Assembly (NCBI RefSeq): GCF_000382205.1
Contig: NZ_KB907793.1
Coordinates: forward strand, 62,001 to 126,000
DNA length: 64,000 nt
Source of the DNA: Dyadobacter beijingensis DSM 21582
Lineage (GTDB): Bacteria > Bacteroidota > Bacteroidia > Cytophagales > Spirosomataceae
Direction: 5' to 3'
Made by a program: the position numbers and the translations under genes. A model generated the notes under the pieces. The model searched no databases, was not told where the DNA came from, and worked only from the letters and a program-made list of their open reading frames with translations. This document shows positions 1-64,000 of this stretch, piece after piece (positions within the stretch are counted from its first letter, which is position 1; every line of letters starts with the position of its first letter).

Positions 1-126
1 GCAAATACGATGACCGTTGCCGGACTAGACGCCTATTTTCTCCCCCAAGCAGTGGCAAGGCTTTCTTATGCGAAACCAGACACTAGTCCTCACGAGATTT
101 TTCAGGCCGATGATCCTGCTGGCTAG
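1..126 (+). CDS. C-terminal end of an unidentified protein (partial)
   Basis: Frame 1 is open from the first base of the window to a TAG stop at 124-126, giving 41 residues that end in DDPAG. No start lies inside the window and I recognise no family. It could be the real tail of an upstream gene or a chance open frame. Coding status is uncertain. Confidence 0.3.
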   Translation, partial: ANTMTVAGLDAYFLPQAVARLSYAKPDTSPHEIFQADDPAG

Positions 127-169
127 ACAATAGAATTAATAAGTACTTTCTTCACCGATTGCCGGCACG

Positions 170-559
170 TCAATGATTCCTGGGCTGTATGAGATCCCAC
201 AGATTACCGTATAAATCAGTAAAAACGGCCACTGTTCCATATATTTCTTCGGTTGGTTGGCGAACAAACTTAATGCCATTTGCTTCGAAGCGTCTGAAAT
301 CACGCCAGAAATCATCTGTATTCAGGAAGAGAAACACCCGCCCCCCTGTTTGATTGCCAATGTGCGTGGCCTGATCCGCAGAAGTAGCTTTGGCTAAAAG
401 CAGCGAACACTCGGCCGCAGCGTTAGGAGCAACCCGCACCCATCGCTTAGTGTTGCTAATGGGTGTGTCTTCAAGCAAAACAAAACCGAGTTTTTTGACA
501 TAAAATGCGATTGCGTCGTCATAATCTTCAACAATTACACTGACCAGAGCGATATTCAT
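170..559 (-). CDS. VOC (glyoxalase/bleomycin resistance) family protein
   Basis: This 129-residue protein has the vicinal-oxygen-chelate layout: a first beta-alpha-beta unit (VSVIVEDYDDAIAFY, then LGF) and a second one ending in the family-typical DLYGNLWDLIQP. Members bind a divalent metal and act on small electrophiles, or sequester drugs. The substrate cannot be told from sequence. I chose the start at MNIALV, 10 codons inside the longest frame, because the fold begins directly there and the preceding residues look non-conserved. It lies beside a TetR-type regulator on the same strand, about 78 bp away, but nothing shows that they form an operon. Confidence 0.8.
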   Translation of the reverse strand: MNIALVSVIVEDYDDAIAFYVKKLGFVLLEDTPISNTKRWVRVAPNAAAECSLLLAKATSADQATHIGNQTGGRVFLFLNTDDFWRDFRRFEANGIKFVRQPTEEIYGTVAVFTDLYGNLWDLIQPRNH

Positions 560-636
560 ATTCACAGGTTGTTTGATCGGAGTTAACAAAAAGATCGCCC
601 AATAGTGCGGCTGGACCTCAGACCGCCTAGAATTTC

Positions 637-1323
637 TTAGTCGATCTTGCTTATACTCTTAAAAAGCAGATCTGTTAAAAAACTGACAACAAAAGTGCGA
701 TCATCCCCTGTTTTATTGTCAGTAAGTCTTGGTAGATACCGGCAAAAAAACTGTTGGTAATGAGAGGTTTCGATCAATGTGCTGCTTAATGATCTAGGGT
801 AAGGGTAGGAGGGGTTGTAATCGGTGATCACCTGAGCAATTCTGCCACATAGGTCCTTGTAGGGTTTAAAAACCTCGAACTTGTTGATCTCCTTTACTTC
901 CTTAACCAGATAAACCTTGCTGCTTTCACTGATAATGATCTGGTTCAGAAATTTTACATTATAGTTTAGTGCCCCCGCGCTCTGAGGCAATTCCTGAGTG
1001 AGTAGCTCGATAATTACATGCAGCTTTTGCGCAGGATCGGCCACGTTCTGTAAGTTAAACATTACCAGAAATTCCATGTAGCTCCAATACCAGTTCAGGA
1101 TGTAGAGCAGCAGCCGGTGTTTGTTCTCAAAGTACCGGTAAACCGTCGCTTCCGTCGTATTTACGTGGATCGCCAATTTCTTGAATGTAAAATGCTCGAA
1201 GCCAAGTTCGTAGATCAGCTCTATTGCACTCTTAACAAGCTGTTTGCCTACCTCGCTACTTTCGGGGTCTTTCAGGAAAACCTTCCCATTTAAATGAAAA
1301 CTAACATGAAAATCCATACGCAA
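637..1323 (-). CDS. TetR/AcrR-type transcriptional regulator
   Basis: A 228-residue regulator. The N-terminal helix-turn-helix lies at about residues 45-66 (FTFKKLAIHVNTTEATVYRYF), with the characteristic YRYF recognition-helix end. The longer alpha-helical C-terminal part would bind the inducer. The first Met and the third residue (Met at 1317) are both possible starts. It is divergent from the ABC-HlyD-TolC operon starting at 1463, and a perfect 15-bp palindrome lies between them. The simplest reading is a local repressor of that exporter. The inducer is unknown. Confidence 0.88.
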   Translation of the reverse strand: MRMDFHVSFHLNGKVFLKDPESSEVGKQLVKSAIELIYELGFEHFTFKKLAIHVNTTEATVYRYFENKHRLLLYILNWYWSYMEFLVMFNLQNVADPAQKLHVIIELLTQELPQSAGALNYNVKFLNQIIISESSKVYLVKEVKEINKFEVFKPYKDLCGRIAQVITDYNPSYPYPRSLSSTLIETSHYQQFFCRYLPRLTDNKTGDDRTFVVSFLTDLLFKSISKID

Positions 1324-1402
1324 CCAATTGTCACGCTAAAATAGCAAAATGCGTATCAGTAATAGTGAATGTACCCGAAAAAAAATTTTTGCTACATTAT
1401 AA

Positions 1403-1417
1403 AATAGTAATACTATT
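1403..1417. promoter_or_regulatory. Candidate TetR-type operator (perfect palindrome)
   Basis: AATAGTA-A-TACTATT is a perfect 7-bp inverted repeat around one central base. It sits between the divergent TetR gene and the exporter operon, 17 bp upstream of the -7 box at 1435, where it would overlap the -33 region. Size and placement fit a TetR dimer site. Binding is an inference. Confidence 0.55.
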
Positions 1418-1434
1418 ATCTTGGTTAGTGATGT

Positions 1435-1442
1435 TATATTTG
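1435..1442 (+). promoter_or_regulatory. Bacteroidota-type -7 promoter box for the ABC-HlyD-TolC operon
   Basis: TATATTTG matches the Bacteroidota housekeeping -7 consensus TAnnTTTG. Transcription would begin near 1448, just upstream of the ATG at 1463. This makes the longer upstream ATG at 1421 impossible for a transcript from this promoter and decides the start of the ABC gene. I see no clean -33 TTTG at the usual spacing. Confidence 0.5.
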
Positions 1443-1462
1443 CATGGACCCAATTAAGAATT

Positions 1463-3148
1463 ATGAAAAAGGTAAACCCCTTTAAGCGACTATGGGATTT
1501 GATATTACTTGACCGGTCGGACATCATAGCGGTGTATTTCTATGCAATGCTAAGCGGCTTGGTCAATTTGAGTCTACCCCTAGGAATTCAGGCAATCATC
1601 GGGTTTGTGCTAGGGGCCTCCATGGTCACTTCCATTTATGTACTGATAACCCTTGTCGTTGCTGGCGTGGTGGTGGTAGGACTCATGCAGATCAACCAGA
1701 TGAGGATCATCGAAAAGATCCAGCAGAAAATCTTCACCCGCTACGCCTTCGAGTTCGCCGACAAAATACCGCGGTTCGACCTCATTAAAACAGACAAGTT
1801 TTATCTGCCCGAAAAAGTCAACCGATTTTTCGACGTTCTGAATGTGCAGAAAGGGCTGTCAAAACTATTGCTTGACGTACCTGCGGCGAGCATTCAGATT
1901 ATTTTCGGCCTTATCCTGCTGGCGCTTTACCACCCGTTTTTTATCGTATTCGGTCTGACATTGATCTTCATGCTTACCCTGATCTTTCGCATGACTGGCG
2001 CCAATGGCCTTAAGACCTCTCTTGAGGAAAGTGTCCATAAATACAAAACCGTGGCATGGTTGCAGGAAATGGCCAGGGTAATCAATCCGTTCAAGCTCAG
2101 CTACGACACGCATTTCAATCTCACCCGCACGGACGTATATGTAGAGCGTTACCTGAATTCCCGGACTGATCATTTTTCGGTGCTGCTATTCCAATACAAA
2201 ACCCTTGTGTTTACAAAAGTGGCCATCACTACGGCCATGCTGGTCGGCGGTGCATTCCTCTTGCTGCGCCAGCAGCTGAACATCGGTGAATTCATTGCCG
2301 CCGAGATCGTTGTACTTGCGGTGATCAATGCGGTGGAGAAACTGATCGTTAACCTGGACAGCGTCTACGACGTGGTAACCGGCCTCGAAAAGCTCGCGTC
2401 AGTGACCGAAAACCTCCATGAGCAGGACGGCGCGCTTTCGATGGATGCGGCTGCGAAAGGTGTTGCCGTTGAGCTGCACAACTTTTCGTTTTCATTTCCC
2501 GACAACCGGAATATATTCAATGGCATCAATTTGCAGATTCCAGCGGGCAGTTTGGTAGCCATTTCCACCGCTGGCAAGCTGGGTAAATCGACATTTCTCA
2601 AAATTCTGGCAGGGCATTACCAGCAGTTTTCGGGCTCGCTGCTGTTCAATAAGGTGCCGCTAAGTAATTACCGGCTGGGTGCGCTAAGGATGAAAATGGG
2701 CCTTTATCTCAACCAGCGTGAAGTCTTTCTGGGAACAGTTTGGGATAATATTATCGATGGCCGAAGCCACATTACCTCTCAGGAAATTATCGACCTGGCC
2801 GAGCAGAGCGGACTTTCCGGTTTCCTCGATCAGCTCCCCGAAGGATTCCAGACGCAGGTAGCGCCCAATGGGAAGAACCTGCCTGGCCATTATATCAAAC
2901 GCATTTCGCTGCTCAGGGCATTACTCAACAAACCTTTATTGCTTCTGCTCGAAGACCCGTGGGACGGGCTGGCTGGACATGAAAAGCAGAAGTTGAGGCA
3001 ATACCTCACCAGCAGGCCCAATAATGCGACAGTCATTGTGGCGGCCAACGATCAGGCTTTTCTGGAAGCGTGCGATTATAAGATTGTGCTTAGCGACGGT
3101 ACAGCAACTCTAACGGAGAACTTCGACAATGGATCAGGTGAACTATAA
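1463..3148 (+). CDS. ABC exporter half-transporter with eroded nucleotide-binding motifs
   Basis: 561 residues from the chosen ATG: a hydrophobic membrane domain (about residues 15-310), then an ABC ATPase domain (about 335-545). The architecture is that of the type-1-secretion/peptide ABC exporters that pair with HlyD and TolC. The ATPase motifs are unusual. Walker A reads TAGKLGKS, with the first Gly lost but GKS kept. The Q-loop Gln is present. The signature is LPGHY instead of LSGGQ. Walker B ends LLLLLEDP, with Asp and Glu in swapped order. The H-loop reads AAND without His. It may bind ATP but hydrolyse it poorly. It overlaps the HlyD gene by 20 bp, so they are one operon. Confidence 0.85.
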   Translation: MKKVNPFKRLWDLILLDRSDIIAVYFYAMLSGLVNLSLPLGIQAIIGFVLGASMVTSIYVLITLVVAGVVVVGLMQINQMRIIEKIQQKIFTRYAFEFADKIPRFDLIKTDKFYLPEKVNRFFDVLNVQKGLSKLLLDVPAASIQIIFGLILLALYHPFFIVFGLTLIFMLTLIFRMTGANGLKTSLEESVHKYKTVAWLQEMARVINPFKLSYDTHFNLTRTDVYVERYLNSRTDHFSVLLFQYKTLVFTKVAITTAMLVGGAFLLLRQQLNIGEFIAAEIVVLAVINAVEKLIVNLDSVYDVVTGLEKLASVTENLHEQDGALSMDAAAKGVAVELHNFSFSFPDNRNIFNGINLQIPAGSLVAISTAGKLGKSTFLKILAGHYQQFSGSLLFNKVPLSNYRLGALRMKMGLYLNQREVFLGTVWDNIIDGRSHITSQEIIDLAEQSGLSGFLDQLPEGFQTQVAPNGKNLPGHYIKRISLLRALLNKPLLLLLEDPWDGLAGHEKQKLRQYLTSRPNNATVIVAANDQAFLEACDYKIVLSDGTATLTENFDNGSGEL

Positions 3149-4457
3149 AATCCCTTTGAAATCGTTTGACACGATTTACATGCGCGGGCACGAAAGCAAG
3201 GTCCGCTATTGGTTCTACGGAATCATGATCATCCTCGTACTAGGGCTTTTTCTGCCCTGGACGCAGAATATCAAGGCGCGCGGCTCGATTACGAGCTTGT
3301 ACCAGGAGCAGCGTCCGCAGGATATCAACTCCCCGATCCCGGGCCGCATCGCGAAATGGTATGTCAAAGAGGGCGATTTTGTACAGAAAGGCGACACGAT
3401 CGTCCAGCTGTCGGAGATCAAGGAAGATTACCTTGACCCTAATCTCGTAGACCGCACCCAGCAGCAGGTGGATGCGAAAAAGGGCTCTATCCGGTATTAT
3501 AAAGGCAAAGCGGCTACTGCTGCTGCTCAGATCCAGGCCCTGGAAGCGTCGAAAAGGATTAAGATCCAGCAGCTGAAAAACAAACTCGGCCAGCTCGACA
3601 GCAAACTGGCCAGCGAGCAGGCGGAACTGGAAGCGGCTAATAACGAATTCAATCTGGCCAAAGACCAGTACGAACGCCAGGAAAAAATGCAGCAGGAAGG
3701 ACTCGTTTCAAAAACTCAGTTGCAGCAGCGCAATGCTGCATTCCGAAACGCCATGGCCAAGCGCGTGACGGCCGAAAACAAGGTGGCGCAGACCAGACAG
3801 GAAATCCTGATCACACAGATAGAGCAAAACGGCGTGGAGCAGGATTACACCGAAAAGATCAGCAAGGCTGAGGGGGACCGGTTGCAAAGCCTGAGCAATA
3901 TCGCTTCGGGGGAGGGCGAAATGGCCAAACTCGAAAACCAGGTCACCAACTACACGATCCGAAACGGCATGTATATTATCACCGCGCCGCAGGACGGGCA
4001 GATCGTGCAGGCCAACAAGGCCGGTATCGGCGAAATCCTCAAAGACGGCGAACGTATTACGGTAATCGTACCCACGCGCACGCAATACGCGGTGGAAATG
4101 TTTGTACGCCCGGTGGACCTGCCGCTGATCAACGTCGGGCAGAAAGTGCGGTTCATGTTCGACGGCTTCCCCGCGATCATTTTCAGCGGCTGGCCCGAAA
4201 ACAGTTACGGCACTTTTGGTGGTAAAGTGGTGGCCTATGAGCACACGATCAGTCCGAACGGTCTTTTCAGGGTGCTGGTAGCCGAAGATGCCTCCGACCG
4301 CCCGTGGCCGCAGCAGCTGAAACTCGGCACTGGCGCGCAGTCCATTGCATTGCTGAAAGATGTGCCGGTATGGTACGAACTCTGGCGTAATATCAACGGC
4401 TTCCCGCCCGACTATTACATGCTCAAAGAGCCGGCCGCAAAAGGTAAAGAAAAATGA
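3129..4457 (+). CDS. HlyD-family periplasmic adaptor (membrane fusion protein)
   Basis: 442 residues. A single N-terminal membrane helix (about residues 28-44) is followed by a first lipoyl half (about 65-95, ending VKEGDFVQKGDTIVQL), a long coiled-coil hairpin rich in Gln, Lys and Glu (about 105-265), the second lipoyl half, and a beta-barrel region to the C-terminus. It would link the inner-membrane ABC protein to the TolC channel encoded next. The start overlaps the end of the ABC gene by 20 bp and the stop overlaps the TolC start by 4 bp, which indicates translational coupling. Confidence 0.92.
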   Translation: MDQVNYKIPLKSFDTIYMRGHESKVRYWFYGIMIILVLGLFLPWTQNIKARGSITSLYQEQRPQDINSPIPGRIAKWYVKEGDFVQKGDTIVQLSEIKEDYLDPNLVDRTQQQVDAKKGSIRYYKGKAATAAAQIQALEASKRIKIQQLKNKLGQLDSKLASEQAELEAANNEFNLAKDQYERQEKMQQEGLVSKTQLQQRNAAFRNAMAKRVTAENKVAQTRQEILITQIEQNGVEQDYTEKISKAEGDRLQSLSNIASGEGEMAKLENQVTNYTIRNGMYIITAPQDGQIVQANKAGIGEILKDGERITVIVPTRTQYAVEMFVRPVDLPLINVGQKVRFMFDGFPAIIFSGWPENSYGTFGGKVVAYEHTISPNGLFRVLVAEDASDRPWPQQLKLGTGAQSIALLKDVPVWYELWRNINGFPPDYYMLKEPAAKGKEK

Positions 4458-5884
4458 AGCGGCAGCCCATGAGAAAGACAGCAATCCAACTCGCATTGGT
4501 GGTGGTAACGGCACTCTTCGGACCGGCATTTGCCCAGGATTCTACCCGCACGCTGAGCGGCGTGCAGGTGTTGGAGCTCGTGCGCAAATACCATCCCGTG
4601 GCCCGACAGGCGCGCATTCATGTGGATAAGGCCCAGGCCGATCTGCTGGTGGCCCGCGGAGGCTTTGATCCCGTGCTGGGTGCCTACGTCGCCCGCAAGC
4701 GGTTTGGCGGCGTGGAATATTATAACCGCACTTCACCCGAAATCGTGATCCCTACCTGGTACGGCATCGAAGTGTACAGCGGGATCGACAACTATACCGG
4801 CGAGCGCCTCGACCCGACGATGTCCAAAGGGCAATCCTCGTTCATCGGCGCGAGCATTCCATTGGCCAAAGACCTGCTGATGGACAAGCGGCGCGCTTAT
4901 TTGAAGCAGGCCAGGATTTTCACCTCTATGGCCGAAACCGAGCAACGGCTGTTTATCAACGACTTGCTCATGGATGCCATGGAAGCCTATTGGGGCTGGG
5001 TGAGCAGTTACAATGTCTATCAGGTCATGCGGACCGCCGTGGCCATCAATGCGGAAAGGCTGGGTCTCGTGCGGAAGGCATTCGAAAACGGGGAACGCGC
5101 GGCCATCGATACGGTGGAGGCATTGGCGCAGCTGCAAAGTTTCCAGTACCAGGAAACACAGTACCGCATGCAGTTCCGCAACGCCGGTCTGGCGCTTTCC
5201 AGCTTCCTGTGGACCGATTCGGGGGCCCCCTATAATCTGCCCGAAACGATTTCCCCGCCCGCCACTTGGGACGATCAGCAGGCATTGAAAGATATGGAGC
5301 TGGATTTGAATGCCTTGCTGACGATCGCAGAAAATTCACACCCCGCATTACGCGTGTATGACTACAAGCTGCGGGCGTTGGACGTGGAAAAAAAATTGAA
5401 ATTTCAGGAATTGTTGCCAAAGGCCGATTTCCGCTACAACCATCTCAGCAAAGGTTACAATGCGTTTTCGAGTATTTCCGAATCCTCTTTCCTGGGAAAT
5501 AATTACCAGTATGGTTTTAAATTGGAAATACCGCTGCGGCTTTCGGCCGGGCGGGGCGAATACCGGAAAGCCGGCCTGAAAATCATGGAGACCCGCCTGG
5601 AACAGGCCCAAAAACAACTTGACCTGCAATTGAAAATCAGGCAGTACCACAATGAATATTCGGTTTTGAAAGAGCAGATAGGCCTGCAATTGCTAAACTA
5701 TGCCAACTATCGGAAGCTGTTCGAAGCCGAGCAAACGCGGCTTGGCAATGGTGAAAGCTCACTGTTTCTGGTCAATAACCGCGAGAGCAAAGTGCTTGAA
5801 GCACAACAAAAGCTCATAGAACTGAAAGCGAAGTTTTTTAAAACGGCCTACGCCGTGCAATGGACGGCGGGCCTGTTAAATTAA
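4454..5884 (+). CDS. TolC-family outer-membrane channel
   Basis: 476 residues with an N-terminal signal peptide ending near PAFAQ (residue 28). Two related helical halves follow, with alternating coiled-coil and strand segments typical of TolC. The last block (LIELKAKFFKTAYAVQWTAG) is a common way for the family to end. It completes a tripartite exporter with the two preceding genes, joined by a 4-bp overlap. A second Met five codons in (RKTAIQ) is an alternative start. The substrate is unknown; there is no nearby peptide precursor gene that I can recognise. Confidence 0.92.
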   Translation: MKRQPMRKTAIQLALVVVTALFGPAFAQDSTRTLSGVQVLELVRKYHPVARQARIHVDKAQADLLVARGGFDPVLGAYVARKRFGGVEYYNRTSPEIVIPTWYGIEVYSGIDNYTGERLDPTMSKGQSSFIGASIPLAKDLLMDKRRAYLKQARIFTSMAETEQRLFINDLLMDAMEAYWGWVSSYNVYQVMRTAVAINAERLGLVRKAFENGERAAIDTVEALAQLQSFQYQETQYRMQFRNAGLALSSFLWTDSGAPYNLPETISPPATWDDQQALKDMELDLNALLTIAENSHPALRVYDYKLRALDVEKKLKFQELLPKADFRYNHLSKGYNAFSSISESSFLGNNYQYGFKLEIPLRLSAGRGEYRKAGLKIMETRLEQAQKQLDLQLKIRQYHNEYSVLKEQIGLQLLNYANYRKLFEAEQTRLGNGESSLFLVNNRESKVLEAQQKLIELKAKFFKTAYAVQWTAGLLN

Positions 5885-6032
5885 TGGGCAGCCAGTTCTG
5901 TGGGTGTGGCCTAAATACTTCAAAAAATGACTTATTCCGAATCAGTACCAAAGGTAATTTGTCTTGTTTGTTTGCTAAATTTTCTGCCAGCCGGATGCGA
6001 ATCTGACCTCTCACAAAGAAACCTTAACCGCT

Positions 6033-6758
6033 ATGAAATTCTCTACCATGAAATTTGTCTTTTTGACTCTAACGCTTGTACTTTTTCTTGTAGTCTCAGC
6101 CTGTTGCCAGCAGCGCAAGGAAGGTGTTTTGTACCTGAAAGGAGGCTCGGCTATCGTTGGCAGGATCATGCAAGGGTCCGATACTGTGAAAATACAAACC
6201 TACGACAGCAGTATTTGGGCATTTCCAAAATCCGAGATTGACAGTGTAGTTTTCCAGAAGGCGACCGACCCGAATGTCAGGTACAGGAAACGCGGATTTG
6301 TGCACTATACCGAACTCGGACCGCTGGCAATGAGCAACCGGGCCTCGAATGGTGTGACCACTTCCGCTTTCTCATTTCAAATCACCAACGGTTATAAATT
6401 CAATCAATGGATTTATACCGGCTTGGGGGTTGGCGCCGACCTGTACGCGGTCCAGACTTTCGTGCCCTTGGTGGTTAGCTTGCGAGGGGACTTTGTGCAA
6501 AAGGGAACCAAAATCCCGTTCTATTTTGCTGAGGCGGGATATGGCTTTAATGCTACCTCAAACGACTTAGACGACGTGCGGTTCGGTGGAGGGGCTACTG
6601 GTGCCGCTGGCCTGGGATTGAAAATACTCTTTAATGGCAACACTGGCTTTACCATCGCTATGGGTTACCGCTACCAGCGGTCATCCGTAACCGAGAGCGG
6701 TGTGGGCATTACCGAGAACTTTAACCGCCTGACATTGCGCGCCGGCTTTTCATTCTAA
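6033..6758 (+). CDS. Outer-membrane beta-barrel-like protein, function unknown
   Basis: 241 residues with a hydrophobic N-terminal signal containing a possible lipobox (VSAC, Cys about 22). Next comes a small beta domain (about residues 28-75: a basic stretch with GGSAIVGRIMQG and a WAFPKSEI turn) of a kind often found at the start of Bacteroidota envelope proteins. The rest has alternating aromatic/hydrophobic strands and ends RAGFSF, with the terminal Phe typical of outer-membrane barrels. The second Met (MKFVFL, at 6048) may be the true start. It is about 150 bp downstream of the TolC gene and probably not in that operon. Confidence 0.7.
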   Translation: MKFSTMKFVFLTLTLVLFLVVSACCQQRKEGVLYLKGGSAIVGRIMQGSDTVKIQTYDSSIWAFPKSEIDSVVFQKATDPNVRYRKRGFVHYTELGPLAMSNRASNGVTTSAFSFQITNGYKFNQWIYTGLGVGADLYAVQTFVPLVVSLRGDFVQKGTKIPFYFAEAGYGFNATSNDLDDVRFGGGATGAAGLGLKILFNGNTGFTIAMGYRYQRSSVTESGVGITENFNRLTLRAGFSF

Positions 6759-6894
6759 TCCATCCGTTCAGTGTTTTGTTCCATTCAGGGCTGGGTTCTT
6801 CCTATTGACTCTGGGCAAAGAACGAAGATGAGATGTCCTTTGGTTGTTGTGATAGTTACTAAACTCAATTATTTCCAACAAATCTTTCACATCA

Positions 6895-7830
6895 ATGAAA
6901 ACGCTAAAAACATGGATGCTTGCCTCAATGGTTGTACTCTCGCTTGCATCTTGCAACGATGACGATGACGACAATACAACTGTTCCGCCTGCGGCCGGTG
7001 ATATCCCCACTGTCGCTTCCGCCGATTCGCAATTTTCTACCTTAGTGGCTGCGCTAACCAAAGCAGAGCTGGTTGCCACCCTGAAAGGCGCGGGGCCATT
7101 CACGGTCTTCGCACCGAATAATGCAGCCTTCACGAAGACAGGGATAACAAGTTTGAATAATTTATCAAAAGAAGCACTAACGCCCATTCTCACCTCTCAT
7201 GTGATCAGCGGGTCAGTAAAGGCGGCTGATGTAAAAAGCGGTGCGGTGAAAACTGTCAACACCAGCAATGATATTTACCTTTCCAAAAATTCCAACGGGG
7301 TGTTTATCAACGGCAACATTAAAGTGGTGGCCACCGACGTAACTGCCTCAAACGGCTTAATCCACGTAATCGACAATGTGATTGTTCCGCCAACCAAGTC
7401 ACTGGTACAGCTGGCGCAGGCCGATACCAATTTCTCCGAGCTGGTTTCCCTTGCATTAGTAGCGGATCCAGCTGTAATCACTGCGTTGTCGTCTGCATCC
7501 AGCGGCCTGACGGTATTTGCGCCTACCAATGCTGCATTCCGCGAGCTTTACAAAACGACTCCCAAAGCCACGCTGCTCGCACCAGCGAGCAAAACGTTGC
7601 TGACCAGCGTGCTGCTGTACCACGTACTTCCCAACCGTGTGTTTTCGACCGACTTGCCCAATGTGACAGGGCCGGTTGCGACGGCCAACACCAATAGTAC
7701 ACTTACTTTCGATTTGGCTAGCCAACCGAAAGTGGTGGGTAAAACAAGCGGAGCCTCGAATATTACCGCAGCCAACATCCTGGCGACAAACGGGGTAATC
7801 CATGTCATCGATAAGGTCTTGATGCCATAA
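6895..7830 (+). CDS. Fasciclin (FAS1) repeat lipoprotein
   Basis: 311 residues. The signal peptide ends in a lipobox (LASC, Cys about 20), followed by an acidic/Asn-rich linker. Two FAS1 domains follow: about residues 40-165 (GPFTVFAPNNAAF to GLIHVIDNVIVPP) and about 168-311 (GLTVFAPTNAAF to GVIHVIDKVLMP). FAS1 domains mediate adhesion; bacterial ones sit on the cell surface or in the periplasm. A stem-loop follows the stop, so it appears to be transcribed alone. The partner is unknown. Confidence 0.93.
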   Translation: MKTLKTWMLASMVVLSLASCNDDDDDNTTVPPAAGDIPTVASADSQFSTLVAALTKAELVATLKGAGPFTVFAPNNAAFTKTGITSLNNLSKEALTPILTSHVISGSVKAADVKSGAVKTVNTSNDIYLSKNSNGVFINGNIKVVATDVTASNGLIHVIDNVIVPPTKSLVQLAQADTNFSELVSLALVADPAVITALSSASSGLTVFAPTNAAFRELYKTTPKATLLAPASKTLLTSVLLYHVLPNRVFSTDLPNVTGPVATANTNSTLTFDLASQPKVVGKTSGASNITAANILATNGVIHVIDKVLMP

Positions 7831-7846
7831 GTTGTATTTAGTCGGC

Positions 7847-7879
7847 AATGGCAGGTACGGAATCTCGGTGCCTGTCATT
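7847..7879 (+). terminator. Probable intrinsic terminator after the fasciclin gene
   Basis: AATGGCAGGTAC and GTGCCTGTCATT form a 12-bp RNA stem with two G-U pairs and a 9-base loop. A T-rich stretch follows after a few bases. It lies 17 bp after the fasciclin stop. Confidence 0.55.
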
Positions 7880-7908
7880 GTTCCATCGTTTTTCTATTTG
7901 TCGCCACC

Positions 7909-8973
7909 ATGTTCAGCAGTCGGTTCCGGTTTATATTCATTCTCCTGCTAGGTGCCTATTCGTTCCTGAATACGCTCTTGTTGGAGTCCTTTGATTATTA
8001 CCATATCCGGATCGACAAATCTGTGATTTTCTTAGTTTTCCTGGCAGTGACTGCGGGTATTTGGGAAGGTAACCGGCTCTGGGACAAATGGCTGGGGGAG
8101 AGCGATATCGCCACTTTGTGGAAGCGGGTTGCGTACAACCTTGGTGGTAGTATAGTGATTACAGGTGTGGTAGCCTTGCTGGTAGGAGTAACCACAGCTT
8201 ATTCGGTACTTTCCTCAGATTGGCACACGTGGATTTTGCCTGTCAAGCTGCTGTTAATGTTCTGTTTCCGCGTCAACCTGTTTCTAAATACCATTCATGT
8301 AATTTTTTTGTATGTCCATCACCTTGACGTGAGCCGCCAGCAGCTCGAACATTACAAACGAATTACCAGTCAGGCACAGCTGCAGTCGCTTCGCAACCAG
8401 GTAAACCCGCATTTTTTGTTCAACAACCTCAGTGTACTTACGGCTCTGATAGCCAGCGATACAGCTGCATCGGTCGAATTCGTTAAGGAATTTTCGAATG
8501 TTTACAGGTATATTCTCAAAAGTGATGAGAAGGAGCTCATTCAGCTGCGGGAGGAAGTATCATTTATTGAATCTTACCTTTATTTACTTAAAACCCGTTT
8601 CCAAGCCGGTTTAAGTGTCAGTATCGATATTTCGGAAGGCTGTCTTTCAGCATATATTTTACCGGTATCGTTACAGTTGCTCGTCGAAAATGCGGTTAAG
8701 CACAATGTAGTTTCCAAAACACGACCGCTGCACATCGAGATTTTTTGCCTGGACAACGACTCGATTACCGTCAGAAACAATTTACAGGTAAAAATTGTGG
8801 AGGATGAGGATTCTACACGCCTTGGGCTGACCAATATCGCTAAACGGTACGATTTCCTGGGCGAAGACAAAGTACAGGTCGAACGTACCGAGCTGTTTTT
8901 CAGTGTAACTATCCCACTCATTCATATGGAACCCGATAGCAGCCGTCCTATGTCCGGAAGTTATGGGTATTAG
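7909..8973 (+). CDS. LytS/YehU-type sensor histidine kinase
   Basis: 354 residues. The N-terminal third has about four membrane segments (roughly 8-25, 38-52, 78-98, 110-136) and no periplasmic sensor domain. The His_kinase block follows with NQVNPHFLFNNL; His168 is the expected phosphate acceptor. An HATPase_c domain has its N-box at LVENAVKHN (258-266) and a glycine-containing block at RLGLTNI. It is the partner of the LytTR regulator that starts 17 bp downstream. The signal is unknown. Confidence 0.92.
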   Translation: MFSSRFRFIFILLLGAYSFLNTLLLESFDYYHIRIDKSVIFLVFLAVTAGIWEGNRLWDKWLGESDIATLWKRVAYNLGGSIVITGVVALLVGVTTAYSVLSSDWHTWILPVKLLLMFCFRVNLFLNTIHVIFLYVHHLDVSRQQLEHYKRITSQAQLQSLRNQVNPHFLFNNLSVLTALIASDTAASVEFVKEFSNVYRYILKSDEKELIQLREEVSFIESYLYLLKTRFQAGLSVSIDISEGCLSAYILPVSLQLLVENAVKHNVVSKTRPLHIEIFCLDNDSITVRNNLQVKIVEDEDSTRLGLTNIAKRYDFLGEDKVQVERTELFFSVTIPLIHMEPDSSRPMSGSYGY

Positions 8974-8990
8974 TCAGCAGTCAACGATTT

Positions 8991-9752
8991 ATGAAAGTAT
9001 TGATATTAGAAGACGAAGCGCTTTCTGCCGCCAGGGCAGCGCAGCTTCTGCTCGAATGTAATCCCAGAGCCGAAGTATTGGGGACGCTTGAATCGATCCA
9101 GGAGGCCGCCGCCTGGTTTGCTGAAAATCCCGAGCCCGATTTGTTGCTTCTTGATATTCATTTGTCTGATGGCCTGTGTTTCGGTCTTTTTGAGCGCGTT
9201 CACATCAGCTGCCCGATAATCTTTACTACCGCCTACGACCGTTACGCGCTGCAGGCATTTAAAATGAACAGCATCGACTACTTGCTCAAACCGCTCGATA
9301 ACCACGAATTGAGCAGAGCATTGGCCAAATATGAGGCGTTAAACACTAGGGGCGTAGCAAACAGTCTTAATATGGAAAAACTGAGAGACACCCTGCGTAC
9401 GCTCACAAAGAAATATAAGGCAAGGTTTTTGGTCAAATATGCCGATACGCTGCATTATAAAAACGCCGATGAAGTCGCTTATTTCTACGCTGACGACCGC
9501 GTGGTGTATCTGGTAACCAATGACAGCAAGAAGTATCTGGTTGACAGCAACCTTGAAAGCCTCGAAGAAGTGCTGGATCCCAGCGTTTTTTTCAGGATAA
9601 ATCGCAAGGTCATTGCCAGGATCGAGGCTATTCAAAAGGTAAAATCGCTATTGAGCAGCCGCTTACAGGTATTCCTCAAACCCGCGTTCAACCAGGAAAT
9701 TTATGTCAGCAAGTACAAGAGCCAGGATTTTAAAGACTGGCTTGATAGTTAA
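8991..9752 (+). CDS. LytTR-family response regulator
   Basis: 253 residues. The receiver domain spans 1-115, with the acidic pocket ILEDE near the start, phosphoacceptor Asp55 in LLLLDIHLSDG, and the LLKP lysine. The C-terminal LytTR DNA-binding domain covers about 145-250 (FLVKYADTLHYKNADEVAYFYADDR, then FFRINRKVIARIEAI). It forms a two-component pair with the kinase just upstream. Its stop codon shares one base with the ATG of an ATPase relic, which suggests that foreign or rearranged DNA has joined at this end. Confidence 0.93.
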   Translation: MKVLILEDEALSAARAAQLLLECNPRAEVLGTLESIQEAAAWFAENPEPDLLLLDIHLSDGLCFGLFERVHISCPIIFTTAYDRYALQAFKMNSIDYLLKPLDNHELSRALAKYEALNTRGVANSLNMEKLRDTLRTLTKKYKARFLVKYADTLHYKNADEVAYFYADDRVVYLVTNDSKKYLVDSNLESLEEVLDPSVFFRINRKVIARIEAIQKVKSLLSSRLQVFLKPAFNQEIYVSKYKSQDFKDWLDS

Positions 9753-10018
9753 TGAGATTAGGGGGCCTGCTGGTGGTCAGGACACGCCAGCCTTTTCTGA
9801 GCAGCAGGCCAGCCAACGCTTTGCTCTGGCTGACACTCACGGGGCTGCTTGCTACGATTTTGCTTCCGGTGTCCCCGCTGGCAAGCGAAATGGGTTTTAC
9901 CGAAATCTTTTTGAAAGAAACGGCGTGGATCGCTGGGATTCTTGTGTTGTACGTGGTTACTGCCGCCATGCTGAAAGTGCGGTTCTTTCAAGCCGGCACA
10001 AGGGCCGGGCAACGCTGA
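9752..10018 (+). pseudogene. C-terminal relic of an MgtA/MgtB-type P-type ATPase
   Basis: The 88-codon frame encodes what I recognise as the last two membrane helices of type III P-type (Mg2+-importing) ATPases: VRTRQPFLSSRP, a hydrophobic helix, a PVSPLA turn, a Gly-Phe, another helix, and an ending LKVRFFQ. Everything upstream is missing: the phosphorylation site, nucleotide-binding domain and first eight helices. The frame begins with an ATG overlapping the stop of the response regulator. It cannot transport on its own. I read it as a decay relic, possibly of an ATPase once belonging to the stress cluster that follows. Confidence 0.7.
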
Positions 10019-10132
10019 GCAATGTCATATTCTGTCATGCCTGGTGTCATCCCGGCGCAAAACGCCGAGGACTAATTTAGCGCTGGTGTATAACCCAACC
10101 GGTAGCTTAGTCAAACCATCAATACCAATCCT

Positions 10133-10978
10133 ATGAAACGAATACTTGTTCCCTGTGATTTTTCGGCAGCAGCGAAGCACGCCTTTCAGTTTGCAGTCGA
10201 AATGGCGGCTGCCTGTAACGGTCATGTTTTTGTATTAAAAGTAATGCAGGCCCGTCAGGTTTTTGGAAACGGGATGCCGGGGCAGCCTTACATGGCGATC
10301 GACCCGATCTCGATGATCGACGAGTGGATCGCTTACAGCGAGAAAGAGTTTGAAAAAATGAAAAATAAGACCGGTCGCCCCTCAGGCTCGGCAGAGCTCC
10401 TGCTGGAAACCGGATACGTTAACGATGTCATCTGCGATGTGATCACAAGGGAGAAGATCGATTTGGTGATCATGGGTACGGACGGTGCGTCGGGGTTCAA
10501 GGAGTTCTTCATCGGTTCGCATACCGAAAAGATCGTGCGGGCATCGCCGGTGCCGGTGATGGCCGTTCATGGCCCGTTTCATTTGGATTGGGTCAAAAAT
10601 ATCGTTTTCCCGACCAGCATGGAGCTCGACCAGAAACCGCTCGTTGAGCAAATCAAGGCGCTGCAGTCATTATTCGGAGCGGTGGTGCATTTGCTGTACG
10701 TGAACGGTTTCCCATTTACGATGGAATCCAACGAAGAGGCTGAACGCAAATTGGAAGACTATGCCCTGTTTTACGGATTAAAGGATTACACCATCCATGT
10801 AAGCAGGGGCCTCAATATTCAGGAAGGTATCCGTAAATATGCGCGCCGTATCCCTAATTCAATCATTGCCATGGGCACGCACGGGCACAAAGGCCTGGCA
10901 CATATTACCGAAGGGAGCGTGGCCGAAGAGGTGGTCAACCACCTGGCAGAACCTGTCTGGACCTATGTAATGCAATAA
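10133..10978 (+). CDS. Tandem universal stress protein (two Usp domains)
   Basis: 281 residues with two Usp domains. Each ends with the ATP-binding pattern G-x2-G-x9-G-S: GTDGASGFKEFFIGS in the first half and GTHGHKGLAHITEGS in the second. Both halves should bind ATP, unlike the other Usp proteins of this cluster. Usp proteins act in the cytoplasm in survival under starvation, oxidative or low-oxygen stress. It is followed 29 bp later by a BON-domain gene and a second Usp gene on the same strand, probably one transcript. Confidence 0.93.
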   Translation: MKRILVPCDFSAAAKHAFQFAVEMAAACNGHVFVLKVMQARQVFGNGMPGQPYMAIDPISMIDEWIAYSEKEFEKMKNKTGRPSGSAELLLETGYVNDVICDVITREKIDLVIMGTDGASGFKEFFIGSHTEKIVRASPVPVMAVHGPFHLDWVKNIVFPTSMELDQKPLVEQIKALQSLFGAVVHLLYVNGFPFTMESNEEAERKLEDYALFYGLKDYTIHVSRGLNIQEGIRKYARRIPNSIIAMGTHGHKGLAHITEGSVAEEVVNHLAEPVWTYVMQ

Positions 10979-11007
10979 GCTAGTATTAACCATTAGCCTG
11001 ATCTATT

Positions 11008-11235
11008 ATGACAACTTGTATTCCCGATCTTGCTATCGCTGAGCAGATCTGCAACATTCTCCACCGCGATGTCCGCATCGATGAGCATGACATTCAGGTG
11101 AGCGTTCACGACGGCTGGGTATTCCTGGACGGGCATGTCGACTTTGAAACAGATCGCGAGCTGGTTCAGTCCCGGATTGAAAACGTAGCCGGTGTTTGCC
11201 GGATCACGAATAATCTGACCTATCCCCGCAGGTAA
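11008..11235 (+). CDS. Small BON-domain protein
   Basis: 75 residues, essentially one BON domain: DVRIDEHDIQVSVHDGWVFLDGHV, then ENVAGVCRITNNLTY. BON domains bind membranes or lipids. Here there is no signal peptide, so the protein would be cytoplasmic. Small BON proteins often occur next to Usp genes, as here, where it is sandwiched between two of them. Confidence 0.88.
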   Translation: MTTCIPDLAIAEQICNILHRDVRIDEHDIQVSVHDGWVFLDGHVDFETDRELVQSRIENVAGVCRITNNLTYPRR

Positions 11236-11246
11236 GTCGTTGATTA

Positions 11247-12068
11247 ATGAAAAATTCCGCTGCTGCATTCCGAATTCTGGTTCCCTGCGACTATTCGCAG
11301 GCGTGCAGGCAAGCACTGGAAGCTTGTGCCACATTTGATTGGCAAATGCCTTTCGAAGTATTCATTCTCGCCGTAGAAGATCCCATGCAGGCTGCCGTTC
11401 ATGGCCCGGAAGCGGAGCGTCAGCCGGCAGAATGGTGCGGGGCCTTTCCTTCAAAAGTTAAAATACATCCTTTACGTGAAAAAGGCCGGTTTGCAGATGT
11501 TGTTCTGGCGGCGGTCGCAACACATTGCATCGACCTGATCATTGCCGGTACCAGAGGTGCCAGGGGGTGGGAGGGAGTCTTTATGGGATCGCATGCCGAG
11601 CGGATCGTTCGTGTTTCCCCGGTTCCTGTTCTTGCCGTTCCACAGCGCCCGCACCTTACCGGACTTCGGGATATTGTCGTCCCTATCGATATTGATCGCG
11701 ATCCCGCAGAACTTCGGGAATGCATGGAGAGAATCCCCGGTTTTCCTAACGGGCAGTTTCACCTTTTGCATGTGGAGACTAATCCCGCCGGAAGCGAGCA
11801 GTCGGCTATGCAGCTGCTTGAAGATTATAGCCGGCAACTTGGGCTTCCGCATTATACCAACTCGGTGATATTTAACGAATCGGTTGCCGATGGTATCATC
11901 AGATATGCCACCCAGACCGGTGCAGACCTGATTGCGATGGGAACATTGACTAACGCCGATCCAGCGCATCTGTTCCGCCCCAGCGTCGCGGCCGATATCG
12001 TCAATCATGCCAAAATACCAGTTTATACCTTCCAGCTTAGCCACCGGCAGGTATCTTCATCACTTTAA
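11247..12068 (+). CDS. Tandem universal stress protein, second domain degenerate
   Basis: 273 residues with two Usp domains. The first keeps the ATP-binding pattern (GTRGARGWEGVFMGS). The second reads GTLTNADPAHLFRPS and has lost the second and third glycines, so probably only the first half binds ATP. It lies 11 bp after the BON gene. The gene ends before a strong bidirectional terminator shared with the convergent Usp gene. Confidence 0.92.
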   Translation: MKNSAAAFRILVPCDYSQACRQALEACATFDWQMPFEVFILAVEDPMQAAVHGPEAERQPAEWCGAFPSKVKIHPLREKGRFADVVLAAVATHCIDLIIAGTRGARGWEGVFMGSHAERIVRVSPVPVLAVPQRPHLTGLRDIVVPIDIDRDPAELRECMERIPGFPNGQFHLLHVETNPAGSEQSAMQLLEDYSRQLGLPHYTNSVIFNESVADGIIRYATQTGADLIAMGTLTNADPAHLFRPSVAADIVNHAKIPVYTFQLSHRQVSSSL

Positions 12069-12091
12069 ACCTTATCACAATGACCTACCGG

Positions 12092-12128
12092 CAGAAAAGA
12101 AGGGCTGTTATTCAGCCCTTCTTTTCTG
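12092..12128. terminator. Bidirectional intrinsic terminator between convergent Usp genes
   Basis: CAGAAAAGAAGGGCTG and its exact complement CAGCCCTTCTTTTCTG form a 16-bp perfect stem with a 5-base loop. The A-rich and T-rich stem ends give a U-tract in either direction. It lies between stops at 12068 (+) and 12150 (-). Confidence 0.85.
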
Positions 12129-12149
12129 TGCCCTATTTCAAAATCGAGC

Positions 12150-12989
12150 TCATGGATGTGCAATGAAGACCGGCAGGTTCAGGTTGCGGATCAGCGGATC
12201 GGCAGTGCTCGGTGTGAGCATATTTGAAAACGTGCTGCGGCCATAGGATCCCATGACTACCAGCGTCTTTTTCTTGTTCATCAAAAAGGCGAAAAGTTCT
12301 GAATTGGGCTTGCCGTAAAGCTTTTTAAAGTGCGCGTTGGAGTAATGCGCGCTGACGAGCCGGGCGAGCTTGCCCTCGTCGGGGTCGTCCTGCGCGACTT
12401 CATCCACCACGCGCAGGATCGTTAGCCGGCAGTCTTCCAGCTCGGGCAAAAGATAGGAAAACTGTTTGATAGCATGCGCGGCGGCCGCCTTGCCATCGTG
12501 CGCAAAAACAATTTCCTCAACGCCTTCGAATACATCGGGCGCTATCATGACGGGGCATTCGATAGCGCAAAGCACATCTTTGAGAAATGCGCTGGGTTTT
12601 TTCTCGTCCCAGGGCTCAAATGCCAGATCGCTGCCGATAATCATCAGATCCGCGTAGCGGCTTTCTGCCAGAATCTGTTCAAGCGGTTCGTGCGGGTTCT
12701 CGTGCACGCTTACGTGTACGCCCTGCCGTTCGCAGATCGCGCGGAAAGTGCTTTCGTTCTCGCGGAGCAGTGCCTGCTTTTCTTCGAAATCGGGTAGGTC
12801 ACTAATGGTAATTGTCTCTGCAAAAGGCGTCCCTAACGCGACTTTCATTTCAGGAAGCTGTTGGTAGGGGGTATTTTGCAGAAAAATTCCGGTGAGCCTT
12901 GACCGGGTCAGCGAGGCCAGATAGCAGGCGAACTGTACGTGATGGGTATTGAGGTGACCGGCATCGATCACCAAGCGGATGTTTTTCAT
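12150..12989 (-). CDS. Universal stress protein family, probably not ATP-binding
   Basis: 279 residues with two Usp-like halves. The C-terminal motif reads GSYGRSTFSNMLTPS: the spacing is right but the final Gly is replaced by Pro. The first half (IIGSDLAFEPWDEKKPS) also lacks the glycine pattern. The protein may sense or bind something other than ATP, or be in decline. It runs opposite to the two upstream Usp genes and is followed on the minus-strand side by the CoA-transferase relic, 11 bp upstream of its start. Confidence 0.88.
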   Translation of the reverse strand: MKNIRLVIDAGHLNTHHVQFACYLASLTRSRLTGIFLQNTPYQQLPEMKVALGTPFAETITISDLPDFEEKQALLRENESTFRAICERQGVHVSVHENPHEPLEQILAESRYADLMIIGSDLAFEPWDEKKPSAFLKDVLCAIECPVMIAPDVFEGVEEIVFAHDGKAAAAHAIKQFSYLLPELEDCRLTILRVVDEVAQDDPDEGKLARLVSAHYSNAHFKKLYGKPNSELFAFLMNKKKTLVVMGSYGRSTFSNMLTPSTADPLIRNLNLPVFIAHP

Positions 12990-13000
12990 AGTAAATACTG

Positions 13001-13546
13001 TTAAATGGATTGTAGAATGCGGGTTTTCATTGAACCGGTTGCCGCCAGGTTGGCATGCAGCCGGAATGCTTCTTCCAGCAGGTGAGGGGTGTGGACACCG
13101 CGCCGGCAGGCACGCAGGAAATAACCGGAGAGGTCGTCATAGTAATCGGGATGGACGCAATTTCTGAGAATGGCCTGTGCTTTTTGCCTTGGGTCCAGTC
13201 CTCTCAGATAGTATAGAGCCCTGCCGGTGGGGTCCTCGGGCAGAAATACATCGTGGATGCCATGGATCCCGACAGGCACCGCCTCGTTGATCTCGATGAT
13301 CACCTTTCGGGCCTGCTGTGCAAAGATTGCCGAATTACCCAGCGAAGCCCCGGTCATGAGCGTAATGCGGGTGTGGTCACGTGCATCCTTTTCTGCCAGC
13401 GCGGCCAGTACCGCTTTGCTGTCACCTGAGCGCGCAAACCCGCTGGCGCCGACGACCATGCCGTCACCGATGAGCGCGGCCGCCTGCCGGGCCGACATAA
13501 TTCGGGACGTCAGGGCTGTATATTTAATTCGGGATGTGTCGGGCAT
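13001..13546 (-). pseudogene. Internally deleted acetyl-CoA hydrolase / succinyl-CoA:acetate CoA-transferase
   Basis: The open frame has 181 codons, while the family is usually about 500 residues. From memory of the family it is a mosaic of three segments. Residues 1-70 match the N-terminus (MVVGASGFARSGDSKAV, LMTGASLGN). Residues 70-110 match a middle block (NSAIFAQQARKVIIEIN, then HDVFLPEDPTGR). Residues 110-175 match the C-terminus (YLRGLDPRQKAQAI, NCVHPDY, HTPHLLEEA). The two long intervening stretches are gone, including the part that carries the catalytic Glu. The frame is preserved across both joins. Activity is not expected. It might be a minimal non-enzymatic derivative, but a relic is more likely. 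Confidence 0.65.
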
Positions 13547-14045
13547 GGTGTTTGGTTTTTAATTTGACAGATTTCGGATTTGCCGGGCGGCCACTCTCGG
13601 TTCTGATCAGGCGCAGCATAGACGACGCAAGTAGCAAGGGCATCGGAAAGGCTGCGTATAGTCCCAGAGGGGCAATAGCGACTAAGAAGATCATTCCCGC
13701 CCAGCAGCCCGCTTGGAATAACTGTCCCCTGGCAGTCATGGCCAGCGCAATCAACAGCTGGCAAATGGCTATGGTGAGAACCATCGGCGTGATGATGTGG
13801 AGGAAAGCGCCGAGTATAAACCGCTTGTAAATCGGCATGGCGCTATCGGCAAAATCCTGGTAGTTCCATGGTGCGTCCAGTGCGGTGTAGGCATTGAAAC
13901 CCGCAGCGAATAAGAAAATTAGCAGCAGGATGAGGCGGGCCAGCGCTGGGCGGCTTTTGCTTGCCCAGATTAAGAAGATGGCCATCGCGTTGCAGCTAAG
14001 ATAAAAGCCCCAGGAGACCATGTCAAAGAATTTGAGTGAATCCAT
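13524..14045 (-). CDS. Integral membrane protein of unknown function
   Basis: 173 residues with about five hydrophobic segments (roughly 8-26, 34-50, 78-98, 108-120 and 126-146) and a basic, His-rich C-terminal tail. I recognise no family. The aromatic N-terminal part (DMVSWGFYLSCNAMAIF) is helical. It lies in the stress island between the P-type ATPase and the CoA-transferase relic and overlaps the start of the latter by 23 bp, so they were once co-translated. Confidence 0.6.
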   Translation of the reverse strand: MDSLKFFDMVSWGFYLSCNAMAIFLIWASKSRPALARLILLLIFLFAAGFNAYTALDAPWNYQDFADSAMPIYKRFILGAFLHIITPMVLTIAICQLLIALAMTARGQLFQAGCWAGMIFLVAIAPLGLYAAFPMPLLLASSMLRLIRTESGRPANPKSVKLKTKHHARHIPN

Positions 14046-14147
14046 CGTGCTGGCTGTCTAAGTGGTTGGCCTTATTTAACTTCCTCAAAATAAGCGATAT
14101 GTAGCCTTGAAAAACTTGACTGGCCTTACCCGGGAATATGATCTGTG

Positions 14148-16658
14148 TCAGGTTTTAGCATTGCCCATGAGCATTTTATAGATTTCAAACCACAGAACAG
14201 AGGCCATACCGCAGCCGATACTGAAAAGAACTTTTCCCGTATCCGGCATCGAAAGCCGGAACAGTTCCGAAACAGCCGGGAGAAGAAATATCAGAACAGT
14301 GAACAGGATGGTAACAGCAAGCGTAAAGAATATCAGTTTGTTGCCTGCTCTGAGCAATTCTCCAAGCCTGCCCTGATAGGAGCGGTTCGTGATAGTTAGG
14401 GCAAGGTTGGCCGAGATCAGGCCAATGAAAATCATGGCGCGGGTGGTGTCCTCGGGCTGATGGGCATTTATAGCAAGTTGGTAAATCAGTATCAGGGCGG
14501 CCGTGATCGCAACTCCCTGCAAAATGCTGAATGCCAGCTCATGTAAACCGAAAAGCCTGCTTGTGGCCGGGCGGGGTTTTTCCTTTAAAAGTCCCTTGCG
14601 GGCCGGCTCATTCTCATAGACGATCGAGCAGGTGGGGCCCATAATCAGTTCAAAAAATATGATATGTACCGGATCGAAGATAACCGGGTAGGTCCAGCTG
14701 AGCGCCAGGGGCAGAAATACGAGCAGGATCAGCGGGGTGTGTATCGCAACGATATACCGGATAGCATTCCGAAGATTGACGTAAATGCGCCTGCCGCTTT
14801 CGATGGCGGTGACCATCCCGCCCAGATCGTCGTTGAGCAGGATCAGAGCCGAGGCTTGCCGGGCGATCTCGGTGCCCTTCCGTCCCATGGCAATCCCGAT
14901 GTCTGCCGCTTTTAAGGCCGGGCCGTCATTGACGCCGTCGCCGGTCATCGCAACGATCTCACCCTGCGCTTTCAAAGCCCGGATCACGCGCAGTTTAGCC
15001 TCGGGGAACATCCTGGCGAAAACGGTGATCGTATCGACTTCTTTCAGTAGAGCATTATCATCGAGGGCCATCATCTGCTCACCTGTTACGATGCGGTCGG
15101 TGCCGCGCAAACCTATTTGCCGGGCAATGTAGGCGGTTGTTACCGGGTTATCCCCCGTCAGGATTTTGACCTTCACGCCAGCCTGATAGAACGATTCCAG
15201 GACCTGTTTCATCCCGGCTTTGGGAGGGTCATAAAACGCCACCAGGCCAAGGGTTTGAACCGGCAGGCTTTGCTGGCTCTCGGGAAAATCCGTGCCCTGA
15301 AAGTCTGATTTTCCCACGGCCAGCACCCGGAAGCCTTTGGATGTAAAGGTGTCAATGGCATTAAGCAAACTGGCGCGGTCTTCGGCAGAAAGTACTGAGA
15401 CATTCATCAAGGCTTCCGGAGCACCCTTGATGGCGATGATTCGCTCCTTTTCTCTGCCTTGCCAGATATGGGTCATCATCGGCGGTTTGCCTTCCAGCGG
15501 AAAGCCCAGCAGCATCGTCAGCCCGTCGTATGCAGGTAGCCCGGTAGGGGAGCTCTTTTCAAAGACGCGGTGCAGTTCTGCTTCCATGGGATCAAACGGG
15601 CTTATTTCACTGGCCAGCGCCGCATGGCAGAGCAGCTGAGTGGCACCCGCAGAAAGGAAGGAAAAGTCTGTAACAAGCTCCCGCCCGTCGAGCACGAACA
15701 TCCCGCAAAGCGACATTTTGTTTTCGGTAAGTGTCCCGGTTTTGTCAGTACAGATCACTGTCGCGCTGCCGAGTGCTTCCACGGTTTGCATTTGCTTGAC
15801 CACAATGCCCTCTTTCATCAGCCGGTAAGCACCTAGCGCCATGAAGGTGGTGAAAGCAACCGGGATCTCTTCGGGCAGAATGCTCATCGCCAATGTCAAT
15901 GCGCCCAAAAGGCTTTCCGGCAGGTCGCCCGACCGCGCAAACCGGATTGCCCAAACGGCTACGAATATGACCGCCCCGATGATAGCCATGTCCCTGACAA
16001 GACGCCGGATCTGGATTTGTAAAACTGATTCGGTAGCCGGAATGGAAGCAATGCTGCTGCCGATGTCGGCAAGTCGGGTAGCTGCGCCAACCGCTGTAAT
16101 GCGGCAGACGGCCTGGCCCGAAGTGACTTGCGTTCCGGCAAATAGCGGGTCGGCAGGGCTACCCTCGAGTTTGTAGACCGGCATGGACTCGCCGGTCAGG
16201 ATCGATTCATTGACCGAAAAATCGTCAGCTGACAATACGGTTGCATCTGCCGGCACGAGCGTTCCCTCTTCCAGCTCAACGATGTCGCCTACAACCAATG
16301 CCTCACTTTTAAGCAATGTCCAGGCCTGGTCACGAAAAACGCGGTATGCCGGGCTGGTGAAGTTTTCCAGACTGACCAATGCGCGGCGTGTCCGGCTCTG
16401 TTGAATAATAGAGATCGTTGCCACCAGCCCGATCGCCACCAGCATGATGACCGCTTCCCGGGTTGAGCCCATTAAAAAATAGATCACCGCTGCGGCCACC
16501 AGCAGCATTAGCATCGGTTCAGCTAATGCTGCTTTCAGGATAAACCAGAGTCCGGACGATTTCGGCTTTTTGAGCAAGTTCTGCCCATGCTGTTTGCGGG
16601 CGGCTTCTACCTGATCGGAGGTAAGGCCACTGTATTTCACGGGATCTTTCACAGGCAT
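14148..16658 (-). CDS. Cation-transporting P-type ATPase (P2-like)
   Basis: 836 residues with all hallmarks of an active P-type ATPase: actuator TGES (155-158), TM4 motif PEEIP (262-266), phosphorylation site DKTGT (Asp305), KGAPEAL in the nucleotide domain, the hinge TGDGVNDGPALKAADIGIAMG, and about four C-terminal helices. The N-terminal cation-ATPase domain (YSGLTSDQVEAA) places it with Ca2+/H+/Na+-type pumps, not with heavy-metal pumps; no CxxC or CPC motif is seen. PEEIP rather than PEGL makes the ion uncertain. It sits in the Usp/BON island, where such pumps are commonly found. Confidence 0.92.
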   Translation of the reverse strand: MPVKDPVKYSGLTSDQVEAARKQHGQNLLKKPKSSGLWFILKAALAEPMLMLLVAAAVIYFLMGSTREAVIMLVAIGLVATISIIQQSRTRRALVSLENFTSPAYRVFRDQAWTLLKSEALVVGDIVELEEGTLVPADATVLSADDFSVNESILTGESMPVYKLEGSPADPLFAGTQVTSGQAVCRITAVGAATRLADIGSSIASIPATESVLQIQIRRLVRDMAIIGAVIFVAVWAIRFARSGDLPESLLGALTLAMSILPEEIPVAFTTFMALGAYRLMKEGIVVKQMQTVEALGSATVICTDKTGTLTENKMSLCGMFVLDGRELVTDFSFLSAGATQLLCHAALASEISPFDPMEAELHRVFEKSSPTGLPAYDGLTMLLGFPLEGKPPMMTHIWQGREKERIIAIKGAPEALMNVSVLSAEDRASLLNAIDTFTSKGFRVLAVGKSDFQGTDFPESQQSLPVQTLGLVAFYDPPKAGMKQVLESFYQAGVKVKILTGDNPVTTAYIARQIGLRGTDRIVTGEQMMALDDNALLKEVDTITVFARMFPEAKLRVIRALKAQGEIVAMTGDGVNDGPALKAADIGIAMGRKGTEIARQASALILLNDDLGGMVTAIESGRRIYVNLRNAIRYIVAIHTPLILLVFLPLALSWTYPVIFDPVHIIFFELIMGPTCSIVYENEPARKGLLKEKPRPATSRLFGLHELAFSILQGVAITAALILIYQLAINAHQPEDTTRAMIFIGLISANLALTITNRSYQGRLGELLRAGNKLIFFTLAVTILFTVLIFLLPAVSELFRLSMPDTGKVLFSIGCGMASVLWFEIYKMLMGNAKT

Positions 16659-16760
16659 TACGTTAAGTGATAAAGGTTGGTAGAATTCGAGACTATTTTA
16701 CTGACCATAATCAGTTTAGCGGAAGCTGCGCGTCATCCCTGAGCGGCCGCGGGGTATTTA

Positions 16761-16797
16761 AAAGTAGAGCCGCCGGTATCCCTGGCGGCTCTGCTTT
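16761..16797. terminator. Intrinsic terminator hairpin
   Basis: AAAGTAGAGCCGCC and GGCGGCTCTGCTTT pair over 14 bases with one G-U pair and a 9-base loop, with A/T-rich ends usable on either strand. It lies between the start of the P-type ATPase and the frameshifted Usp relic, and would have ended transcription of that relic on the minus strand. Confidence 0.7.
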
Positions 16798-16867
16798 TAG
16801 TTTAGGTTAGTTATGCATTCAATTTTGGATTCAGGCATGTTCGGAAAGTTTGCAGGTCCAGACAGCC

Positions 16868-17124
16868 TCATGGGTGTGGTTTGATCACATTTTCGGCCAC
16901 ACTTCCCAGCATGAGGTGAGTCAAGCCTGTGTAGCGGTGCGTCCCCATGGCGATCATCAGGCCTGGGATGCGGGCGGCGAATTTGAGCACGCCTTTTCCT
17001 CGGTAGACGCATGGGTAACATGAACGCTGTACTCGGAAAGCTCATAATATGCGGCCAGATCGCCGAGCACCAGACTTTCCAAGATCATGCGGACCGCACT
17101 TGCTATTCTGGCGATGACGCTCAT
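16868..17124 (-). pseudogene. Frameshifted C-terminal half of a universal stress protein
   Basis: From an ATG at 17124 the frame reads MSVIARIASAV, then LGDLAAYYELSEYSVHVTH, then hits a stop. Shifting frame near 17000 continues the same protein: VLKFAARIPGLMIAMGTH, GLTHLMLGSVAENVI, and a stop at 16868. This matches the last third of the intact Usp at 10133-10978 (ALFYGLKDYTIHVS, RKYARRIPNSIIAMGTHGH, GSVAEEVVNH). The N-terminal two-thirds are absent and a frameshift breaks the rest, so it is a pseudogene. Confidence 0.85.
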
Positions 17125-17153
17125 CGGGTGCAGCCCCGCGATTAGAGTTTACC

Positions 17154-17318
17154 ATGGTTGAAAAGAGCAATCCCGTTAATCAATACAATACCTTCCAGTG
17201 GGCAAAGGCAGATAGCCTCATCTGGAAAATGAATCCATTGTATTTCAATCAGCTAAATGATGGAAGAATTAAGTGGGCTGTCAATGATCTGCTGATGGCG
17301 AAAGGCTACCAGTTTTAG
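17154..17318 (+). pseudogene. DUF4136-like fragment
   Basis: A 54-codon frame. YNTFQWAKADSLIW, NPLYFNQLNDGRIKWAV and LLMAKGYQF resemble the N-terminal part of DUF4136 lipoproteins (YKTFAW..., NPLYd..lvd.RIk.Av...L..KGY), which are usually about 170-200 residues. The signal peptide and the C-terminal two-thirds are missing. It is probably a relic, possibly a tiny gene. Confidence 0.55.
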
Positions 17319-17337
17319 CGAGGAAAGATCCCGTATA

Positions 17338-17375
17338 AAACTAGAAAAGGTCAGTAGACTGGCCTTTTCTAGTTT
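17338..17375. terminator. Strong bidirectional terminator hairpin
   Basis: AAACTAGAAAAGG and CCTTTTCTAGTTT are exact complements (13 bp). The stem extends inwards as GGTCAGT/ACTGGCC with one G-U pair and a 2-base centre. A-rich and T-rich arms give a U-tract in both directions. It follows the DUF4136-like fragment. Confidence 0.8.
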
Positions 17376-17384
17376 CATTATCAC

Positions 17385-17456
17385 TCAGAATGCAAATTCT
17401 TCTTCCGCTACAATCAGATTGTTGACAACATGATTGACGCCTTTGGCCCCGGTTTG
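17385..17456 (-). pseudogene. C-terminal end of a BON domain (relic)
   Basis: On the minus strand, a 23-codon frame preceded by an in-frame stop reads KGVNHVVNNLIVAEEEFAF. This resembles the end of a BON domain (GVk.VvNnL.V), as in the intact BON protein at 11008-11235 (AGVCRITNNLTY). There is no start codon and no domain body. It is short, so the call rests on one motif and the local context of other stress-gene relics. Confidence 0.4.
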
Positions 17457-17495
17457 TCAAGCGCGTCGGTGGTATAATACCGGAATAGATAGACC

Positions 17496-18632
17496 TTATT
17501 CGTCGGATTTGTTTTTCAAAAACATCAGCAGTGAGTAGGCGCCTTTAATGACACAATGCGTGTCACGGAGACAAACAGGGGCGAGGATTTCTGTCACACC
17601 GTTGTCGCTGTTGCCCGTCTGTACCTCAGTCATGGTAAACCCATCTTTACCCGGGATGAATATGTACTCTTTTCCTTCAAAGCTGACGATGGCCTCATCG
17701 GGCAGGACGGTCGCATGGCGGGATTCCAGTGCAAGCTCCGCGTTCATAAATGTGCCGGGCAAAAGGTCGGGCTCGTGTTGCTGAAAGTGACAATGGATTT
17801 CGGCTGTGCGTTCGGCAGATAGATCTTTGCCTACCAGTATCACCTCGCACGGAATTTTCCGTTCGGGTCTGGAATTGGTAAATGCAAGCACGCTCTGGCC
17901 CTTGCGGATCTTGTCAAGGTCTTTTTCAAAAACTTTCAGGGCCAGATGGATATCCGACGGATTGATCAGATCGAAGAGCACCTCGGTGGGAGCCAGGTAT
18001 TTACCGATGTTGACATTAACCCGTGACACATAACCCGAGATCGGTGAATAGATGTTGACACTGCGCGAGATTCGGTCAGCGCTTAGTTGGCGCGGATTGA
18101 TGCCCACCAACCGGAGCTTTTCGGCCAAAGCACTCACTGCCGCCTGTTGGGCCCGGAAGTCGGCCTCGGCTTGCTGATAGGTTTTGTCGCTCGCGGATTT
18201 AGAGATGTTTAGGCTCTTTTGACGTTCGTATTCGGTCTCAAGATATTTGATGCGCGCGCAGCCCGACAGATAATCCTGCTGCAACTGAATGTACTGCTGA
18301 TCTTCCAGCACCGCCAGTACCTGTCCTTTCCGTACATGCATTCCGGGCAGCAAGTTAGTGGATTTCAGATACCCGCCAAGCGGCGCGCTGATCGATACCA
18401 TATTTTGGGGCGGCACATCGATCTTGCCATTAAGTCGTAGTACGGATGAAACCGGCGTCACTCTCGGAAACTCCATGACAATCCCCGCATTGCGGATTTG
18501 CTGCTGCGTCAGTTTAGCGACGTTTTCTTGTGCCGGCATTTGGGCGGCAGACTCCTGGTCGGCTGTTTTAGCTGTGCAGGAGGCCAGCAGGATACCCAGC
18601 GTGGTGTAAAGGAGCAATTTGATAGTCGTCAT
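17496..18632 (-). CDS. RND efflux periplasmic adaptor lipoprotein (CzcB/CusB type)
   Basis: 378 residues. The signal peptide has lipobox LASC (Cys about 19). A lipoyl/barrel-sandwich region with a short hairpin follows (LPGMHVRKGQVLAVLEDQQYIQLQQ to a second half with VNIYSPISGYVSRVNVNIGKY), then a beta-barrel domain and a C-terminal membrane-proximal domain. It links the inner-membrane RND pump to its channel. The last gene of the operon, it starts 4 bp after the stop of the RND-TolC fusion. Confidence 0.92.
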   Translation of the reverse strand: MTTIKLLLYTTLGILLASCTAKTADQESAAQMPAQENVAKLTQQQIRNAGIVMEFPRVTPVSSVLRLNGKIDVPPQNMVSISAPLGGYLKSTNLLPGMHVRKGQVLAVLEDQQYIQLQQDYLSGCARIKYLETEYERQKSLNISKSASDKTYQQAEADFRAQQAAVSALAEKLRLVGINPRQLSADRISRSVNIYSPISGYVSRVNVNIGKYLAPTEVLFDLINPSDIHLALKVFEKDLDKIRKGQSVLAFTNSRPERKIPCEVILVGKDLSAERTAEIHCHFQQHEPDLLPGTFMNAELALESRHATVLPDEAIVSFEGKEYIFIPGKDGFTMTEVQTGNSDNGVTEILAPVCLRDTHCVIKGAYSLLMFLKNKSDE

Positions 18633-18636
18633 TCAT

Positions 18637-21600
18637 TTATTGGCTAAGGAAATAGTCCAGTTCTATGGCATTTTGATTCAGGTTGGCGATCGTATCTAGG
18701 TAATCGCTTCTGATCGAAGTAGCCTGTGCGATCAGCTGGCTCCATTCCAGATAATTGATATTGCCTTCTTCAAGCTGGCGGGTCGCCGTCAGGACAATTA
18801 TCTCGGCATTGGGGACGGCGGAATCCTGATAATAGCGGGCTCGTTCGAGCAGCTGCCGGTAATTCGTAAGCGCTGCCATGTAACGGGCCGTAAACTGCTG
18901 ATGCTGAATCTGATATTGCTCCCGGGTAGCCTCGCCCGCGATCTTCGCTGCACGGATACGCGCTTTTTGTGCACCTGCGAAAACAGGTATTCCTACGCCC
19001 AACTGCGCAGCCTGAAAGCGCGGCCAGCCATTGTACGTTTTATTATCCGCACCGGTACCGCGCATGCTCATGTTGTTGTAGGCCAGGCTTAGTTCGGGTA
19101 AAAGCCTCGCTTTTTCAATGGCGATAGCCGCGCCGGCAATATTTTGTTGCCGGCCGGCCAGCTGCATATAGGGGTGCGATAATAATTTGGCCGTGTCCGT
19201 ATATACGGTTGAAGAAAAGACAAGCGGCCCGTCGAGCGGTTCATGCGGTTCCGACCCATTTAGCAGCAGGTTGAATGTGATAAGCGCCAGTTTGTGATCA
19301 GTATCCAGCTGCCTGCGTTGCTGCCTGATTTGCCCGAGCTGCATTTCAGCGCTTGTCTTTTCGAGTACGTTGGTCTCGCCCCGGGCCAGGCGTTCGTTCG
19401 CGCGCGCGGCGACCGAGCTGAAAAGGCTGTCGAGCGAGGCCAGAAGCCGTGCTTTTTGTCTGAGGTAAAGCAATGTATAAAACTGATGTATGACGTTGCG
19501 CCGCAGGTCGAGCGCGGTGGCGGAGGCTTGCAGCACGCCAGCTTCAAATTCCGCTTCCAAAAGCGAACGCTGCCGCCGGTAAACCACCGGAAGAAACACC
19601 GATTGGGATATTGCAAACCGCGTATCGGTGTAGGCGCTGTTGATCTGCCCTGCCTCTATGTTCACGGTCATTTGCGGCAGGCACACTGCCGTTTTTACAA
19701 GCGCCTGCCGGTAGTCTGCCCGTAACTTTTCGCTTTTCAACAGACTATTGCCTTTCGTCGCCAGGTTGATTGCTGTTTCCAAGCCGACCTGTTTTTGCGC
19801 CTGTGCGTGACCGGGTGCGAGCAGACAAGCGGAGATCAGCAGGACAGCAGCGCCTGCTTTGAGGTGGAACCGGCTTTCGAATACCATATAGAGCACCGGT
19901 AAGACGAACAATGTGAGCGCGGTCGCGACCAGAAGGCCACCGATTACGACGGTAGCCAGTGGCCGTTGTACTTCTGCTCCGGCGCCATTGCTCACCGCCA
20001 TTGGCAGAAAGCCCAGTGACGCGACAAATGCGGTCATCAGAACCGGGCGAAGCCGGTGGCCGGCACCTTCAAGTATGGCCTTCTGTATGGAGCTTTCACC
20101 CGCTTTACGAATCCGGTTGAATTCGGCTATGAGTACAATTCCATTCAATACCGCCACACCGAATAGCGCGATAAAGCCGATCCCGGCGCTAATACTGAAC
20201 GGCATTCCGCGTAAGGCAAGCAGGAAAATCCCCCCGATAGCCGATAGCGGGATGGCCGAGTAAATAAGCAGTCCGTCGCGCACCGAGTTGAATGCAAAAT
20301 ACAACAGCACAAAGATGAGCACGAGCGACACCGGTACGGCGACCATCAGCCGTGCTTTGGCCGCATTCAGGTTTTCGAAAGCTCCGCCGTAGGTGACGTA
20401 ATAGCCGGCCGGCAGCTGCAAGTTTTGGCCGACTTTTGCTTGAAGTTCGTTCACGATGCTTTGCACATCGCGTCCGGCTACGTTAAAGCCCACCACAATG
20501 CGGCGCTTGGCATCCTCCCGCTGGATTTGATTGGGACCCGTCATAATGCGGATGTCGGCCAGTTGTGAAAGCGGGATCTGATTTCCACCGGGCGCAGGTA
20601 CCGGCAGGTCGCGGATCCGGGCGATATTCCTTTTTTGGGCCGGACTAAGCCGGACGACCAGATCAAAGCGTTTTTCTCCTTCAAAAACCATCCCTGTACT
20701 TTGGCCAGCCAGGGCGGTATTAACGATGCGGTTCACCGCCCCGATGGTGAGGCCGAACTGGGCAATGGTATTTCGGTTGTACCGTATCACGACCTGTGGC
20801 AGGCCTGATACGGCTTCAATGTAGAGGTTCCGCGCACCGTCCACCTGATTGACGAGCCTGCCCAGGCGGGACGCGTATAACGCCAGCGTGTCAAGGTCTT
20901 CCCCGAATATTTTACAAACCACATCCTGGCGCGCGCCGGTCATCAGCTCATTGAAACGCATTTGCACGGGATACTGAAACCCGGCCGTGATGCCGGGTAC
21001 CTCCTGCAATGCGTCGCCCATTTTTTCCGAAAGCTCCGGAAAGGTGCTTGCCGATGTCCATTCGCTTTTGTCTTTCAGGATCACCATCATATCACTCGCT
21101 TCCATAGGCATCGGGTCGGTAGGGACTTCGCCGCTACCAATCTTGGTAACCACTTTTTCTATCTCCGGGAAGCGGGTTTTAAGGATGTGTGCCGCCTTGG
21201 TGGTGTTCGCGATCGTCGTTGCGAGGCTGCTGCCTGTAAGCACACGCGTATCGACGGCAAAATCCCCTTCTTCCAGCGCGGGTATGAATTCGCCTCCCAG
21301 GGTAGTGAGCGTAAAAGCCGCCACCGCGAAAAGCAGCAATGCGGAAATTATCACAAGCCTGGGCACACGCAGGAGCCTTTCGAGCGCAGCCAGGTAAGCC
21401 GCAGAGACTTTCTCGATAACCCGATCTGACCAGTTGGGTTTGTGGCGCACGTTTTTACTCAAAAACGCAGCGCTCATCATGGGAATGTAGGTTAACGACA
21501 GCAGGAATGCGCCCAGAAGGGCAAAAGCCACGGTTTGCGCCATCGGTTTAAACATTTTTCCCTCTATGCCTTGCAAAGTGAAAATGGGCAGATAGACAAT

Positions 21601-22980
21601 TAAAATGATCATCTGCCCGAATACGGCGCTGTTCATCATGCGGTCGGCCGATTCGTTGACCTGCTCATCCATTTGGCTTTGCGTGAGCCGGTCTGTACCT
21701 GAAAAATGTGTGCTCTTAGCGATCTGATGCATTACCGCTTCGACAATGATCACGGCACCGTCAACTATCAGTCCGAAATCAAGAGCCCCAAGGCTCATGA
21801 GGTTGCCACTGACGCCGAAGGCGTTCATCATGATGACGGCAAAAAGCATGGCCAATGGAATCACTGACGCCACCAGCAGGCCCGCCCTGAGATTTCCCAG
21901 AAAGAGTACCAGCACGAAAACGACGATCAATGCCCCTTCCAGCAGGTTCTTTTCAACGGTCGCGATGGCATTGTTTACCATCTTGGTGCGATCCAGAAAA
22001 GGTTCTATCACTACACCTTCGGGAAGTGTTTTCTGGATCTGTGCCACGCGTTGTTTCACCGCGCGTATCACTTCGCTGCTGTTGGCCCCTTTGAGCATCA
22101 TTACGACAGCCCCCGAAACTTCACCCTGGTCGTTGTAGCACATGGCCCCGTAACGGGTGGCGAAGCCGGTCTTGACCTCGGCAACATCACGGATAAACAC
22201 CGGCTGTCCGTCGGGCAGGTTTCTGACGGCAATGCTGCCAATATCTTCCAGGTTCTCCACAAGCCCCTCGCTACGGATGTAGAGCACCGAGGGACCTTTT
22301 TCGATGTAAGCGCCGCCGGTATTGGCGTTGTTTTCCTGTAAAGCGGTAAATATGTCGTTGATATTCAACCCCATCGAAAGCAGTTTGGCGGGATCCACTT
22401 CTATTGAATATTGTTTGAGCTTACCACCGAAACTGCTCACCTCCGCAACACCCTTCACGCCAAGCAGTTGCCTCCTGACGATCCAGTCCTGAATCGTGCG
22501 AAGCTCGGTTTCATCGTAGCGGTGCCCATAGCCTTCCCTGGCACGCACCACATACTGGTAAATTTCGCCGAGCCCGGTGCTGATAGGCCCCAGCTCCGGC
22601 GTGCCGATGCCCTGGGGAATTTGCCCTTGTACTTTGCCAAGACGTTCGGAGACCTGTTGTCGCGCCCAGTACACATCCACATCGTCCTCAAAAACGATCG
22701 TGACCAGGGAAAGGCCAAAGCGCGAGAAACTACGTATCTCTTTCAGTCCCGAAATGTTATTATTGGCCTGCTCGATGGGAAATGTAACCAACCTTTCGAT
22801 GTCGGTAGCACCGAACGATGGTGCAATGGTAATCACCTGCACCTGGTTGTTGGTGATATCGGGTACTGCGTCGATCGGCAGCCGGGTCAGCTCGTAGCTG
22901 CCATAACCCATCAGCGCAAGGACCAGCAGCCCGACTATCAGTTTGTTTTTTACCGAGAAAGCGATGATTTTGTTCAGCAT
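18637..22980 (-). CDS. CzcA/CusA-type heavy-metal RND pump fused to a TolC-like channel
   Basis: 1447 residues. The first about 1035 form an HME-family RND pump: 12 membrane helices, two large periplasmic loops, and the TM4 motif LDFGLIVDGAVIIVE with the Asp, Asp and Glu of CzcA-type metal/proton relay. After the last helix a hydrophobic, signal-like segment ending HAQAQ leads into a TolC-like domain (about 1065-1447, GLETAINLATKGNSLL to the end). Pump and outer-membrane channel are thus made as one chain. Similar fusions are common among Bacteroidota. The metal cannot be fixed from sequence; Cu/Ag or Zn/Co/Cd are candidates. Confidence 0.92.
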   Translation of the reverse strand: MLNKIIAFSVKNKLIVGLLVLALMGYGSYELTRLPIDAVPDITNNQVQVITIAPSFGATDIERLVTFPIEQANNNISGLKEIRSFSRFGLSLVTIVFEDDVDVYWARQQVSERLGKVQGQIPQGIGTPELGPISTGLGEIYQYVVRAREGYGHRYDETELRTIQDWIVRRQLLGVKGVAEVSSFGGKLKQYSIEVDPAKLLSMGLNINDIFTALQENNANTGGAYIEKGPSVLYIRSEGLVENLEDIGSIAVRNLPDGQPVFIRDVAEVKTGFATRYGAMCYNDQGEVSGAVVMMLKGANSSEVIRAVKQRVAQIQKTLPEGVVIEPFLDRTKMVNNAIATVEKNLLEGALIVVFVLVLFLGNLRAGLLVASVIPLAMLFAVIMMNAFGVSGNLMSLGALDFGLIVDGAVIIVEAVMHQIAKSTHFSGTDRLTQSQMDEQVNESADRMMNSAVFGQMIILIVYLPIFTLQGIEGKMFKPMAQTVAFALLGAFLLSLTYIPMMSAAFLSKNVRHKPNWSDRVIEKVSAAYLAALERLLRVPRLVIISALLLFAVAAFTLTTLGGEFIPALEEGDFAVDTRVLTGSSLATTIANTTKAAHILKTRFPEIEKVVTKIGSGEVPTDPMPMEASDMMVILKDKSEWTSASTFPELSEKMGDALQEVPGITAGFQYPVQMRFNELMTGARQDVVCKIFGEDLDTLALYASRLGRLVNQVDGARNLYIEAVSGLPQVVIRYNRNTIAQFGLTIGAVNRIVNTALAGQSTGMVFEGEKRFDLVVRLSPAQKRNIARIRDLPVPAPGGNQIPLSQLADIRIMTGPNQIQREDAKRRIVVGFNVAGRDVQSIVNELQAKVGQNLQLPAGYYVTYGGAFENLNAAKARLMVAVPVSLVLIFVLLYFAFNSVRDGLLIYSAIPLSAIGGIFLLALRGMPFSISAGIGFIALFGVAVLNGIVLIAEFNRIRKAGESSIQKAILEGAGHRLRPVLMTAFVASLGFLPMAVSNGAGAEVQRPLATVVIGGLLVATALTLFVLPVLYMVFESRFHLKAGAAVLLISACLLAPGHAQAQKQVGLETAINLATKGNSLLKSEKLRADYRQALVKTAVCLPQMTVNIEAGQINSAYTDTRFAISQSVFLPVVYRRQRSLLEAEFEAGVLQASATALDLRRNVIHQFYTLLYLRQKARLLASLDSLFSSVAARANERLARGETNVLEKTSAEMQLGQIRQQRRQLDTDHKLALITFNLLLNGSEPHEPLDGPLVFSSTVYTDTAKLLSHPYMQLAGRQQNIAGAAIAIEKARLLPELSLAYNNMSMRGTGADNKTYNGWPRFQAAQLGVGIPVFAGAQKARIRAAKIAGEATREQYQIQHQQFTARYMAALTNYRQLLERARYYQDSAVPNAEIIVLTATRQLEEGNINYLEWSQLIAQATSIRSDYLDTIANLNQNAIELDYFLSQ

Positions 22981-22987
22981 CGAATAC

Positions 22988-23551
22988 CTAGGAGTTTTTC
23001 TTCGGCGTGAGAACGAACTTGTTTTTGATTGAAATGGACTCGGCGATTTTGGCGATCACCAGGGTAGGGACCTGAATGTTGTGATCGGAGAGCCTTACGT
23101 CGAATTCGCAAGTCAGTATGCATTGTCCGTGGTCTATTTGCAGCTGACCTTTCAGTACCCGTTTCTGCTTAACGCCGTGGATATCCAGAACGCCTTCCGC
23201 GCTTACGGGATAAGTGCCGTCCTTGCCGTAATCGATATGCTCGCTGAACTTGCCTGTAAAGCTGGCGGCCGGATATTTCGCGGTTTCCATATAGTTTTCA
23301 TTGTAATGCTCCTGCATGAGCTTGTTTGGAAATCTAAATGCGGTGTGTTGCATCCGAACTGCGATTTCTCCGCTGGCGCTGCTGAGCAGCACGGCCACCT
23401 GCTGGTTCACAGCCGAGATGTTTTCCAGGGGTGTTTCCGAGAAAAAGCTGGTTTGCCCCGTTTTGGTCATGTAAATCTGTGCGCTGGCGCAGATGGCGAG
23501 CAACTGACTGGCCATTAGCAGAAATGCCAATCTGAAAAGCTTAGTATCCAT
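22988..23551 (-). CDS. YceI-like periplasmic protein
   Basis: 187 residues from the Met at 23551; a longer frame extends 20 codons upstream but overlaps the previous gene more. A signal peptide (FRLAFLLMASQLLAICASAQ) is followed by a YceI-like lipocalin fold: TGQTSFFSETPLENISAVN, MQHTAFRFPNKLM, ASFTGKF, VSAEGVLDIHGV. YceI proteins bind isoprenoid-like lipids. Its place between DUF5777 and the RND pump (gap 7 bp) suggests an envelope role during metal stress, or in periplasmic electron transfer with the Rieske protein. Confidence 0.85.
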   Translation of the reverse strand: MDTKLFRLAFLLMASQLLAICASAQIYMTKTGQTSFFSETPLENISAVNQQVAVLLSSASGEIAVRMQHTAFRFPNKLMQEHYNENYMETAKYPAASFTGKFSEHIDYGKDGTYPVSAEGVLDIHGVKQKRVLKGQLQIDHGQCILTCEFDVRLSDHNIQVPTLVIAKIAESISIKNKFVLTPKKNS

Positions 23552-24461
23552 TACTGTTGCTGCGTTTTTTGCTCTTATCGAAACTGAACGTCCTGGCGAC
23601 ATTGAAACCATAGAAGATGTCCCCGTTGCTCCATTTGCCGGTTGTCTGGCCCAGGAATTGCTTCTCGATCATGCCGCGCGAGTTGGTCAGGTGAAGCTGG
23701 AACACGTGTCCGCCGGTCTCGATGTCGAAGCCCAGGGAGAGGGTGTTGGTGTATTGCGGATCCCGTTGTGTGGTACCGCCAATGGTCTTGGGGGTGTACC
23801 AGTACTCGGCATTGAACGAGGTACGCTTGGTAAGCTTGTAGCGTCCGCCCACGCCCAACGCATACACATTGTTCGCATCCAATGGCTTTTCCGCTAGGTT
23901 GCGGTGCATTACAGTGGGTGTGAGTTGCAAGGATAGCTTTTCATTGAATTTCCGGGCGATCAGCGCCTGGAATGTATAGGTCTGGCGCTGGGTGATGGTG
24001 TAAAACGGAAGGTCGGGTGTGGAGGTACTCGAATTGTGCGCATCGCTGGCGAAAAGCGTCACCGACACGGGCATGTTGCGCAAGCCGCTCGACTGGCGAA
24101 GCAGGCGGTATTTTACAAAAACGTCGATCGTTTTTTGATAGCTGCTGCGACCGAGACCTACCATTAGCCGGTCGGTAAGACCATATTCCAGCGCGAGACG
24201 GATCTGGGACTCGTCCAGGCCGAAAAAGTTGCCGGCCCCGGAATTGATCGCCCCGAACCGGTGCGAAATAATAAAGTCCATGTTGTTCTTTCCAACCGTT
24301 TCGACCGAATGCCCATTGATAATGCGGGTGCCTTTGAAAGTTGCTGCCGCGTAGTGTACAGTGGAATCGTCGGCTTGCTCCAATTCTTTCATCAGATCGG
24401 TCTGAGCCACAGCTACGGATGTGATCAAGCTGAAAATGAGGGCAGATGTCGTTTTGCGCAT
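23541..24461 (-). CDS. DUF5777-family outer-membrane beta-barrel protein
   Basis: 306 residues with a signal peptide (SLITSVAVAQ). The body has many amphipathic strands and the family-typical blocks TFKGTRIINGHSVE, MDFIISHRFG and FGLDESQIRLALEYGLTDRL, consistent with a roughly 12-strand barrel. The family has no assigned biochemical activity; it often sits beside YceI and Rieske-type genes, as here. It overlaps the YceI gene by 11 bp and begins 3 bp after the Rieske gene. Confidence 0.88.
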   Translation of the reverse strand: MRKTTSALIFSLITSVAVAQTDLMKELEQADDSTVHYAAATFKGTRIINGHSVETVGKNNMDFIISHRFGAINSGAGNFFGLDESQIRLALEYGLTDRLMVGLGRSSYQKTIDVFVKYRLLRQSSGLRNMPVSVTLFASDAHNSSTSTPDLPFYTITQRQTYTFQALIARKFNEKLSLQLTPTVMHRNLAEKPLDANNVYALGVGGRYKLTKRTSFNAEYWYTPKTIGGTTQRDPQYTNTLSLGFDIETGGHVFQLHLTNSRGMIEKQFLGQTTGKWSNGDIFYGFNVARTFSFDKSKKRSNSNGY

Positions 24462-24464
24462 GGC

Positions 24465-24905
24465 TTAGGCAGTTATGGTAAGGATTTGGCCGGTAAGGGA
24501 GGTCGTGTAAACGGCTATACCCTTATTGCCTTCGCTATTGAGGCCTTTGCCGGTATTGTCGTATTTGGCGCCGTGTGCTGTGCAATAGAAATGGTCGTTT
24601 TGGTAGATTACCTCATTCCGGCCTTCATGGCTGCATGTTCGGGTGGCCGCAATGTAGGAGCCGGTATTGCTTCGGGCGATGACGACACCATCCTTTACGA
24701 CGTATCCGCCATTGGATTTCAGGGCTGCGTAAGCAGGGTCGTTCAAATCGAGGGTCATATTGGTGGGTGCGGGATTGACCCGGTCGTTGGTGCATGATTG
24801 CAGATGACTGCCCAAATAAATTGCGGAAAGTGCAGCTCCGCCAAAGCCCAGCTTGCGCAGGAAGGCATGGCGGCTCAGGTTCTCAGCGTGTCCGGTGGAG
24901 TTCAT
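24465..24905 (-). CDS. Rieske [2Fe-2S] protein with membrane-anchored leader
   Basis: 146 residues. The leader (SRHAFLRKLGFGG, then a hydrophobic stretch ending LQSC, Cys about 38) looks like a Tat-type lipoprotein signal with one of the two arginines replaced by His. The Rieske cluster ligands are present: CSH (Cys91, His93) and CTAH (Cys108, His111), in boxes CSHEG and CTAHGAKYD. It would be a periplasmic electron carrier. First gene of the five-gene metal operon, and it starts directly after the regulator-box array and promoter described separately. Confidence 0.9.
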   Translation of the reverse strand: MNSTGHAENLSRHAFLRKLGFGGAALSAIYLGSHLQSCTNDRVNPAPTNMTLDLNDPAYAALKSNGGYVVKDGVVIARSNTGSYIAATRTCSHEGRNEVIYQNDHFYCTAHGAKYDNTGKGLNSEGNKGIAVYTTSLTGQILTITA

Positions 24906-24947
24906 AGATGATTAGCAGGATTAACTCTGATTGTTTTCTGTTTGAAT

Positions 24948-24955
24948 CAAAGGTA
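24948..24955 (-). promoter_or_regulatory. Bacteroidota-type -7 promoter box of the Rieske-RND operon
   Basis: Read on the minus strand this is TACCTTTG, matching TAnnTTTG. Transcription would start near 24941, giving a leader of about 36 bases before the Rieske ATG. The four 11-bp boxes lie immediately upstream, covering the place where the -33 element would be, as expected for activation by an OmpR-type regulator. Confidence 0.5.
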
Positions 24956-24964
24956 TCCCCGCCT

Positions 24965-25008
24965 TTCTTAAGGGATTCTCAAGGGTTTCTTAAGATTGGC
25001 TTAAGATT
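24965..25008. promoter_or_regulatory. Four tandem 11-bp CTTAAG boxes (candidate response-regulator sites)
   Basis: Four contiguous 11-mers: TTCTTAAGGGA, TTCTCAAGGGT, TTCTTAAGATT, GGCTTAAGATT. All fit nnCTYAAGrnn with exactly 11-bp period. An 11-bp tandem arrangement is usual for OmpR/PhoB-type regulators binding as head-to-tail dimers. The array covers the stop of the histidine kinase gene and lies 10 bp upstream of the -7 box of the Rieske-RND operon. The same motif pair occurs upstream of the response-regulator gene at 27135. Confidence 0.7.
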
Positions 25009-26396
25009 GCAAATGAGAGCGTTACCTGGGTGCCTTTGCCGAGCTGGCTATGGATGCTGAAATCCACGCCAAGCATTTCGCACATGCGGCTTACGATCGA
25101 GAGGCCGAGGCCGCTTCCCTTTACCTCGGGATGGGACAGAGGCGCAGACCGGTAGAAGGCATCGCGTATGCGGGTGATGTCGTTTGGGTCGATGCCGATA
25201 CCCTGGTCGGTAACTGAATACTGTGTCGTTTCGCCGGAAGTGGTAATCCTGATGATAATGCCGGCCGGGCCGGTCGAATATTTTACCGCATTGGAAATAA
25301 TGTTGTCAAGTATGATGTCTGTCATGTACGGATCACTATATACGAGGTGCGATCCATCCGTTTCCAGATCCACGGAAAGTTTCTTTTCCACGATCTGCTG
25401 CTGGTGACGCGCCAGAACGTTGCCAGTGAGTTCGGAAAGGTCCACGGCGCCCATATCCATGGCCTTTTGCTGGCTTTCGAACCGGGTTAGCAGCAGCAAT
25501 TGATCAACCAGGTGGTTGATACGGTCCATTTCTGCGATGCAAAACGAGATTTTGGAGATGTATTCATCCGCCGATCTCGGCTTTCGTACCAGTACTTCCA
25601 GGGTGCCTTTTATTACCGCCAGCGGCGTACGGAGCTCGTGTGAGGCATCGGCCGTGAACCGTTTTTCCCGCTCAATCGCATGCTCGACTCGGGTCATCAA
25701 CTCGTTCAGGGTAGTGACCAGCAAATGCAGTTCATCGCGCACAACCGGTACCGGAATGCGGCTACCCATATTGTCGTTGGATATTTTGCTGGCCGTTTCT
25801 ATCACCGTCAGCACCGGTTGTATGCTCCTGCCGGCGATGTACCGGGTGAAAACGAACAGGATCGCCAGCACCGCCGGGAAGGCGGCTAAAAGCACGACTT
25901 TGAGATTGAATAGTACCCTTTCCGACTCGTCGATGGGCATTGCTACAAGAATGTAGCCTGCTGGTCGGTTATTTTCCTTAATCGTCAGTTGCACTTGCGC
26001 TAACGTCAGTCCCCGTAGAGTGGTTTTGAATACTGCGTGATCGGCAGTGGAAAAATGGAGTTTCAGCGAATCATTTTTCAGGTTAGGCGATTTATCGATC
26101 ACGTTTCCCGAAAGGTTTGCCAGCACGACAAACACCGGATTGATTTCCAGTTCGCTGTGCTCACGTTCCAGCCATTCCGCTTTGTCGGCAAAATAGGGTT
26201 CTCCGCGCTGGACACCCACTTCGTAGAAATGCTTTTCCAACTCATACCCCAGGTCTTTTTCCAGACGGTTGAAGACCGTGGCACTGACGATGTAATAGAT
26301 CAGTAGAAAAACCAGAGCCACCAGTAGGCCCGTGCCGAGGGTAAAGTTAAGCGCGATCCGGTTTCGGTAGGAGGATCTCATGCCGGTGTTGTTCAT
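24990..26396 (-). CDS. Sensor histidine kinase (CusS-like architecture)
   Basis: 468 residues. Membrane helix (about 19-40), periplasmic domain of about 120 residues, second helix (about 165-184), HAMP (about 185-238), HisKA with DASHELRTPLA (His253), and HATPase_c with DNIISNAVKYS, DQGIGI and GSGLGLSIV. The periplasmic part has no evident Met or His cluster to indicate the metal. The start overlaps the response-regulator stop by 4 bp. Next to a metal-efflux operon, the obvious role is sensing periplasmic metal. Confidence 0.92.
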   Translation of the reverse strand: MNNTGMRSSYRNRIALNFTLGTGLLVALVFLLIYYIVSATVFNRLEKDLGYELEKHFYEVGVQRGEPYFADKAEWLEREHSELEINPVFVVLANLSGNVIDKSPNLKNDSLKLHFSTADHAVFKTTLRGLTLAQVQLTIKENNRPAGYILVAMPIDESERVLFNLKVVLLAAFPAVLAILFVFTRYIAGRSIQPVLTVIETASKISNDNMGSRIPVPVVRDELHLLVTTLNELMTRVEHAIEREKRFTADASHELRTPLAVIKGTLEVLVRKPRSADEYISKISFCIAEMDRINHLVDQLLLLTRFESQQKAMDMGAVDLSELTGNVLARHQQQIVEKKLSVDLETDGSHLVYSDPYMTDIILDNIISNAVKYSTGPAGIIIRITTSGETTQYSVTDQGIGIDPNDITRIRDAFYRSAPLSHPEVKGSGLGLSIVSRMCEMLGVDFSIHSQLGKGTQVTLSFAILSQS

Positions 26397-27061
26397 ATTT
26401 CCTTTGCAATGTAACCCACGCCCCGGATTGTCTGGATGTAGTCTTCTTCTTTGGTGAGCCCCAGCTTTTTGCGCAGCGAATTGATATAAACGTCGATCAC
26501 ACCGGTATTATATTCGAAATGAATATCCCAAACGCTTTCGATGATGCGTGTACGGCGGCATACCTTGCCTTTGTTGCGAAGCAGAAATTCCAGCAGGCCA
26601 AACTCTTTCTGCGTCAGCTTGATTTCCTGCGAATCCCTGAAAACCTGGTGGGATTGGGTATCGACGATAATGGGACCCAGCCTAAATTCGATCTGTTCAC
26701 CGGAATGCGGCCGCAATTGCACCTTGATCCGCTCCAAAAGTTCTTCAAAGCTGAATGGCTTTTTGATGTAGTCATTCGCGCCGACCTGCAAGCCGAAAAC
26801 CGTGTCCTGCACCGTATCGCGGGCGGTCAGAAATATAATGGGTGTTTTGATGCCTGCCTTTCTGATTTCCCGGCAGACCTCGACCCCGCTTTTTCCCGGC
26901 AACATCCAGTCGAGCAGCACCACATCATATGCTTCCGCGAGCGCCATTTCCAGGCCGTCCAGGCCATTCGCGGCAGTATCGACCGAATAGGATTCTTCTT
27001 CAAGCCCCTGCCGAAGGAAGTTTAAAATGCCGGTCTCGTCTTCGATAATCAGGATTCGCAT
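26393..27061 (-). CDS. OmpR-family response regulator
   Basis: 222 residues. The receiver domain has IIEDE, phosphoacceptor Asp51 (VVLLDWMLPG), the T of FLTARD and the K of IKKPF. The C-terminal winged helix (about 128-220: LTQKEFGLLEFLLRNKGKVCRR, then VIDVYINSLRKKL and IRGVGY) is typical of OmpR/PhoB. Cotranscribed with the kinase by 4-bp overlap. The CTTAAG pair 74 bp upstream of its start suggests that it controls its own gene. Confidence 0.94.
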   Translation of the reverse strand: MRILIIEDETGILNFLRQGLEEESYSVDTAANGLDGLEMALAEAYDVVLLDWMLPGKSGVEVCREIRKAGIKTPIIFLTARDTVQDTVFGLQVGANDYIKKPFSFEELLERIKVQLRPHSGEQIEFRLGPIIVDTQSHQVFRDSQEIKLTQKEFGLLEFLLRNKGKVCRRTRIIESVWDIHFEYNTGVIDVYINSLRKKLGLTKEEDYIQTIRGVGYIAKEI

Positions 27062-27134
27062 ACGCTTGGTGGTAATACTACAATCAGGACATACGAAGTA
27101 AGTAAGAAGCTGTGAGATAATTGTACCGCAGACT

Positions 27135-27151
27135 CTTAAGATATGCTTAAA
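27135..27151. promoter_or_regulatory. CTTAAG box pair upstream of the response-regulator gene
   Basis: CTTAAGATATGCTTAAA contains two copies of the motif in the array at 24965-25008, again spaced exactly 11 bp. It lies 74 bp upstream of the regulator start, a position fit for autoregulation. I see no convincing -7 box between it and the gene. Confidence 0.5.
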
Positions 27152-27190
27152 TCTCGAAAGCCTCCTGGGCAGTTTCTTAGATCCTAGGCT

Positions 27191-27286
27191 CTAATCCAGA
27201 ATTTTTCTGATCATCTGACGGATTTCCAGGCTGGCCCTGCTGCTGCCTTTCCGGTAGGCGGTGAAAACCGGCAGGCCGAAAGCCAT
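27191..27286 (-). pseudogene. Unrecognised C-terminal coding relic
   Basis: The minus-strand frame reads AHRLGDEMAFGLPVFTAY, then RASLEIRQMIRKILD and a stop. The sequence looks protein-like, with helical periodicity and few rare patterns, but it is preceded by an in-frame stop 12 codons before the Met at 27286. I do not recognise the family. It adjoins an Hsp20 relic and may be the tail of a lost stress gene. Confidence 0.3.
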
Positions 27287-27315
27287 TTCGTCGCCGAGGC
27301 GATGGGCTTTGAAGT

Positions 27316-27414
27316 ATGCTCACTGCAAAATATGAAAATGGCTTACTGCACCTTGCCATTCCCAAACAGGAGCAGGCTAAGCAAAAAGTCCTGAGGCTGT
27401 TTGAGATAGGCTAA
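27316..27414 (+). pseudogene. C-terminal relic of an Hsp20/alpha-crystallin small heat-shock protein
   Basis: The 32-residue frame reads MLTAKYENGLLHLAIPK, then QEQAKQKVLRLFEIG and a stop. This is the usual end of bacterial Hsp20 proteins (A.YeNGvL...iPK.eeak.k..r.IeI), including the I-x-I-like tail (LFEIG). The crystallin domain body is missing. Confidence 0.65.
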
Positions 27415-27667
27415 AGGTTGAGTCTGACTTCCGAATTTTTCAAAAAATTACGCACTTGGTTAGCGATGAACCGCGGCTGCGGACCGCTGGCTACCGTTAT
27501 CATTTCGCAGAAGGACTCCTGTAACTAGTGAAAATGGTTAAGGCGGCGCAGTAGATTTATTAAATCCAGTTGTCGAATGCTGCCGCTTCGGCGGTCCGAT
27601 CTGGAATTCCGTCCGAAGATTTCAAAAACATGTTGCTAAGCTACGGATCCTATCCAGGTAAGATGGA

Positions 27668-30172
27668 TTACTGCCCAACAACCTTATACAGCTTCCCTTT
27701 CTCGGTTTGGAAGCGACTGATGTATCCCGAGTCGGTTTTTGTCATCTCAGCCTTGGCTCCATGTACCACAATTGGGTGCAGGGTTTTGAGCACGCACAAG
27801 CCGCCATTGAGTGATTGGATCCCCGAGCTGACAAGCCTGCCATTTTTCCAGGTCATATCCACTTCGAATCCCGGGCGCGCGCGCAAACCTTTTACCTGTC
27901 CGTCCCGCCAGGCTGCCGGCAATGCGGGCAGCAGGAATATTTCCTTCAATTGGCTCTGTATCAACATTTCCGCCATGCCCGCCGTCCCGGCAAAGTTTCC
28001 GTCGATCTGAAAAGGAGGATGGGCGTCAAAGAAGTTGGGGTAGGTACCTCCGCTGCGGGGGAAGTCAATGCCCTCATTGGTGTAGCGCATCAATTGCCGG
28101 ATCAACGTATACGCGTGATCGCCGTCGAGCAGCCTTGCCCAGAAATTGATCTTCCAGCTTTTGCTCCAACCCGTACCAGCGTCCCCGCGAACTTCGAGCG
28201 TGCGCTTTGCCGCCTGAAAAAATTCGGGCATGTCCTGCGAAATGCGGTGCCCGGGGTGAAGTGCAAATAAATGGGAAACATGCCGGTGCAGACTGTCGGT
28301 TTCTTCAAAGTCCTCATACCACTCCTGCAATCTTCCGCGTCTGTCGATTTTCAGCGGATAAAGCTTCGCGCGTTTAGCGATAAGGGTTTCTTTAAATGAC
28401 TGATCATTACCCAGAACCTCCGCGGCTTCAATCAGATTTGAAAACAGATCGTCAATAATCGAAATGTCCATCGTTGTCGCGACGGAAACAGCCGCCTCAC
28501 CACCCTTAGGGTCCTTAAACTTGTTTTCGGGCGAGGTGGACGGGGCCGTCACTAGGTAACCTTTTTTGTCTTCCACCAGCCAGTCGAGGGAAAACAACGC
28601 GGCCTGCTTCATGATCGGGTATGCCTCATTTTTCAAGAAATCAATATCGCCTGTAAAACGGAAATGCTCCCACAAATGCTGGCAAAGCCAGTTGCCCCCC
28701 ATGTACCAATTGGCCCAAACGGGATCTCCATTCCCAACATCACCCACCGGATTGGATTGTCCCCAGATGTCTGCATTGTGATGCGCTACCCAGCCATTTG
28801 CGCCATAAAATTCCTTCGCTGTGACTTTTCCGGTCTCCGAAAGGTCTTTGATCCAGGAAAGCAAGGGCTGATGCAGTTCGGATAAGTTGGTCACCTCGGC
28901 GGGCCAGTAGTTCATCTGGGTGTTTATGTTGATCGTATAATTTGAGCTCCACGGCGCCCTGAGTTCTTTATTCCAGATACCCTGCAAATTGGCAGGCGGA
29001 CCGCCGGGCACGCCAGGCAGCGCGGGCCGGGAAGAGCTGATCAGCAGGTACCGGCCATATTGAAAGTAAAGTTTTTCCAAACCGGGGTCGTAGCTGCCTT
29101 TGGAATGCGCAATCAGGCGCTCGTCGGAGGGAAGTTTGGCATTGACATTGGAGACGCCCGTAGTGTCGGTCAGCTGCAAACTGACGCGGTTGAAATATTG
29201 GTGAAAATCCTGCAAATGCCGTGTTTTCAAAGTCGGGTAAGATTTGGACAATGCGCGCCCCAGAAAGCCCTGCGCCAATGCTTTCTCATCTTTGCCCTCT
29301 TTGTCCGGGCATTTGTCAAAGCCATTGAAACTGGTTGCGGCTGACAAATAGATCAATACCTCGGTAGCACCTTTTACATGAATGCCCGTGCTGTCCGTGG
29401 AAACCTTGCCTTCTTTACTCACTGCTTTGATCCTGAACTGGTACCGCATTCCATCACAGCCATTCGGATCTTTATAAATGATGGGGTTTCGTCCGGGAAC
29501 ATTGTAATAATTAGGGTCAACATGGGCAGGTGCTTTACCACTGATCACAAGCTGGCCGGAGGGCGCCGCATTGGAACTGAAATGCAGCTGGCTGCTGGCA
29601 GAAATGGTGAGGTCGAGCTGTTTTGCCTTCGAGGATGTGACGCGCATCACCAGAATGTTATCGGGTGCGGAAACAAAGACTTCCCTTTTAAAACCAACCC
29701 CCCCGGCAGTAAAGATGGTCGTTGCGATGGAGTTTGCAATATCAAGGTCCCGGTAGTATGCGCTTGCTTTTTGCCCTTTCAGATCCTGGACAATTTTCAC
29801 ATCCCCAAGCGGCATGTAGGACTGGGTGTAAAGCCCCTGCATTTTCTTGAGCAGCTGATTTGCTTTTTGATAATCCCGCTCCTGAAGCAGCGCTTCCCGC
29901 ACTTGCGGAAGGTATGTGTGCGATTCGGGATTGACATGGGTCTTAACCGGCCCGCCGGACCAGAGTGAGCTCTCATTGAGCTGCAAAAGTTCCTGCTCTA
30001 CACCGCCGAAGACCATCGCTCCGATATGTCCGTTGCCCACCGGCAGGGCTTCCACCCATTGAGTGGCCGGTTTTTTATACCAAAGTTTCAAATCTGACTG
30101 GCCCTGAGCCGTGGCGCAAACACTGAGGCAAACAAATAATCCGCTGTAAAATGACTTGTGCAGTATTTTCAT
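27668..30172 (-). CDS. GH95 family glycoside hydrolase (alpha-L-fucosidase type)
   Basis: 834 residues with a signal peptide ([11 protein letters not shown]). The N-terminal beta domain begins [30 protein letters not shown], the standard GH95 opening, followed by [11 protein letters not shown]. The (alpha/alpha)6 region holds [14 protein letters not shown] and the PSTSPEN block, which carry the Asn and Glu residues known to matter in the family. Full length for GH95. It should release terminal alpha-L-fucose (some members act on alpha-L-galactose) in the periplasm. Last gene of the utilisation locus, 37 bp after the membrane acetyltransferase gene. Confidence 0.94.
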
Positions 30173-30209
30173 GAAAAGGTTTGGTTTGGAATAGGGAAGT
30201 CACTAATTC

Positions 30210-31385
30210 CTAAACTTTGAGAAAAATCTTGTTTTTGTAAAGAAAATAGAGAGCGGATAACTCGACCAAAATAATGGACATTATTTTAAGCAATTCTTCA
30301 AAACGATCCGGCGCAAGGCGGACCAGCCCGCCGAAAAGGAACTGGGCGGTATGGTCAAAACCTATCATACCTTCCACAGCCAGGTAGATCAGGATTGAAT
30401 TTGTGCCGATCAGGAGAAAAGGGAATGTCCATCGTTTCCAGCCTGTCACGTCAATGATGAGGTAGAAAATGGCAAAAAAAGCCAGGCTCCATCCGCCGAC
30501 AAACAACACAAAGGAGCTGGTCCAGAGGCGTTTGTTAATCGGGAAAAATCCATCCCACACCAACCCCGCCACTATAAGCGCCAAAGCTGCGATCAGCATA
30601 AAATAGACGCTTTTCTGTGGTTCGAAGGTCTTTGATCGTACAAACACACCCGTAAAAATGCCCAGCAGGCCCGTCGCCACAGCGGGAATCGTGGACAGGA
30701 TACCTTCCGGATCATGGACCTTGCTATGCAGCCGGCCGGGCAGCAGCAGTCTGTCGGTGTACGATTCAAGAGAACCCTCCATCGTCAGATTACCGGCTCC
30801 AAAGCCAGGCACAGGGATCAATGTCATCGCCAGCCAATAACCGATCAGGATCACAACGAACCATACAAGCTGGTTCCTCAGACTGAAATGCAGGTGGATT
30901 AGTCCGGCGAAAAACCACGCGATCCCAATTCTGCCCAGCACACTGGCGAACCTGGTGTTTTCATAAGCATTGAATTTGAACAAACCATTGACCACCATGC
31001 CCAGGAAAACCAGGATCAGCATCCTTCTCAAATTGGTTTTCAGAATCTTGCGCTTCACTACCTTCGGCAATTGATAAGCATAGTCCACGCTCGACAGCTC
31101 GATTTTTTTGCTGAGCGAGTAGGGCAGGGACACCCCGGAAATGAATAGAAACAGCGGGAAGATCATGTCATAAAAAGTGCAGCCGTTCCAGACTGTGTGG
31201 TGCATCTGGGCTGAGAGCCACACCATGACCGGCCAGCCTGTTAGTTCGGCGAGTGCATGAATCAGATGCTCGCCGCCGATGATCCAGAACATGTCAAAAC
31301 CACGCAGGGCATCCAGGGAGACAAGCCGCGGCGACTTACTGACGTGCAGGTCCATCGCCGACAGGCGGTTATTTTTTGTAGTCAT
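30210..31385 (-). CDS. HGSNAT-like membrane acyltransferase (DUF5009 type)
   Basis: 391 residues from the Met at 31385 (MTTKNNRLSAMDL); a start six codons earlier is possible. About ten hydrophobic helices follow the motif SLDALRGFDMFWIIGGEHLIH, which resembles the opening of heparan-alpha-glucosaminide N-acetyltransferase homologues. Human HGSNAT acetylates terminal glucosamine across the membrane so that NAGLU can cleave it. Here the next gene upstream is a NAGLU homologue (GH89), and the two overlap by 17 bp. Acetyl transfer to amino sugars is an inference from that pairing; the bacterial family is not well characterised. Confidence 0.8.
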   Translation of the reverse strand: MTTKNNRLSAMDLHVSKSPRLVSLDALRGFDMFWIIGGEHLIHALAELTGWPVMVWLSAQMHHTVWNGCTFYDMIFPLFLFISGVSLPYSLSKKIELSSVDYAYQLPKVVKRKILKTNLRRMLILVFLGMVVNGLFKFNAYENTRFASVLGRIGIAWFFAGLIHLHFSLRNQLVWFVVILIGYWLAMTLIPVPGFGAGNLTMEGSLESYTDRLLLPGRLHSKVHDPEGILSTIPAVATGLLGIFTGVFVRSKTFEPQKSVYFMLIAALALIVAGLVWDGFFPINKRLWTSSFVLFVGGWSLAFFAIFYLIIDVTGWKRWTFPFLLIGTNSILIYLAVEGMIGFDHTAQFLFGGLVRLAPDRFEELLKIMSIILVELSALYFLYKNKIFLKV

Positions 31386-33615
31386 TACGGATTTGCTGCG
31401 CATATTTTTGATGAAGTTTCAGGGCTGCCTCCATGCTGTTGCCTGTCGGAGTGGTAGAAAATGCTTTTTGCTCGTTGACCCACTGCCACTCCCAGCGTGA
31501 AATGTCTTTTTCAAATGTTTTGAAATCAGCTTCCGTGCGGTTGGTCAGGCTGGTGCTGAGCATGGTAAAGAACTTCTGCCAGCGCACTTTGTAAAAATCG
31601 CTGAGCAGTCCGCTCCATTGCCGGTTCGAATATTCGTGCAGCGGACTGTCGGCATCGCCCCATAAAGTGATCAGGTCCCGGGCATTTTGTTCGTAAAGGG
31701 CCTTTTCCTGCTCAGTCGTGCCCCATTTCCTTGCGTCGGCGATCCACGGCCCCAGCATGAAATCTTTCCGGGTAGCCAGCAGCATATCCATGTCTGTCAT
31801 TAATTGTATAAATGCTTTGCTGTGGCTGAGAAATGCAGCGCGATCCCCGGACTTGTATGCGGTAACCCATTTCTTTTGAAATACCAGGGCATAATTGGCC
31901 AGCACCTGCCGGGTAATATCGACGAGGTCGTAGCGGAAGCCGTCTGTTTTGACGCCCTTTTTGGCCGAAGAAATGAACAGGTCCCAGGCGGGCAGCAGCT
32001 CCTCCGGCGCATAGTTCAGCTTTGTGCGTGTCCAGATCGTGGTAGAGTCCAGGGTCGGTCTGCCCGTCACGATTGACTCGGCGCCGTCGCGGATTTCTTT
32101 TCCATTGTAAACCGTCTGCCGCAGGATTTGCCAGGCTTTGTTAAGCTCCGGGCTGCTGATGCCGTACCGGTTGCGGGCATATGCAGCCAGCCATTGATCA
32201 AGGTCGATGGGTGTTGTGCGCCAGGTATGATCCATCATCAGCTCGTAAATCACCGGGTTTTGTTCGATGGCTTCCATGGTCAGCCCGATCCCTTCCAATC
32301 GTTTTTTGCCGGGATCGTTCCAGGCTTGGGCAGGTCCTGCCGCCACCCCGTCCATCCTGCCGAACAAATTGACATTGCCCCCGAAATTATTAAGCATGTT
32401 CCAGATCCATGGTTTACCGTAAAATGCACCTGTCCGTTTCCACACCGGCTCGATTTCAGCCGCCAGGTCGAGCAGGATCATTTTATCGTCGGGAACGGCT
32501 TTCAAAAGTGCTTCGATCTGCGGGGCTTTCCAGAACTTCCGGTCGCTGTAAAACAGCCAACCCTGCATCACCCAAACCGCATCCGGATCAGCCTGTCTCA
32601 TCCCGTCGTAAATCCTTTCGCTCAGCTTTGACAGATACTCCGGATCGTCGGTCGGCGGTTCGTTTTCGTTAAATGTGTCGGCCGAATACAAATGGTCCGT
32701 GCCGTAAAGCTCGGTTTGCTTGTCCAGGAATTTCTTGCCGATTTCTGCAAAAAGCGGGTCCTGCGAATCGAGAATGTACGTGTCTCCAAATCCATTGGTC
32801 CAGTTGGTGGCTTTCAACTGTGCATTGGGAAATTTCTTTTTAAATGCAGCCGGAACATGACCAGTAAATGCAGGCAAAACGGGTTTCATGCCCAACTCTC
32901 GCTCTCTTTTCACGATCTGCTGCTGCAAGGTTTTGTGGCTTTGCATCCAGCTCAGTGGCAGCGGGCCGCCCCAGCCGTCGAGATTTCCCATCCAGAACCA
33001 GCCGAAATAAGCCGGGCCGCTGAAAAAATCTTTCAGGTCGTTTTCACTGAACCCCATGTCTTTATACACTTCCAGCCAGGTGTATTCCTCGCCTGTAATC
33101 GCCAGAGGCATATTAATTCCGTGCATGGCCATCCAGTCGATCTCTTTTTGCCAGCGCTCCCAGTCCCACCAGCTCATGCTGTAATTGAATGTGCAGTAGT
33201 TCAGGTTGTAACGATAGTTGTAGACCGTCGACTTGATGATTTTGGCGGGTACTGCAGGCAGTTTTGCAGGCAGCGATAAATTCGTCCCGTTCCAGGTAAT
33301 CTGGCAATGTGCGTATTCTGTCAGGTAATAATAAAGTGCAGAAGCGACCGCCACACCGCTCGACCCGCGCAGCACGATTTTGCTGCCTTTGCTTTCAATT
33401 TCAAATTCGTCTTTGCCCGATTTTGAAGTCAGTTCCTCCACGGCAAAATGAGACGCATGTGAGGGGATAACCCTTGAAATCAAAGCCTTGCCGGAAGTTG
33501 TTATGGTTTGTGCTTTTACAGTTTGTCCTAAAAAAATAAGACAAAGGATAGCACACAGCGGGTTGATCCTCTTCAAAAAACGAAGAGAAAAACAACCTGT
33601 TCGGATGTCATTCAT
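31369..33615 (-). CDS. GH89 alpha-N-acetylglucosaminidase
   Basis: 748 residues from the Met at 33615. The longer start at 33642 lies inside a terminator-like hairpin and is rejected. A signal peptide ends near VKAQ. The N-terminal domain precedes a TIM barrel with YNYRYNLNYCTFNYSMSWWDWERWQKEIDWMA-like GH89 features (NMPLAITGEEYTW, SADTFNENEPP and EAIEQNPVIYELMMD). The Glu in FNE and one in the EAIEQNP block correspond to the acid and nucleophile of NAGLU-type enzymes. It should cleave terminal alpha-linked GlcNAc. Cotranslated with the HGSNAT-like gene. Confidence 0.93.
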   Translation of the reverse strand: MNDIRTGCFSLRFLKRINPLCAILCLIFLGQTVKAQTITTSGKALISRVIPSHASHFAVEELTSKSGKDEFEIESKGSKIVLRGSSGVAVASALYYYLTEYAHCQITWNGTNLSLPAKLPAVPAKIIKSTVYNYRYNLNYCTFNYSMSWWDWERWQKEIDWMAMHGINMPLAITGEEYTWLEVYKDMGFSENDLKDFFSGPAYFGWFWMGNLDGWGGPLPLSWMQSHKTLQQQIVKRERELGMKPVLPAFTGHVPAAFKKKFPNAQLKATNWTNGFGDTYILDSQDPLFAEIGKKFLDKQTELYGTDHLYSADTFNENEPPTDDPEYLSKLSERIYDGMRQADPDAVWVMQGWLFYSDRKFWKAPQIEALLKAVPDDKMILLDLAAEIEPVWKRTGAFYGKPWIWNMLNNFGGNVNLFGRMDGVAAGPAQAWNDPGKKRLEGIGLTMEAIEQNPVIYELMMDHTWRTTPIDLDQWLAAYARNRYGISSPELNKAWQILRQTVYNGKEIRDGAESIVTGRPTLDSTTIWTRTKLNYAPEELLPAWDLFISSAKKGVKTDGFRYDLVDITRQVLANYALVFQKKWVTAYKSGDRAAFLSHSKAFIQLMTDMDMLLATRKDFMLGPWIADARKWGTTEQEKALYEQNARDLITLWGDADSPLHEYSNRQWSGLLSDFYKVRWQKFFTMLSTSLTNRTEADFKTFEKDISRWEWQWVNEQKAFSTTPTGNSMEAALKLHQKYAQQIRNDYKK

Positions 33616-33638
33616 TTTGAAAAAGAGATGATGAAAAA

Positions 33639-33663
33639 GCACCCGTACGTTTCGTACGGGTGC
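33639..33663 (-). terminator. Intergenic terminator/attenuator between susD and the GH89 gene
   Basis: GCACCCGTACG and CGTACGGGTGC form an 11-bp perfect stem with a 3-base loop. In the minus direction the stem is followed by TTTTT, the classic terminator layout. It lies between the SusD stop (33678) and the GH89 start (33615), so it should reduce, not abolish, expression of the enzymes relative to the SusCD pair. Confidence 0.75.
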
Positions 33664-33677
33664 CGGGATTTAAGAAA

Positions 33678-35294
33678 TCAATAACCTGGATTCTGCACAA
33701 GCGCCGGGTTCAGCTGCAAGGCAACTCTCGGGATCGGGAAAATGCGCTTGTTCACGTCCGAGTCGGTTTTGTAACCCCATTTACCCTCGAACTTTCCGAA
33801 ACGGATCATGTCATTCCGGTGCCAGCCTTCCGAAGCAAACTCACGTGCTCTTTCCGCATAGATGAATTCAAGGTTTACACTCGTCAAAGCCGGGGAGGTG
33901 GTACGCTGAGCCCGCAGCTCATTCACCAGCGAAAGTGCCGTATGGCCGAGCGTCGGACTTCCGCCGCGCAGTATGGCCTCGGCTTTCATCAAAATGATAT
34001 CCGAATATCTGAATACGGGGATATCATTGTTCTGGTTCCGGTTGAGCGAACTTGCATCCGGGTAAAACTTCATGTTGCGGTATCCCATGTGCCATGCGAT
34101 CTCGTCGTTTCCGGCGTCAAATGCAGATTCGCTTTGGCGCAAAACGATGTCCGGCGTGAGGTTAACCTGGTATGTGTAAGCACCCGACGGATCGCTGCCT
34201 TTGTAAAACTGGTCGTACCCAATGTTTGTAGTCGTAACAGTCAGCGGTGTGACGCCATCGCTCATATACTGCAAGCCGGTAAGCCATTGCTTATTCCTGA
34301 TATCGTTCGGATCGTTGAAATTTGCGTAATATTCAGGCAATGTGGCGGCGGACCCAGCAGGTGTGTATGGCAGACTGAACTTCTTGACCATGCTTCTCGG
34401 TATGTCGTACCGCGCGCGGATGTTGACACTTCTGAATGGGAAAGTGTTGGTTTGCGCTGGATCGTAAGGAATTGCGAACACAAATTCTTTCATCTGCGGC
34501 CCGTTGTTCGGATAGAACATATTGAGATAGCTGCTTCTGGGCTCCAATGCATACAATCCCGAACCAATAACCTTATCGCAGGCGGCAATGCAATCATTGT
34601 AGCGGTTTTTGCCTGTGTAGTATTCGGCGTTTAGGTACATTTTTGCCAGTAAAGCGTAAGCAGACCATTTGTTCGCCCTTCCGTATTGAGATACGCCGGA
34701 TGCTTCGCTCAGGTTGGGGAGCGCATCCAGGATCTCCTTTTCGACAAAATTAAAAACCTCTGTCCTCGGAGAATTGGTTTTGGGAGCAAAATCGCCGTAG
34801 GTCGTATAGATAGGCACATTCCCAAAAGCATCCATCATCATGAAATAGGCCAATGCACGTACGGTTTTGATCTCCGCAAGGCTCGTCTGTTTGGCTGCAC
34901 CTTCCGGCATTTTTTCTTCCAGAATGGAGAGCGTTTGGTTGGCTACTCCGATAATGGTCGACAACCAGGTCCAGTGACCGTTCACATAACCGTTGTCTAC
35001 CGTCCAGGTGTGCAGGTGCAAGGTCTGGTTTTGTCCGCCGTCGTACCAGTTACCTCCGCGGGCAGGCATAATGCCCTCGTCCGTGCTGTATGCCACGATT
35101 TGATAGGCTTCCGCACCGAAATTCCCTCTCAACGCCACATAAACAGGCCCGGCTGCGGAAATGAATTGTTCGTCCGTGCTCGGGAAAACGTCGGTGGTCA
35201 GTGCCGTTGTGACAGGCACCTCCAGGTCGTGGCAGGAAAGCAGGCTGGCCGTCGCCAATGTTGAGAAAAGTAGTTTTATATATGAAATCTTCAT
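33678..35294 (-). CDS. SusD/RagB-family outer-membrane glycan-binding lipoprotein
   Basis: 538 residues. The signal peptide has lipobox LLSC (Cys about 20) and the following HDLEVPVTTALTTD is a usual mature SusD start. Four TPR-like helix pairs and the RagB/SusD C-terminal part are present: VRALAYFMMMDAFGNVPI, NKWSAYALLAKMYLNAEYYTG, FRYSDIILMKAEAILRGG, INELRAQR-like. It binds oligosaccharide at the cell surface over the SusC channel. It starts 15 bp after the SusC stop. Confidence 0.95.
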   Translation of the reverse strand: MKISYIKLLFSTLATASLLSCHDLEVPVTTALTTDVFPSTDEQFISAAGPVYVALRGNFGAEAYQIVAYSTDEGIMPARGGNWYDGGQNQTLHLHTWTVDNGYVNGHWTWLSTIIGVANQTLSILEEKMPEGAAKQTSLAEIKTVRALAYFMMMDAFGNVPIYTTYGDFAPKTNSPRTEVFNFVEKEILDALPNLSEASGVSQYGRANKWSAYALLAKMYLNAEYYTGKNRYNDCIAACDKVIGSGLYALEPRSSYLNMFYPNNGPQMKEFVFAIPYDPAQTNTFPFRSVNIRARYDIPRSMVKKFSLPYTPAGSAATLPEYYANFNDPNDIRNKQWLTGLQYMSDGVTPLTVTTTNIGYDQFYKGSDPSGAYTYQVNLTPDIVLRQSESAFDAGNDEIAWHMGYRNMKFYPDASSLNRNQNNDIPVFRYSDIILMKAEAILRGGSPTLGHTALSLVNELRAQRTTSPALTSVNLEFIYAERAREFASEGWHRNDMIRFGKFEGKWGYKTDSDVNKRIFPIPRVALQLNPALVQNPGY

Positions 35295-35309
35295 GATTCT
35301 GCTTCGATG

Positions 35310-38300
35310 TTAAATGGAAATATTCAGACCAAATAGGAACGTGCGCGTCTTCGGATAGAAGTTGTTGTAATCCACGCCCGGCGCGATCCCGCCCTGGTTC
35401 ACTTCCGGGTCAACACCCTTGTATTTGGTGATGACAAACAGATTGTTGACCGAAGTATAAACCCTCAGGTTTTTGACAAATGACCCCAGCTTCTTGAAAT
35501 TGTAGCCCAGCGTAGCATTATCAAACCTCACAAAACTTCCGCTTTCGAGGAAGCGCGACGAGTAAACGTAAGCATTGAAATCAGTCGCCGGTTCATTGGC
35601 TGCATCCACAAGGATATTGGAATACTGCGCGGTGCTTGGCCTGAAAAGGTCGGCACGGGTGGCATTGAAAATTTTGTTTCCAAACACACCTCTGATAAAG
35701 ACATTGAGATCAAAGTTTTTGTACCGCACGTTGTTCGTCCAGCCCATCATCAGCTTAGGCTGCGCGCTGCCCAGGTAATGGTAGTCTTTACCTACAACCG
35801 GCGTGGTGGTCAGGCTGCCGTCCGCCGCATAGAACTGAGAAACACCCGCTTCATTTTTTCCGGCATACTCGAACGAGAAGAATTGTCCCAGTGGTCTGCC
35901 CGCTTTTAAAATCTGAAGAGACCTTCCCGACTGGCCGCCGCCTTCGGGGCGCGACAGCAACACCGAGTCGCCACCGGCAAACAATGGGTTGGTCAGGCTT
36001 GTAATCTCGTTTTTGTTGTGCGCCAGGTTGACACCGCTCGTCCAGCTTAAATTGGTCCGGTCTACGATTTTCGCGCTTACATTGAATTCGATACCCTTGT
36101 TGTTGACGCTTCCGCCATTCGCCACAATGCTGCCGGAGGGGACAAGGATCGGGTCTACCGTGTAGGAATAGATCATCCCCGTTGTGTTTTTGTCGTAAAC
36201 TTCGAAGGATCCATTGACTTTGCTTCCAAGAATCGAGAAGTCAAGACCTACGTTTGCAGTGGCTGTTTTTTCCCATTTTAAATCGGCGTTTTCTGATTTC
36301 GTCGGGCCATAAGCTCCGGTCAGTGCGCCGTTATAATAGTAAGTTCCGAGGCTTCCGGAGATGAATTGTGCCGTATAGGCATTGAAGCCAGTCGCATTTC
36401 CCGTGACCCCATAGCTTGCTCTTAATTTCAGGTCGCTGAACAGGTTCTGGCTTTCCATAAAACTTTCCTGGCTGATCCTCCATGCGGCGCCGACTGACGG
36501 GAAATAACCCCACTGGTTGTTGGAGCCGAATACCGAGCTGCCGTCTCTTCTGACCGAGCCTTGCAACAAGTACTTGCTTTTGTAGTTGTAGTTGAATCTC
36601 GCAAAATCGGAGATCAGCTGCGTTTCCTGGTAAACACCGTCGGGCCCGAAGCCGATCTGGTAGCCTGCGGTACCGTAGGGATTGCTCAGCGCGAGGTTGT
36701 TGTAGGTAACATTATCGACCGGAAAATTGCTGGTTGTCACCTGAAAACCTTGTCCCACTCTGTTATTCTGCCACGAGTAACCCACTACCGCATTGATGGA
36801 ATGATCGCCAAACTCCTTGTTCCAGGTCAGGTAGGTTTCAAGGATCTTGCTGGTGTTCTGGTACGAACTTCTGTTAGCCTGCCCGTTTTTACCGAAAGAT
36901 TGCACTGAATGGAAGCCCAAACCCGGATCGGGGTTGTCGTACATGTTGTTGTAATTGTTGGTAAAATACTTGTTGTAGTACGTGCCCTGCAAAGTGTTGG
37001 TGTTCAGGTAAGAAATGTCCAGATTGTAGGTCAGTCCGAAAGGTAGCTCCACCTGCGTTTTGAAACTTCCGATAAGATTGTTCGCCTTCGTGTTCATCTC
37101 ACTGTTGTTGATCATCGCCACCGGATTGTAGTAGTTTGTATTCTGAAAATTTTCAAAATAAGAACCATCCTGGTTTTTAATCGGGGAAACGGGCAGGTAA
37201 GAAGTCGATTGCAGCAATACGGTGTTGCGATAAGGTATATCGTTTGCATTGCTATGGGAGTTCGTTACCGAAAAGCCGAATTTCAGCTTATCCCTCAATG
37301 CACGCTGTTCAATGGACAGGCGGCCGATAACGCGGGTCAGGTCGCTGTTCAGCAGGATACCGTCTTTCTTCACGTAGTTCAAACTTGCGGCATAAGTCGT
37401 GTGCTCACTGCCGCCATTGAAAGAGAGATTGTGGTTGGTAGAAACCGCTGTCTTCTTCTGGATCGATGACTGCCAGTCTGTATTGGCACCTTTGTCGTCC
37501 GCCGGCGTAAATCCGACACCATTTTTTTCCAGAAACGCCCTCAGCTGATCGCCCGTCATCATGTCGAGTTTGTTCGAAATGTTTTCGATACCCACATAAC
37601 CGTTGTACGAAATCTGCATCGTGCCCGCTTTTCCTTTTTTGGTCGTCACCATGATCACCCCGTTGGCGGCACGGTTGCCATAAATGGCGGTTGCGGCCGC
37701 ATCTTTCAGCACGTCGATGGAAGCAATATCATCCGGCGCGATGGTCGCAATATCTGCACCGGGCACCCCGTCGATCACATAAAATGGTCCCTGTGCGCTG
37801 TTGATGGTAGACGCACCACGCATTACTACCGCGGCCGGCTTGTTGGGGTCGCCGCTGGCCGTGATATTGAGCCCCGGTACTTTTCCCTGTAATAGCTGGC
37901 CCACGTCAGTAATAGCACCATTATTCAGCTCCTCTCTTTTGACCGTACTCACCGCACTCGTCAGGTTTTTGCGCGACTGCTGGCCGTAGCCTACCACGGC
38001 AACTTCGTTCAGGGTTGTGTTGCTTTCTGCCAGGCTTACCGAGATGGTGCTCTGCTTACCCACCAGCACTTCTTTTGTATCAAAACCGATGTAGGAAAAT
38101 ACCAGTACATCCGTGTCGGTCGCATTTAGCGAAAAGTTACCGTCGGCATCGGTGGTAGTGCCCATTTTAGTTGCTTTAACGATGACCGTGACGCCCACCA
38201 GCGGTTTGCCGTCGCCACCCAAAACCTGGCCTTTGATCAGTTCCAGAATTTCCCTGGCAGGCGCGATGATCCTTGGCTCCTTTTTTGCCTGCAAAACCAC

Positions 38301-38666
38301 CGTTTCATCCACAATTGAAAAGTCGACCGGCTGGTTACTGAGCACCTTTGTCAGAGCATCTTCCAGGTTGGCGCCTTTGATCGACACCGAAACCTTACTT
38401 GTATTCGACAGTAACTGCGTCTTGTACCAGAACGAGTAGCCGCTCTGACGTTCGATTTCCTTTAAAACCTTTGTCAGCGGCGCATTCTGGGCAACCAATG
38501 TAATTTTCTGCGCCGAGCTGGAAGCGCTCACCTGAAAACAAAAAGCCAGCGAGAAAATAAAGATCAGTTTCATTACCAAAAAAGTTTGGGTGGCAAGAGG
38601 CCTGCGGTGACTGTCGCCTATATACGACAGCCACGACCCCTTTTGGATAAGATGGTCACGATTCAT
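35310..38666 (-). CDS. SusC/RagA-family TonB-linked transporter with STN signalling domain
   Basis: 1118 residues. A cationic N-terminal extension and hydrophobic signal (MKLIFIFSLAFCF, from residue 32) are followed by an STN domain (about 55-115), a carboxypeptidase-like beta-sandwich (about 145-225, GQVLGGDGKPLVGVTVIVK), a plug domain (VAVVGYGQQSRKNLTSAVSTV, then DVLKDAAATAIYGNRAANGVIMVTT), and a 22-strand barrel. The STN domain means it can pass a signal to the FecR-type anti-sigma factor encoded next upstream. The start could also be the Met at 38573. Confidence 0.95.
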   Translation of the reverse strand: MNRDHLIQKGSWLSYIGDSHRRPLATQTFLVMKLIFIFSLAFCFQVSASSSAQKITLVAQNAPLTKVLKEIERQSGYSFWYKTQLLSNTSKVSVSIKGANLEDALTKVLSNQPVDFSIVDETVVLQAKKEPRIIAPAREILELIKGQVLGGDGKPLVGVTVIVKATKMGTTTDADGNFSLNATDTDVLVFSYIGFDTKEVLVGKQSTISVSLAESNTTLNEVAVVGYGQQSRKNLTSAVSTVKREELNNGAITDVGQLLQGKVPGLNITASGDPNKPAAVVMRGASTINSAQGPFYVIDGVPGADIATIAPDDIASIDVLKDAAATAIYGNRAANGVIMVTTKKGKAGTMQISYNGYVGIENISNKLDMMTGDQLRAFLEKNGVGFTPADDKGANTDWQSSIQKKTAVSTNHNLSFNGGSEHTTYAASLNYVKKDGILLNSDLTRVIGRLSIEQRALRDKLKFGFSVTNSHSNANDIPYRNTVLLQSTSYLPVSPIKNQDGSYFENFQNTNYYNPVAMINNSEMNTKANNLIGSFKTQVELPFGLTYNLDISYLNTNTLQGTYYNKYFTNNYNNMYDNPDPGLGFHSVQSFGKNGQANRSSYQNTSKILETYLTWNKEFGDHSINAVVGYSWQNNRVGQGFQVTTSNFPVDNVTYNNLALSNPYGTAGYQIGFGPDGVYQETQLISDFARFNYNYKSKYLLQGSVRRDGSSVFGSNNQWGYFPSVGAAWRISQESFMESQNLFSDLKLRASYGVTGNATGFNAYTAQFISGSLGTYYYNGALTGAYGPTKSENADLKWEKTATANVGLDFSILGSKVNGSFEVYDKNTTGMIYSYTVDPILVPSGSIVANGGSVNNKGIEFNVSAKIVDRTNLSWTSGVNLAHNKNEITSLTNPLFAGGDSVLLSRPEGGGQSGRSLQILKAGRPLGQFFSFEYAGKNEAGVSQFYAADGSLTTTPVVGKDYHYLGSAQPKLMMGWTNNVRYKNFDLNVFIRGVFGNKIFNATRADLFRPSTAQYSNILVDAANEPATDFNAYVYSSRFLESGSFVRFDNATLGYNFKKLGSFVKNLRVYTSVNNLFVITKYKGVDPEVNQGGIAPGVDYNNFYPKTRTFLFGLNISI

Positions 38667-38821
38667 ACTTTTGTTTTGAGTTGATTAAATACTTTTTGGA
38701 GAAATTGTAGTTAATGCCGGCTCATTCGAGCGGGAGCGCGCCAACGTTCCCGCTTTTTTATGAAGACAGCACCTGCACTCTGATGGATGGTCTTTATCTT
38801 CTCATAGGCGCTCGGGTGGGT

Positions 38822-40012
38822 TTATGGGTTTACGACAATGGACTTTCCTTCAATGCGGCATCTTACGCCGCTCAATGACAATATTTTAAAGACCTTTGAG
38901 ACATTCGCATTTCGGGGCAACCGGCCCGTGAAAGTTTCTTTTCCCGGCATACCTTCATATACCACTTCTACGTCGTACCAGCGGGATATCTGCCGCATGA
39001 CCTGTTCAAGGTTATCATCCTGAAACTGGAAGTACCCGTTTTTCCAGGCCATCTCTTTTTCGATATCAATGTTATCTGCAATGCCTATCTGGCCGGACAA
39101 GGATTTGATCCGGGCCTGCTGCCCCGGGCTTAGCATGGCCGATTTGCCGGCACTGTTGCTTACCTGTACCGAACCTTCCAAAAGTGTCGTTTTCAGTACA
39201 TTTTCATCCGGGTAGGCCATGACGTTGAAGTGCGTGCCCAAAACCCTGACCTGCGCATGGGCCGTGGTGACGATAAAAGGCATCTTGGCATTGTGGGCCA
39301 CCTCGAAATACACTTCACCCGTAATCTCCACCTTCCGTTCTTTTCCCCTAAAGGCTGTCGGAAACCGAAGGGACGACACTGCGTTGAGCCAGGCTTTGGA
39401 TCCGTCGGGTAAAACGATGTGGTATTGCCCGCCCTTTGGCGTCGCCACGGTATTGAAGACAGCAGCCAAACCACTTTTCCCTGACGAGCTGTAAACGAGT
39501 TCTCCTTTCTTTGATTTGATCACATTAGTACCTCCCTCGCTGGCCAGGCTGCCGTTTTCAGCCCCGTCGAGCACAATACTCGAACCGTCGCCCAGCGTGA
39601 GCGTGGCCTTGTTGCCGCCGGGTGGAAGGTCAGCTTCCTTCAATGCGGGCACAGGCAACTGGGCTATCGGCCGCTGGTCTTTTCCCGACCACCAGTAAAT
39701 GCCCAGTGAAAGGATCAGCACGGCCGCCGCCGCGATCCTGAGCCACAGGTACTGAACCGAACGGTCTTCTGCCGGTTCTTTGACGATCGTATCCCTGTCG
39801 GATTGATCAAAAATGTTGCCCAGTATGCGGTCTGACATCTGTTCAGGCATTCTGATGTCCGACTTAAATGCGCCCCACTCGTTTTCCAGCACAGTGCCCA
39901 GCTCATCATCGGGATGCTGCCGGGCCCATTCCGCCAGTTCCAGCTTTTCTTCTGGGCTGCATGTGCCGGCAAAGAATTTGCTGGTCAGATATTGTATCCG
40001 GTCGGTATGCAT
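38822..40012 (-). CDS. FecR-family anti-sigma factor
   Basis: 396 residues. A cytoplasmic N-terminal region (about 1-88) binds the sigma factor, a single helix lies at about 90-106 (LRIAAAAVLILSLGIYWW), the FecR domain at about 180-280 (VATPKGGQYHIVLPDGSKAWLNAVSSLRFP, then GEVYFEVAHN), and DUF4974 at the C-terminus (FQFQDDNLEQVMRQISRWYDVEVVYEG). It holds the ECF sigma factor at 40245 inactive until SusC reports substrate. It lies 155 bp upstream of susC, in the usual order sigma - anti-sigma - susC - susD. Confidence 0.94.
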   Translation of the reverse strand: MHTDRIQYLTSKFFAGTCSPEEKLELAEWARQHPDDELGTVLENEWGAFKSDIRMPEQMSDRILGNIFDQSDRDTIVKEPAEDRSVQYLWLRIAAAAVLILSLGIYWWSGKDQRPIAQLPVPALKEADLPPGGNKATLTLGDGSSIVLDGAENGSLASEGGTNVIKSKKGELVYSSSGKSGLAAVFNTVATPKGGQYHIVLPDGSKAWLNAVSSLRFPTAFRGKERKVEITGEVYFEVAHNAKMPFIVTTAHAQVRVLGTHFNVMAYPDENVLKTTLLEGSVQVSNSAGKSAMLSPGQQARIKSLSGQIGIADNIDIEKEMAWKNGYFQFQDDNLEQVMRQISRWYDVEVVYEGMPGKETFTGRLPRNANVSKVFKILSLSGVRCRIEGKSIVVNP

Positions 40013-40244
40013 AGATAATCCTTTCTTTCGCTAAATGACCCTCGGGTCTTATGGTTTTTTCGATAAATGGCAAAGGATTATAAAGCCTGAATGTCCAACT
40101 ACCAAATAAAAGACAAATGGGAAGCGCGCAGGAACTAGTTATTGTAGAAAAAAAAATGAAATAATTTTTAAAACTGCGCCCAGTGGCTGCAAACAGCTTT
40201 TAAACAACTTGAAAAAATGATTGGGAGCAGGGATGGCGAGAGGG

Positions 40245-40856
40245 TCACGCCAGATAATGTGGACATGGGCCGAAGGAAATGGTCAGGGCTGCCAGCAGGT
40301 ATACGTCCGCCTGACTCCTCAGATGTGTACGGATCGCAGCCATCGCCTGTACAATGTGGTTACGGACTGTATGAACAGAAATTTTCAGCATATCGGCGAT
40401 TTCTTCATGACTCAGTCCCTGATGGCGGCTCAGCTTATAGACTGTTTTTTGCTGCGCTGGCAATTTTTCGATCGCCGCTTCAAGCAACCGCTCGGTTTCC
40501 TGCAATGCGATGGAGTCATCTGTCGAATTTTGTGAAGGTTCTGCCTTGAAAATTTCGGAGATAATCAATGTCTCCTGCGACATCTTCCGAAAGTGGTTGA
40601 TCGCATGATTTTTGGACATCCGAAATAAATAGCTATCGAAATTCCTGACCTCGGCAAGGTTTTCGCGGTCAGTCCATATTTTGATGAAAACGTCCTGCAC
40701 GATATCCTCAGCAAGCATTCCTGATCCGGTAAGGCTTAGCAGATAACCATAAAGTTTGTGTTTGTAGAGATCGAAAAGGGTCGTGTAAGCGGTCTCGTCT
40801 GCTTTGGAAGAAAGCAGTAATATCACATTTTCGATATCAACATCCTTTTTGGCCAA
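40245..40856 (-). CDS. ECF sigma-70 factor of the polysaccharide utilisation locus
   Basis: 203 residues. Sigma region 2 spans about 20-90 (LFDLYKHKLYGYLLSLTGS, AEDIVQDVFIKIW, NFDSYLFRMSKNHAINHFRK). Region 4 covers about 128-180 (LPAQQKTVYKLSRHQGLSHEEIADML, HTVRNHIVQAM). This is the Bacteroidota-specific ECF group that works with FecR-type anti-sigma factors and SusC transducers. It should activate the susC-susD-GH operon. A 232-bp gap separates it from the anti-sigma gene. Confidence 0.94.
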   Translation of the reverse strand: MAKKDVDIENVILLLSSKADETAYTTLFDLYKHKLYGYLLSLTGSGMLAEDIVQDVFIKIWTDRENLAEVRNFDSYLFRMSKNHAINHFRKMSQETLIISEIFKAEPSQNSTDDSIALQETERLLEAAIEKLPAQQKTVYKLSRHQGLSHEEIADMLKISVHTVRNHIVQAMAAIRTHLRSQADVYLLAALTISFGPCPHYLA

Positions 40857-40948
40857 TTCAACTATCCCAGATGATAATTATGCGGGATAGCAAAATAACA
40901 GAATTTTATTCTTAAACGGTAGAAGGGACTAAAATTACGATGCTTAAA

Positions 40949-41113
40949 TTAACCACTGGCCTTCAGAAACTCCACCGGGATCTCGTAATCGATAGGCCAC
41001 TGGTTTCCTTTCGAACCGGCGGCTTTGAGGGTGGTTCTCAGGCATGAAAACAGTGCATCGCTTTGAATCTGGCCGGACACATCGTTCGGACTATCGAAAT
41101 CGGTTGCTTTCAT
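40949..41113 (-). CDS. Possible small protein of unknown function
   Basis: A 54-residue frame from the Met at 41113 (MKATDFDSPNDVSG) to a stop at 40949, ending IPVEFLKASG. A longer frame begins at 41215 but overlaps the DJ-1 gene. It has no membrane segment and I recognise no family. The composition looks protein-like and it lies on the same strand downstream of the DJ-1/PfpI gene. It may be spurious. Confidence 0.3.
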   Translation of the reverse strand: MKATDFDSPNDVSGQIQSDALFSCLRTTLKAAGSKGNQWPIDYEIPVEFLKASG

Positions 41114-41199
41114 ATCCTGTAAATTTAAAAATTCATTGTTCCGGTTTAGCAAAAGGTGGCGATAACTAGCGATCGCCACCTTAAAAAATCCTTGCGCTA

Positions 41200-42006
41200 T
41201 TACTTGGTCAGCCACTTTTCAACGGCCCGCGAGAAGTCGGCGACGTCGATCGGGTGCCTGCTGGTGATCAGGTTGCGATCGGTCACTACCGGCTGTTCGA
41301 GCACGGTCCCTCCGGCATTCTTCAAATCGACCTGGATATTCCAGTAGCCAGTCAGCTTACGGCCTTTGAGAATATCGGCCGATGCCAATACCACCGGCGC
41401 GTGGCATATGGCGGCGATCAGCTTTCCGGATGCATTGAAATCGCGGATGAATTGGATCACGTCCTTGTCCTGGCGGAGGTTATCCGGGTTCCAGGCGCCG
41501 CCGGGGATGAATACCGCGTCATAATCAGCCACTTTGATCTGGTCGGCGGTCCGGTCGAACTGGATCCAGCCCACAGGCTGCAGGTACTGGATGGCCATGA
41601 TATGCGTTTTAGCCATTTCGGGGAACATCAGCCCGTAGCGCTCGGGTGCGGGGACAAACTTCGGTGCGACAATGTCCACCTGGGCACCCAGTTCTCGAAA
41701 GTACCACACGGGCCCGAGTAGTTCTATTTCTTCGAAACCATCCGCGGCCAGCACGGCAATGCGTTTGCCTTTCAGCAATGCTTTGTTTTGGACAGGCGTA
41801 AAGAAGAATGCACGCAAGGCTTCATTTCCTGGCGCATTGAGCAGCTGTGACACTGGCATGTTGACAACCGCAGCCGGCGATCCGAGTTTGTTCAATACCG
41901 ATAGCTGGTAGTCGGTTGTTGCATTTGATTTGTCATGGACTTGTGCGTTTGCCACTGCTGAGAGCCCTACCAGGCTTGCTACTGTTAACTGTTTGATCGT
42001 TTTCAT
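41200..42006 (-). CDS. Exported DJ-1/PfpI-family protein
   Basis: 268 residues with a signal peptide (LTVASLVGLSAVANAQ). An N-terminal extension of about 75 residues precedes the DJ-1/PfpI domain: KRIAVLAADGFEEIELLGPVW, ADYDAVFIPGGAWNPD, LIAAICHAP with the nucleophilic Cys, and VVTDRNLITSRHP. Family members include glyoxalase III/deglycase-like enzymes and stress proteins. Export to the periplasm is unusual for the family. It is part of a run of minus-strand redox/electrophile genes. Confidence 0.9.
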   Translation of the reverse strand: MKTIKQLTVASLVGLSAVANAQVHDKSNATTDYQLSVLNKLGSPAAVVNMPVSQLLNAPGNEALRAFFFTPVQNKALLKGKRIAVLAADGFEEIELLGPVWYFRELGAQVDIVAPKFVPAPERYGLMFPEMAKTHIMAIQYLQPVGWIQFDRTADQIKVADYDAVFIPGGAWNPDNLRQDKDVIQFIRDFNASGKLIAAICHAPVVLASADILKGRKLTGYWNIQVDLKNAGGTVLEQPVVTDRNLITSRHPIDVADFSRAVEKWLTK

Positions 42007-42147
42007 TGTTGGAATCGTTTAAAAAAGTTTGATGCTAATTTTTTGAAGTATGTATCCTGACCCGGCGAGTTGCTCAGCCCGAGCCAGATCATGCCGAATG
42101 AAATCCATCGGTATGGTGAGAAATTCAATTTTCCTTTCATGGCCGTG

Positions 42148-42960
42148 TTACTGCGCGATTTTGATCAGAAGGTCCGACACCGTGTGCGGCTGCGAGAGGA
42201 AAGGCGAATGGCTTGTATTCACCGGGTACACCGCTTTGATACCGGCGGCGGCGATCATCTTTTTCTGGAATCCCGGGCTGATCACAACGTCTTGCGTCGT
42301 TTTGATGTAGACCTTTTCCACCGAGCCGAAGCTGGCATTTGTCAGAGTCACCTTATCACCGAATGGGATCGACGGCTCTGCGCGGTAGTTGGCCAGGACC
42401 TGGTCTTTGGCGGCTTGCGAGCCATCGCCGATAAACAATGCCGTCAGCGCTTCACGTCTTACATCGAGCGTAAGATGGTCTGCGGAGAGGACAAGCTGCG
42501 GGCCGAGTTTTGAGTCCGGGTCGCTCTGCGAGAGCTCGCCGAGGTTTTGGCCCGAAGCAGGAACAAATGCGCCGACATACACCAGTTTGCTGATTTTCGC
42601 AGGAACCTTTTCGGCTGCATTGGTCACCACCATGCCGCCCATGCTATGGCCGACCAGGATGACTTTACCATCTGTCTTGGAAATCACGTCAACTACCTTA
42701 CTGGTATATACGTCCAAGCTAAGCTTATGCGTCGGGGTATGGTCGCTTCCGTGGCCGGGAAGCTCTGCGACAATCACTTTGTTGCCTTTACTTTCCAGAT
42801 CCGCACGTACGGCGTCCCAGACATAGGGAGCTTGCCATGCTCCGTGCACCAGCACGTAGGTATTGGCTTTTGAAATGGTGGGCTCATCGCTTTTTGCACA
42901 GGATGAGCACGCGAAAACTGCAAGCACTGCGGATAGCAGTGACGAAATCGTCTTTTTCAT
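42148..42960 (-). CDS. Alpha/beta hydrolase (EstC/salicylate-esterase-like), exported
   Basis: 270 residues. The N-terminal signal ends in a Cys-rich segment (VFACSSC), probably a lipoprotein. The fold opens YVLVHGAWQAPYVWD, has VIVAELPGHGSD, the nucleophile elbow GHSMGG, and a late His in NTSHSP. These are the blocks of the plant hydroxynitrile-lyase/methyl-esterase-like branch. The ester substrate is unknown. It lies 141 bp upstream of the DJ-1 gene on the same strand. Confidence 0.9.
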   Translation of the reverse strand: MKKTISSLLSAVLAVFACSSCAKSDEPTISKANTYVLVHGAWQAPYVWDAVRADLESKGNKVIVAELPGHGSDHTPTHKLSLDVYTSKVVDVISKTDGKVILVGHSMGGMVVTNAAEKVPAKISKLVYVGAFVPASGQNLGELSQSDPDSKLGPQLVLSADHLTLDVRREALTALFIGDGSQAAKDQVLANYRAEPSIPFGDKVTLTNASFGSVEKVYIKTTQDVVISPGFQKKMIAAAGIKAVYPVNTSHSPFLSQPHTVSDLLIKIAQ

Positions 42961-43222
42961 TTGACTAAAAATTTGATTGTTAAAAAATGAGTTTGCCTAC
43001 TTTGTGTGACGGTGTTCGGCGGGTTCCGTTTTTTCTTGAATCACTTCTCCGGATGCGCGTGGATCAGTGCCGGCGTTTCCAAAGTATGCCATACCTCGTA
43101 GATGTGGGGCCTCCCAGGCCGCCTGCCAGCGGGTACGCAGGAACCGGGAGCAGTAGCGCCCACGTGTTTTGCGTGTAACATGACGTTTAGGATTTGAAGT
43201 TTTATACAATAGCTGCATGAAT
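42961..43222. other. Intergenic stretch with no gene recognised
   Basis: About 260 bp between the oxidoreductase stop and the start of the alpha/beta hydrolase. Open frames exist on both strands, but none has a plausible start and recognisable family. I see no terminator hairpin. Confidence 0.5.
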
Positions 43223-43810
43223 TCAAATGAGTTTCCGGCCGAGTTTCGCCACTTTTTCCAGCCATTTCATTCGCTGCATGTCGGTGGTTTTTCGCATGAA
43301 ACCGAAAGTGGTAAACCGGATCGGGTCGAAGCCGACGTAGCCGAACACGATGTCTTTGAGGATCTGGTACTGAGATGCGCGGTAAATGATGTAGTACCAC
43401 CATTTCGGCGTGTCCATCGTCACCAGTATCCGCATACTTTTGCCTTTCAGCAGCTTATCGGGAAATACTTTGCCCGACTGGTGCTTGAATGCGAAACCGG
43501 GAAGCAGGATCCGGTCGATGAAACCTTTCATGACTGCGGGCATGAAACCCCACCAGTTCGGGTAGGCAAGTACTACATGGTCGGCCCAGGCAAGGAGTTG
43601 CTGCGCTTTGGCCAGGTCTTCTTCCAGCGGTATATCCACACCATTTTTATATCCGTCTTGCAAGGTCACATCGAAATTCAGCCGGGAAATGTAAATCGTC
43701 TTACAGACCGCGCCGGCGCTTTCCGCACCCGTTTCATAGGCATCAAGCAATGCCTTGCAAAATGAATTTTCGGATGGGTGGCCCAGGATGAGTAATATGT
43801 GCTTTGCCAT
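43223..43810 (-). CDS. Flavodoxin-fold NAD(P)H-dependent oxidoreductase
   Basis: 195 residues from the Met at 43810 (MAKHILLILGHP); a longer frame adds 21 residues without a match. The family blocks are present: LILGHPSENSFCKAL at the FMN phosphate site, and VLAYPNWWGFMPAVMKGFIDRI, typical of MdaB/KefF/NQO-like quinone reductases. It should reduce quinones or similar electrophiles by two electrons. The Crp/Fnr-type regulator gene lies 78 bp upstream on the same strand. Confidence 0.9.
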   Translation of the reverse strand: MAKHILLILGHPSENSFCKALLDAYETGAESAGAVCKTIYISRLNFDVTLQDGYKNGVDIPLEEDLAKAQQLLAWADHVVLAYPNWWGFMPAVMKGFIDRILLPGFAFKHQSGKVFPDKLLKGKSMRILVTMDTPKWWYYIIYRASQYQILKDIVFGYVGFDPIRFTTFGFMRKTTDMQRMKWLEKVAKLGRKLI

Positions 43811-43888
43811 TGCATTATCATGTTTAAATTGACAATACAAAGTTGCCACCCGGGCGCGGGGTGTGCCTGACACAAATGCGTCAAAAAA

Positions 43889-44479
43889 CTATTGATGTGC
43901 TAATCTCTGGCGGATGCGGGTGAGCGTTTGACGTTCGATACCCAGATAGCTGCACAGGTGGGAGAGGGATACCCGGTTGAAAAGGCCAGGATGTTTTTCG
44001 ATGAACGTCAGATACCGCGCTTCCGCAGTTTGAAAGATGAAACTTTCAATGCGCGCCTGCTGGCGTTTTAAAATCTCTTCGGCCACCAGCCGACCGTACC
44101 GCTCAAAGCCGGTCGATTGCTGGTAGACCCATTGCAGATCTTCGTAAGAGAGACAGGCAATATCCGTCTGTTCCAGGCACTGGATCGTGTAGTTGCTGGG
44201 CTGCCGGGTCAGAAAGGAGTGGTAATGCGTTGCGTAATCACCGGCCTGATAAAATCCGACGGTTATTTCATCGCCCGCGGAATCGACGTAGAATGACCGT
44301 ACTAGACCTGCCGTGATGAAGCCTATTGCCTTCTGAACGGCGCCGGTTTCGAGGAAGAATTCTTTCTTTTGGAGGTTATGAAAAGAGAGTTTCGAAACAA
44401 ACAATGACAGCTCATTGTCCGATAGTGTGGGACAAATTTGCTTTAACGAAAGAATGTATGCCTGCTTTCCTGATTCCAT
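43889..44479 (-). CDS. Crp/Fnr-family transcriptional regulator
   Basis: 196 residues. The cNMP-binding-like beta-roll spans about 15-120 (ELSLFVSKLSFHNLQKKEFFLETG, then FITAGLVRSFYVDSAGDEITVGF). A helix follows, and the C-terminal DNA-binding helix-turn-helix is VSLSHLCSYLGIERQTLTRIRQRL. There is no N-terminal Cys cluster, so it is not an Fe-S FNR. The cAMP-contact residues are not conserved in an obvious way. This is the common Bacteroidota single-gene type, often next to a redox gene as here. Confidence 0.9.
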   Translation of the reverse strand: MESGKQAYILSLKQICPTLSDNELSLFVSKLSFHNLQKKEFFLETGAVQKAIGFITAGLVRSFYVDSAGDEITVGFYQAGDYATHYHSFLTRQPSNYTIQCLEQTDIACLSYEDLQWVYQQSTGFERYGRLVAEEILKRQQARIESFIFQTAEARYLTFIEKHPGLFNRVSLSHLCSYLGIERQTLTRIRQRLAHQ

Positions 44480-44981
44480 GACGAGCCGACTTTACCTTTA
44501 AAATCTATTTGTTCAGTACCTCACGTGAGACTTGCATTTAAATGTACCTATAAATTCTATCTATGTGGAATCGGGATGGAAGTAGCCGGTCGTTTTTCTG
44601 TCCTCTTGATTTCACAGAATCAGCAATTCGATGCCCTCCATAAGGCTGGGTGCGAGAAGAGAAGGTGTCGCGTGCGTCGAAGGAACGGCCGGAGTGAGCA
44701 AACACCTTGTCGTCGACGATCAGTCGCACGGTGATGGCATAGGATCAAATTCAGAGCATCGACTATTGATGATCTGGATCTTTTGCGTCACTGGGACGAA
44801 CAGCCGCACACGGTTGCCTCTGATCCAAACGATGATGGGGGATGGGGAACTGAACTGCTGCGATCACCCGAATGGGGCAAGCAGTTGATCGCAGCAGTTG
44901 GATGGTCGCCCTATTGGTTTTGTGCTGCTGCCAGATCGGTTACTATTTTGGGCAAGTTCATATCTCTTCTTTTTTATGCCG
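44480..44981. other. 500-bp stretch without an intact gene
   Basis: Between the divergently oriented Crp/Fnr gene start and the end of the SDR gene there is only a GNAT acetyltransferase relic (44744-44920). The 44525-44735 part has open frames on both strands that I cannot assign. Confidence 0.6.
44744..44920 (+). pseudogene. N-terminal fragment of an AAC(6')-like GNAT acetyltransferase
   Basis: The frame reads IKFRASTIDDLDLLRHWD, then PHTVASDPNDDGGWGTELLR and SPEWGKQLIAAV. This resembles the first about 55 residues of GNAT acetyltransferases of the AAC(6')-like group (DLpLLr.WdeqPHV.asdPndDW.Wet.EL). It has no ATG (AGG precedes the ATC) and the acetyl-CoA-binding half is missing. A relic; no resistance is expected. 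Confidence 0.55.
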
Positions 44982-45773
44982 TTAAACTGTTGGTACGGTA
45001 CCGCCATCGATGACGAATTGTGTCCCTGTTAAATAATTGGCTCTTGGTGAAACCAGAAAACCAACTAACTCAGCTACTTCTTCTGGTTCGGCAGGTCTGC
45101 CATAAGGTATTCCGCCCAGGGCATCCATGACACTTTGTTGCGCTTCTTCAACAGTACTATTGGCATTTCTTGCCAGTTCGCCCAGCCAGGCTTCCGAGGC
45201 TGTCGTATTGATCCATCCCGGCGATACTGTCAGCACCCGAACACCTTGGGGGCTAACGCCATTGGATAAACTTTTGCTGTAATTGATCAACGCAGCTTTT
45301 GCCGACGCATAAGGCAAAGTAGAATCATACAGCGGTAACTTGCCCTGGATCGAAGCAATGTGAATAATAACACCACTTTTCTGATCGATCATTTTTGGTA
45401 GAAATCCTCTGTCCAACCGCACAGGTGCAAGCAAATTAGCTTGCAGGGTTGATTCCCAATCTTCATCCGATAATACCGCAAAGCCCCCGGCGGGTGTTGT
45501 TGAAGAACCGAGGTTATTCACAAGAATATCCAGCCTTCCATAAGTTGACAACACTTCGCTGATAACTTTCTGGGTACCTTCCGGCTTACTTAAATCGGAT
45601 GCGATAAAATGCAACTCGCCGTTTTCTACTTCCGGTGCGTTCCTTGCCGTAATGATCACTGTCGCGCCAGCTTGCAAAAGTCTTTCTGCGATAGCTCTTC
45701 CGGCTCCTTTCGTTCCTCCCGTTACCAGGGCAATCTTGCCCGATAACTCATTATTGAAATTAAACTGTTCCAT
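44982..45773 (-). CDS. Short-chain dehydrogenase/reductase (SDR)
   Basis: 263 residues, classical SDR length. The NAD(P)-binding motif is TGGTKGAG near residue 20, NNLG is in the middle, a catalytic Ser lies in HIASIQG, and YASAK provides Tyr and Lys. The C-terminus ends GTQFVIDGG, as usual. Substrate unknown. It is divergent from an HxlR-type regulator (45915), separated by 141 bp that hold both promoters, a pattern typical of HxlR control of an electrophile-detoxifying reductase. Confidence 0.94.
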
Positions 45774-45857
45774 TGTACTGTCCTGCTTTTAAGAATTATT
45801 GATAGGACAAAATTGGTGCGTAAATGAAGTTTAGACAAGTACGGTATTACGATTCAT

Positions 45858-45885
45858 ATAGGGATAAATTATTCCCCTATTGTCC
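45858..45885. promoter_or_regulatory. Candidate HxlR operator region between SDR and hxlR genes
   Basis: ATAGGG and CCCTAT form a 6-bp inverted repeat with 11 bases between, followed by TTGTCC. A matching GGACAA lies at 45805-45810, at the SDR promoter. The TTGTC half-site also occurs in the palindrome at the other HxlR/SDR pair (46718-46748). Weak on its own; listed because two independent loci share the half-site. Confidence 0.35.
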
Positions 45886-45910
45886 AAATCGGAACATAGG
45901 TTTAATTTTG
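45880..45910 (+). promoter_or_regulatory. Bacteroidota-type promoter directly before the HxlR gene
   Basis: TTG at 45880-45882 and TAATTTTG at 45903-45910 are separated by 20 bp, close to the Bacteroidota consensus TTTG-N19/21-TAnnTTTG. Transcription would begin within a base or two of the ATG at 45915, so the message may be leaderless. Confidence 0.5.
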
Positions 45911-45914
45911 AATT

Positions 45915-46292
45915 ATGTATGAAAGAAAGATAACTCCGAACCTGAACTGCGGGCTTGACCTGATCGGTGAAGTCCTTTATGGGAAATGGAAAATCCGCTT
46001 GCTGTGGTTTATCCATACTGGTCACAAGCGCCCAAGCGAACTGCAACGCAAGATCCCCGACGCCTCACGCAGGGTCCTGAATATTCAGTTGAAAGAATTG
46101 GAGGAGCACGAACTGGTTACGAGAAAAATCTATCCCGTTGTACCGCCCAAAGTGGAATACAGCCTTACCGAATTTGGCAAAACTGTAATCCCTGTGATTG
46201 CCGCATTAGGACAATGGGGCGATGAGCACGAAGAACGTTTGCGGGATGTGATTTTGAAACATATCGTGGGTTCTGATTTGGATATATCCTAA
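45915..46292 (+). CDS. HxlR-family transcriptional regulator
   Basis: 125 residues: a single HxlR winged-helix domain with LDLIGEVLYGKWKIRLLWFI, RPSELQRKIPDASRRVLNIQLKEL, and the wing VPPKVEYSLTEFGK. The usual conserved N-terminal Cys is at NLNCGLD. HxlR proteins often sense electrophiles or quinones through that Cys and control an adjacent reductase, here the divergent SDR. The promoter is unusually close to the start codon. Confidence 0.92.
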   Translation: MYERKITPNLNCGLDLIGEVLYGKWKIRLLWFIHTGHKRPSELQRKIPDASRRVLNIQLKELEEHELVTRKIYPVVPPKVEYSLTEFGKTVIPVIAALGQWGDEHEERLRDVILKHIVGSDLDIS

Positions 46293-46335
46293 TATTCAGC
46301 CCGAGGAAGGTTAATATCAGCCTGATGAAGTGATC

Positions 46336-46695
46336 TTATAACGGCCCAGGGTTTAACGCCTCATCCATAATGTTCGCCCGGCTCCACTCGGACATCAATG
46401 TCATGATCTGCCGCAGTGACTCACCTTTTTGGCTCAGCGAGTATTCTACGCGCGGGGGGATTTCCGGGTACGCCTTGCGGAGAATGATGCCGTCGGATTC
46501 GAGCTCCTTCAAAGTCCGGGACAAAACTTTCAAGGCCATGGCCGGGATGGTTTTATGAAGCTCTCCGAAGCGCATAGGCCCTCTTAGCAGCAACCAAATG
46601 ATGGGCGGCTTCCATTTCCCTCCGATCACATCTATCGTCGCCGTAATAGGGCACTCGTCCGCACTATGATATTTAACGTTTTTTTTCTCTTCCAT
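46336..46695 (-). CDS. HxlR-family transcriptional regulator
   Basis: 119 residues with the HxlR domain: ECPITATIDVIGGKWKPPIIWLL, MRFGELHKTIPAMALKVLSRTLKEL, and IPPRVEYSLSQKGES. The conserved Cys is in DECP. It is divergent from a small SDR gene (46807). A perfect 13-bp inverted repeat lies between them and should be its operator. Confidence 0.93.
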   Translation of the reverse strand: MEEKKNVKYHSADECPITATIDVIGGKWKPPIIWLLLRGPMRFGELHKTIPAMALKVLSRTLKELESDGIILRKAYPEIPPRVEYSLSQKGESLRQIMTLMSEWSRANIMDEALNPGPL

Positions 46696-46717
46696 TTCGC
46701 GTCACTGAACCATTTAG

Positions 46718-46748
46718 TACCTTTTTGTCATTAGTTGACAAAAAGGTA
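46718..46748. promoter_or_regulatory. Perfect 13-bp inverted repeat, candidate HxlR operator
   Basis: TACCTTTTTGTCA and TGACAAAAAGGTA are exact complements separated by TTAGT. A further TACTTGACAAAAGTA follows at 46750-46764. It lies between the divergent HxlR and SDR genes, 23 bp from the regulator's start codon, which fits repression of both. Binding is inferred. Confidence 0.7.
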
Positions 46749-46806
46749 ACTACTTGACAAAAGTAAATTAATGGCTCAACTTCGTCAAATAAAAACAAAT
46801 AGAGCA

Positions 46807-47403
46807 ATGAAAATTATTATCATCGGTGCCACGGGCACGATCGGGAAACATGTTACAAAAGCGCTGGACGGCCAAAGCGAAATCGTAAAGGTGGGTTTAA
46901 ACAGCGGAGATTATCAGGTGGACATCAGCGATATTATATCAATTAAAGAGTTGTTCGAAAAAGTTGGCCGGTTCGATGCTTTGATCAGCACGACCGGCGA
47001 TGCACATTTCGGTCCGCTTAGAGATATGACAGATGCGGAATTCAGGATCGGCATAAACAGCAAACTAATGGGTCAGATCAACCTCGTGTTGATAGGCCAG
47101 CACTATATTAATCCAAAGGGTTCATTTACACTCACATCGGGCAGCCTGAGCGAAGATCCTATTGTGTCAGGTGCTTCGGTAAGCGCGGTCAACGGCGCCC
47201 TCGATTCATTTGTCAGGGCGGCAGCTATCGAGCTGGAAAATGGCGTACGGATTAATGCAGTTGGGCCGGATGTTGTGGAAGAATCACCTGCTTATTTTCC
47301 ATACTTTCCTGGTCATATCCCGGTGACAATGCACAGCGTAGCGCAAGCCTACGTAAGAAGCGTATTAGGCGCACAGACCGGGCAAATATATAAAGTGCTA
47401 TGA
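46807..47403 (+). CDS. Short SDR-like protein without the YxxxK motif
   Basis: 198 residues from the Met at 46807 (MKIIIIGATGTIGK); the longer frame from 46771 adds 12 residues without a match. The Rossmann motif GATGTIG is intact, and ISTTGDAHFGPL and TSGSLSEDP follow. Where YxxxK should be, the sequence reads SAVNGALDSFVRAAAIEL, so the catalytic Tyr and Lys are absent. I recall other small HxlR-linked SDRs with the same NGAL block. It may bind NAD(P)H without classical catalysis. Regulated by the divergent HxlR gene. Confidence 0.88.
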   Translation: MKIIIIGATGTIGKHVTKALDGQSEIVKVGLNSGDYQVDISDIISIKELFEKVGRFDALISTTGDAHFGPLRDMTDAEFRIGINSKLMGQINLVLIGQHYINPKGSFTLTSGSLSEDPIVSGASVSAVNGALDSFVRAAAIELENGVRINAVGPDVVEESPAYFPYFPGHIPVTMHSVAQAYVRSVLGAQTGQIYKVL

Positions 47404-47513
47404 TGTAGTCGCCCTGGTTTTCGGGGTAAGCATTAGCCGATCAGGGGAAGGGACTTGCTAGCTTCATACCAGCAAGGTCCAGCCGGCAAATTAAGGTTTA
47501 TCCGCTTAATTGC

Positions 47514-47521
47514 TATATTTG
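47514..47521 (+). promoter_or_regulatory. -7 promoter box of the iron-uptake unit
   Basis: TATATTTG (TAnnTTTG) lies 11 bp before the ATG at 47533, so the leader is only a few bases. No clear -33 element is seen. Confidence 0.45.
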
Positions 47522-47532
47522 TGGGCTGATCG

Positions 47533-47910
47533 ATGCGTACAGTTATACTTTACATATGGCTTATTACTACGATCCTGCCGACGTTTAGTCAGTGGGGTAC
47601 GATCGCATACTATAAAGTTAACAAGGAATATATCACGCGCGTCCTCTGTCAAAACCGTGACAAACCGCAGCTTCACTGTAATGGAAAATGCTACCTTGCC
47701 AAGAAGCTGAAAGAGCAGCAGCAGAAGCAAGACCAGCAAACCAGCGACCGGGTTGAAAGCATCCCCACACTCCAACTGTTTGCTTCACCATTAGCATTTT
47801 TTGAATTCGCTGCAGAACACCTGCCGGTAGCGAGCACTGCCAATTTTTCGTATAAGTTGGCCTCTTACCATGCTCCACTTTCCAACCTTGTCCACCCTCC
47901 CTGCGCGTAG
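47533..47910 (+). CDS. Small membrane-anchored protein with a CNGKC motif, next to a TonB receptor
   Basis: 125 residues. An N-terminal hydrophobic helix (VILYIWLITTILPTFSQWG) is followed by LCQNRDKPQLHCNGKCYLAKKLKEQQQKQ, where Cys-x3-Cys preceded by His could bind metal, and a Gln-rich helix. The end has several His (SYHAP, VHPPCA). I do not know the family's function. Such small proteins commonly precede TonB siderophore receptors in Bacteroidota. It lies 134 bp upstream of the receptor gene, which has its own promoter. Confidence 0.75.
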   Translation: MRTVILYIWLITTILPTFSQWGTIAYYKVNKEYITRVLCQNRDKPQLHCNGKCYLAKKLKEQQQKQDQQTSDRVESIPTLQLFASPLAFFEFAAEHLPVASTANFSYKLASYHAPLSNLVHPPCA

Positions 47911-47994
47911 CACAATTTTTTGATCCAAAATGCCGCTTCGGGCTTCGTCAACCATGTTGGTTGTCCGGACCGACACATCTTTTTTAAATCAGAA

Positions 47995-48025
47995 TATATT
48001 TGCTCGCACTTCAAATAATGCGAGC
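47995..48025 (+). promoter_or_regulatory. Promoter with overlapping inverted repeat before the siderophore receptor
   Basis: TATATTTG at 47995-48002 matches TAnnTTTG. Directly after it, GCTCGCA and TGCGAGC form a 7-bp perfect inverted repeat with a 10-base centre (48002-48025), which spans the expected start of transcription near 48008. It may be an operator for an iron-responsive repressor or a 5' stem-loop in the message. Confidence 0.5.
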
Positions 48026-48044
48026 CGGCTAACCGCATAAATCG

Positions 48045-50414
48045 ATGAATATCAAAGTTTTATTATTGCTAATTTTTAGCATAGCCTTTTCCCTGCAAAC
48101 ATTTGCACAATCCGGGCTTGGCGCCCTTCACGGACGGATCGTGAATGCCGAGCAGCAAGCTATTTCGGGCGCTTCCGTCGCGTTGCAAGGCGCTGCAACC
48201 GGTACGGTTACCGACACCGACGGCCAGTTCAGCCTTAGGGGTATTGCGCCGGGAACATACGTGTTATCCGTTTCGAACGTAGGCTATACTGCTTATACAC
48301 AAAGCCTTCGCATCACCAAAGGCAAGAATGTATTTCTAAACCTGCAACTTTCCGAAAGCAAGCAGGAACTGGAAGAAGTGCTGGTGAGTGCCGCAATGCA
48401 CCGCTACCAGGTTCTGTCCTCCAATTCGTCGACGCGAAGCAACACGCCGCTGCTCTCGACCCCGCAATCCGTACAGGTGATGTCGTCCGCAGTACTTCGC
48501 GACCGGCAGGCATTCACATTAAACGAAATCGCGGGTTCTTTCACGGGGATGAAGGCCAACAATGGCAATGGCAATTTTCAGATCCGCGGCTTTACTGCGT
48601 ACTCGCCCAACGATGCCAGTTTTTTGCTTTATAATGGCATACGCGGCAATTTGTTTTTGTGGAGCCAGCAGCCATTGCTTTACAACATCGAGTCCGTAGA
48701 GCTGCTTCGCGGGCCGTCGGGCGCATTGTTCAGCGAAGGATCACCGGGTGGTGTGGTTAATTTTGTTACCAAAAAACCGCTGACCGAAAAGCGGGCGAGC
48801 GTCGATCTCTCCCTGGGAAGCTGGGCATTTGGCCGTGCGTCGGTCGATTTCACCGGGCCCATTGATCGCGAAAAGAAGATTTTGTACCGCGCGATTGTCG
48901 GGTATGACCGGGGCGAAAGTTTCCGGAATTACCAGGAGAAACAAAACCTTTTTATCGCGCCTTCATTGACCTACCTGGTCAACGCCAAGACTTCTCTGAA
49001 CCTGGAACTGAACTATGCATATTCAAAGGCCGTCCAGCAGTACGACAATGGCAGCTTTATCTATACCCGGCCTGATGGCACTTTTGATTTCAACCATTAT
49101 TCCGACAAGCTGACGATCCAGAGCCCGACAGATTATGGTAAAACCCGCAACATGTCGGCGACGTTGACCTTCGATCACCAGATCAACGAACACCTTAAAC
49201 TGACCGTAGTGGAGCGGGCAGTACGGAATGTACTGGATTTTACAGACCACATTCCGGTGGGAAGGATTAGAAACGACTCCATCAGCCGCGGCTATCAGGA
49301 CTGGCTCACGGACAGGTTCAGCCTTCAAACGACCGCTTTCGCTACTTACACTGCCAAAACCGGCGCGATCGGGCACCAGATTATCGTCGGTGCCGACTAT
49401 AACCGGTACGGCTGGACGCAAAACGATTATCAATACAAGGCTTCGACACGCATTTACATTCCCAATCCGGATTATACCGGCAGCGTTCCCGACGCCTCCG
49501 TGCCGGCAGACGAGTCGGATGATAACAAGCGGGTTACGAACCTGATCGGCGGTTATATTCAGGATCAGGTGAGCGTGGGAAATAAATTGAAAGTGCTGCT
49601 TTCCCTGCGCTTCGACAATTACAATGCGAAAGAAACGCCGCTGTCGGACCGGGACAACAAGCAAGGCGACGAGCTGCAAGCTTCCGGCTGGATTCCACGT
49701 ATCGGATTGGTTTATTTGCCGGTGAATAATGTTTCGATTTATGGCACGTATCTCAAATCCTTCAACCCGCAAACGTCCAATAATGCACTGGCCGGCGGGC
49801 CATTCCCGACCCGGAAAGCAACGCAATATGAAGTGGGTTCGAAAGCCGATATACTGGATGGCCGCTTGTCGGCTGGCTTGGCGTTGTACCAGATCAACTA
49901 TGCCAACATCCTGACGGCCGCACCGACGGAAGAAAACTCACACCGTCAGGCCGCGATCGACGGGACACGCAGCCGCGGCGGCGAGTTCTCGGTAACGGGG
50001 CACCTGGGAGCCCTGAGTCTGATCGCCGGATATGCATTGAACGAGCACGTGCTGGTGAGCACGACCACCTACGGCAAAAAAGGCGACCGGTTCGCGAATG
50101 CGCCGAAACACCAGATCAACTTTTGGGGTAAATATGCGCTTCCTTCCAATGTGCTAAAAGGGTTCAGCGTGGCAGCGGGCGTCCGGTATGTGAGCGATCA
50201 GGTGGGTCTGTTAAGCAACCAAAACTTCGTTTTCCCTTCTTATACGGTGCTCGACGCGGCCCTTTCGTATCAGCGCAACAGGTTCCAGGTGCAAGTGAAT
50301 GCCTATAACCTGGCCAATAAGCATTACTTCACCGGCAGCCGTTCCGGCGTAACGCTGGCGGGATTAGGCGATCCGTTCAATGTAAGAGTAGGAGTTAGCT
50401 ACCAACTCTGGTAA
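48045..50414 (+). CDS. TonB-dependent siderophore receptor
   Basis: 789 residues. Signal peptide (FSIAFSLQTFAQ), a carboxypeptidase-like N-terminal domain (about 24-105, GALHGRIVNAEQQAISGASVAL), a plug (about 125-235, NTPLLSTPQSVQVMSSAVLRDRQ, then FQIRGF and LLRGPSGALFSEGSPGGVVNFVTKKP) and a 22-strand barrel ending VRVGVSYQLW. The plug sequences are typical of ferrichrome/ferric-siderophore receptors (FhuA/FoxA-like). The ligand is unknown. Followed after 15 bp by the PepSY protein. Confidence 0.95.
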   Translation: MNIKVLLLLIFSIAFSLQTFAQSGLGALHGRIVNAEQQAISGASVALQGAATGTVTDTDGQFSLRGIAPGTYVLSVSNVGYTAYTQSLRITKGKNVFLNLQLSESKQELEEVLVSAAMHRYQVLSSNSSTRSNTPLLSTPQSVQVMSSAVLRDRQAFTLNEIAGSFTGMKANNGNGNFQIRGFTAYSPNDASFLLYNGIRGNLFLWSQQPLLYNIESVELLRGPSGALFSEGSPGGVVNFVTKKPLTEKRASVDLSLGSWAFGRASVDFTGPIDREKKILYRAIVGYDRGESFRNYQEKQNLFIAPSLTYLVNAKTSLNLELNYAYSKAVQQYDNGSFIYTRPDGTFDFNHYSDKLTIQSPTDYGKTRNMSATLTFDHQINEHLKLTVVERAVRNVLDFTDHIPVGRIRNDSISRGYQDWLTDRFSLQTTAFATYTAKTGAIGHQIIVGADYNRYGWTQNDYQYKASTRIYIPNPDYTGSVPDASVPADESDDNKRVTNLIGGYIQDQVSVGNKLKVLLSLRFDNYNAKETPLSDRDNKQGDELQASGWIPRIGLVYLPVNNVSIYGTYLKSFNPQTSNNALAGGPFPTRKATQYEVGSKADILDGRLSAGLALYQINYANILTAAPTEENSHRQAAIDGTRSRGGEFSVTGHLGALSLIAGYALNEHVLVSTTTYGKKGDRFANAPKHQINFWGKYALPSNVLKGFSVAAGVRYVSDQVGLLSNQNFVFPSYTVLDAALSYQRNRFQVQVNAYNLANKHYFTGSRSGVTLAGLGDPFNVRVGVSYQLW

Positions 50415-50429
50415 GCAGGCTATCGATAT

Positions 50430-51584
50430 ATGAGCAAGAAAGCAGCATATACCCGAACCCTTTTCAGGCTGCACAGCTGGCTGGGCCTGACTACCGGGAT
50501 TTTCCTGATTTTGCTTGGTTTAAGCGGCTCCGTTCTGGTTTTCAGAACGGAGCTTGACCGCTATTTCAACCAGGAGCTCCTGCACGTATCACCGGTGACC
50601 CGTACCGGGAATGACCAGGTTTTGAAGCGCTGTTATGAGACCATAACCAGCCGCTACCCAAACCTGGACGGCATCGCCTGGGTAAACCCCGATGCGGGGC
50701 CTACCGATGCGTACAATTTCAGGATCTATTTCAATGACGCCCGCCTGCTCACCTACGATCTCGGGCTGATCTCGTTTGATCCGTACACCGGTGCTATCCT
50801 GCGTGAAGGGCCGTCAGGCGAGTTTACGCCGAGCTTTGTCGAATGGCTTTTTCAGTTCCATTTCAGCTTCCAGCTCGGCATCCCCGGCGCAGCATTGACG
50901 GCCGTTTTTGGCATTACAATGCTGCTTTCCCTGATCACCGGAGCCGTCGCATATCGTAAGATGCTGTGGAAGGTGATTGGTTTTAAAATAAAAATCAACA
51001 GAAAAAACTGGCGGACGATCAGCTCAGATTTGCACCGGATTGTGGGCGTATGGTCGCTGCTGTTGAATGCCTTGATTTTCTTCACGGGATTCTGGATGAA
51101 CCTGTTTGCATTCAAAGCCAAAGCATGGGAGGCCGAGCAGGTAACCACCCAGCCCAATACGCTGATGACCGCTTCACCGGACCTGATGTTGAAACAAGCG
51201 CTTTCGGCCATGCCGGATTTGCAGCCGACCTACGTGTACCTGCCCACACAACCGGTCCGCAAGTTCGAAGTGCGCGGTTACGCGACTGCCCAATCAAAAA
51301 TCTGGGGAAGCTCCAATTCGGTGAAGATCGATCAGCAGACCGGCGAGTTGATATCGATCAGCAGGTTTTCGGACAAACTGTTAGGAGAGCGCATCGAAGC
51401 TACATTCTTTCCGCTGCATGTCGGAAATTTTGGCGGCATTCCGGTCAAGGTTTTGTATGTGATCATCGGTCTTACTCCCGGCCTGTTATCTGTCACAGGC
51501 TTTTTGCTTTGGTGGCGAAGAATCAGAAGTTCAAAGAGAAAATTGGATCGAAGGGGCCCAGTGGTGTCATCCAGGACGACATAG
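50430..51584 (+). CDS. PepSY-associated membrane protein (siderophore reductase-like)
   Basis: 384 residues with four hydrophobic segments (about 18-36, 150-172, 198-220, 335-355) and large periplasmic loops. The opening RTLFRLHSWLGLTTGIFLILLGLSGSVLVFRTELD is the PepSY-TM signature; HSW near the first helix and LHRIVGVWSLLLN carry candidate haem-ligand histidines. Members next to siderophore receptors are thought to reduce ferric siderophores in the periplasm (FoxB-like). It is in one operon with the receptor (gap 15 bp). Confidence 0.93.
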   Translation: MSKKAAYTRTLFRLHSWLGLTTGIFLILLGLSGSVLVFRTELDRYFNQELLHVSPVTRTGNDQVLKRCYETITSRYPNLDGIAWVNPDAGPTDAYNFRIYFNDARLLTYDLGLISFDPYTGAILREGPSGEFTPSFVEWLFQFHFSFQLGIPGAALTAVFGITMLLSLITGAVAYRKMLWKVIGFKIKINRKNWRTISSDLHRIVGVWSLLLNALIFFTGFWMNLFAFKAKAWEAEQVTTQPNTLMTASPDLMLKQALSAMPDLQPTYVYLPTQPVRKFEVRGYATAQSKIWGSSNSVKIDQQTGELISISRFSDKLLGERIEATFFPLHVGNFGGIPVKVLYVIIGLTPGLLSVTGFLLWWRRIRSSKRKLDRRGPVVSSRTT

Positions 51585-51713
51585 TATCCTTACGCGGCGG
51601 GTGTTGAGCCGAACAAATGCAGCTCATGCCCGGTCAGCGCCGGCGCTGACGCAATTCGTCGACGCCTGCTTTAAAAACGGCAGAAAATAGCAGGATCTGT
51701 TGATCAACTTCAA

Positions 51714-53096
51714 TCAAATAAACTTGATCTTCCGCAAAGCAAAAGCCGTCATCCGGAGCAGTAACCAGCCGTGTTTGAAACGTGAAATGTTGGTCTCGCC
51801 ATAGGTTCGGGCCCGGTAGCGGATCGGGATTTCGATGAATTTGAGATTGAGCCTGGCTGCACCGAAAATGAGGTCGAAATCGCCGAACGGGTCGAAATTG
51901 CCGAAATAGGAGCGGTTGGCTGCCAATTTGAGATAGTTTTCCCTGGAAATGACTTTCGTGCCGCAAAGCGTGTCCTTCAAATTCTGGCCTAGCAGCCAGG
52001 AGAACGCCAGGCTGAAAAACTTGTTGCCGACCAGGTTCAGGAACCGCATGGCCTCTTTTTCCATCGGATACACGAGCCGGGAGCCGTTGATGTATTCGCC
52101 TTTTCCATAAGCTATTGCATCGAAAAATTTGGGCAGTTCTTCCGGTGCTACCGTCATGTCCGCGTCGAGGATCATCAGAATATCACCGCTGGCGAGGTCA
52201 AAGCCTTTTCTTACCGCATCGCCTTTGCCTTTGCCGTCCTGCTGCGCCCATTTGATGTCATACCATGCCCGGTAATGTGCACCGAGCCGCTGAATTTCTT
52301 CCCACGTCTGATCGGTGGAATTTCCCTCGATAAAGATCAGCTCGGTGTGCCTGCCCATTTGTGGTGTGCGCTGGATGAGTGCCTCGATGTTGCCTTTCTC
52401 GTTGCGGGCTGGGATGATGACACTGACGCTCAAAGCATCGGCAGGTTTTTGTTCCGTCCGCTTGCTTCTGGCCACCAGGCACGTGAATAATCCCAGGCTG
52501 TTGATCAGTGGCAGGTTACCCATGTAGCGGTTTAGAACCGAAGAAACCAGGGGAATGTATTTAGGGAAAATCATCTTCCTCTGATGATCAATGAGGTCAA
52601 AATCAGTAAGATGGAGGAGCGAGGTGATATCGCCGGTATCCAGCCAGTTTTGCCTTTTCTGAGGCATTTTCAACCCCAGCTTTTCAGCCAGTTTCAGGAT
52701 GGGGCGCCAGATGAAATTTTCGGAGGTAATGATGAGTCGCGTTTGCCGGGTACAAACCGGGTGAATGGCTTCAAACACCATCTGCACATCCGTGACACTG
52801 CCTATTGTGTCGCTAATGATCACATAATCAAATGTTTCGTTCAGGCTTAGGTGCTCCGCATCCATTTCATGGTAGACGTAGCCGGGCCGGTGCGTGCGGG
52901 CAAAACGGACCATCTCCGCTGAAATATCGATTCCAACACCTCTGGACGGCCGGAGCTGTTCCAGCAGATATCCTGTTCCGCAACCGATTTCGAGCACGGC
53001 CGCGCCTTCGGGAATGATAAATTTCAAATACCTGACCACCGACCGGTGGTAGTAAGCATTTCTCCGGATCCATTTTTCTCTTTCTTCCCCAGTCAT
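51714..53096 (-). CDS. Methyltransferase-glycosyltransferase fusion
   Basis: 460 residues with two domains. The N-terminal class I SAM-dependent methyltransferase (about 1-205) has motif I VLEIGCGTGYLL and AEMVRFARTHRPG. The C-terminal GT2-family glycosyltransferase (about 225-455) has LSVSVIIPARNEKGNIEALI, the metal-binding LDADMTV and a tail like dolichol/polyprenyl-phosphate mannose synthases (RARTYGETNISRFKHGW). It could modify a polyprenyl-linked sugar and a lipid or glycan acceptor. Overlaps the start of the DUF2079-like gene by 4 bp, so they are one operon. Confidence 0.92.
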   Translation of the reverse strand: MTGEEREKWIRRNAYYHRSVVRYLKFIIPEGAAVLEIGCGTGYLLEQLRPSRGVGIDISAEMVRFARTHRPGYVYHEMDAEHLSLNETFDYVIISDTIGSVTDVQMVFEAIHPVCTRQTRLIITSENFIWRPILKLAEKLGLKMPQKRQNWLDTGDITSLLHLTDFDLIDHQRKMIFPKYIPLVSSVLNRYMGNLPLINSLGLFTCLVARSKRTEQKPADALSVSVIIPARNEKGNIEALIQRTPQMGRHTELIFIEGNSTDQTWEEIQRLGAHYRAWYDIKWAQQDGKGKGDAVRKGFDLASGDILMILDADMTVAPEELPKFFDAIAYGKGEYINGSRLVYPMEKEAMRFLNLVGNKFFSLAFSWLLGQNLKDTLCGTKVISRENYLKLAANRSYFGNFDPFGDFDLIFGAARLNLKFIEIPIRYRARTYGETNISRFKHGWLLLRMTAFALRKIKFI

Positions 53097-54616
53097 TTGA
53101 ACGTCTGATTGTACCAGCTCGAATCGGCCAGAATTAGTAAATGCTGATGGGGGATGGCCGTGTAGCCCTTGCCCGGTAATGAGGGATAGACACCGTTTTG
53201 GAGCAGATTTTTTTCATAAACCAGCATCAGGGGTTTTCCAAGCATGTACGCAGGATACCTTCCGTCCAACGGCCAGAAACTGGGGTAAACCCCTTCGAAA
53301 TAGCGGAAATATTGAAACGGGACAATGACTTCCGACCTCGCGGGCATCGCCCTGGCGTAGCCGTGCAGCTCGCGTGGGAGGCCGTCGGGATATGGATCCA
53401 GGCCAAAACGGGACTTGATCATATAGGATACGTTGTGGCTAAGGGTACCCGGTTCGGTTTCAAGGGTGAAATGATGGGCGACCAGAAATGTGGCGAGAAT
53501 GAATTGCAGCACACATCCCGTCAATACCCAGCTGAATGCTGCGCGGCCGGGCATAAAACCTGCCTGTGCCACCCGGTAACTCCAGTAAATGAATCCGCTG
53601 AACATAAAAGCCCACAAGCCGCTGATCCTTGGCGGATAGGAAATGCCGGGGTAAATCGTTGGAAAATAATACAATGCTTCCGTCGCGAACATGACGAGCA
53701 ACACCGTATAGCAAACTGCCAATGTCCAGATGATCAGCCCTTTGCGCGGAAACGTGCGGAGCCAGGGCACAAACGGGATTATAGCTAAACCAAAAGTGAG
53801 CACACCCACCGTCAGCGAAAACAGCACGTATAAAAAGAAAGTCGTGTTGAATTTCGTATGGGCAAATGCCTCGCTCAGGCGGCTGGGTTTTACGCCGTTT
53901 AGATAAGATAGCCACCACAAACCGGCCAGGAATAAAGCCACGGAAGTGCCGACAATGATGACGTTTCGTTTGTTCAGCAGGTAGCCAGCCCAATGCCTGG
54001 TCGGGTCCCGGATCACCCTGTCTACCACCGAACAGAAGAGAAAAAGGCAGCAAATCAGGACAATGGAAGACTCTTTCAGCAAAAGAGTGAGCATGAGCCA
54101 TACGATGCTTATGCCCCATTTGCGTTGTGCCGCGCTCAATGCGAGCAATGCAAGCAGCGGAACAAAGTATTGCTCGGGATGCCAGCCGAAATAATCGGTA
54201 TACATGAAGTAGGCCATCGGGCCAAACACATATATCGATGCTGCAAGCCAAACCGCCTGCCGTCCGGCCACGGCTGATCCGGCAAAACTCCGATGATACA
54301 CGAAGAAAAACACGCCCAGCAAGCACACATAGGCGAGAAAAAGCCCGTTAACACCGAACGGTTTCGTGAAAATGCCGATCAGCGGAATGAAGTAGTAGTT
54401 ATGTTGCTGCGCATGATTTCCGTAAATGGTGTCGAACAGAAACGGTCGCCCGTCCAGCCATCCTTTGCTCAATTGAAGGATCACCATTCCATCAGCGTAC
54501 TGCTCGGGACTGGTTTGAAACTGGAATACTTTAAGAAAAAACCAAACAACGCAACCAACAACAGGGAGCATCAAAAGAAGTGCGTTCGCTAATCGGTTGG
54601 CAGGATGGCATGACAT
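53093..54616 (-). CDS. DUF2079-like polytopic membrane protein
   Basis: 507 residues with about 11-12 hydrophobic helices and a soluble C-terminal part. YADGMVILQLSKGWLDGRPFLFDTIYGNHAQQHNYY-like N-terminal features and FGWHPEQYFVPLLAL match the DUF2079 family, which resembles GT-C glycosyltransferases and often carries the lumenal Asp/Glu-His loop. A role in moving sugars from a polyprenyl-phosphate carrier onto an acceptor is plausible, since the next gene makes such a carrier-like product. First gene of the two-gene operon. Confidence 0.85.
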   Translation of the reverse strand: MSCHPANRLANALLLMLPVVGCVVWFFLKVFQFQTSPEQYADGMVILQLSKGWLDGRPFLFDTIYGNHAQQHNYYFIPLIGIFTKPFGVNGLFLAYVCLLGVFFFVYHRSFAGSAVAGRQAVWLAASIYVFGPMAYFMYTDYFGWHPEQYFVPLLALLALSAAQRKWGISIVWLMLTLLLKESSIVLICCLFLFCSVVDRVIRDPTRHWAGYLLNKRNVIIVGTSVALFLAGLWWLSYLNGVKPSRLSEAFAHTKFNTTFFLYVLFSLTVGVLTFGLAIIPFVPWLRTFPRKGLIIWTLAVCYTVLLVMFATEALYYFPTIYPGISYPPRISGLWAFMFSGFIYWSYRVAQAGFMPGRAAFSWVLTGCVLQFILATFLVAHHFTLETEPGTLSHNVSYMIKSRFGLDPYPDGLPRELHGYARAMPARSEVIVPFQYFRYFEGVYPSFWPLDGRYPAYMLGKPLMLVYEKNLLQNGVYPSLPGKGYTAIPHQHLLILADSSWYNQTFK

Positions 54617-55072
54617 AACCGCAACTTACCATTCGTTTACTCTATTTGAAATACATTTTCCTATAATTTATTCAAAGTGACGGGGCTGACGAGACCATTC
54701 GACGAAAGCTTCTCAATGCGTTCCCGTCGTATGCCGAGCCAGGCGGCCCCGTGGCGAGGAAAGGAAAGACAGGACATCAGGCCGGGAGAAACTGCTGATA
54801 TAAGCTACTGCATGTGTAGTAGATCAATACCTGTTTGGTGTACAAAAATACCAGGATCAGGTGATTGTACGAACCCACGGGATACCCCAATTTTGAGCAC
54901 CCGGTCCCGGTATAAGGCTTCTGGAATTCGATAGCGATTAGCTGAAATATCGGCAGTTGATTGACACGCATGCTAGCAAACCGACCTGGCACGGCGCATG
55001 CAAATTGAAGAAAACGCCTCAAAGCTGGTGAGCAGGACTCCTCATTTACCCAATAACTAATTTTTACATTCA
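54617..55072. other. 450-bp intergenic stretch with no gene
   Basis: Upstream regions of two divergent genes. No frame with a plausible start and family, no convincing TAnnTTTG box in the right place, and no strong hairpin. A short frame around 54676-54790 looks faintly protein-like but cannot be assigned. Confidence 0.6.
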
Positions 55073-57919
55073 ATGAAACACCTTTACCATCCGACAGGAT
55101 CAAAACAGCACTATTTTGGGCTTTTACTTTTAGTTATCCTTTTTAGCCTGTCCAACGCGTTCGGCCAATGTCCGGCAAGCATTGACGTGATTTCCACGAG
55201 TATCACCACGGCGACCTGCCCTTCCAACGGGGCTTTTACCGTTAATGCCACTGCGGGAACCGGCGCCACCTACCAGATCACCTCGGGGCCGGTGGGTTTT
55301 CCAACCGGCGCTCAAAGCTCAAGCACATTTGAGGCTTTGCTGCCAGGTACCTACACCGTGAAGGTAGCGTGCTCGGATGATCCCAATGTGTTCACTACTA
55401 CCACCGTTGTGGTGCCCACTTCATATGTGCAGGTTGCGGCCAGTTCCGTGGCCGCCGATGTATGCGTGGGTGCAGGGGCGGGCGGGGTTATCAACACGAC
55501 CATTACCGCCGGCAGTGCTTCGCCTTATTCTTATGCATACTGGGTCGGTGATCCGGCCGAGAATGATCAGAACCTGACCTACCAGGTCCAGAACACAACC
55601 AGCCTGACCGACGCGCATGCGGTTCCCGCCTTTGGCAACTACAATGTGCGGGTTAAAGACGCGTGCGGGGTTTTCATCACCAGGGAGGTGACAGTAACAA
55701 GGGATATCCCCGAAAATCTCTGCGTGACCAGTGCGCGGCCTCGCCGGGATGGAATGACTTGTGCCGAGCTTCTAACGAGCATCAAGCTGGAACTCACATT
55801 TTCTTCTTTGTTTTCAGCATTACCCTATGGGAAGAGCATCGATGTGGAATTCTACGAGAATACAGGGACCTGTGCGTCGCCTGTTCAGGGGGCCTTGATT
55901 AAAACAGAAACTTATGATAATACCTCCCCATTTTATCCGACCGTAATTGTTCCCAATTTTATAAACTTGCTCATTGTCACCAAGACGCCCTGTGGTGATG
56001 TTTGTACCTATTGTTATGACTATGGGACGTCCTATCAGGCCGTAAGCATCAATTTCAGCATTCAGCCCAGGGGCTGCCCGGCATCGCCCAGCGATCCTAT
56101 TCCTTACAGCATCAATATCTCCGGTGGGGTTAATTATGTGTTACCGGTGACCTTTACCATCAAAAACAGCCTCGGAATCGATATTGCGGGCTCCCCCTAC
56201 GTAGCGACGACCGAGGCTGACTTGTGGCATGAATTTCCAAATCTTCCCCCTGATACTTACACGGTAGATGGAACAGATGCCTGTGGCGCGCCTCTTTCAG
56301 CCACGTTGAATTCCGGCACCGGCACACCGGTACCATTAGCCCTGGGAAGTATCGGCGGGTACGCGGGATGCACCACCATCGAAGGCCGCACCACCATGTC
56401 GGTGTACATTAGCGGCGAGATGGCCAACTATGGAAATGCGGTAGCGACGATCGTTGCAGGCCCCAATCTGGTCGGGGTTGCCGGTGTAAACCGCGCCTGG
56501 GGGGTATGGGAATGGCCCAACGCCATACCGGGCGCCACCTATACCATTGAAGTGAATAACCTTTGCGGTCAGACCGAGCAGGTAACGGTAACGCTGCCAT
56601 TGTCGGTGCAGACATTGGATCAGCACACAACGGCCACGGCGGAACAGCTGTGCGGCGGAACAGGTAATATCGTTATCGCAGCGACCAACAACGGCTACGG
56701 TACATTCAGTTTTGATGTGAAAAATAGTGCCAACGTAACTGTTGGTACAGGAACGGTGCCTGGGATAACGATCAGTAACCTGCCGCCTGACACTTACACC
56801 GTCAATAGCCACATGATTGGTTGCGGGCCCTACGATTACAGTAGTCAGGTCGAGATCCTTCCTGCCGGGCAGGGGCCGGTAATTACCAAGAAAATAGGCA
56901 TTATCTGTGAGGACGCCAACGGAGACCTCACGAGCACGGGCAATGCGCTGCTGGCTTTTACGGGTGCCAAACCGCTGAAATTCGAATACCGCCTGACTTC
57001 GGGAACTGATGCAGATTATGTGACATTGACCGGCGATTCGGATGGTACCGAGACCATTTCGGGATTAACACCCTACACATCGTACACTATCCGGGTGACA
57101 GACAATTGCGGAAACTCTACGGTAACGCAGGTTACCATCGGCAAGCTTGATCCTGTCAAAGTTGAGAATACACTGCAACCATGCGCGGGATCTTCCTATG
57201 CTCTAAGCGTACCGGATATGGTGGATGCTACCTATACCTGGACGAAGGACGGCGTTACGGTTTCCAATCAGCGTTCGATTAGTTTCAATCCTTATCAGGC
57301 ATCGGATGATGGAACATATGTTTGCACGATTAACATACTTGGTGGTTGTGTAACCCGGGTAACTACGGTCCAGCTTAGCAGTACCCATTGCAACCAACCT
57401 TTGCCTGTTACCCTGGTAAGTTTCGAGGCCGCAATTGTCGAAAACAAGGCAGTACTTACCTGGAAAACGACCAATGAAAAAGATTTCAGCCATTTCGAGA
57501 TCGAAAGAGGCAGTACCGCGACCTCGTTTAGCCCGATCGGCCACGTAGATGGGAACGCAGGGGGAAGATATTCTTTTGTGGACAAGGAAACCTTATCCGA
57601 TAACCAGTATTACCGGTTGAAGATGGTCGACAATGACGGAACTTATGCTTACAGCCGCATCAGGAGCCTGAACTTTAACCGTAACAGCTCCGGCGTCTAC
57701 CCCAATCCTGCCTCTGATTTCCTCATGGTAAATGCCAGGCTAAGTAAAACGATGAAATCGGTGGAACTGGTCAGCGCAAATGGCAGCACAGTTTACAAAA
57801 CAACGAATGTGCCTGCATCCGGCATCAATGTCAGCAAGTTTGCGCAGGGGATATATCTGATAAAAATAAAATCCAGGGATGGCAGTGAACATATTCAAAA
57901 GGTTTTCATAGCCAGATAG
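55073..57919 (+). CDS. Large surface protein with type IX secretion sorting domain
   Basis: 948 residues. Signal peptide (LLLLVILFSLSNAFG), then several beta-rich repeats of about 90-100 residues with Cys pairs, sharing PGTYTV/PPDTYTV turns (for example LLPGTYTVKVACS, LPPDTYTVDGTDACG, LPPDTYTVNS). An Ig-like domain follows (YTWTKDGVTVSNQRS, DDGTYVCTI), then a module LPVTLVSFEAAIVENKAVLTW and a C-terminal type A sorting domain from VYPNPASDFLMV to the end. Such proteins are moved through the outer membrane by T9SS and anchored at the surface; adhesion or matrix roles are likely. No catalytic domain is seen. Confidence 0.93.
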   Translation: MKHLYHPTGSKQHYFGLLLLVILFSLSNAFGQCPASIDVISTSITTATCPSNGAFTVNATAGTGATYQITSGPVGFPTGAQSSSTFEALLPGTYTVKVACSDDPNVFTTTTVVVPTSYVQVAASSVAADVCVGAGAGGVINTTITAGSASPYSYAYWVGDPAENDQNLTYQVQNTTSLTDAHAVPAFGNYNVRVKDACGVFITREVTVTRDIPENLCVTSARPRRDGMTCAELLTSIKLELTFSSLFSALPYGKSIDVEFYENTGTCASPVQGALIKTETYDNTSPFYPTVIVPNFINLLIVTKTPCGDVCTYCYDYGTSYQAVSINFSIQPRGCPASPSDPIPYSINISGGVNYVLPVTFTIKNSLGIDIAGSPYVATTEADLWHEFPNLPPDTYTVDGTDACGAPLSATLNSGTGTPVPLALGSIGGYAGCTTIEGRTTMSVYISGEMANYGNAVATIVAGPNLVGVAGVNRAWGVWEWPNAIPGATYTIEVNNLCGQTEQVTVTLPLSVQTLDQHTTATAEQLCGGTGNIVIAATNNGYGTFSFDVKNSANVTVGTGTVPGITISNLPPDTYTVNSHMIGCGPYDYSSQVEILPAGQGPVITKKIGIICEDANGDLTSTGNALLAFTGAKPLKFEYRLTSGTDADYVTLTGDSDGTETISGLTPYTSYTIRVTDNCGNSTVTQVTIGKLDPVKVENTLQPCAGSSYALSVPDMVDATYTWTKDGVTVSNQRSISFNPYQASDDGTYVCTINILGGCVTRVTTVQLSSTHCNQPLPVTLVSFEAAIVENKAVLTWKTTNEKDFSHFEIERGSTATSFSPIGHVDGNAGGRYSFVDKETLSDNQYYRLKMVDNDGTYAYSRIRSLNFNRNSSGVYPNPASDFLMVNARLSKTMKSVELVSANGSTVYKTTNVPASGINVSKFAQGIYLIKIKSRDGSEHIQKVFIAR

Positions 57920-58156
57920 GTGCAGTAATGCAACACTGGTTCGCTGGAACTACAAGGATTGGGTGGTCGATTTATAGCTTTTGGCAAAGCACTTTAATCG
58001 GCCGCCCCTTCTTTTGCAGGGATATCGGCAGATGCACATAGCGGACCGCTGGAAGCAAATCAAAGTCGGAGAATTTATTATTGAAATGCATGCGTCCATA
58101 TTTCTACGTTTTCCAGTCTCTATACCTGACTGATTTATAAACCCTTAAAATGTCCT

Positions 58157-59071
58157 ATGCTTCGCGCTACATGCATACTTACAACACTACTGGTCGCTGC
58201 GCTATTTGGGTGCAACAAGCTAATTAAAGTTAATCCAGATACCGATAGCGCCCCCGACCAAGCAGCTGCGGTTATCCGGAGCCGTTTCCCGGCAGCTTCC
58301 GATCTGGCTTTCAATACCCTGGTTAAGGGCCGGACCTGGGACGCTTCATTTCAAGTGAGCAACAGCCGTTATCGGTCCGTTGTGGATCGGACAAGCATTT
58401 TGACAACTTCCCGCTCCGGGAACGAAAGTCTTCATGATTCACTGGTAACATTAACTAACAACCTGTTTATGAGATGGGGAACGATCTCAAATATCCGGGA
58501 AGTGCTGCCGGATAATGGAACGGGCGCAATAAAATCCTCATACCTTGCCGACTACGCGTGGAAAGGAAACCTGTGGACGTTAAAAATCACTTTTGCCGAG
58601 CAGGGATCACCCTTTTATCACACCGTGACGATGATCCCGCGAATCGATCTTGAATATGTTACCGCTGATCTGGAGTCGCTTCCCGCGAAGGCGCAAGAGG
58701 TTCTCAAGGAAAAGGGACAATGGTCGGGCGTAGTCAGGGTACGTATAGACCATACCGGAAAGCGAACCTATCTAACTCCATTTTACAGATTCGATGATGA
58801 TGGGGTACCTTTTTTCACCGGTTTAAACAATGTCGTCAACTACGCCAGCATGGCAGAGATTTCGCCCGGTATCCACGACTATTTCAAGCATACCAGTGGT
58901 TTTTCAGAATTGAGTTTCTCGTCGGGAACCAGGTTCGATGACGGGAGTTGTGCTGGCTACTCGCTATATCTCGCCAATGATAATGAGAAAGTTTCTGAAA
59001 TGTTTCATTTCATTTTTTCAGGATCAGGGTACATCGTTACAGAATCCTATACGGCGTCAGTCAAGCCATAG
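58157..59071 (+). CDS. Lipoprotein of unknown function
   Basis: 304 residues. The signal peptide ends in lipobox LFGC (Cys about 20). No family recognised. The N-terminal part of the mature protein (AAVIRSRFPAASDLAFNTLVKGRTWDASFQVSNSRYRS) resembles the small beta-lactamase-inhibitor-like/PepSY-like folds of exported Bacteroidota proteins, but this is weak. It lies 64 bp before the ECF sigma gene on the same strand and might be in the same transcript or a target. Confidence 0.75.
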   Translation: MLRATCILTTLLVAALFGCNKLIKVNPDTDSAPDQAAAVIRSRFPAASDLAFNTLVKGRTWDASFQVSNSRYRSVVDRTSILTTSRSGNESLHDSLVTLTNNLFMRWGTISNIREVLPDNGTGAIKSSYLADYAWKGNLWTLKITFAEQGSPFYHTVTMIPRIDLEYVTADLESLPAKAQEVLKEKGQWSGVVRVRIDHTGKRTYLTPFYRFDDDGVPFFTGLNNVVNYASMAEISPGIHDYFKHTSGFSELSFSSGTRFDDGSCAGYSLYLANDNEKVSEMFHFIFSGSGYIVTESYTASVKP

Positions 59072-59135
59072 AGAAATTATCAGCTCATTCCTCCGTACAC
59101 TATGATTTGCCTTGCAATGGACAGTCATGCCCTAA

Positions 59136-59732
59136 TTGAGACTTTCGATGTTTTTTAGTAAAAAAAACAGATTCCATGATGTAACCGAACTTGTAAAGGC
59201 GTGCCAACACATGGACAGGCGCGCGCAAAATATGTTGTATGAAAGATACATGAACAAAATGCTGGGGGTTTGCCGGAGATATGCGCGGACCAACCTTGAA
59301 GCAGAAGATATTTTCCAGGAAGCATTTATGAAAATCTTTCAGAAAATGAAGGACTTGAAAAATCCGCTTCTTTTAGACAGTTGGATTAAAACCATAGTCA
59401 TCAGGACGGCGATTGATTATTATCAACGCACCACAAAGAGCGAGAAACTTCAGGTGTGCCTGGATTCGATAGATTTTGAACGGGAATCCGGCGAGCATGA
59501 CAGGATTTTTTATCAACTGGATATGGAGATTTTAATCAATGTCATTAGTGAATTGCCTAATGGTTATCGGGCCGTAATCAACTTGTACTTTATCGACGGT
59601 CATACGCACGCCGAAATTGCCAAGCTACTTGGTATAGAGGAATCAACTTCAAAATCTCAATTGCGCAGGGGGAGAGACTTGCTCATTAAAAAATTGCAGA
59701 AGAAAGGAATCATGGCTTATGAAAGACTATGA
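59136..59732 (+). CDS. ECF sigma factor paired with a barrel-fused anti-sigma protein
   Basis: 198 residues. Sigma region 2 spans about 20-95 (YERYMNKMLGVCRRYARTNLEAEDIFQEAFMKIFQKMK, then LDSWIKTIVIRTAIDYYQR). Region 4 covers about 135-190 (LPNGYRAVINLYFIDGHTHAEIAKLLGIEESTSKSQLRRGRDLL). The first Met could also be the fifth residue. It overlaps the next gene by 14 bp, so the two are translationally coupled. That gene encodes no FecR domain but a membrane-anchored protein with a barrel-like C-terminus. Confidence 0.93.
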   Translation: MRLSMFFSKKNRFHDVTELVKACQHMDRRAQNMLYERYMNKMLGVCRRYARTNLEAEDIFQEAFMKIFQKMKDLKNPLLLDSWIKTIVIRTAIDYYQRTTKSEKLQVCLDSIDFERESGEHDRIFYQLDMEILINVISELPNGYRAVINLYFIDGHTHAEIAKLLGIEESTSKSQLRRGRDLLIKKLQKKGIMAYERL

Positions 59733-60960
59733 GGAGCACCCTGAAAATGCGTTAGGAAAGTTGCTAAGCGAAAGTTTTGCCGATTTCGAGCTTCCGGCAA
59801 ACCCCGCTTTAAAGGAAGAGCTTTTCAGGAAAATACCATCCCGGCGAAGTCCGTCCCGATTCTATATTTTACCCGTCATTTTAGTGATCGTGGGAAGCAC
59901 GTTTCTCCTGACTCGCGGACCACATCGTGAACCTGGCTCACCAAGCTTTTCAAAAGCCAGCGGAATAGTTGCCAAGGGAAAGGTTAGGACAGCATCACCC
60001 GTAGTCGACCAGGGCGGGGAAAGGATAGCGTCGGCAGACCCGACGGCGGAAGACCATCGCATACCGACTCGGCCGGTACGAATCGGTCAAATGCAAACCG
60101 AAATACGTCAGCACCGCGGCACCCCTAACACCTTGGGCGAGGTGGAGACAGCGCTTTTCGCAAATGACAACAAGCAGATCTACGTCCAGCGAGAAGGGCT
60201 CCCCGGCACATTAATCGACTCGCTCTCGCCAGGCATCATCCCGCTTTTAAAGCCAGTGCCCTTCCGTGAAATTCCGGGACCGGCCTTGCCATGCAGGATG
60301 CAATCGGCATTCCCGACAGGGGAACAGCATGACATACCAGGTTCCGATGTCAAACGGACTGCAAGAGCATTTGCGCCTAAATGGTCGCTTTCAGTCACGC
60401 CCATGCAATCATTTCAGGTTATGAAGTTATGGTCTTCACCGCAATTGAGTCTTCAGAATATCCGGTTTTCACCCGTCTTGTCATTGCAATCGAAGGCAAT
60501 GAAAGTTTCGGGGGGTCTGGAGGCATTTGGGGTGGGCCTCCTGGCTAGTTACAGCTACATCGGCAATCGTGTCCATTTTGAAACGGCCACGGATGAGTAC
60601 ATCGTCGTACCTTCTGACAACCAAAGCTATGCTGTTATCCGAAAAGGAATGCCGTTGGTAAGAGAGGAAAGCCTCAATCTGCTGAGCATCGGAATACGGA
60701 AAAATATCACTTTGGGCCGCGGCCGCCTCAGTAATTATCGCGGAGCCATCGGCCTGGACTACTCACGCATTCTTGCCAAAAAACGAAGCATCACGATGGC
60801 CGGCATTGGCATATACCGGCAGTGGAGTTTTGGAACAAATGCTAGTCTCTTCGTCGGCCCCTACGCGCAGGTGGGGCTTACACAACGGGTCGTGATTCCC
60901 GGTATCTGGAAATACAGACCTTACCAGTTAGGGATTTCTGTCGGGATCCGAAAAAATTAA
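59719..60960 (+). CDS. Putative dual-membrane-spanning anti-sigma factor (inner-membrane anchor plus outer-membrane barrel)
   Basis: 413 residues in four parts. Residues 1-46 are cytoplasmic and charged, of the size of a minimal anti-sigma region. Residues 48-65 form one membrane helix (FYILPVILVIVGSTFLLT). Residues 66-215 are a low-complexity linker rich in Pro, Ser, Thr, Gly and Arg. Residues 219-413 are alternating amphipathic strands ending LGISVGIRKN, fitting an 8-strand outer-membrane barrel of the porin/OmpA-like type. The arrangement matches the Dma proteins reported from Bacteroides thetaiotaomicron, in which one chain joins both membranes and holds an ECF sigma factor. Overlaps the sigma gene by 14 bp. 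No signal peptide. Confidence 0.75.
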   Translation: MKDYEEHPENALGKLLSESFADFELPANPALKEELFRKIPSRRSPSRFYILPVILVIVGSTFLLTRGPHREPGSPSFSKASGIVAKGKVRTASPVVDQGGERIASADPTAEDHRIPTRPVRIGQMQTEIRQHRGTPNTLGEVETALFANDNKQIYVQREGLPGTLIDSLSPGIIPLLKPVPFREIPGPALPCRMQSAFPTGEQHDIPGSDVKRTARAFAPKWSLSVTPMQSFQVMKLWSSPQLSLQNIRFSPVLSLQSKAMKVSGGLEAFGVGLLASYSYIGNRVHFETATDEYIVVPSDNQSYAVIRKGMPLVREESLNLLSIGIRKNITLGRGRLSNYRGAIGLDYSRILAKKRSITMAGIGIYRQWSFGTNASLFVGPYAQVGLTQRVVIPGIWKYRPYQLGISVGIRKN

Positions 60961-61313
60961 TGAATCCGCTTGCTGTACGGTCCCTTCGTCACTTAGCAGG
61001 GTTAATTCTTCATAAATCAAACTGGGTTAACTTCTTGCTCAGCTACCATCTCGGCTGTCAAGTAAATTCGACAGTGAATTAGGATTAATTGTTACATCGA
61101 CCGGTTTTTTGCGAAGTACATTTACGGTAACCAAAGTTCTAAGCCAAAGTTTTTGCCTTATCCGACAGGATAATACTGCTACTTTTTGGCCTGGTGCTCA
61201 CTGTGCAGGTAACGGCTCACGCCAGCATTCGCTATAACCCGGCGGGGATGGCTTCCGGGCGGGCGCGGGCCGGGTTAGTACTTCCTTGTTTCAATTAAAA
61301 CTATTCTGATTTG
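60961..61313. other. 350-bp intergenic stretch with a possible signal-peptide relic
   Basis: No intact gene. Frame 61155-61298 reads SDRIILLLFGLVLTVQVTAHASIRYNPAG and then a basic stretch to a stop. It looks like the signal peptide and first residues of an exported protein, but it has no ATG. The remainder holds nothing that I recognise. Confidence 0.4.
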
Positions 61314-63317
61314 ATGAAAAAATTACTTCTGAAGACCGCTTTCGGACTCATGCTCTCGGGTCTCTTTTTCCCTACGGTAAATGCGCAGGTAGGCGTCGGT
61401 ACTTTGACCCCGGACGCAAGCGCACAGTTGGACGTGACATCGGCAACGAAGGGGGTACTTGTATCGCGTATGACATCTGCCCAGCGCGGGGCTATTGCAA
61501 GCCCTGCCGATGGTCTGCTCGTATATGATACAGACACGAAAGGTTTTTGGTACCACAAAACCGGTACCGGCTGGACACAGATCAACAATGCGACGTTGTC
61601 ATTGCCCTATGCGGGAAATGAGAATAATGGAGGCACGTTATTTTCGATCACCAACGAGGGAGATGGCACTTCGCTGGAAGGCGTCAACAACAGCATTACC
61701 TCAAGCGTCAGTGCGGTAAGGGGCATTGTGTCCTCTGCTAGTCCGGGGGGCTTCTCTACGGGCGTACGCGGCATTAATAACGGTACCGGGGGACTTGGTA
61801 TTGGCGTCTGGGGCTCGCACGCCGGTTCGGGCTGGGGCGTGTATGGCGTCACTCCTAACGGCATAGGCGTGTACGGGAATGCAAGTGCAAACGGTTACGG
61901 CGTATATGCCAATAGCAACGCCGGCACTGGTCTGTTTGCGGCCAGTAGTAATGGGATACCGGCAAATTTTGCCATTAACAACAATGCTAATAATAACAAC
62001 GTACTAAATGCCAGCACAGTAGGGAACGGCACTGTTGTCAATATAAGTACCACTGGTAATGGCAGAGGTGTGCTGAGTTCTACGGGCGCGGGTATTGCTG
62101 TACATGGCATCACCAACAACCAGACATCAGCGGGTATATTGGGCAATAACAGTGGTGCGGGGGAGGCCGTTGTGGGCCTCACTACCAGCGACATTGCAGG
62201 TGCGGTAGTCGGCCGTAATGATGGGGCAGGATATGGGGTAAGGGGATTTATAGCAACGAACACCAGCGGCACGGCCATCGCCGTTTATGGACAGGTGGGG
62301 ATAAACAGCAGTACCGGTCGGGCCGGCCGTTTTCAGAATTATAACGCCGCTAATACCACAGCTAATACGCTGGAGGTAGAAACGAATGGTAACGGGAATC
62401 CTGATAATACGCAAGGTAATGCTGCCTCTTTCCTGGTGGATAATACCAACAGCGTGGCAGCAGCGGTGAGAGGAGAGGTGACAAGTACGCTCAGCAGTTT
62501 CGGTGCAGCGGGACTGTTTGGGGTTTCCTCGGGTACCGGGGGCTTTGCAGGTCTGTTCCATGCGTCGAACCCCGCTGGCAATGGCCCGGCCCTGGTAGCG
62601 ATAGCAGACGGTCATGGTAATGGCGTAACCGCCAATGCAGGCATCGAAGGACATGGCGTAGAAGCTACCGCAGACGGGACCGGCAATGCGGTTTTTGCCT
62701 GGACGCCCAGTTTCAGTAATGGCAAAGCAGCTCAGTTTGTAAATTATAATACTGCCAATACAAAACCGGTGCTTACCGCTGAAACACACAGCAACGGCAA
62801 TATTGCGTTGTTTAAAAGCGGAAACCCTGCTACTGTAAATGTAGCACGTATCGATGCTAATGGAAAGGGTTTTTTTAATGGCGGTACGCAGAGCAGCGGG
62901 GCCGACCTGGCAGAAGCTTTTGACGTGATAAGCGAAGTGTCTGAATATGAGCCGGGAGATATTTTAAGCATTGCCACTACGAAGGACCGGACCGTGGAAA
63001 AAAGCAATGGAGCCTACTCTTCCCTGGTATTGGGCGTGTATGCAACGAAGCCTGGTGTTTTGCTTACCGAAGAGAATATCGACAGCAACCTGTCCGGAAA
63101 AGTGCCTTTGGGTGTGGTGGGCGTCATCCCGACCAAGGTATGCAAAGAGGGTGGTGCTATTCTGCGGGGAGATTTACTCGTTACTTCAACCATCCCCGGT
63201 GTCGCTATGAAAGCCGATCCGGCCAGGGTAAAACCCGGACAAATTATAGGTAAGGCTTTGCAAAATTTTGATGATGACCGGATTGGTAAAATCAATGTGT
63301 TTGTAAACATTAAATAA
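61314..63317 (+). CDS. Repeat-rich exported surface protein (beta-roll type)
   Basis: 667 residues. ATG at 61314 (the frame is open from a TTG one codon earlier). Signal peptide (TAFGLMLSGLFFPTVNAQ), a common Bacteroidota opening GVGTLTPDASAQLDVTSATKGVLVSRMT, then about 400 residues of short imperfect Gly/Asn/Val repeats (GVWGSHAGSGWGVYG, NGIGVYGNASANGYGVYAN, NGHGVTANAG) typical of solenoid or fibre proteins. The conserved C-terminal domain begins SGADLAEAFDVISEVSEYEPGD and ends IGKINVFVNIK. No known catalytic site. Fibre- or adhesin-like; the exact role is unknown. Confidence 0.85.
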   Translation: MKKLLLKTAFGLMLSGLFFPTVNAQVGVGTLTPDASAQLDVTSATKGVLVSRMTSAQRGAIASPADGLLVYDTDTKGFWYHKTGTGWTQINNATLSLPYAGNENNGGTLFSITNEGDGTSLEGVNNSITSSVSAVRGIVSSASPGGFSTGVRGINNGTGGLGIGVWGSHAGSGWGVYGVTPNGIGVYGNASANGYGVYANSNAGTGLFAASSNGIPANFAINNNANNNNVLNASTVGNGTVVNISTTGNGRGVLSSTGAGIAVHGITNNQTSAGILGNNSGAGEAVVGLTTSDIAGAVVGRNDGAGYGVRGFIATNTSGTAIAVYGQVGINSSTGRAGRFQNYNAANTTANTLEVETNGNGNPDNTQGNAASFLVDNTNSVAAAVRGEVTSTLSSFGAAGLFGVSSGTGGFAGLFHASNPAGNGPALVAIADGHGNGVTANAGIEGHGVEATADGTGNAVFAWTPSFSNGKAAQFVNYNTANTKPVLTAETHSNGNIALFKSGNPATVNVARIDANGKGFFNGGTQSSGADLAEAFDVISEVSEYEPGDILSIATTKDRTVEKSNGAYSSLVLGVYATKPGVLLTEENIDSNLSGKVPLGVVGVIPTKVCKEGGAILRGDLLVTSTIPGVAMKADPARVKPGQIIGKALQNFDDDRIGKINVFVNIK

Positions 63318-63338
63318 AACCTTAATCAACCCAATAGT

Positions 63339-63707
63339 ATGAAACCTTATCTGATCATTTTTGCCATACTTCTGACAGGAACAGCAGCGAAAGCCCAATC
63401 TGCCTTTAAAACCAATGAAAGTATTTCGCGCCAGTTACGAAACGGCACAGCTCCCGGCCTTGTTTACGGCAAAGCGGAGTCCGTCAAAAAAGAAACACCC
63501 ACCGGACCCGTCAGTGTGGAAAGTTCTGGTAAATACATCAGAAATAACGCACTACCGGGGGAAATATCCGAACCGAAAACGCCCGCAGCGAAACGTCAAA
63601 CCGATTTGTCCGGACCAACTAAACCGGCCGTAACCCTGGCAAGTGACAAGCCTGCGGAGAGATTTGCCCCGGTTGAAAAAGTGGTGCCGCCCAAGAGTGA
63701 ACAATAG
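63339..63707 (+). CDS. Small exported protein, unknown function
   Basis: 122 residues. Signal peptide (IIFAILLTGTAAKAQ), then a Lys-, Pro- and Ser-rich mature part without hydrophobic segments (KAESVKKETPTGPVSVESSG, PKTPAAKRQTDLSGPTKPA). Probably disordered and periplasmic or surface exposed. It follows the repeat protein by 21 bp, so it is likely cotranscribed and may be its partner or a linker. No family recognised. Confidence 0.65.
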   Translation: MKPYLIIFAILLTGTAAKAQSAFKTNESISRQLRNGTAPGLVYGKAESVKKETPTGPVSVESSGKYIRNNALPGEISEPKTPAAKRQTDLSGPTKPAVTLASDKPAERFAPVEKVVPPKSEQ

Positions 63708-63800
63708 CTAAATCCCGAACCAATGGCGTCTGAAAATGACAGGCCAGGGCAGTACATTTTTACGGAGATAAAGCAGCTTTGCAAAAAAATACCCCGTAAC

Positions 63801-63827
63801 CGGACACCAGCGTCCGGTTGCGGACAC
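63801..63827. promoter_or_regulatory. Three CGGAC half-sites upstream of an FtsX-type permease
   Basis: CGGACAC at 63801, its inverted form GTCCG at 63812, and CGGACAC again at 63821: two direct copies exactly 20 bp apart with an inverted copy between. It includes the perfect inverted repeats CCGGAC/GTCCGG and GTCCG/CGGAC. No T-run follows, so a terminator is unlikely. A binding site about 115 bp before the permease gene is a candidate. Confidence 0.4.
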
Positions 63828-63940
63828 TAAATCTCACAGGTTGCTAATTAGTACGTTGTTTGTCAGTCGATTAGCTTGGTAAATGCTTTGAGCATGTTAT
63901 TTTAGGCAAAAGTTTCGAGTACTCGTCCATGTAACTACCA

Positions 63941-64000
63941 TGCTAAAATCCTACCTGAAAATTGCCCTGCGCAGCCTGCACAAAAACAGGTTGTTTTCCA
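63941..64000 (+). CDS. Start of an FtsX-like ABC transporter permease (cut by the window edge)
   Basis: The 20 visible codons read MLKSYLKIALRSLHKNRLFS. This is the usual opening of Bacteroidota MacB/FtsX-type permeases (a cytoplasmic amphipathic stretch with K-N-R before the first helix). The rest lies outside the window, so the identification rests on this motif. Confidence 0.75.

Follow-up and report, generated by a model that had tools for sequence, protein, structure and literature searches.

The 7.4 Mb genome of Dyadobacter beijingensis carries, within the 64,000-nucleotide stretch of DNA analysed here (the window), a three-gene module in which a lipoprotein gene precedes the overlapping genes of an ECF sigma factor and its putative anti-sigma factor. 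Gene order, homology, architecture and a conserved promoter element, each read from sequence or predicted, make it likely that this module is a Dma-type envelope-switch operon, in which the lipoprotein and the sigma factor are accompanied by a one-chain anti-sigma factor that responds to barrel assembly or to the state of the outer membrane. Systems of this kind are already known from gut Bacteroides as Dma/Das and EcfO-Reo, and what is new is the bacterial group, a lipoprotein that is conserved as partner, a promoter signature that can be put to use, and a few related putative anti-sigma factors that end in a type IX secretion-like domain.

The sigma factor and its membrane-anchored partner

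All features of the module are on the forward strand. The sigma factor gene (59148..59732, 194 amino acids) was assigned by domain matches, family profile and length among relatives. TIGR02937 scores 86.7 bits against a cut-off of 42.9, Sigma70_r2 and Sigma70_r4_2 are also above cut-off, and the length is 194 amino acids at 20 of the 30 same-genus loci examined. The true start is probably the ATG at 59148 and not the TTG at 59136, which would give 198 amino acids. The preliminary description of this DNA had called an ECF sigma gene overlapping the next gene by 14 nucleotides, and both statements are correct, the overlap occupying 59719-59732. The two genes overlap at all 30 same-genus loci, by exactly 14 nucleotides at 20 of them.

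The second gene of the pair (59719..60960, stop codon included) encodes a protein of 413 amino acids that homology, gene order and structural model identify as a Dma-type anti-sigma factor. Pfam and NCBIfam searches returned no match up to E = 1, and therefore no FecR domain is detected, as had been claimed. Likewise, the 30 same-genus relatives have no meaningful match, the best being to an ion-channel family at E 0.0018. An AlphaFold model built with 29 sequences has helices at residues 8-21, 29-38 and 46-65, pLDDT below 50 at residues 67-175 and 188-214, and eight strands between residues 221 and 412 with block means of 86-98; the low values for the model as a whole (mean pLDDT 71.2, pTM 0.53) are due to the tether. 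On this basis residues 1-45 (59719..59853), which hold the first two helices and are matched by an N-terminal profile, are the predicted cytoplasmic sigma-binding domain. Residues 46-65 (59854..59913) are the transmembrane helix, as indicated by the model and the flanking sequence, residues 66-220 (59914..60378) are a tether with pLDDT below 50 over most of its length, and residues 221-413 (60379..60957) are an 8-stranded barrel of the outer-membrane type. The single membrane helix and the linker of about 150 residues that had been proposed from the letters are thus borne out by the model, and for the C-terminal half the predicted structure favors a barrel over a soluble periplasmic fold. Across 29 rows of alignment A3 the tether spans approximately 118-264 residues.

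The barrel aligns with OmpA (9fzc) at Z 15.4 and rmsd 2.8 over 156 residues. Its best fold matches are the outer-membrane barrels OmpA, NspA, OprF and OmpW (Z about 12-16), and the top Foldseek rows are also outer-membrane barrels; a PDB sequence search with the Dyadobacter-only alignment A1 gave nothing below E 0.09. Soluble barrels of the PsbO type match as well, at Z about 9-10, and the final residue of the protein is not aromatic, which counts against an outer-membrane barrel. Both observations would suit an inner-membrane anti-sigma factor whose periplasmic part is a soluble barrel or ligand-binding domain that does not cross the outer membrane. We consider such an arrangement improbable in view of the higher-scoring outer-membrane matches, the long disordered tether kept in the family, and the end of the barrel. 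Outer-membrane barrels carry a beta-signal pattern at the C-terminus; that of the window protein, QLGISVGI, fits it loosely, as do 29 of 30 A1 rows, 2 of 4 Bacteroides rows and 28 of 53 others, counts that stand without a chance control.

An ECF sigma gene that adjoins the gene of a transmembrane partner, in a genome with 72 Sigma70_r2 matches, could also suggest an ordinary FecR-type anti-sigma factor of cell-surface signaling that works with a TonB-dependent receptor. FecI-FecR likewise conveys an outer-membrane event to an ECF sigma factor through an anti-sigma factor, but it relies on a TonB-dependent receptor that is a protein of its own and on a FecR domain, and neither was found at the window locus: the protein has no FecR or other domain match, AlphaFold places the barrel within the same chain, and no receptor gene adjoins the pair in the window. 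The FecR-type reading is contradicted by this domain content, and we give it almost no credence.

Homologues of the anti-sigma factor are present in 39 of 48 same-genus genomes (E <= 0.001), and at all of the best 30 loci, which were examined individually, an ECF-like ORF lies directly upstream; the pairing is therefore not due to chance. In the D. beijingensis genome itself there are three close copies, that of the window together with L073 and L074, and the ORFs after its sigma factors L159, L163, L168, L169 and L170 also match the N-terminal domain profile. In a profile search of the phylum with A1, 21 of 296 genomes gave a match, those outside the family being mostly in the N-terminus and the low-complexity tether. 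Sigma factor divergence correlates with that of the N-terminus, barrel and lipoprotein across 24 loci (Mantel r 0.81-0.96, reached in 0 of 1000 permutations), a correlation that shared inheritance also explains. The sigma factor nearest to that of the window in the tree, L180:1694-2278 of the same genome, belongs to the window's subclade and is followed by neither a Dma nor a lipoprotein gene; a truncated TonB-receptor-like ORF precedes this orphan. Two further sigma ORFs of the genome, L075 and L076 (421 and 423 amino acids), were considered as Dma3-like fusions and rejected, as their C-terminal extension, judged by eye from sequence, lacks a TM-barrel part. A Dma3-like locus was seen in G277 (L070:1922-3414), where the sigma ORF runs into a TM segment and is followed by a separate, overlapping barrel-like ORF.

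Kinship with the Dma/Das and EcfO-Reo systems

In the available excerpts of PMC13088901, a Dma protein is defined by an N-terminal anti-sigma domain, a TM helix, a disordered tether and a C-terminal barrel, encoded beside an ECF21 sigma factor. The same excerpts describe das2-dma2 as followed by DUF4943 and DUF4858 genes plus an enoyl-reductase-like gene, and report that Dma1 and Dma2 repress their sigma factor and that their loss raises vesiculation. The portions of PMC13114119 and PMC9308784 at hand give an ecfO-reo-nigD arrangement in P. vulgatus. We picked Bacteroides-type Das/Dma loci by gene content, and judged ECF21 membership by kinship to Das-like sigma factors. Of 395 genomes searched across the phylum, 3 contain DUF4943; its neighborhood shows the order das2-dma2-DUF4943-DUF4858 in G285 and G277, and in G147 the 8 kb around it contain no sigma-Dma pair. 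In both G285 and G277 the best match to the sigma profile of the window family (A2) is the das2-like sigma factor of this operon. The second-best match is a sigma factor followed by a Dma-like protein of 409 or 425 amino acids and a divergent NigD gene, which corresponds to the P. vulgatus arrangement. Compared directly with four Das1/Das2-like sigma factors, the sigma profile gives E 5.4e-39, and in the sigma tree the window clade joins the Das1/2/3-like sigma factors in a group of 14 of the 82 tips with support 0.765, or of 16 tips with support 0.928.

The other parts of the pair point in the same direction. A profile made from 54 other ECF-linked N-termini, all from other genera, finds residues 4-55 of the window protein (E 1.4e-5 among 103 test sequences) and four Dma1/Dma2-like proteins (E 6e-9 to 4e-4); the next of the ORFs that follow the surveyed sigma genes scores E 0.23. 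It finds 22 of the 23 clade loci of the test set, L098 not being among the matches listed. A barrel profile from A3 matches the four Dma1/2-like barrels at E 2.3e-9 over 101 columns, a comparison that has no unrelated-barrel control, and with the Dyadobacter-only A1 the match is much weaker (E 2.3e-4, probability 44%). The window pair thus has a Das-related sigma factor alongside, an N-terminal domain recognized by homology, one TM helix, a tether and a barrel. Sigma homology, the N-terminal and barrel profiles and the architecture support its placement with the Dma/Das (EcfO-Reo) systems, and the Dma/Das-like character first proposed for it holds.

As far as the excerpts of PMC13088901 go, the Bacteroides Dma/Das systems share with the window both the ECF sigma factor and an anti-sigma factor of N-terminal domain, TM helix, tether and barrel. 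The two differ in their neighbors, since Das1 has NigD alongside and Dma2 has DUF4943/DUF4858 after it, whereas the window has a PepSY/BLIP-like lipoprotein upstream in the operon. In addition, the window barrel, with about 193 residues, has no Pfam match, unlike Bacteroides Dma. EcfO-Reo of Bacteroides fragilis and Phocaeicola vulgatus, as the parts of PMC9308784 and PMC13114119 to hand describe it, has the same anti-sigma factor reaching from cytoplasm to surface through a C-terminal barrel, with sigma and lipoprotein genes adjoining; its lipoprotein regulon is NigD, whereas the conserved lipoprotein of the window is of another fold family.

The lipoprotein partner and the operon promoter

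The lipoprotein gene (58157..59071) encodes 304 amino acids with a lipobox cysteine, Cys19, that is invariant in 25 of 25 lipoprotein rows. Its AlphaFold model (mean pLDDT 88.2, pTM 0.82) has a PepSY/BLIP-like fold, matching BLIP-like BF1215 (4fr9) at Z 9.6 and rmsd 2.9 over 133 residues, and BDI_1975 (3u1w) at Z 9.2 and rmsd 10.0 over 186 residues. The fold is common to the PepSY-like/BLIP-like (DUF2874) periplasmic proteins to which these two belong, but the window lipoprotein is about twice the length of 4fr9, is tied to the sigma-Dma operon and gave nothing in Pfam searches up to E = 1 or 5, thus no match to NigD or PepSY_like. The lipoproteins of the paralogous loci L073 and L074 match PepSY_like (PF11396) below cut-off (22.6 and 17.8 against 28.3 bits), and NigD genes adjoin the Das1-like loci L068 and L069. 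With a profile from the three own-genome copies, a homologue was found at 30 of the 31 clade loci (L077-L107), L100 being the exception, and at 0 of the 49 outside loci (L108-L156). The gene directly adjoins the pair at 29 of the 31: 27 lie within 400 nt of the sigma gene by script, and L095 and L099, which the script missed because of the sigma start chosen, complete the count; at L103 the distance is about 500 nt. The new feature of the window clade is therefore that a PepSY/BLIP-like lipoprotein precedes the pair, where Bacteroides has NigD or DUF4943 lipoproteins.

Pfam and NCBIfam searches identified a protein with a type IX secretion system (T9SS) tail at 55073-57919, upstream of the lipoprotein gene, so that both the lipoprotein and the surface protein named beforehand as neighbors are present. 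The suggestion that the flanking genes form the regulon stands for the lipoprotein gene alone, on account of the promoter described below; it does not hold for the T9SS gene or the gene of a 668-amino-acid protein downstream, neither of which is kept beside the Dma operon of the G029 orthologue. Repeats rich in glycine and asparagine are numerous in the 668-amino-acid protein (61311-63317), for which Pfam gave no match. At the G029 locus (L230:784-2109) the gene of a PQQ-propeller-like lipoprotein, absent from the window, overlaps the end of the Dma gene.

The dyad TGCAAC-N17-GTGTC, which we spotted by eye in 28 operon upstream regions, is predicted to be a promoter heading Dma-type operons. 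Allowing up to two mismatches, it is present in 15 of the 28, at 8 of them without any mismatch, whereas 200 shuffles averaged 0.53 and never exceeded 4. The count was made on the same sequences in which the motif had been spotted; other spacings gave 0-7 and the reverse strand 4. The 48 Dyadobacter genomes hold 86 exact copies, 18 of which precede one of 73 Dma matches on its own strand at a distance below 4.5 kb, with 0.04 expected; 5 of these were among the motif-finding sites and 13 are independent of them. None of the 86 lies downstream of a Dma match. Two exact copies upstream of Dma operons are on the other strand (G001:C2:217460 and G004:C1:1744720) and may point at a divergent neighbor as a further target. 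A variant, TGCAGC-N16-GTGTC, occurs at L073, L077, L078 and L080, and at L073, L078 and L080 it heads longer operons, before the first gene. Outside the clade, TGCAAC-N16-GTGTC with up to two mismatches is found within 300 nt of the sigma gene at 16 of 45 loci (shuffle mean 0.9, maximum 4), spacing 18 at 9 (shuffle mean 1.17, maximum 4) and spacing 17 at none. No copy was found at the operons of L082-L085 and L095, and no convincing one in the upstream regions of the Bacteroides Das1-like loci; both das2-like upstream regions have TGCAGC-N15-GCGTC, which is suggestive only.

The window copy, TGCGTC-N17-CAGTC (58091..58118), is degenerate, with mismatches at 4 of the 11 consensus bases, and has the position and spacing seen in related operons. 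In the comparison with the G029 orthologue it falls in the sole upstream block of strong conservation, where 40 of 45 columns are identical as opposed to 41% of the remaining 203. The site is therefore probably real, but its sigma specificity has probably drifted. We also sought an own-genome regulon from the exact promoter, and rejected it for want of enrichment (allowing one mismatch at most, the dyad has 42 sites and the reversed control 59). In the literature searched there was no report of the PepSY lipoprotein link, of the promoter dyad or of a T9SS-tailed anti-sigma factor; an EcfO promoter motif could be in print.

With a predicted promoter before its gene, the lipoprotein would be co-expressed with the switch, which leads to the question of its role. 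It could be a sensor or ligand that binds the barrel or tether and sets sigma release. The strict linkage to the clade would suit such a role, as would the correlation of its divergence with that of the barrel (r 0.82) and of the sigma factor (r 0.81) over 24 loci, which shared descent alone could give. The common promoter before the lipoprotein gene speaks against it, as does the finding, in the available text of PMC13114119, that neighboring NigD lipoproteins in Bacteroides are outputs of the regulon. A sensor thus seems possible but on balance unlikely, and by analogy with NigD the lipoprotein is more likely an output.

Proposed mechanism and relatives with type IX secretion-like tails

From the predicted architecture we infer sigma binding, BAM dependence, the signal, proteolysis and autoregulation as follows. 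The sigma factor would be retained in the cytoplasm by the N-terminal 45 residues. Residues 46-65 would fix the protein in the inner membrane, a disordered stretch of about 150 residues would cross the periplasm, and the last 193 residues would fold into a barrel whose insertion into the outer membrane is probably carried out by BAM. The signal most likely arises when barrel assembly, or the surrounding outer membrane, fails or is disturbed. In support of such a signal, the portions of PMC13114119 and PMC9308784 at hand list ecfO-reo with the genes that BcpT and Bd-A induce most strongly, and describe Bd-A as binding and inhibiting BamA. The chain would then be altered or degraded, and this degradation, or a pull, would free the sigma factor, which would then start transcription of its own operon at the promoter ahead of the lipoprotein gene. 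The lipoprotein would most likely act at the outer membrane, as output or feedback partner.

Relatives of the anti-sigma factor may be attached to another machine. Among 53 complete partner proteins of loci L100-L156, OMP_b-brl_2 was found in 14, OMP_b-brl in 3 and CHU_C, the signal domain for type IX secretion, in 8 (E <= 0.001). CHU_C is above the Pfam cut-off in four of the eight (L127:6559-7629, L134:6518-7834, L146:2606-3439 and L152:755-2092) and below it in the weaker L137, L144, L151 and L155; the NCBIfam type B sorting model is above cut-off in L127 only. All eight have a TM helix near the N-terminus, and PKD and/or CHU_C C-terminal domains in place of the barrel. An N-terminal profile trained without them recovers six of the eight at E <= 0.011 and separates less cleanly (own-genome L168 at 0.12 and L163 at 0.27, unrelated L176 at 0.21). 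Seven of their sigma factors form a clade with support 0.79, six of these with 0.992. A phylum search with a PKD/CHU_C alignment (A8) matched generic T9SS proteins and so gives no prevalence. These tailed partners may be anti-sigma factors that are coupled to type IX secretion; the tails could be plain Ig-like domains rather than sorting signals. Speculatively, and with more doubt than belief, one may see the ECF21-type partners at large as 'sentinel client' anti-sigma factors, composed of an anchor, a tether and a domain that is a client of an outer-membrane machine (mostly barrel and BAM, in some cases T9SS), with the state of the machine read through the chain and each system's own lipoprotein or effector co-expressed from a common TGCAAC...TGTC promoter.

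Free-living Dyadobacter are densely populated with this family, of which the present genome alone has three close members; they provide many natural variants and a candidate partner protein of predicted structure, and the promoter dyad can be used for finding regulon genes. The relatives with T9SS-like tails suggest that one inner-membrane module can be connected to more than one kind of outer-membrane machine, and the question of the signal is thereby open to tail swaps or to a block of BAM or T9SS.
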